From Peptococcaceae bacterium BRH_c23 (GTDB taxonomy: Bacteria > Bacillota_B > Desulfitobacteriia > Desulfitobacteriales > Desulfitobacteriaceae): a DNA stretch of 19,567 bases. The stretch covers positions 1-19,567 of the forward strand of contig LADV01000020.1 in NCBI GenBank assembly GCA_000961805.1, in the 5' to 3' direction. Below, piece after piece: positions 1 to 19,567 of this stretch (positions within the stretch are counted from its first letter, which is position 1; every line of letters starts with the position of its first letter). A program made the translations under genes and the position numbers. The notes under the pieces are model-generated. The model was given only the letters and a program-made list of their open reading frames with translations, was not told where the DNA came from and ran no database searches.

Positions 1-660
1 CCCTGCCCCACACTGTGCTAACAAATGAAGGTGCACCGGGAACTCGTAATTTATCCCTAAGCGATTAATGTTAGTATCTACTATTCTAACATCACCGTAA
101 TAATCGATACCCCATACACTTAACAATTGCTCTCTGCTATATATTCGCTTAGGAGACCTAGCTAAAATAGATAAGAGGTCAAATTCCTTGGGCGTTAAAT
201 AAATTGGTTCGTCCAAAACAAAGACATCCCGATTAATCAAATCTATTCTCATTCCAGTGAACGTCAAAATATGCTGATCAGGCGCAGATCCGCTTGAAGC
301 TCTACGCGAGGCGGCTTTGATCCTGGCAACCAGTTCCCTGGGGCTGAAGGGTTTACCCATATAATCATCAGCCCCTGTTTCTAAGCCGTGGATTCTGTCA
401 ACTTCTTCATTCTTTGCCGTTAACATGATGATAGGAACTGTAGATGACTTCCTAATCTCCTCACAAACTTTAACACCGTCAATTCTTGGCATCATTACAT
501 CGAGGATAATGATATCCCAAGGTTCAGAGCGGAACTTTTTCAGTGCTTCTTCGCCATCTACCGCTTCACCGACTATAAAACCTTCTTTTCTTAGATATAT
601 ACCAATTGCTTGGCGGATTTTTTCCTCATCATCGGCAACTAGGATTCGTAGATGGTTCAT
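1..660 (-). pseudogene. OmpR/PhoB-family response regulator, frameshifted and cut by the window edge
   Basis: This is a two-component DNA-binding response regulator reading leftward from ATG at 660, with GGAGG 8-9 bases upstream. Translation gives a receiver domain (acidic pair D10-D11, phospho-acceptor D54 in ILDVMMP, K103 in GKPF), then a winged-helix output domain (LTPKEFDLL, REQLLSVWG, VDTNINR). After residue 200 the frame breaks. The open frame continues as LGINYEFPVH, but the next frame reads RDKLRVPGAPSFVSTVWG, the expected recognition-helix and wing sequence of this family. One base is missing near 54-60 relative to an intact gene. The kinase partner directly upstream is also broken, so the pair is probably decaying. 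A sequencing indel remains possible. Position 102 is Gly where Thr/Val is usual. The regulated genes are unknown. Confidence 0.85.
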
Positions 661-835
661 GTTGACATTCCTCCATGCATCTTCTTTTCCGTTAGAGAAG
701 ATAATCGTAAATAACGTTCCTTCAACTGTTTACTCCAGACACTGATGTGCCCTGTGCCCCCATGGGTTTCAATAATTTTCTTGACAATTGGCTAATCCCA
801 GTCACTTATAATATTCTTTTCGACTTATTATCTAC
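661..835 (-). pseudogene. remnant of a sensor histidine kinase (ATPase-domain C-terminus)
   Basis: Reading leftward, fragments of a HisKA/HATPase C-terminus appear in different frames. They are VDNKSKR (the F-box region, near 835-815), then IVKKIIETHGG (the G2-box follow-on, near 780-750), then GTLFTIIF (the usual last strand, near 720-697). At least two indels separate them, and the expected GTGLGL box is reduced to TG followed by a disordered stretch. The last fragment is in frame with the response-regulator ATG at 660 without an intervening stop, which is an accident of decay or a sign that the stop was lost. No intact N-terminal sensor or His box is visible further upstream; the next sequence belongs to a different remnant. 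This was a cognate kinase of the regulator at 1-660. It cannot be functional as read. Confidence 0.7.
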
Positions 836-912
836 CCTCTGGGACAATTCTAATCAGTATACGTCTGCGAACTAGAGTATTATAAAGTTTTGAATAATAC
901 CCCTCCTTCACC

Positions 913-1145
913 TCAACCACCGCCACCACTGAATCCACCGCCTCCTCTGCCCCAGAGTAACATTCCCAAAATCAAATCGAAGAAGAAAACGTTAAACAAG
1001 CGCTGGTCGACATAAAACAACAGGATGATCAGGATAAGAAAAATTCACTGCTCGGTTGAGGGACGGAAAGGTTTGCTGCCTTTAGGGGGAATGCTATGGT
1101 AAGTATTAATAAAACTAACACCGCAAGAAGGGGTATCCTCTTCAT
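913..1145 (-). pseudogene. remnant of a TPM-domain (YgcG-like) secreted membrane protein, middle deleted
   Basis: ATG at 1145 opens a 38-residue frame beginning MKR and a hydrophobic run, IPLLAVLVLLILTIAF, ending in KAA: a good Sec signal peptide followed by a few mature residues (LSVPQPSSEFF) and TGA at 1029-1031. Immediately downstream in another frame (about 1044-916) is a hydrophobic segment followed by LLWGRGGGGFSGGGG and a stop at 913-915. A Gly-Phe-Ser tail after a membrane helix is characteristic of YgcG/TPM-type proteins, normally 230-300 residues long. The TPM domain itself, about 150 residues, is absent, so this looks like an internal deletion that joined both ends. Assignment rests on architecture and tail only. 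Confidence 0.55.
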
Positions 1146-1282
1146 GGGGCTTTACCGAATATTGGCAGAAAATTAATTGTTAAAATTGTCAGTAAAATGT
1201 GGTGTCAAGATTGGTTTTGTTTAAATTGTAAAATCACTTTGCCGAGCTTAAGATGAACATATCAAACAAAGGAGGTATGGAT

Positions 1283-2689
1283 ATGTCGGCAAATGTAAAT
1301 TCTCTAGTTACCGGCGGCAGTAAAACAAAAGCTAAGATCCAGAAATTTGGCGGTTTCCTTGCCGGGATGGTCATCCCAAATATTGGCGCCTTCATTGCAT
1401 GGGGCTTGATCACTGCTTTTGTTATTCCCACGGGATGGACACCCAACGACTATTTGGCTAAATTGGTCGGACCGATGATTTCTTATTTACTTCCCCTCTT
1501 GATTGGTTATACGGGTGGAAAACTGGTCTACAATCATCGGGGGGGAGTCGTAGGCGCCATTGCCACTGCGGGTATTATTGTGGGAGCTTCGATTCCTATG
1601 TTTCTCGGCGCTATGATCATGGGGCCTTTAGGTGGCTGGGTTATCAAAAAACATGACCAGCTAATCGAAGGTAAAGTTCCCACTGGCTTCGAAATGTTAA
1701 TCGATACTTTCTCTGCGGGAATATTAGGAGCCTTGCTCTCGATCCTCGCCTATACCGTTATCGAACCAGTGGTCCAAGGTTTTTCGACTGTGTTGGGTAA
1801 TCTAGCGGTAGCTGTCACCGAGGCAAAATTACTTCCACTCATAGCTATTTTTATTGAACCCGGTAAGATATTATTTTTAAATAACGCCATTAATCACGGT
1901 ATTCTCGCGCCTTTAGGAATCCAACAGGCTGCAGAAGCCGGTAAGTCGATTTTCTTCCTACTGGAAACAAATCCTGGACCTGGCTTGGGAATTTTGCTTG
2001 CTTATTGGTTGTATGGTAAAGGGTTAATAAAACAATCAGCTCCTGGTGCTATCATCATCCAGTTCTTTGGCGGAATTCACGAAATCTATTTTCCCTATGT
2101 TCTAATGAAACCGTTCTTATTGCTTGCTGTGATTGGTGGAGGGATTGCTGCCAATTTAACCTTCGTATTAACAAATGCCGGTTTAGTAGCCACTCCTTCG
2201 CCTGGTAGTATTTTTGCTGAAATGGCGCTGACCCCTAGAGGCGGCTTCTTGCCTGTTATGCTTGGAATAGCCGTTGGTGCAGTAGTTTCCTTCCTGATCG
2301 CCTCTGTCATTTTGAAGCGGGATAAAACAGAAGTGAGTGGTGAGGACCTTGCAGTAGCTCAACAAACTATTGCAAATATGAAAGCAGTGAGCAAGGGCCA
2401 AAAGTCCACTCGCATGCCGAAATTGATTATTTTCGCCTGTGAAGCGGGTATGGGTTCATCGGCAATGGGAGAGTCTATTCTTAAGAAAAAAATCAAAGAA
2501 GCGGGTTTGAACATTGAAGTGCGACATGCGGCAGTGAACCAGATTCCTGCGGAGGTCGATGTCGTCTTTACCCAGGAAGGGTTGGCGGATCGCGCTGCCC
2601 AGGTTGTGCCTAAGGCGGAAATTGTCACCATCAAGAACTTCTTAGATAAATCAGCTTATGAAGATTACGTCAATAGTTTAATCAAATAG
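1283..2689 (+). CDS. mtlA: PTS mannitol-type EIICB permease
   Basis: Membrane permease of the phosphotransferase system that imports and phosphorylates a hexitol, most likely mannitol, giving mannitol 1-phosphate. The start is ATG 1283, seven bases after AAAGGAGG (1268-1275). Upstream in-frame ATGs at 1253 and 1277 precede or overlap this site, and MtlA proteins begin like this one just before [16 protein letters not shown]. That gives 468 residues. Residues up to about 350 form the EIIC domain, with [20 protein letters not shown] near the N-terminus and [15 protein letters not shown] as the substrate-loop region. The EIIB domain follows, with the phosphorylated Cys386 in [13 protein letters not shown]. 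There is no EIIA domain; it is supplied by the separate gene at 4743. First gene of a compact operon. I found no convincing sigma-A promoter or cre box in 1146-1260. Confidence 0.95.
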
Positions 2690-2700
2690 GTTGTGAGAAT

Positions 2701-4743
2701 GTGGAACAACTAACTGTTCGGCAAAAGTTCATCATGAATAATCTCATGGAGAAAGGTCCTCTAACAATTAGGGGCCTTTCTCAACAAATTGATGTCAGTG
2801 AGAGGACGATATTACGGGAGACATCTGCTCTGAACGATTGGCTTAAGCAACACAAGGTGCGTATCTCGGAACGCGGTGGGACGCTCCATATCGACGGAGC
2901 AGAGCGAGAATTGACCAAAGTGAGGGAGACCCTCAAAGAAATTCCTCATCTCTGGATGCTTAACCAAGAGCAACGTCAAGTTCTGATCACTGCTCAACTC
3001 CTTCTGGCGGATGAACCGATCAAATCCGCTTACTTTAGCCATCAATTTAATGTCGTTGAGGGAACCATTGGTTTCTATCTGGACAAAATTCAAAGTTGGT
3101 TGCAAGAAAAAAACCTGACCTTAGTTCGTAAAAGAGGGTACGGTCTAGAAATCAAGGGTTCGGATTGGCATAAGCGCAACGCTTTTGTCGATCTCATCTA
3201 TAACTACAAACCCCTTAGTGAATTGTTGACATTTCTTTATGAAGATAGCAAAGATTATCTGTTATTAGCTTTTTTTAAAGTTACTTTTGGGGAAAAGTTA
3301 ACCTCCTTGACCAAAGAGCTGATAGAAGAAATTTATGAAAACGTGCCTCTGACAAATGATATCAAGTTTTTTAGTGCATATATTCACTTACTGCTAGTTA
3401 TTAAACGCACCGAGAGTCAGACCCCCATCGAACTGCCGACACAGCTGGTCCAGGATATCCTATCCTCAGAAGAATTTGGCTTTATGACTCAGGTTCAGGA
3501 AATTCTCCACGCCTACGGCATTGATCTGCCAGAGAACGAACGAGCCTATCTGGCGATGCACTTACATGGTGAAAGGAACCTGTTTCAGGATGAAAATGAC
3601 GCTAAGGGACTGGGTTTCGAACTTGAAGGTCTGATCAGGGAAGTGATCTATCTCACCGGGAAAAAACTCAATGAGAAAATCATTTGTGATGAGAATTTGC
3701 TGAGGGGTCTGATCCAGCACATTAATCCGGCATTGTACCGCCTGACAATGGGGCTGGAAGTAAGAAATCCGATCATCAATGAGATCCGGCACTACTATAA
3801 GCGACTCTATAATGCGGTCTCTTATGCGTGTCGGCATGTTTTTTCAAAATATAACTTAACGATACCCATCAATGAAGTTGGGTATATAACAATGCATATC
3901 GGTGCTGCCCTCGAACGTCAGCAAAAAAATGAGAAAAAAATCAGTATGCTCATCATTTGCCCCAATGGTATGAGTACGGCCAAAATGCTGTATCACAAAA
4001 TTAGGAATGAGTTTGCCAATCTTGAAACCATCGAGATATGTTCCTTACGGGATATGCATGATAAGATCAAAAACGACTATACCATGGTAGTTTCAACTGT
4101 CAACATCGAGCATAAAATCGCGCCAGAGCTAGTGGTGATATCTCCTTTTCTGCCGAAAGAAGATATCGAGAAAATCAAGACGATAATTAATAAGATGGTG
4201 AAAGAGGGTGTCCTGCAAAAGGATGTATCTTTACCGATGAGCGAACCCGACGAAACTGAAAGAGATTTTGAGGTGGCCAATACCATGCTCAAGAATTTTC
4301 AGCTTAAAGATTTGATGGCCGAGACATACCATGATACAATTCGGGAAATTGTCGTGGAAATACACGCATCTCACTTGATTGCAGACAAAGAACGCATTCA
4401 TCATTTGATTGCAAAACGAGAAGAAAAAGGGAATGTTATTATCCCTGGACGTCATGTAGCTCTCCTCCACTTTCGTGCGGAAGAAATTTCGGCACCGTTT
4501 GTAGGTGCCTATCGGCTCAAAAACTTTATCAAAACCAAAGGAATTGGGTACTCTTCTGAAGAAGTCGATACCTTCCTCGTTATGCTTGCTCGCAAAGATG
4601 AAAGCAATTACATTCTTGAACTGCTCGGAAAAATCAGTGTTGCGATGGTAGAAAATGATCTCTTTGCCGAGGTTTTGCGTTTCGGAGATTTGAAAGATAT
4701 ACGTAGTGAACTAGTCGAGATACTAAATAAGGAGGAAGAGTAG
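2701..4743 (+). CDS. mtlR: PRD-containing transcriptional activator of the mannitol operon
   Basis: MtlR-type regulator, 680 residues, GTG start 11 bases after the mtlA stop with only a weak ribosome binding site (AGGTTGTGAG). Order of parts: helix-turn-helix (about 1-60, RGLSQQIDVSERTILRE), two PTS regulation domains (about 190-400, histidines in LAMHLHGE and ITMHIG), an EIIB-Gat-like domain with Cys420 in IICPNGMSTAKM, and a C-terminal EIIA-Mtl-like domain with H585 and H590 in GRHVALLHFR. In the Bacillus/Geobacillus family, HPr phosphorylates a PRD to activate, while EIIA/EIIB-dependent phosphorylation of the C-terminal domains represses. All phosphorylatable residues seem present, so the protein can sense both HPr and EIIA-Mtl made by this same operon. 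It probably activates a promoter upstream of mtlA. Confidence 0.93.
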   Translation: MEQLTVRQKFIMNNLMEKGPLTIRGLSQQIDVSERTILRETSALNDWLKQHKVRISERGGTLHIDGAERELTKVRETLKEIPHLWMLNQEQRQVLITAQLLLADEPIKSAYFSHQFNVVEGTIGFYLDKIQSWLQEKNLTLVRKRGYGLEIKGSDWHKRNAFVDLIYNYKPLSELLTFLYEDSKDYLLLAFFKVTFGEKLTSLTKELIEEIYENVPLTNDIKFFSAYIHLLLVIKRTESQTPIELPTQLVQDILSSEEFGFMTQVQEILHAYGIDLPENERAYLAMHLHGERNLFQDENDAKGLGFELEGLIREVIYLTGKKLNEKIICDENLLRGLIQHINPALYRLTMGLEVRNPIINEIRHYYKRLYNAVSYACRHVFSKYNLTIPINEVGYITMHIGAALERQQKNEKKISMLIICPNGMSTAKMLYHKIRNEFANLETIEICSLRDMHDKIKNDYTMVVSTVNIEHKIAPELVVISPFLPKEDIEKIKTIINKMVKEGVLQKDVSLPMSEPDETERDFEVANTMLKNFQLKDLMAETYHDTIREIVVEIHASHLIADKERIHHLIAKREEKGNVIIPGRHVALLHFRAEEISAPFVGAYRLKNFIKTKGIGYSSEEVDTFLVMLARKDESNYILELLGKISVAMVENDLFAEVLRFGDLKDIRSELVEILNKEEE

Positions 4744-5183
4744 TGGATCTTGCAATATTTAATGAAAACAATATAGAACTTAACCTGGCTCGTGAATCGA
4801 AAAGTGCTGCCATTTTAAGAGCGGGCGAACTTCTCAGAATGAATGGGTATATCCGAAGTGAATACTTGGAAGGGATGGAAAAACGCGAGCAGAGTTTGAC
4901 GACTTATGTCGGTAATGGTGTAGCCATTCCGCATGGCTTGCCGGAATATATTCCCTATATCCTGAAGTCTGGGCTCGTTATGCTCCAATATCCAGAGGGC
5001 GTTGATTTCGGTGAGGGGAATACAGCCTATGTTTTGATTGGAATCGCGGGCAAAGACGATGAACATCTTGAGCTTCTTTCGACCATTGCACTGGTTTGTC
5101 AGGATGAAGAGAATGTAACTCGGCTTAAACTAGCCTCAAGCAAGCAAGAAGTTATGCAGATTCTGGCTGGCGGTGATGCATAA
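4743..5183 (+). CDS. mtlF: PTS mannitol-type EIIA
   Basis: Soluble phosphocarrier of 146 residues that passes phosphate from HPr to the EIIB domain of MtlA. It starts at GTG 4743, overlapping the last base of the mtlR stop, with a strong AAGGAGG in the end of mtlR, so it is probably translationally coupled. His64 in GVAIPHG is the phosphorylation site, and the domain spans the full usual EIIA-Mtl/Fru length. It ends in GGDA followed by TAA, overlapping the possible upstream starts of the next gene. It may also control MtlR through that protein's C-terminal domains. Nothing is missing compared with family members. Confidence 0.94.
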   Translation: MDLAIFNENNIELNLARESKSAAILRAGELLRMNGYIRSEYLEGMEKREQSLTTYVGNGVAIPHGLPEYIPYILKSGLVMLQYPEGVDFGEGNTAYVLIGIAGKDDEHLELLSTIALVCQDEENVTRLKLASSKQEVMQILAGGDA

Positions 5184-5184
5184 G

Positions 5185-6117
5185 ATGATCAAAACTGTCA
5201 CCTTGAATGCCGCTATCGACAAAACCGTTGAAGTTCAAGATTTTCGCTTGGGGGCTGTTAGCCGAATCTCAAAACTTCAGTTGGATGCCGGAGGGAAAGG
5301 AATTAATGTCTCCAAGGTCATCCAGGCGTTGAACGGGAAAAGTATTGCAGTGGGTGTCCTGGCAGGGCGTAATGGAGAATTTATTCAAGCCGAAATCGAG
5401 CGCAGGGGGATAGCTCATGATTTTCTCTATGTTGAAGGGGAGACTCGCACTAACTTAAAAGTTGTGGATCCTGTGAACTCATCCTTTACAGATATCAACG
5501 AACCTGGAACCATGATTTCTGAGGATGATCTTAAACAACTTGAAGAAAAGATTTTTAAAGATCTTGGTTCCGAGACGAGCTTAGTTCTCTCGGGCAGTGT
5601 CCCCAGCTCTGTCCCCTCCTCCTTATACCGACAATGGTTGGAACGAGCTAAAGCACTTGGTGGAAAAACGTTTTTGGACGCGGAAGGCGAGTTGCTCCGC
5701 GAAGGACTTAAAGCAAAACCTTTTCTTGTTAAGCCTAATCTTTATGAGCTAGAACACCTTGTTGGGCACAAACTCTCTCGCCTTGAGGATGTGGCGGCGG
5801 CTGCCCGTAACTTGCTGAGACAAGGGGTGGAAGTGTTGGTGGTTTCACTGGGCTCCGAGGGTGCACTATTTGCCTATCAGGAGCAGGTCATTCATGCCGA
5901 AGGTCTGCCGATAGAGGTTAAAAGTACAGTGGGAGCGGGAGATGCTATGGTGGCTGCCCTGACCCTTGTCCCGGCAGGTGAGGATTATTTGGCTCGAGCT
6001 GTTCGCTGGTCAATAGCAACCAGCGCGGCACAAGTTACTACCCCAGGAACTCAACCGCCGGAGCTGAGTAAAGTGCTTTCCTATCTGGACCAAGTGCGCT
6101 ATCACCTTCTTGCTTAA
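5185..6117 (+). CDS. PfkB-family sugar-phosphate kinase (1-phosphofructokinase / tagatose-6-phosphate kinase type)
   Basis: Cytosolic ATP-dependent kinase of the FruK/LacC branch, about 310 residues. I prefer ATG 5185 (MIKTVTLNAAIDKTV, the canonical N-terminus) to GTG 5173 or ATG 5176, which lie inside the mtlF end. Signatures: GGKGINVSKVIQALNG near residues 36-51, and VGAGDAMVAALTL with the catalytic base Asp253. The branch contains enzymes acting on fructose 1-phosphate, tagatose 6-phosphate or fructose 6-phosphate, and sequence alone does not decide among them. In a hexitol PTS operon it implies that a ketohexose phosphate is turned into a bisphosphate for aldolase. Next to the dehydrogenase at 6225 it forms the catabolic part of the operon. 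Confidence 0.88.
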   Translation: MIKTVTLNAAIDKTVEVQDFRLGAVSRISKLQLDAGGKGINVSKVIQALNGKSIAVGVLAGRNGEFIQAEIERRGIAHDFLYVEGETRTNLKVVDPVNSSFTDINEPGTMISEDDLKQLEEKIFKDLGSETSLVLSGSVPSSVPSSLYRQWLERAKALGGKTFLDAEGELLREGLKAKPFLVKPNLYELEHLVGHKLSRLEDVAAAARNLLRQGVEVLVVSLGSEGALFAYQEQVIHAEGLPIEVKSTVGAGDAMVAALTLVPAGEDYLARAVRWSIATSAAQVTTPGTQPPELSKVLSYLDQVRYHLLA

Positions 6118-6134
6118 AACACCACCGCGATAAA

Positions 6135-6153
6135 TGATAAGAGCTTATTATCA
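6135..6153. repeat. short dyad in the pfkB-dehydrogenase gap
   Basis: TGATAA and TTATCA are separated by seven bases in the 107-base gap between the kinase and dehydrogenase genes. This is the largest gap inside the operon. It could be a weak hairpin that tunes the mRNA or an operator, but it lacks a T-run. No promoter is convincing here. Confidence 0.25.
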
Positions 6154-6224
6154 GGATAAGAAACAAACCTGGCTAGTATAGCCTGAAGCTTTGCTATTTT
6201 AAATGACATCTGGAGGGTAAACTA

Positions 6225-7484
6225 ATGAAAACTAAAGCTGTGCGCTTATATAATGAAAAAGACCTTCGTCTAGAAGAGTTTGAACTGCCGGAGATTACGG
6301 ATGAAGAAATCTTGGTTGAAGTCATCTCGGACAGTGTCTGCATGTCGACCTATAAAGCAGCGATTTTGGGCAAAAGACACAAAAGAGTACCTCAAGATGT
6401 GGATGTTCATCCGATCATTGTTGGACATGAGTTTGCCGGCAATATTGTGAAAGTTGGAGAAAAATTGAAGGGGCAGTTTAAGGAAGGAAATAAGTTTGCC
6501 CTGCAACCTGCTTTAAATTACAAGGGCAGCATGTGGTCTCCCGGCTATTCTTACCGCTATTTTGGTGGGGACGCCACCCATAATGTGATTCCCCGCGAGG
6601 TTATGGAGATCGGCTGCTTCCTTAACTATCAAGGAGAAACCTATTATGAAGCTTCTTTAGCGGAACCGATGTCTTGTATAATCGGTGCTTTCCACGCCAG
6701 CTATCACACGAGTATGGGAAGTTATGAACATCGCATGGGGATCGTAGAAGGCGGCAAAATGGCGCTGTTGGGAGCTGCCGGACCAATGGGTTTAGGGGCC
6801 ATTGATTATGCTCTGCATGCTGAGCGACGCCCCTCCCTGTTAGTGGTCTCGGATATCGATGAAGAGAAAATTGCCCGGGCTCGCACAATTTTCACGGCAG
6901 AAGAAGCCAAGGAATGCGGGGTGGAGTTGGTATTTGTCAATACGCAAGGGGTGGACGATGTTCCAGCTCACTTGCGTGCCTTGACAGGCGATGCTGGTTT
7001 TGATGATGTCTTTGTCTTTACACCGGTTAAACCATTGGTTGAACAAGGGGACAAGATTTTGGGGCGTGACGGCTGTCTCAACTTTTTCGCCGGCCCGACA
7101 GATCCCCAATTCGGCGCGGAACTGAACTTGTATAACGTTCATTATGGATCGACCCATATCATGGGAACAACTGGTGGAAATACGGCGGATCTGCTTGAAT
7201 CTCTGAAGATGACGGAAGAGAAGAAAATCAATCCTGCTGTGATGGTTACGCACATTGGCGGCTTGGATGCTGTGGCGGAGACTGTCTTAAACTTACCCAA
7301 TATTCCCGGGGGGAAAAAACTGATTTACACGCATATTACTATGAAATTAACAGCCATTGAAGATTTTGCGGTGCTGGGCGTCACTGAGCCACACTTTGCA
7401 CGTCTGGCGGAGATCGTTAGCAAGAATAAGGGGTTATGGTGTGCGGAAGCAGAACGTTATCTTCTCGAGAGATGGGAGGACTAG
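6225..7484 (+). CDS. zinc-dependent medium-chain dehydrogenase, SorE-like (hexitol/ketose-phosphate oxidoreductase)
   Basis: NAD(P)-dependent MDR-superfamily enzyme of 419 residues with ATG after TGGAGGG. Catalytic zinc ligands are visible: Cys39 (SVCMST), His68-Glu69 (GHEFAG) and a later Glu in AEPMS. The nucleotide-binding fold begins near LLGAAGPMGLGAIDYA. The four-cysteine structural zinc loop of classical alcohol dehydrogenases is absent. Length and architecture resemble L-sorbose-1-phosphate reductase (SorE) and related sugar-phosphate dehydrogenases. The position, between a ketose-phosphate kinase and HPr in a mannitol-type PTS operon, suggests that it oxidises the imported hexitol phosphate in place of the usual MtlD, which is unrelated. 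Substrate and regiochemistry are not readable from sequence. Confidence 0.85.
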   Translation: MKTKAVRLYNEKDLRLEEFELPEITDEEILVEVISDSVCMSTYKAAILGKRHKRVPQDVDVHPIIVGHEFAGNIVKVGEKLKGQFKEGNKFALQPALNYKGSMWSPGYSYRYFGGDATHNVIPREVMEIGCFLNYQGETYYEASLAEPMSCIIGAFHASYHTSMGSYEHRMGIVEGGKMALLGAAGPMGLGAIDYALHAERRPSLLVVSDIDEEKIARARTIFTAEEAKECGVELVFVNTQGVDDVPAHLRALTGDAGFDDVFVFTPVKPLVEQGDKILGRDGCLNFFAGPTDPQFGAELNLYNVHYGSTHIMGTTGGNTADLLESLKMTEEKKINPAVMVTHIGGLDAVAETVLNLPNIPGGKKLIYTHITMKLTAIEDFAVLGVTEPHFARLAEIVSKNKGLWCAEAERYLLERWED

Positions 7485-7486
7485 TC

Positions 7487-7756
7487 ATGCTTACTCGTGA
7501 ATTGACCATTAACAACAAATCGGGACTTCATGCTCGCCCGGCAACTTTGTGGGTTCAAACAGCAAGCCGTTTTCGCAGTAAAATCAAAATTAAACGCGGG
7601 GGCTCCGTCGTCGAGGGCAAAAGTATTTTAGGGATTCTTTCTCTGGGACTGTCGGCGGGTAGCGTTTTTGAGCTCTTGGTTGAGGGCGAGGATGAAACGG
7701 AAGCCGTTGCTACTTTAGAACAATTAATGATTGATCTTGAAAACCAAGACAGGTAG
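7487..7756 (+). CDS. ptsH: PTS phosphocarrier protein HPr
   Basis: Small soluble phosphocarrier, 89 residues from ATG 7487. That start is placed by GGGAGG at 7474-7479 and by the family N-terminus; an upstream in-frame ATG at 7436 lies inside the dehydrogenase gene. His15 (SGLHARPA) accepts phosphate from enzyme I. Ser46 (EGKSILGI) is the HPr-kinase target, so the protein can also act in CcpA-type catabolite control. It lies two bases after the dehydrogenase stop and nine before ptsI. Both regulatory residues are intact and the length is normal. It is unclear whether this is the general HPr of the cell or one dedicated to this operon. Confidence 0.95.
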   Translation: MLTRELTINNKSGLHARPATLWVQTASRFRSKIKIKRGGSVVEGKSILGILSLGLSAGSVFELLVEGEDETEAVATLEQLMIDLENQDR

Positions 7757-7765
7757 GTAGATTCT

Positions 7766-9466
7766 ATGAATGAGAAGATTTGGCGTGGACTTGGAGTTTC
7801 GGCGGGACGAGCAGCAGGCCCAATTTGGTACTTGAAAGAATTTCAAGCGGACGCAGCGCGCGAAACTCCCACAGATAGATCTGTGGAAGAGGAACTGGCA
7901 CGTTTACAACAAGCTATTACTCGTACGGAACGGAATTTAACCAGCCTGGAAGAGCAAGTCAAAGCTGAACAAGGTGAGGAAGTAGCACAAATTTTTGCCG
8001 CGCACAAACTCTTACTCAGTGACCCCTCGTTTATTGGTGAAGCCCAACAGCGCTTACAGAAGGGGCAGTTAAGCGCTGAACAGGCTCTCCGAGAAGTGGC
8101 GGAGGAAGCGATGCAAATGTTGCGTAGCCTAGAAGACCCGTACTTTCAAGAGCGTGCCGTGGATGTACAGGATGTTTTGGTACAATTACTGCGGAACCTT
8201 CAGGATACTCAAGAAAAGGTTTCTGACTTATTTCCGAAAACAGGGAATTATGTTGTTCTGGCCGATGAGTTAACTCCTGCCCAAACCATTGCCTTGCCAA
8301 AGGAGCGAGTGCTTGGCTTCATTGTACGCCAAGGAGGAAAAACCTCTCATACGGCAATTTTGGCACGTACCTACGGGATTCCAGCTCTCGTGGGTGTCGC
8401 TGAAGGCTGGGAAGATCTAAGGGTTCAAAAATGGATTGAGCTGGACGGAGAGGAAGGTTGGGTTCGCCTTTCAGCCGAAGGTCACATAACCTCTGCTGAC
8501 AACGGGTTATGGGAAGAGGATATTTCTTCGCAAAGTGGCTCTCTTCAAGGAATGATTTTAGCTGCCAATATAGGTAGCCCGGGTGATTTGCCACTTGTGC
8601 AGAAGTTTAAGGCCCAGGGTATCGGGTTATATCGAACTGAGTTCTTATTTATGGGAGAGAATCTTCCTAGTGAAGAAGAACAAGTTGAAGCTTATCGCCA
8701 GGTGATTGCATCCTGTGCGCCCCAACTGACCGTAATCAGGACATTAGATATCGGGGGAGATAAAAAAGCCCCCGCCCTGCAACTTCCGCAGGAGAAAAAT
8801 CCCTTTCTTGGAGTACGGGCGCTTCGACTCACTTTGCGGCGTCCCGAACTTTTCCGTCAACAGCTGCGGGCCATATGGCGAGCAGCAGCTTCCGGCCCCA
8901 CGGCTATTATGTTTCCTATGATAGCGACACTGGAGGAACTCGCTCAGGCCAAGGAAAACCTATGGGCCGCTCGAGACGAAGTTTTGCAGGACGGTCATCC
9001 GGTTGGAGAACTTCAGATCGGGATGATGATTGAAATTCCCTCAGCCGCCTGGCTAGCAGATAAGTTTGCTGCTAAAGTTGACTTCTTCTCGATTGGCACG
9101 AATGATTTAACCCAATATATGCTGGCAGTAGATCGGGAAAACACGGAACTAGCGGAACTCTACCAGCCTTATCATCCGGCTGTTTTGGGTATGATTGCCC
9201 GCGTCAGTCAAGCTGCGCTCCGGAGCGGGATCTGGACGGGCGTCTGTGGAGAGGCAGGAGGAGAAGCACTTTTAGCCCCCTTTTTTAGCGCAGTCGGCAT
9301 CAAAGAACTGAGCATGGCACCGGGTTCTTTAGCTAAAGTCCGTACTACGTTGGCGAAACTGGAATTATCGCTTGCAGAAAGAGAAAAATTAGTGGAATCC
9401 GTTCTAGCCTGTGCTAGTACTGCTGAAGTTCAAGAAGTGCTCCAGTCATTTTACCCTCTGTCCTAG
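7766..9466 (+). CDS. ptsI: PTS enzyme I (phosphoenolpyruvate-protein phosphotransferase)
   Basis: Cytosolic enzyme of 566 residues that starts the PTS by moving phosphate from PEP to HPr. The N-terminal half holds the HPr-binding helices and the phosphohistidine domain with His195 in GGKTSHTAILAR. The C-terminal half is the PEP-binding TIM barrel, with GLYRTEFLFM, the FFSIGTNDLTQYM strand and the active-site Cys494 in GVCGEAGG. Length is close to the usual 570-575. The ribosome binding site is modest (AGGTAGG). Its stop overlaps by one base a GTG codon of the next frame, and hprK follows directly. Having ptsI inside a sugar-specific operon is less common than a free-standing ptsHI pair. Confidence 0.96.
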   Translation: MNEKIWRGLGVSAGRAAGPIWYLKEFQADAARETPTDRSVEEELARLQQAITRTERNLTSLEEQVKAEQGEEVAQIFAAHKLLLSDPSFIGEAQQRLQKGQLSAEQALREVAEEAMQMLRSLEDPYFQERAVDVQDVLVQLLRNLQDTQEKVSDLFPKTGNYVVLADELTPAQTIALPKERVLGFIVRQGGKTSHTAILARTYGIPALVGVAEGWEDLRVQKWIELDGEEGWVRLSAEGHITSADNGLWEEDISSQSGSLQGMILAANIGSPGDLPLVQKFKAQGIGLYRTEFLFMGENLPSEEEQVEAYRQVIASCAPQLTVIRTLDIGGDKKAPALQLPQEKNPFLGVRALRLTLRRPELFRQQLRAIWRAAASGPTAIMFPMIATLEELAQAKENLWAARDEVLQDGHPVGELQIGMMIEIPSAAWLADKFAAKVDFFSIGTNDLTQYMLAVDRENTELAELYQPYHPAVLGMIARVSQAALRSGIWTGVCGEAGGEALLAPFFSAVGIKELSMAPGSLAKVRTTLAKLELSLAEREKLVESVLACASTAEVQEVLQSFYPLS

Positions 9467-9489
9467 TGAACGGAGGGAGGAGGGTTAGA

Positions 9490-10356
9490 GTGTTAACAAT
9501 TAGCCAGTTAGTGGAGGAATTTGCTTTTAGAGTCATCGCCGGGCAAGTGGGCTTGAATAAGGAAATCACAGATTACAGCCTCAAGCGCCCTAGCGCTGAA
9601 TTAGTAGGCTACCTGACCTACCTTACCCCGCAGAGAATCCAGATTTATGGCCGTTCTGAGCTTGGTCTTTTCCAACAACTTTCGCCAGATCTTCGTTATG
9701 AGAATCTGGCGAAGGTTATGCTCCAAGAAGTCCCCTGTATTATCGTAACCCGGGGGTTGCCGATTCCTCCTGAATTTATCCAACTGGCACAAGAGCGGGG
9801 TATCCCTCTGCTGACCAGCGAACGTTCCACCACTCAGCTCTATTATTTGCTCATTCATTTTCTAGCCAATCGGCTGGCACCCTCCACGTTGGTTCACGGT
9901 GTTCTGGTCGATGTCTACGGGGTGGGCGTGCTGATCACTGGGGAAAGCGGCATTGGAAAGAGTGAAACAGCCTTAGAACTGATTCGGAGCGGACATTTAT
10001 TGGTAGCTGACGATGCCGTTGAGGTACAGCGGGTAGACGAGGAAAATTTGCGTGGCAGAGCACCTCAAACCATCCGCCATCTCCTTGAAGTGAGAGGTCT
10101 CGGTATCTTGGATGTCACGAAGTTGTTTGGCGCAGGTGCTGTTCGTGAAGAAAAAGAACTCCATCTGCTCGTGGAATTAGAGGAATGGGAAGAAGGTAAG
10201 CATTACGACCGCTTGGGCCTTGATCCTCCTCAAACCTCAACTATTCTTGGTATCCCCGTCCCCAAAGTGACGGTTCCAGTACGACCAGGACGTCAGCTCG
10301 CTTCCATCATCGAGGTCGCTGTCATGCAAAACCGTTTGCGTAGCAGGCGAGCGTGA
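9490..10356 (+). CDS. hprK: HPr kinase/phosphorylase
   Basis: Bifunctional enzyme that phosphorylates HPr on Ser46 or removes that phosphate, linking metabolic state to catabolite repression and inducer exclusion. I choose GTG 9490 (MLTISQLVEEF, 288 residues), since the purine-rich GGAGGGAGGAGGG at 9472-9484 sits just before it. The alternative GTG 9466 would place that site inside the gene. Residues 1-125 form the N-terminal domain. The catalytic domain has His136 (VHGVLVDVYG), Walker A GESGIGKS at 151-158, Asp175-Asp176 in LVADDAVEV, and the HprK signature LLEVRGLGILDV at 198-209. It is slightly shorter than the usual ~310 at the C-terminus. Last gene of the operon, with its stop inside a hairpin. 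Confidence 0.93.
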   Translation: MLTISQLVEEFAFRVIAGQVGLNKEITDYSLKRPSAELVGYLTYLTPQRIQIYGRSELGLFQQLSPDLRYENLAKVMLQEVPCIIVTRGLPIPPEFIQLAQERGIPLLTSERSTTQLYYLLIHFLANRLAPSTLVHGVLVDVYGVGVLITGESGIGKSETALELIRSGHLLVADDAVEVQRVDEENLRGRAPQTIRHLLEVRGLGILDVTKLFGAGAVREEKELHLLVELEEWEEGKHYDRLGLDPPQTSTILGIPVPKVTVPVRPGRQLASIIEVAVMQNRLRSRRA

Positions 10357-10408
10357 GAGAGTTCGCTAGCTAGGCTCGCAATCTCACGCTTACTCACTCT
10401 TCTTCCCC
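10350..10408 (+). terminator. probable terminator of the PTS operon
   Basis: A 9-base stem, AGCGTGAGA (10350-10358) with TCTCACGCT (10382-10390), encloses the hprK stop codon and a GC-rich 23-base loop. It is followed by pyrimidine-rich sequence (CTCTTCTTCCCC, then TTATTTTGTTATT). The T-run is imperfect, so termination efficiency is uncertain, but the position at the end of the plus-strand operon fits. Confidence 0.5.
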
Positions 10409-10620
10409 TTATTTTGTTATTAAGATATCTACGTTGAGTAGAGACTTCCCCATGGGAAGTCGTAGAGGCTCAATTAATGATAACTGGGCGCTCTATCGGG
10501 AAGGTAACTAATGTTAATGCTATTCAATCTTACGATTGGGATTTTTCAGGTGGCATTTGCAACACCTATTTCTTCAAAATTCAAGGTGTTACGGTTCGAA
10601 GCAAATACTATGGTTCGAGT
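10391..10620. other. convergent intergenic region with two small inverted repeats
   Basis: No gene is seen between hprK and tatA, which point at each other. A perfect hairpin, GACTTCCC-cat-GGGAAGTC (10443-10461), is flanked by further complementary bases (TTGAG at 10434-10438, CTCAA at 10469-10473). A second, weaker pair is AACACCT (10561-10567) with AGGTGTT (10584-10590), downstream of tatA in its direction. Neither has a clear T-run. GGTTCGA occurs twice near 10593-10618. The open frames on the plus strand here run over tatA and have no coding signals. Confidence 0.4.
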
Positions 10621-10809
10621 TTATCCAGTGACATTGACATTCTCCTTGTTATCTTCTTTTATATCACTGACTACACTGTCCTTAGCCGTTTTGAATTCCC
10701 GCAGAGCTTTCCCCACCGAACGACCCACGTCAGGCAACTTACCTGGTCCAAAAATGATCAGAGCCATCACCAAGATAATCACTAATTCCGGAAAACCAAG
10801 ACTGGGCAT
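10621..10809 (-). CDS. tatA: Sec-independent translocase protein TatA
   Basis: Pore-forming component of twin-arginine translocation, 62 residues from ATG 10809 with AAGGAGG upstream. It has one N-terminal membrane helix (FPELVIILVMALIIF), the conserved FGPGKLPDVGRSVGKALREFK hinge and amphipathic helix split around residues 20-40, and a short charged tail. It lies 19 bases after the end of the hydrogenase large-subunit frame and is therefore probably the last gene of the hydrogenase operon. The small subunit carries the twin-arginine signal. With the two tatC genes at 15757-17628 it makes a hydrogenase-linked Tat set. No TatB is seen, as is usual in many Gram-positives, where TatA does both jobs. 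Confidence 0.94.
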   Translation of the reverse strand: MPSLGFPELVIILVMALIIFGPGKLPDVGRSVGKALREFKTAKDSVVSDIKEDNKENVNVTG

Positions 10810-10828
10810 GATCTATACCTCCTTATTT

Positions 10829-12262
10829 TCATCTACCGAACCCCGTAACACCGGGATGGGTGGCAATAAACTCCTTATCAATTCCTTTCTCCGGACTAAT
10901 CACATGTACGGCACAACCAGTGCACGGATCAAAGGAGTGGATAATCCGCAACAATTCGATCGGTCGCGCCGGATCCGCTACTTGGGTGCCGATCAAAGCC
11001 TGTTCTAAGGCCCCGGGGACTCCCTTATCATCCCTGGGGGATGCATTCCAGCAGGTAGGGGTAATTACCTGGTAGGAACTTATTTTTTGGTTACTAATGT
11101 TTAGCCAATGACCCAGTCCTCCCCGAGGAGCATCCGTTAACCCAATGCCGGTACCGGAATTAGGTGGGGTAGTAATTTTTTTATAAGCACTAGGTCCAGG
11201 AACAAGCTAATTCATCCATCCCGTAAGGGCTTCCGCAATCTTTTGGGTTTCCAGAGCCCGAGCTTTAATGCGGTCCATAACAGACACCTTGCCATTGTAA
11301 TAACCGTTTATATTCATCCGGGCTAAGGGACCAAGTTCATACACCTGTTCTTCATAACGGGGCGCCTTTAACCAGGTGTAAGCTCCGCTTTTACCGTAAG
11401 CAGGAGTTGTTTGGCCCTTCGCCGGGTTTAAGCCACTGGGGCTGGAATAGTACGAATACTGAACATATTCACTAATTTTCTCGGGATCCACACTTTCACT
11501 TACACCTTGGGCGAGTCGTCCACTCTTAAACAGCATACCGTCTGCCTGATCAAAAACACCATAACTGAGGAAATTGCCCGGGCCTTGACCTATAGTAAAG
11601 TAATCGCTGTATGCGCTCGTTAAGATCTCTACATCCGGCAAATATTTATTGTTTATAAAGTCTTTGACGGTTGCCAGGTAGCTCTTCATTTGAGTTATTA
11701 GCCCGGCCTCGAGGGGCATCGTTACGCCACCGGGAGCTATACTCATTACGTGAGGTACCCTACCGGCTAGGATAGCTACCATTTCCTGTGCCTGACGACG
11801 GACTTTTAGGCCTTCCAAGTAATTATTGATTAGGCGTTGAGTGTTCGAACTATTGATCCGCATGTCCACATCATACCCGGGTGACCAAGGATTCAGTTGG
11901 GGACCAATAATATAATCCATTAAACTCAAATGATAAAAATGCAGGATATGGTCTTGTAAATAGTTTCCTGCCTGAATGACAGTACGCTGCAAAGTGGCTT
12001 GTGAACTTGGTGTAAAACCCATGGCTTGTTCATTGGCTTTAACCGAAGCAATGGCATGGGAGACAGGGCAAACCCCGCAAATCCGTTGCGTAATGTGGAT
12101 CGCATCCCAAGGATGTCGATCCTTCAAGATGTTTTCCATATCCCTAAACAAGTTACCTGTCATATAGGCCGTAGTGACTTTATTGCTGCTGTCCAGCTCT
12201 ACCTTTACTTTTAAGTGACCTTCTACCCTGGTTACCGGGTCTATAGTAATAGTATTTGGCAT
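10829..12262 (-). pseudogene. NiFe hydrogenase large subunit, interrupted by an in-frame TAG
   Basis: Catalytic subunit of an exported (group 1-like) uptake NiFe hydrogenase. ATG 12262 opens MPNTITIDPVTRVEGH, and the N-terminal nickel ligands Cys62 and Cys65 are in RICGVCPVSHA. At codon 352 (11207-11209) an in-frame TAG follows GWMN. The same frame then continues for 125 residues, LVPGPSAYKK through TDAPRGGLGHW to the C-terminal motif DPCTGCAVH, and stops at 10829-10831. After that His, 24 residues remain that fit the peptide cut off by the maturation protease. The 351-residue product would lack two of four metal ligands and cannot be active. Restored length, 477, is short for group 1. The substitution is consistent with GAG or CAG changed to TAG. 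Operon order: small subunit, large subunit, tatA. Confidence 0.9.
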
Positions 12263-12310
12263 AATTCTGATTCCTTTCTTAAGTTAAGTTACTAATCAGC
12301 TAGTTTTATA

Positions 12311-13323
12311 CTAATACGACTTTGATTTAGACTTGATTGAATTCACGATGCTGGAACTCTGGTTAGAACTCGTGCCACCGGAGTCCATTCCACCAGAGCC
12401 CATTCCTCCAGAACCCATGTCGCCTGAGCCCATGCCACCGTAATAAAAAGGCCCTTCTGGAAAACTCGGGGAAGCGCAACTTATGCACTGCATGTCAGCC
12501 TTATCAATGCACCAGTTCACACCGTTATTCCATTTAAGGAGGGGACAGCTGAAAGTAGTTTCAGGTCCTTTACAACCAATCCCTCTATAGCAGCCAAAAG
12601 CACCGTATTGATCCACCATTTCTGTATGACGGCGAGGACAATTATTGTGGACTGTAGTTGGGTAATATTGAGTTGGCCTACCATAACTATCTAATTTAGG
12701 AAGGCCTTTGGTTAACAAAGTTACTACCGTTCCAACCATGGTTTCCGGATGAGCCGGGCAAGCCGGCAAATTTATGATTGGGTTCCGTGTTCTCCCATTC
12801 AAAACTTCTTTTACTGTCTTAATACCTGTGTAAGTAGACGGTTTGACTACTCCGCCAAAAGAAGCACACGTGCCTATAGCCAAAATATATTTCGCTTTTG
12901 GTCCTAATTCATTAACCGCATCGAGCATAGTCCAATTTTTTCCTTTTTGTCTGCGATGACACAGTAATTACCATTTGTGCTTGTCGGAATACCACCTTCG
13001 ATACAGAGAATAAATTCCCCATTATAATTAGTGGATGTGTCAATAATTGAAGTAACCGCCAGATCACCGACTGCGGTGGCCAGATTAGGATGATACTTAA
13101 CGCTGATTTGGTTCAACAGCACATCATCGATTGTGGTCGGCTGGGTGGCGTTAAGTAGAGAAATAGAACAACCCGTACACATTGAACCTTGTAGCCATAT
13201 AACCGGTGGGCTGGTGCTTGCAGCCAAAACCTCCTCTACTTTGATTAAATCTAAAGAAGTAAGTCCTAAGGCCACAGCAGATCCGGCAGCCCACTTCATA
13301 AAATCTCGTCGACTAATTTGCAT
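12311..13323 (-). pseudogene. NiFe hydrogenase small subunit with Tat signal, one-base frameshift
   Basis: Electron-transfer subunit of the exported hydrogenase. ATG 13323 follows GGAGG. The N-terminus carries a twin-arginine signal (SRRDFMKW, then a hydrophobic stretch ending near LAAS). The first frame contains CTGCSIS, a proximal cluster ligand pair, and ends as KEKIGLCSMRLMN. The remainder continues in another frame from WTMLDAVNELGPKA, with GTCASFGG, PACPAHPE, HNNCPRR, GCYRGIGCKGP and CPLLKW...C...CISC, so all three Fe-S cluster ligand sets are present. The break maps to the A6 run at 12936-12941; one additional A would restore a DKKEKNWTML reading. The C-terminus is a Gly-Met-Ser-rich repeat tail (GSGGM units) and not a membrane helix. 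The gene lies 48 bases before the large subunit. Confidence 0.9.
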
Positions 13324-13393
13324 ACAATAACCTCCATTTTATAAGCAGTTTATTAGATTAATATGTTTTTTATCGAATCTGTAAAGTTTAGGG

Positions 13394-13402
13394 TCACCTC
13401 CT
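13394..13402 (-). promoter_or_regulatory. orphan perfect Shine-Dalgarno in the hydrogenase leader
   Basis: The leader reads AGGAGGTGA on the minus strand, a full match to the 16S 3' end, but no ATG, GTG or TTG lies at a normal distance downstream. A four-codon ATG frame (MDRR) ends in it. The true small-subunit site is the separate GGAGG near 13330. It may be a ribosome standby site or the relic of a leader peptide. Confidence 0.4.
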
Positions 13403-13414
13403 ATCCATATTCAA

Positions 13415-13471
13415 ATAATAGACTATTAGTTTGAATATCCTTTGAACAAAAGTTAACGTTTTTGTAATATT
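13415..13471 (-). promoter_or_regulatory. hydrogenase operon promoter with 42-base shared element
   Basis: Bases 13430-13471 match 17719-17760, upstream of tatC, at 36 of 42 positions, including an unbroken TTAACGTTTTTGTAA. On the minus strand a TATTAT -10 box lies exactly nine bases beyond the element (13420-13415); the tatC copy has TATAAT at the same offset. No TTGACA lies at 16-18 bases, which suggests a promoter needing an activator bound in the element. The core ACAAAA-8-TTTTGT is a dyad. Expected leader is about 85 bases to the small-subunit ATG. Confidence 0.65.
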
Positions 13472-13529
13472 TGAGTGATTGTTACGATTAACCATTATGT
13501 ATGCCGTAAGATGGAAAGAAAGTTATACG

Positions 13530-13555
13530 AAAAAGCAGGTAAAATCTGCTTTTTT
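13530..13555. terminator. symmetrical hairpin with A/T flanks, possible bidirectional terminator
   Basis: AAAAAGCAG (13530-13538) pairs with CTGCTTTTT (13546-13554) around a seven-base loop, giving T-runs on both strands. It lies between the SHOCT gene terminator and the hydrogenase promoter, so it may insulate the hydrogenase operon from upstream readthrough. Confidence 0.5.
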
Positions 13556-13602
13556 ATACAATTTTCAATAAATTATAGGTGGCTGAGTTGCTCTGTTGCG
13601 CA

Positions 13603-13635
13603 TAAAAAAATCAGACAGCATTTAATGCTGCCTGT
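13603..13635 (-). terminator. Rho-independent terminator after the SHOCT gene
   Basis: On the minus strand CAGGCAGCATT pairs with AATGCTGTCTG (one G-T pair) with a tight loop, followed at once by ATTTTTTTA (13610-13603). It sits about 50 bases past the stop of the 13682-13939 gene. Confidence 0.8.
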
Positions 13636-13681
13636 TCTCTTTGGCGGACCGTAAAATCAAGCCGCCCAATCAAATCGATAC

Positions 13682-13939
13682 TTACTTATTTTGCAGTATA
13701 TCACGACGGCGGTTAAATTCTTCTGTATCAATTTCACCGCGAGCATACCGTTCACGTAAAATGTCCATAGCATTTCCTTCACCCGTCTCAATTGGGGCGT
13801 GTTTGCCGATTCGCCGAAATAGATAAACCCCAAGGACGAACAAGCCTACCCAAAAGATCATTTGGATTGCCATACCGATTAAGCCCATCCACCAATAACC
13901 CCCACCGTAAGTACCATAGCCGCCCCATCCATGCATCAT
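13682..13939 (-). CDS. small membrane protein with SHOCT domain
   Basis: An 85-residue protein from ATG 13939 (ATG 13936 also possible) with AAGGAGG upstream. Residues 1-18 are Gly/Tyr/Trp-rich (GWGGYGTYGGGYWW). Residues 19-43 form one membrane helix (GMAIQMIFWVGLFVLGVYLF). The C-terminus is a SHOCT motif (ILRERYARGEIDTEEFNRRRDIL), a short helical module found at protein ends, thought to aid oligomerisation or regulation. The function of such proteins is unknown; they are often near metal- or redox-related genes. It stands alone between the nickel transporter and the hydrogenase, with its own terminator, and a link to either is only positional. Confidence 0.85.
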   Translation of the reverse strand: MMHGWGGYGTYGGGYWWMGLIGMAIQMIFWVGLFVLGVYLFRRIGKHAPIETGEGNAMDILRERYARGEIDTEEFNRRRDILQNK

Positions 13940-14051
13940 TGTTTGTATTCCTCCTTAAATTTATAAAGATAATTGAATCATGAATTAGGCCTACACATTA
14001 TAGCTTATTTTTTACAAAGTTAAATAAGAAAATGCAACCTATCATAATTAA

Positions 14052-15068
14052 TTAGGCATTTTCTAGATGTAAAACCTTCCAGAATAAGTATGAGATCCCC
14101 CAGCTAAAGATGAACAGAACAACCAGTACATAACCCATATTGCCAAAGTTCAAATTCATAACCCACTGCCATTGGCCGTGGTTTAACCCTAGTTTAGCGA
14201 TAAGAATTTGCCCCAATTCAACAATTCCAATTAACAAGGCAGCAACAACGGACAGTCCTGTGACTGTAAGGTTGTAATAGATTTTGCGCAAAGGGGTGGA
14301 AAAGGCCCAGTTATAGGATGTGGTCATAAATACTCCATCAGCGGTGTCCATTAAACTCATACCCGCCGCAAACAGCATTGGCAGAGCCAAAACTGCACCC
14401 ACTGGGATCGATTGAGTAGCCGCGTTAGCTGAGATAGCAAGCAAGGCCACCTCTGATGCCGTGTCAAAGCCCAATCCAAATAGAAAACCAAGCGGGTACA
14501 CATGCCAGCTCTTAGTGATAAGGCGGTAAAGTGGTCCACAGAAACGGGATATTAGCCCTCTGTTTAAAAGAAGTTGGTCTAAGTTATCTTCATTATAGTT
14601 ACCTTCACGCATTTGTCTAAACAGCCGATGAAGATCGGCCCAAATATACAGGTTTAAAATTCCGATGAGAATCAAAAAGCCTCCTGAGACAGCAGTACCA
14701 ATCAGACTACCTACTTCTTTCAGCTCTGGTATGTTTTGTTGTGCCCAATTCATCGATACCACTGTAACTATGGTCATAACCAAGACGACTGACGAATGGC
14801 CCAGCGAGAAATAGAAGCCTATTCCTGTAGGGTCTGATTTTTCCTGTACCATTTTACGTACTGTATTATCTATGGCCGCAATATGATCTGCATCAAACGC
14901 ATGCCTTAACCCAAGGGTATAAGCTAAGAAGCCAAGTCCCAACAATTGTGGATAATTGCCAGCGTTAAAAAACAGTAAACTCAGTCCTAGTATGTGTATT
15001 CCTAATACGGCACTGCCGTAGCGGAGCCACTTGGCTTTGCTTATTCTGTCATATTTACGATCAGTCAT
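14052..15068 (-). CDS. high-affinity nickel/cobalt permease, NiCoT family (HoxN/NixA type)
   Basis: Membrane transporter of 338 residues bringing Ni2+ (possibly Co2+) into the cytoplasm. The family signature RHAFDADHIAAIDN is at residues 55-68 in the second membrane helix, with LGHSSVV and LGFDTASEVALL as the other conserved blocks. About eight hydrophobic segments are evident. It starts at ATG 15068 with GAGGG upstream and is separated from the maturation protease gene by a strong hairpin, so it may be transcribed separately or by readthrough. It is next to hydrogenase maturation and structural genes, so nickel supply for the NiFe centre is the likely job. It appears intact although the hydrogenase genes are not. 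Confidence 0.93.
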   Translation of the reverse strand: MTDRKYDRISKAKWLRYGSAVLGIHILGLSLLFFNAGNYPQLLGLGFLAYTLGLRHAFDADHIAAIDNTVRKMVQEKSDPTGIGFYFSLGHSSVVLVMTIVTVVSMNWAQQNIPELKEVGSLIGTAVSGGFLILIGILNLYIWADLHRLFRQMREGNYNEDNLDQLLLNRGLISRFCGPLYRLITKSWHVYPLGFLFGLGFDTASEVALLAISANAATQSIPVGAVLALPMLFAAGMSLMDTADGVFMTTSYNWAFSTPLRKIYYNLTVTGLSVVAALLIGIVELGQILIAKLGLNHGQWQWVMNLNFGNMGYVLVVLFIFSWGISYLFWKVLHLENA

Positions 15069-15120
15069 GATATTAACCCTCTTTCCCGATAGTTTAAATA
15101 CTTCTGTTATTTCTTAGTGA

Positions 15121-15176
15121 ATAAAAAGGCCATGAAGGAATCACCAGGCTTTGGCCTGTTTTCTCAACCTTCATGG
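15121..15176 (-). terminator. two-part hairpin terminator or attenuator before the nickel permease
   Basis: On the minus strand CCATGAAGG (15176-15168) pairs with CCTTCATGG (15138-15130). Inside is a second perfect hairpin, CAGGC-CAAA-GCCTG, with an asymmetric internal loop (TTGAGAAAA against GTGATT). The outer stem is followed by CCTTTTTATT. It ends the protease transcript. Its place 52-108 bases before the nickel permease ATG also allows an attenuator role. It does not match a riboswitch I can name. Confidence 0.7.
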
Positions 15177-15255
15177 TCTTAGCTTCTTGGTATATAGTTT
15201 ATCCCGCGACCTGTTATTATGCTGGGAACGGTGTTCAGGAAAGCAATCTTGCACT

Positions 15256-15705
15256 TCAGGCTACTGCCTCTTTTTCAACTAAGTCTATCAGCCGAGGTAG
15301 CATCGTTACCACTTCTGGTGACAGTCCTAGTGATTCCTTAATCTCCTTTGGTTCAATGCCGATGATGATAACCTCGGGATTTTTCTCCATCAATCCAGCG
15401 AGTCTAACCAAATCAAGGATTTGTGTATCATGCAGGGAGATCTCTGAACCGGTATAATTACCTAACTGTTCGGGCTTAAGGCGATATACTGTACCTGGGG
15501 GATGCCCCCCGGACAGACTGTCCACCACAATAACCCTCTCATTAGTCAGAAACAACTCCAGCATATCCAAGGTGGAGGTACCCCCATCGACTAAATCTAC
15601 ATGAGGTAAGGATCCTTTCACCTGCAGTTCCTGAACCACCCGCACACCTATCCCGTCATCTCTTAAGAGAATATTTCCTATGCCAAGGACTGCCGTCTTT
15701 TTCAT
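15256..15705 (-). CDS. hydrogenase maturation protease (HyaD/HybD family, M52)
   Basis: Cytosolic endopeptidase of 149 residues that removes the C-terminal peptide of the NiFe large subunit after nickel insertion, allowing the precursor to fold and be exported. The start ATG 15705 has GGAGG nine bases upstream. Family features: GIGN at 9-11 following VLGIG, metal-binding acidic residues D16/D17 (LRDDGIGVR), D62 (IVVDSL) and H92 (ISLHDTQ). Length is typical. Its target in this window would be the DPCTGCAVH tail at the end of the large subunit, which lies beyond the TAG. It follows the second tatC with a 51-base gap and is likely in that transcript. Confidence 0.93.
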   Translation of the reverse strand: MKKTAVLGIGNILLRDDGIGVRVVQELQVKGSLPHVDLVDGGTSTLDMLELFLTNERVIVVDSLSGGHPPGTVYRLKPEQLGNYTGSEISLHDTQILDLVRLAGLMEKNPEVIIIGIEPKEIKESLGLSPEVVTMLPRLIDLVEKEAVA

Positions 15706-15737
15706 CTGCCAACCTCCATCTTGATCTATACACTACT

Positions 15738-15759
15738 TGATTTTATATATTTAAAATCA
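15738..15759. repeat. AT-rich perfect dyad at the end of the second tatC
   Basis: TGATTTTA and TAAAATCA are separated by TATATT and overlap the tatC stop codon. It could be a weak hairpin or a protein site between tatC and the protease gene. Confidence 0.35.
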
Positions 15760-16497
15760 TACCTCTTGTACAAATGACTGTTTTTTTCTTGCGGAAACTC
15801 TTTTATAGCTAGAAATCAGCAAAATGCTCAATTCGTATAAACCAAGTACCGGAAGACTGGCTGCAACTAAAGTGAAGACATCCGGTGTCGGAGTAAGTAG
15901 AGCGGTAACTATGACAACCGCAAGGAATGCCACTTTCCGTTTTTCTTTCAGTGTTTTGGAACTAATGATTCCCACTAAAGCCAGAACGCCCATGATTAAC
16001 GGTAATTCAAAGACTGCCCCCATCGCTATAATCAGCATGATTACAAAGGAAAAGTAGAGGCTAGCTGATAAGGTCGCCACCATATACTGTTGACCTGTGT
16101 TTAATAAAAACTTTAGTGTCATGGGAATGATGACCATATAACCAAACAAGACACCCGCTGCAAAGAGAATTGTGGCGACAGGGATTACCCAATAAACGAT
16201 TCTCCTTTGAGCATCGGTGAGTAAAGGAGCTGCAAGACGGATGGACTGCCAAAGGATTAAAGGGAAGCACACGATGAAGGCACTGAAAAACACCACCTTT
16301 ATTTTGGCCATGAACCCTTCCACAGGGCTGAGAAAAACCAGTTCCCGTTGGCCCAGAGGTTCGGTTAATAACTCCACTAAAACATCAGCCTTAAGATAGA
16401 ATACCAAAGTGACCACCATCAGCGCCAAAATAGACAAGGCTAAGACTTTGCGCGCTCGCTCCAACCGATCAATGATTTTGACGTAATTAATAATCAT
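15757..16497 (-). CDS. tatC: divergent TatC-family protein with degenerate signal-peptide site
   Basis: Polytopic membrane protein of 246 residues with the six-helix TatC pattern and the late conserved block LTPTPDVFTLVAASLPVLGLYE. The N-terminal cytoplasmic motif that reads HLGELRYR in the neighbouring TatC is here DRLERARK: a Glu can be aligned but the Leu-Arg pair is lost. The first cytoplasmic loop has Gln97 where the neighbour has Glu96. In E. coli TatC the N-terminal Glu/Arg and this loop Glu contact the twin-arginine signal. A partner role, for example in a mixed TatC complex, is therefore more likely than independent substrate recognition. The frame is complete, with no stop or shift, and GGGGTGAG precedes ATG 16497. 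Probably cotranscribed with the first tatC. Confidence 0.85.
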   Translation of the reverse strand: MIINYVKIIDRLERARKVLALSILALMVVTLVFYLKADVLVELLTEPLGQRELVFLSPVEGFMAKIKVVFFSAFIVCFPLILWQSIRLAAPLLTDAQRRIVYWVIPVATILFAAGVLFGYMVIIPMTLKFLLNTGQQYMVATLSASLYFSFVIMLIIAMGAVFELPLIMGVLALVGIISSKTLKEKRKVAFLAVVIVTALLTPTPDVFTLVAASLPVLGLYELSILLISSYKRVSARKKQSFVQEV

Positions 16498-16537
16498 GCT
16501 TTCTCACCCCGCTTTTGCTACCATAATTCTACTGTTT

Positions 16538-16765
16538 TCAATTCTCCCCATCTGCTACATCTTGATGTTTGTGATTATGAGACATAAATTTCATCATTAC
16601 TAAATGCCCTAATGGACAAGCCAATATTAACAACACCGATAATCCATTTTATACACCTGAACTTTGCAGGTTTGACGATGACAGTACTCCTAGCAGAATA
16701 ATCGGCACCAAACAGCATAATAACATTAGGATACCATGTGATAAATGTCCACCTTTATTTTTCAT
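16538..16765 (-). pseudogene. small DUF2933-like membrane protein with in-frame TAA
   Basis: ATG 16765 opens MKNKGGHLSHGILMLLCCLVP and a hydrophobic stretch, ending at TAA (16649-16651) after 38 residues. The same frame then continues with a second hydrophobic stretch (NGLSVLLILACPLGHLVMM) and a His-rich tail (MSHNHKHQ) to TGA at 16538. The whole has the two-helix, CC...CPL.H.MM pattern of small His-rich membrane proteins (DUF2933-like). One AAA or similar codon changed to TAA would explain the split. The function of the family is unclear. It lies between the two tatC genes. Confidence 0.5.
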
Positions 16766-16766
16766 T

Positions 16767-16904
16767 TTACGCCCTCTCTTTCATAGCCTCACGTTTCTTG
16801 CGAATATCTCTGATAGGATAATCTTTTTTTATACTTCCTATTTCCTTGGTCAGCGTTTATCCATTATGCTCATGATTACCTGTGAATTCTTTTGTCTCAT
16901 GCAT
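16767..16904 (-). pseudogene. possible tiny ORF with in-frame TAA, between the tatC genes
   Basis: ATG 16904 overlaps the end of the upstream tatC by eight bases and reads MHETKEFTGNHEHNG, then TAA (16857-16859). The same frame then reads TLTKEIGSIKKDYPIRDIRK and a charged end (KREAMKERA) to TAA at 16767, one base before the next ATG. The close packing and the charged, repeat-free composition hint at a real small gene that was broken, but I recognise no family. It could be chance. Confidence 0.3.
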
Positions 16905-17628
16905 AGTTAACATTTTCTTTCTTCATCTTAATTTTTTCCATAAAGTAAATAACCCAAATGCTCGATTCGTAGAGAAGAAGTACTGGGGCACAAATGGCCA
17001 CTAGAGTTAAAACGTCTGGGGTAGGTACGATCAGTCCTATGAGGAGAAGGACTCCAATGTAGCCATATATTCTCGTATTTCTAAGCTTTCTGGATTTTAC
17101 TAAGCCCAGCCGGCTGAGGGCTATCATTACGATGGGAATTTCAAAAAACACACCCATAGCAAGTGATAATAATAATAGGAAAGAAAAATATTTAACACCA
17201 AGAAGCATAGGGTTAAGGTAGCCCTCCCCAACCCCCATAAAAAATCGTAGTACCAAAGGGAAAATCACTTGATTACCGAAGCCTGCTCCCAAAGCAAAAA
17301 GGATCAAACCCGGCGGAATGGCAAAGAAAATTGTCTTCCGTTCTTGTCGAGTACAGCCTGGCATAATAAACGCTATGGCCTGGTAAATAAGCACCGGCAG
17401 GCTAACCATAATCCCCCCTACGACTGCTATTTGAATAGTTGTAAAAAAGCCATCAGCAGGACCGGTAAAGTACAGTTGCTTTCCACTTAATGGAGCCGTA
17501 AGCCACATGATAACTTTATTCATATTTAGATAAATCACGGTGGTGCCGGCGAGCAGCGCCACAAATGAAATAATGAGTCGGTATCTAAGCTCCCCCAAAT
17601 GATCTGTCACTGTCATTTGCTTATCCAT
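16897..17628 (-). CDS. tatC: Sec-independent translocase protein TatC
   Basis: Twin-arginine receptor in the membrane, 243 residues, six helices. ATG 17628 follows AAGGAGGGG. The N-terminal recognition motif is canonical (DHLGELRYR, E13-L14-R15). The first cytoplasmic loop carries Glu96 (CTRQERK), and the conserved IVPTPDVLTLVAICAPVLLLYE block lies near the C-terminus. It should bind the SRRDFMK signal of the hydrogenase small subunit. It is the first gene after the shared promoter element at 17704-17760, which supports co-regulation with the hydrogenase operon. A divergent second TatC lies 399 bases downstream, separated by two tiny broken ORFs. The loop has Pro-Gly-Cys-Thr where Gly-Leu is more usual. 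Confidence 0.94.
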   Translation of the reverse strand: MDKQMTVTDHLGELRYRLIISFVALLAGTTVIYLNMNKVIMWLTAPLSGKQLYFTGPADGFFTTIQIAVVGGIMVSLPVLIYQAIAFIMPGCTRQERKTIFFAIPPGLILFALGAGFGNQVIFPLVLRFFMGVGEGYLNPMLLGVKYFSFLLLLSLAMGVFFEIPIVMIALSRLGLVKSRKLRNTRIYGYIGVLLLIGLIVPTPDVLTLVAICAPVLLLYESSIWVIYFMEKIKMKKENVNYA

Positions 17629-17703
17629 ATGCCCCTCCTTTTCGAGGAAATTTTTATAATATATTTACCAAATCTCATACCTCAGGATTTTCTCGATACT
17701 TGA

Positions 17704-17760
17704 ATTATAAATGACCAATTTGAAGAACCCTTGAATAAAATTTAACGTTTTTGTAACATT
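17704..17760 (-). promoter_or_regulatory. tatC operon promoter with 42-base shared element
   Basis: Bases 17719-17760 are the partner copy of the element upstream of the hydrogenase (36/42 identical). A perfect TATAAT lies nine bases beyond it on the minus strand (17709-17704), the same offset as in the other copy. The -35 position shows no consensus. The copy's dyad is less perfect (ATAAAA-8-TTTTGT). Leader to ATG 17628 is about 70 bases. Confidence 0.65.
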
Positions 17761-17822
17761 ATCATTGATAACTTTTAAGTCCGTTTCCTTTTCTACTTAC
17801 TTGGATTAGTTTCAAAGACAAA

Positions 17823-17859
17823 TAACCTTATATCCTTGTTTTATCAGGATATAAGGTTA
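17823..17859. terminator. 13-base stem-loop after hypE
   Basis: TAACCTTATATCC (17823-17835) pairs perfectly with GGATATAAGGTTA (17847-17859) around an 11-base loop. On the minus strand it lies just past the hypE stop and is followed by a mixed T-rich stretch, so it is a plausible but imperfect terminator separating hypE from the tatC promoter. Confidence 0.5.
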
Positions 17860-17883
17860 CTAGGTTATTAGGTTATTAGGTTT
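17860..17883. repeat. tandem 8-base repeat TAGGTTAT
   Basis: Two exact units and a third partial one (TAGGTTTC) abut the hypE stop codon. A further related unit (TAAGGTTAC) is the arm of the neighbouring stem-loop. Likely replication slippage; no function evident. Confidence 0.6.
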
Positions 17884-18891
17884 CTAACAGATACGCGGCA
17901 GTTGATCAACTACAAGGACATCAACAATCCTCTTTCCACCAATGCCTGTCTTAAGGTACACTTTACCGACAGGGCCATCCACCACTTCACCGATTACCGC
18001 AGCATCCTGCCCCAGCGGGTGTTTTCGAATGACATTCAGAGCTGCCTCAACCTGCGGTTGCGGCACCACGGTCAGAAACTTACCTTCGTTTGCCAGATAT
18101 AGAGGGTCTAATCCTAAGATATCACAGGCTGACTTCACACTTCCCTGAACGGGCAGGGAATCCTCATCTAAAGCAATACCCACACCGCTCTGCACGGCAA
18201 TTTCATTGAGAGTCGTCGCTACTCCACCCCGTGTAGGGTCCCTTAGCACCCTAATACCTGGCACGTCCAACAATAACTCTTGGATTAACCCGTTGAGCGG
18301 AGCACAGTCACTGCGGAGAAGATTATTGAAATTAAGTTCCGACCGCCTGGCCATAATGGTCATGCCATGGTCGCCTATCGTACCATTAATGATGATCTTA
18401 TTCCCTGGTCTAGCGTAACTTCCTGACACATCAGCCCCAGGAAGTATGACCCCTATACCTGCCGTATTGATAAAAAGCTGGTCAGCACAACCTTTAGGCA
18501 CGACCTTCGTATCACCGGTAACAATTAGCACACCGGCTACTTTAGCCGTATCTGCCATAGACTGAACAATTTGCCTAAGGCTTGCCATCGGAAACCCTTC
18601 TTCGATAATAAAGCCTGCACTTAAATACAAGGGTCGGGCACCGCTCACAGCTAGATCATTGACTGTTCCACAAACGGCCAGTTTCCCGATGTCTCCGCCA
18701 GGGAAACTCAGGGGAGAGATTACATAACTATCTGTGGTAAACGCAAGTCTCTCCCCGGGTGTCGAAAATCCGGCTGCATCGTTCATCTCATCAAGTAAGT
18801 CATTACGAAAATAGTGATGGAAAAGCTCTTTCACAAGTCTCTGGGTGTATTTGCCGCCGTTACCATGACCGAGCAATACTTTTTCTTCCAT
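17884..18891 (-). CDS. hypE: hydrogenase maturation factor HypE (carbamoyl dehydratase)
   Basis: Dimeric cytosolic enzyme of the PurM/ThiL fold, 335 residues, that uses ATP to turn a thiocarbamoyl group on its C-terminal Cys into thiocyanate, the CN donor for the hydrogenase iron; it works with HypF, HypC and HypD. The sequence is complete: MEEKVLLGHGNGGKYTQRLV at the N-terminus, GDTKVVPKGCADQLFINT and RDPTRGGVATTLNEIA in the core, and PRIC with Cys335 as the last residue. ATG 18891 has AAGGAGG six bases upstream. hypE usually follows hypD within a few bases; here 397 bases of structured non-coding sequence lie between them, but its ribosome binding site is preserved. Confidence 0.95.
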   Translation of the reverse strand: MEEKVLLGHGNGGKYTQRLVKELFHHYFRNDLLDEMNDAAGFSTPGERLAFTTDSYVISPLSFPGGDIGKLAVCGTVNDLAVSGARPLYLSAGFIIEEGFPMASLRQIVQSMADTAKVAGVLIVTGDTKVVPKGCADQLFINTAGIGVILPGADVSGSYARPGNKIIINGTIGDHGMTIMARRSELNFNNLLRSDCAPLNGLIQELLLDVPGIRVLRDPTRGGVATTLNEIAVQSGVGIALDEDSLPVQGSVKSACDILGLDPLYLANEGKFLTVVPQPQVEAALNVIRKHPLGQDAAVIGEVVDGPVGKVYLKTGIGGKRIVDVLVVDQLPRIC

Positions 18892-18901
18892 ACGTTCCTC
18901 C

Positions 18902-19288
18902 TTAAATAGCTAGGACACCAGAACAAGAACACTCATCTGTGTACTTATCCAAGCGCCAAGTAACTTCTACACGAGTCTCTGGGAGTCTTCCCTGGCCCAC
19001 AGGGTCCGCGATCACACGGCGCGACGCCTTTGCGTAAGTCGTAGCCAAACTCGGCTTTAATCCGCTTTCATAAAGCAGGGCGGGAAACAGGGACGTTTCC
19101 CGCCGACCATGCGACAAGGTCCCCTCCCGCCATCCTTGGCTCCGGTGACACTAGACCATCCATGGTCGTCGGATGTCGCTTTGGTCGGAACACTCACCCG
19201 TGTTCCGCCCTGCCCGCTTGCATAACGGATTGAAGCCCAAGTTTGGCACGACGAGCGCACGGCTGAGCAAGTGTCTCGCGACCTACCT
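18902..19288 (-). other. unidentified structured insertion between hypD and hypE
   Basis: By eye this stretch is richer in G+C than the surrounding genes, and it has no credible coding frame. Two arms resemble each other in inverted orientation: roughly 19170-19258 on the minus strand and 19031-19115 on the plus strand share TCGT-GCCAAACT-GG-CTT-AATCCG and AGGGCGG-AAC. Each arm has its own hairpin: GGCGGGAAAC/GTTTCCCGCC (19078-19103) and CGGAACAC/GTGTTCCG (19183-19208), both with six-base loops. The arms can also pair with each other into one long stem. The hypE-side part (18902-19030) is unmatched. A duplicated-looking TAAAGGTAGG / TTTAAGGAGG borders it. It may be a MITE-like mobile element or an RNA; I do not recognise a family. 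Confidence 0.6.
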
Positions 19289-19567
19289 TTACTGATGGTA
19301 CTTATAATAAGCACCACAGGTGCCCTCTGAGGAAACCATGCACGGCCCTACAGGTTTTTCTGGATTGCATACGGTTTTAAATAAAGAGCAATCGGGAGGG
19401 GTTTTTTTTCCTTTGAGAATCTCGCCGCATAGGCAACCTGCTGGACCGGCGTTTTGGCTTTCCTCTAGGCCAAAAACTAAGCGCGCGTCGTAGTTCGAGT
19501 ATTCCGGCTTGAGTACTAGGCCGGACCCTGGTATCGTTCCTATACCCCGCCAGGTGACGTCTGCTAA
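19289..19567 (-). CDS. hypD: hydrogenase maturation factor HypD, C-terminal part
   Basis: The last 92 codons of HypD enter from the right window edge and end at TAA 19289-19291. HypD is the Fe-S scaffold on which, with HypC, the Fe(CN)2CO unit is assembled. The visible part has WRGIGTIPGSGL, then the cysteine-rich domain: CLCGEILKGKKTPPDC, FKTVCNPEKPVGPCMVSSEGTC and the ending AYYKYHQ, all typical of HypD C-termini. No break is seen in the visible part. It lies upstream of hypE in the same direction but is separated from it by the structured insertion. Confidence 0.93.
   Translation of the reverse strand, partial: LADVTWRGIGTIPGSGLVLKPEYSNYDARLVFGLEESQNAGPAGCLCGEILKGKKTPPDCSLFKTVCNPEKPVGPCMVSSEGTCGAYYKYHQ

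What the first reader, a model, noticed from the sequence alone, without database searches (positions are those of the whole stretch)
18902..19288. Structured, inverted-module insertion splitting the hypD-hypE pair
hypD and hypE normally sit nearly end to end. Here 397 bases separate them while the hypE ribosome binding site is kept. The insert contains two diverged copies of one ~80-base module facing each other. Each copy carries a hairpin at the same place (stems of 10 and 8 pairs, six-base loops). The stem sequences differ between copies but pairing is kept in both, which is the sign of selection on structure. The two arms can also pair with each other, giving alternative folds. It could be an undescribed MITE-like palindromic element, a folded-DNA substrate for a transposase or recombinase, or a structured RNA tuning hypE expression.
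Basis: partly seen in the sequence, partly recalled or inferred. Interest (0 to 1): 0.78.

Follow-up and report, generated by a model that had tools for sequence, protein, structure and literature searches.

The report
Nested palindromic repeat between hypD-hypE
A folded, repeated DNA element related to a known but unexplained RNA motif (TwoAYGGAY) has landed between two hydrogenase-maturation genes of a sulfate-reducing bacterium; its hairpin tips look like docking sites for the regulator CsrA, and a second small element has inserted into one of those tips.

Summary
In detail: 397 bases separate hypD and hypE, and both hairpins exist. The insert is one copy (19001-19284, GGA strand +) of a dispersed compound palindrome. 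A covariance model built from 19 relatives scores it 177.9 bits and matches 35 of 45 Desulfitobacteriaceae genomes, with up to 53 matches in one. Six of 20 relative-bearing loci exceed the Rfam TwoAYGGAY (RF01731) threshold; the window copy does not, plausibly in part because a 51-bp module X (19120-19170) interrupts its second conserved loop. X lies in such loops, same spot and orientation, in 14 of 18 distinct copies. The loops read CA(N)GGA(N)G on one strand, the CsrA motif; GGA columns change about five times less than their surroundings, and element-bearing genomes mostly carry CsrA. Against a classical RNA: stems hold A.C as often as G.T, no promoter enrichment, and the GGA strand is usually antisense to the nearby gene. 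Identity is solid; CsrA binding is plausible, unproven, and already proposed for TwoAYGGAY (PMC4333381). Dispersal, nesting and loop-targeted X are what this adds.

The parts
17884..18891 (-). hypE, downstream gene
   Evidence: ORF; closest homolog 95%, several homologs named HypE
18897..18902 (-). hypE Shine-Dalgarno AGGAGG, kept
   Evidence: sequence
19001..19284 (+). the element; + is the strand whose conserved loops read GGA
   Evidence: model R1, 177.9 bits, E 1.1e-49; the reverse strand also scores 37 bits because the stem is symmetric; best relative L137:8389-8658, 82% over 297
19001..19078 (+). 5' arm of the long outer stem (terminal inverted repeat, then AGCCAAACT box)
19079..19104 (+). 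hairpin P2, loop AGGGAC (C-AGGGAC-G fits CANGGANG)
   Evidence: conserved in family
19103..19119 (+). 5' half of hairpin P3, ending GCGACAAGG
19120..19170 (+). module X, 51 bp, inside the P3 loop; on the - strand it carries hairpins whose tips read AAGGAT and ATGGAT
19171..19188 (+). 3' half of hairpin P3, starting GGATGTCGC
19186..19207 (+). accessory hairpin P4, loop TCACCC
   Evidence: insertion at this place in 3 of 30 aligned copies
19208..19284 (+). 3' arm of the long outer stem, ending 4 bases from the hypD stop codon
19289..19567 (-). 3' part of hypD, upstream gene
   Evidence: PF01924, E 1e-37

Best explanation
The insert is one copy of a dispersed, non-coding compound palindrome of Desulfitobacteriaceae, homologous to elements that Rfam calls TwoAYGGAY. 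SHOWN: a long outer stem carries two adjacent hairpins whose loops keep CA(N)GGA(N)G on one strand; copies are spread over many loci, often in tandem and often just after stop codons; the window copy has a second 51-bp palindromic module, X, inside the GGA loop of its second conserved hairpin. INFERRED: the loops are kept because transcripts of the element bind the regulator CsrA, so copies act as dispersed CsrA-binding sites (sponge or local mRNA sites). In this window, read-through hypD-hypE mRNA would show the two GGA hairpins of X (tips AAGGAT and ATGGAT) rather than P2. The element is presumed to spread as a non-autonomous DNA repeat by an unidentified machinery.
For: Homology: window 177.9 bits with R1; 24 of 45 family genomes by BLAST, 35 of 45 by model, 32 of 348 genomes sampled across the phylum (only 6 candidates scored per genome). 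TwoAYGGAY over threshold in 6 of 20 relative-bearing loci. Dispersal: 53 matches in one genome; copies there up to 97% identical. Loops: of 377 predicted apical loops in 145 copies, 248 hold GGA, 28 TCC, 101 neither; control windows 152 GGA, 228 TCC, 1 both, 1632 neither. 232 of the 247 GGA loops parsed read CA(N)GGA (printed before that script stopped). CA.?GGA.?G: 262 on this strand, 34 on the other, mononucleotide-shuffle mean 41.8, 144 distinct copies. In 103 of the 145 copies, GGA columns changed in 15 of 595 cells against 912 of 6683 in the other P2-P3 core columns (3137 of 20734 over all other columns). CsrA consensus RUACARGGAUGU and the ANGGAN hexaloop: passages of PMC7652899. CsrA match in 31 of 32 element-positive and 217 of 316 element-negative genomes of the phylum sample, p 3e-4; in the family in 30 of 35 element-positive and 5 of 10 negative genomes, p 0.03, and in 27 of 27 genomes with at least 4 matches against 8 of 18 others, p 1.4e-5, a cut-off I chose after seeing the data.
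Against: Stems show G.T:A.C 172:179, or 115:90 at a stricter cut (four alignments, six copies counted twice). With RNAalifold structures the ratio is 136:72 on the GGA strand and 51:88 with structures of the other strand, against 16:0 for SAM riboswitches; in the procedure that control gave only 9:5 and 4:5. No promoter enrichment (7.48 against 7.60 shuffled, n=139). The right-hand gene is antisense to the GGA strand in 98 of 136 copies, so GGA loops are not usually in the mRNA. Five genomes with element matches lack a CsrA match, and most copies looked at there keep GGA loops. GGA columns were picked because the consensus reads CA(N)GGA, and 15 to 32 other core columns per alignment are invariant too. 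The Fisher tests and counts are not corrected for kinship, tandem copies or genome completeness; one of the 31 CsrA matches is weak (8.4e-5). No expression or binding data exist here.
Confidence: 0.5

Rival explanations
1. Purely DNA-level mobile repeat (REP/BIME/MITE-like). The hairpins with GGA loops are recognised as folded single strands by a transposase or recombinase, with no RNA role. X is a smaller element of the same kind that targets these loops.
For: G.T:A.C parity; dispersal and near-identical copies; mosaic flanks of about 350-450 bp on one side in one genome; no promoter; X at one spot and orientation in 14 loops, 7 in P2 and 7 in P3 (13 of 14 have GG before X, 13 of 14 GGA after it).
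Against: Terminal repeats differ between subfamilies while loops stay, the reverse of ordinary MITEs. No transposase was sought systematically and none was tied to it. The association with CsrA is not predicted.
Confidence: 0.35
2. Cis-acting mRNA element: the hyp transcript folds it and it changes hypE expression or mRNA 3'-end stability.
For: It sits in the hyp operon with the hypE ribosome site kept. Copies lie close after stop codons: for 98 right-hand antisense genes the median distance is 38 bp. The hyp-sense strand of X can form hairpins with GGA loops.
Against: Copies lie beside many different genes; orientation is mixed; hypDE-specific conservation was not seen but could not be searched well, since close relatives of this locus could not be fetched; G.T:A.C parity.
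Confidence: 0.1
3. Autonomous small RNA gene of CsrB type, transcribed along the GGA strand from its own promoter.
For: Two or more CsrA-like hairpins in most copies, as in CsrB; proposed for TwoAYGGAY in PMC4333381 (passages); tandem copies.
Against: No sigma-70-like enrichment upstream (15 of 139 with score 9 or more against 16 on the other strand) and few T-runs downstream (9 of 139 against 26 on the other strand). The scan covers only one promoter type.
Confidence: 0.05

Closest known systems
TwoAYGGAY RNA (Rfam RF01731)
   Same: Outer stem and two adjacent hairpins with GGA loops; 9 matches in 6 of 20 relative-bearing loci exceed the 43-bit gathering score (L175 55.3, L155 50.3 and 45.0, L157 50.2 and 48.7, L149 48.8, L156 45.1, L158 43.9 and 43.4).
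   Different: The window copy gives no match: its P3 loop is split by X and P2 reads ARGGAY. Eight further relatives score 34.6-42.8, and 6 of the 20 loci, including X-less ones (L150, L160), give no TwoAYGGAY match at E up to 1, so X need not be the only reason. Rfam types it Cis-reg; here it behaves as a dispersed, nested repeat.
CsrB/CsrC/RsmX/Y/Z sponge RNAs
   Same: GGA in hairpin loops, CA(N)GGA(N)G (consensus from PMC7652899 passages).
   Different: Many dispersed copies, long near-perfect stem, no promoter signal, and the GGA strand is mostly antisense to neighbours.
REP/BIME and MITE repeats (features recalled)
   Same: Intergenic, palindromic, multi-copy, tandem, near 3' ends of genes.
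   Different: About 216 bp in the short form, with conserved loops rather than conserved ends; no GTAG tag or RAYT gene was tested.
IS1397-type insertion into palindrome loops (recalled; PMC1525189 on insertion sequences in REPs seen in a listing and abstract start only)
   Same: An element inserting into palindromic repeats.
   Different: X is 51 bp and non-coding.

Membership tests
TwoAYGGAY RF01731 | Score at or above the gathering threshold of 43 bits | tested here: not met
   No match for the window at gathering score nor for 18850-19340 at E up to 10; some relatives do match
TwoAYGGAY RF01731 | Two adjacent hairpins with intact AYGGAY loops (meaning of the name recalled) | tested here: not met
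   P2 loop is AGGGAC; P3 loop is interrupted by X at 19120-19170
TwoAYGGAY RF01731 | Homology to accepted members | tested here: met
   R1, built from 19 relatives that include places matched by RF01731, scores the window 177.9 bits
CsrA-binding RNA | GGA in hairpin loops fitting the CsrA motif | tested here: met
   P2 on +, X hairpins on -; family statistics
CsrA-binding RNA | Binding to CsrA | not testable with these tools
   none
CsrA-binding RNA | Transcription | not testable with these tools
   Only a promoter scan, negative
MITE | Terminal inverted repeats | tested here: met
   GAGGGTCGCGA...TCGCGACCCTC-like ends (3 mismatches allowed) found in 36 of 77 collected pieces; other ends in other subfamilies
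MITE | Target-site duplication | tested here: inconclusive
   None seen by eye in printed flanks of G311/G312 copies; the flanks themselves are partly conserved
MITE | Ends shared with an autonomous transposon | not tested
   No systematic transposase search
REP | GTAG/CGTC tag and TnpA-REP partner | not tested
   none

The most novel reading that the evidence does not exclude
A mobile, self-spreading family of CsrA decoys: each new copy scatters CsrA-binding hairpins through the genome, and module X is a loop-targeting mini-element whose insertion into a GGA loop silences that site and moves the CsrA-binding loops to the opposite strand, so that in this window the hyp mRNA rather than its antisense displays them.
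Probability: 0.2. Interest if true: 0.8.

Novelty: new variant of a known kind. Interest (0 to 1): 0.5.

Why it matters
TwoAYGGAY has been an orphan RNA motif since 2010 (PMC2864571), suspected of CsrA binding (PMC4333381, 2014) but not tested in any passage read here. Showing that its relatives in one bacterial family are dispersed, nested repeats with strongly kept CsrA-like loops turns it into a testable case of a repeat family feeding a global regulator. It would also offer a CsrB-like antagonist in Bacillota, where the passages read here name the protein FliW. Exact insertion of X into GGA loops would point to a hairpin-loop-specific recombination activity.

Tried and rejected
Plasmid and phage collections: no match. 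IMG/VR, one exact 19-base pattern: none. Ten genomes behind hypE loci searched with the window insert by BLAST: none. The 86-aa reading frame inside the insert was not pursued. Other Rfam classes: no match in the window. Strand-neutral G.T/A.C test: its riboswitch control was too small to calibrate it, so parity is suggestive only. CsrA-less genomes as a decay test: mixed; G337's one copy has lost GGA in both conserved loops, one of two loops is lost in L287, the others mostly keep it. Replication-strand bias: G164 and G133 look biased, G311 does not (hand count; origins not located); left open. Papers: listings and term searches showed no description of this repeat in Desulfosporosinus or Desulfitobacterium; only that library was searched and no paper was read whole.

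Full report
Observation. The insert is as described: 397 bases between the hypD stop and the hypE start, hypE ribosome site kept, hairpins at 19079-19104 and 19186-19207, facing arms 71% complementary, and folding far stronger than shuffles on RNA and DNA parameters (z -5.5 and -6.2). Ordinary hypD-hypE gaps are short: 57 of 72 measurable loci (of 80 fetched) have 150 bases or less.

Host. No whole genome is held for the window. HypE is 95% to a metagenome protein and at best 60% to the species-level genome collection. PtsI is 84% to genome G321 of the family searched. That family is taken to be Desulfitobacteriaceae from cimA of G329, 97% to Desulfosporosinus sp. FKA, and from G322, whose contig length equals that listed for the Desulfosporosinus orientis hit.

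What it is. BLAST of the insert found related sequence in 3 of 299 genomes of a phylum sample, one of them (G289) only through module X. A 177-base core from one relative matched 24 of 45 genomes of the family. Aligned copies (30, 19 short ones) show one architecture: terminal inverted repeats (36 of 77 pieces passed a search for them), a long stem with an AGCCAAACT/AGTTTGGC box, then two adjacent hairpins P2 and P3. RNAalifold gives 73 pairs, 23 with double compensatory changes. The model R1 scores the window at 177.9 bits, 19001-19284, and matches 35 of 45 family genomes and 32 of 348 phylum genomes; both searches scored only some candidates per genome, so these are lower bounds, and a symmetric copy can be counted on both strands. 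Copies are often tandem and recur near the same genes in several genomes, for instance after cimA (cimA named for G329, elsewhere judged by size and gene order). In one 4.3-Mb genome 53 matches are dispersed, three of them partial, with pairs up to 97% identical, and repeat flanks extend as a mosaic about 350-450 bp on one side.

Known relative. An Rfam scan of 20 relative-bearing loci at E up to 1 gave 17 TwoAYGGAY matches in 14 loci: 9 matches in 6 loci at or above the 43-bit threshold, 8 below it; 6 loci gave none. A scan of five sources at threshold returned three of the same places again and nothing in the window. PMC2864571 lists TwoAYGGAY as probably an RNA and probably not cis-regulatory (passages). 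PMC4333381 proposes that it binds CsrA (passages).

Loops. In 145 copies predicted apical loops hold GGA in 248 of 377, TCC in 28, neither in 101; control windows from the same loci gave 152 GGA, 228 TCC, 1 both and 1632 neither. Of 247 GGA loops parsed, 232 read CA(N)GGA. In four alignments holding 103 of the 145 copies, GGA columns differ from consensus in 15 of 595 cells, the other P2-P3 core columns in 912 of 6683, all other columns in 3137 of 20734. The cells are not independent, the GGA columns were picked by their consensus, and 15 to 32 other core columns per alignment are invariant too. The motif matches the CsrA consensus RUACARGGAUGU and the ANGGAN hexaloop (PMC7652899 passages). 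CsrA matches occur in 31 of 32 element-positive and 217 of 316 element-negative genomes of the phylum sample (p 3e-4). In the family they occur in 30 of 35 positive and 5 of 10 negative genomes (p 0.03), and in all 27 genomes with four or more matches against 8 of 18 others (p 1.4e-5, cut-off chosen afterwards). These tests ignore kinship and completeness.

Evidence against a simple RNA. In stems, G.T and A.C cells are equal: 172:179, or 115:90 at a stricter cut. RNAalifold structures gave 136:72 on the GGA strand and 51:88 with structures of the other strand, while SAM riboswitches from the same family gave 16:0; the exact procedure gave too few events on that control. No promoter enrichment was seen upstream on the GGA strand (139 copies). 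Of 136 copies with both neighbours called by a crude ORF rule, gene orientations relative to the GGA strand were (-,-) 79, (+,+) 34, (+,-) 19, (-,+) 4; the right-hand antisense gene ends a median 38 bp away (98 cases, 63 within 60 bp). Tandem and orthologous copies are among these, so they are not independent. Five family genomes with element matches have no CsrA match, and most copies looked at there keep GGA loops, though G337's has lost them.

Module X. A 51-bp module fills the P3 loop of the window copy (19120-19170). Among 18 distinct copies in held loci, 14 lie in a P2 (7) or P3 (7) loop at the same position and in the same orientation; 13 of the 14 have GG before it and 13 of the 14 GGA after it; the other 4 lie in a different repeat context. 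Without X the window P3 loop would resemble the ACAAGGATGT loops of relatives (inference). On the opposite strand X carries hairpins whose tips read AAGGAT and ATGGAT, so in this copy CsrA-like loops lie on the hyp-sense strand; the first of them forms in the predicted fold of the whole strand, both in X alone.

Verdict. Identity is well supported: a dispersed palindromic repeat homologous to TwoAYGGAY elements, extended by a nested module; the window copy itself fails the Rfam threshold. CsrA binding is the best single reading of the loops but is inferred, with real evidence against an autonomous RNA gene.

Noticed in passing
window 11207-13323, - strand: The [NiFe] hydrogenase looks broken in this contig: the small subunit is split into two overlapping frames (12904-13323 and 12311-12928), and the large subunit has an in-frame stop at 11207 with what looks by eye like its C-terminal part continuing after it. 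Could be decay or assembly error.
   Followed up: partly
window 15757-16497 and 16897-17628: Two tatC genes in a row between the hydrogenase and hyp genes.
   Followed up: no
G164:C3 3.79-4.55 Mb of 4.93 Mb: The 14 places found in this genome all lie in one 0.8-Mb stretch, 13 on + and 1 on - in a hand count; in G312 and G133 matches also crowd the last third to half of the sequence, in G311 they do not.
   Followed up: partly
L146:18330-18458, L144:13963-14013, L096:4504-4554: Module X also sits in a second, different repeat context (flank like ATAAGTGCAACTAAGC), apparently in both orientations.
   Followed up: partly
L124, L168: A further module Y with its own GGA hairpins extends P3 in two genomes.
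   Followed up: no
L177 (G337, no CsrA match): The only copy found in this genome has lost GGA in both conserved loops.
   Followed up: partly
L092:2235-3772: An IS200/IS605-like pair of ORFs (short transposase-like and TnpB-like, judged by eye) lies about 1 kb from tandem copies.
   Followed up: no
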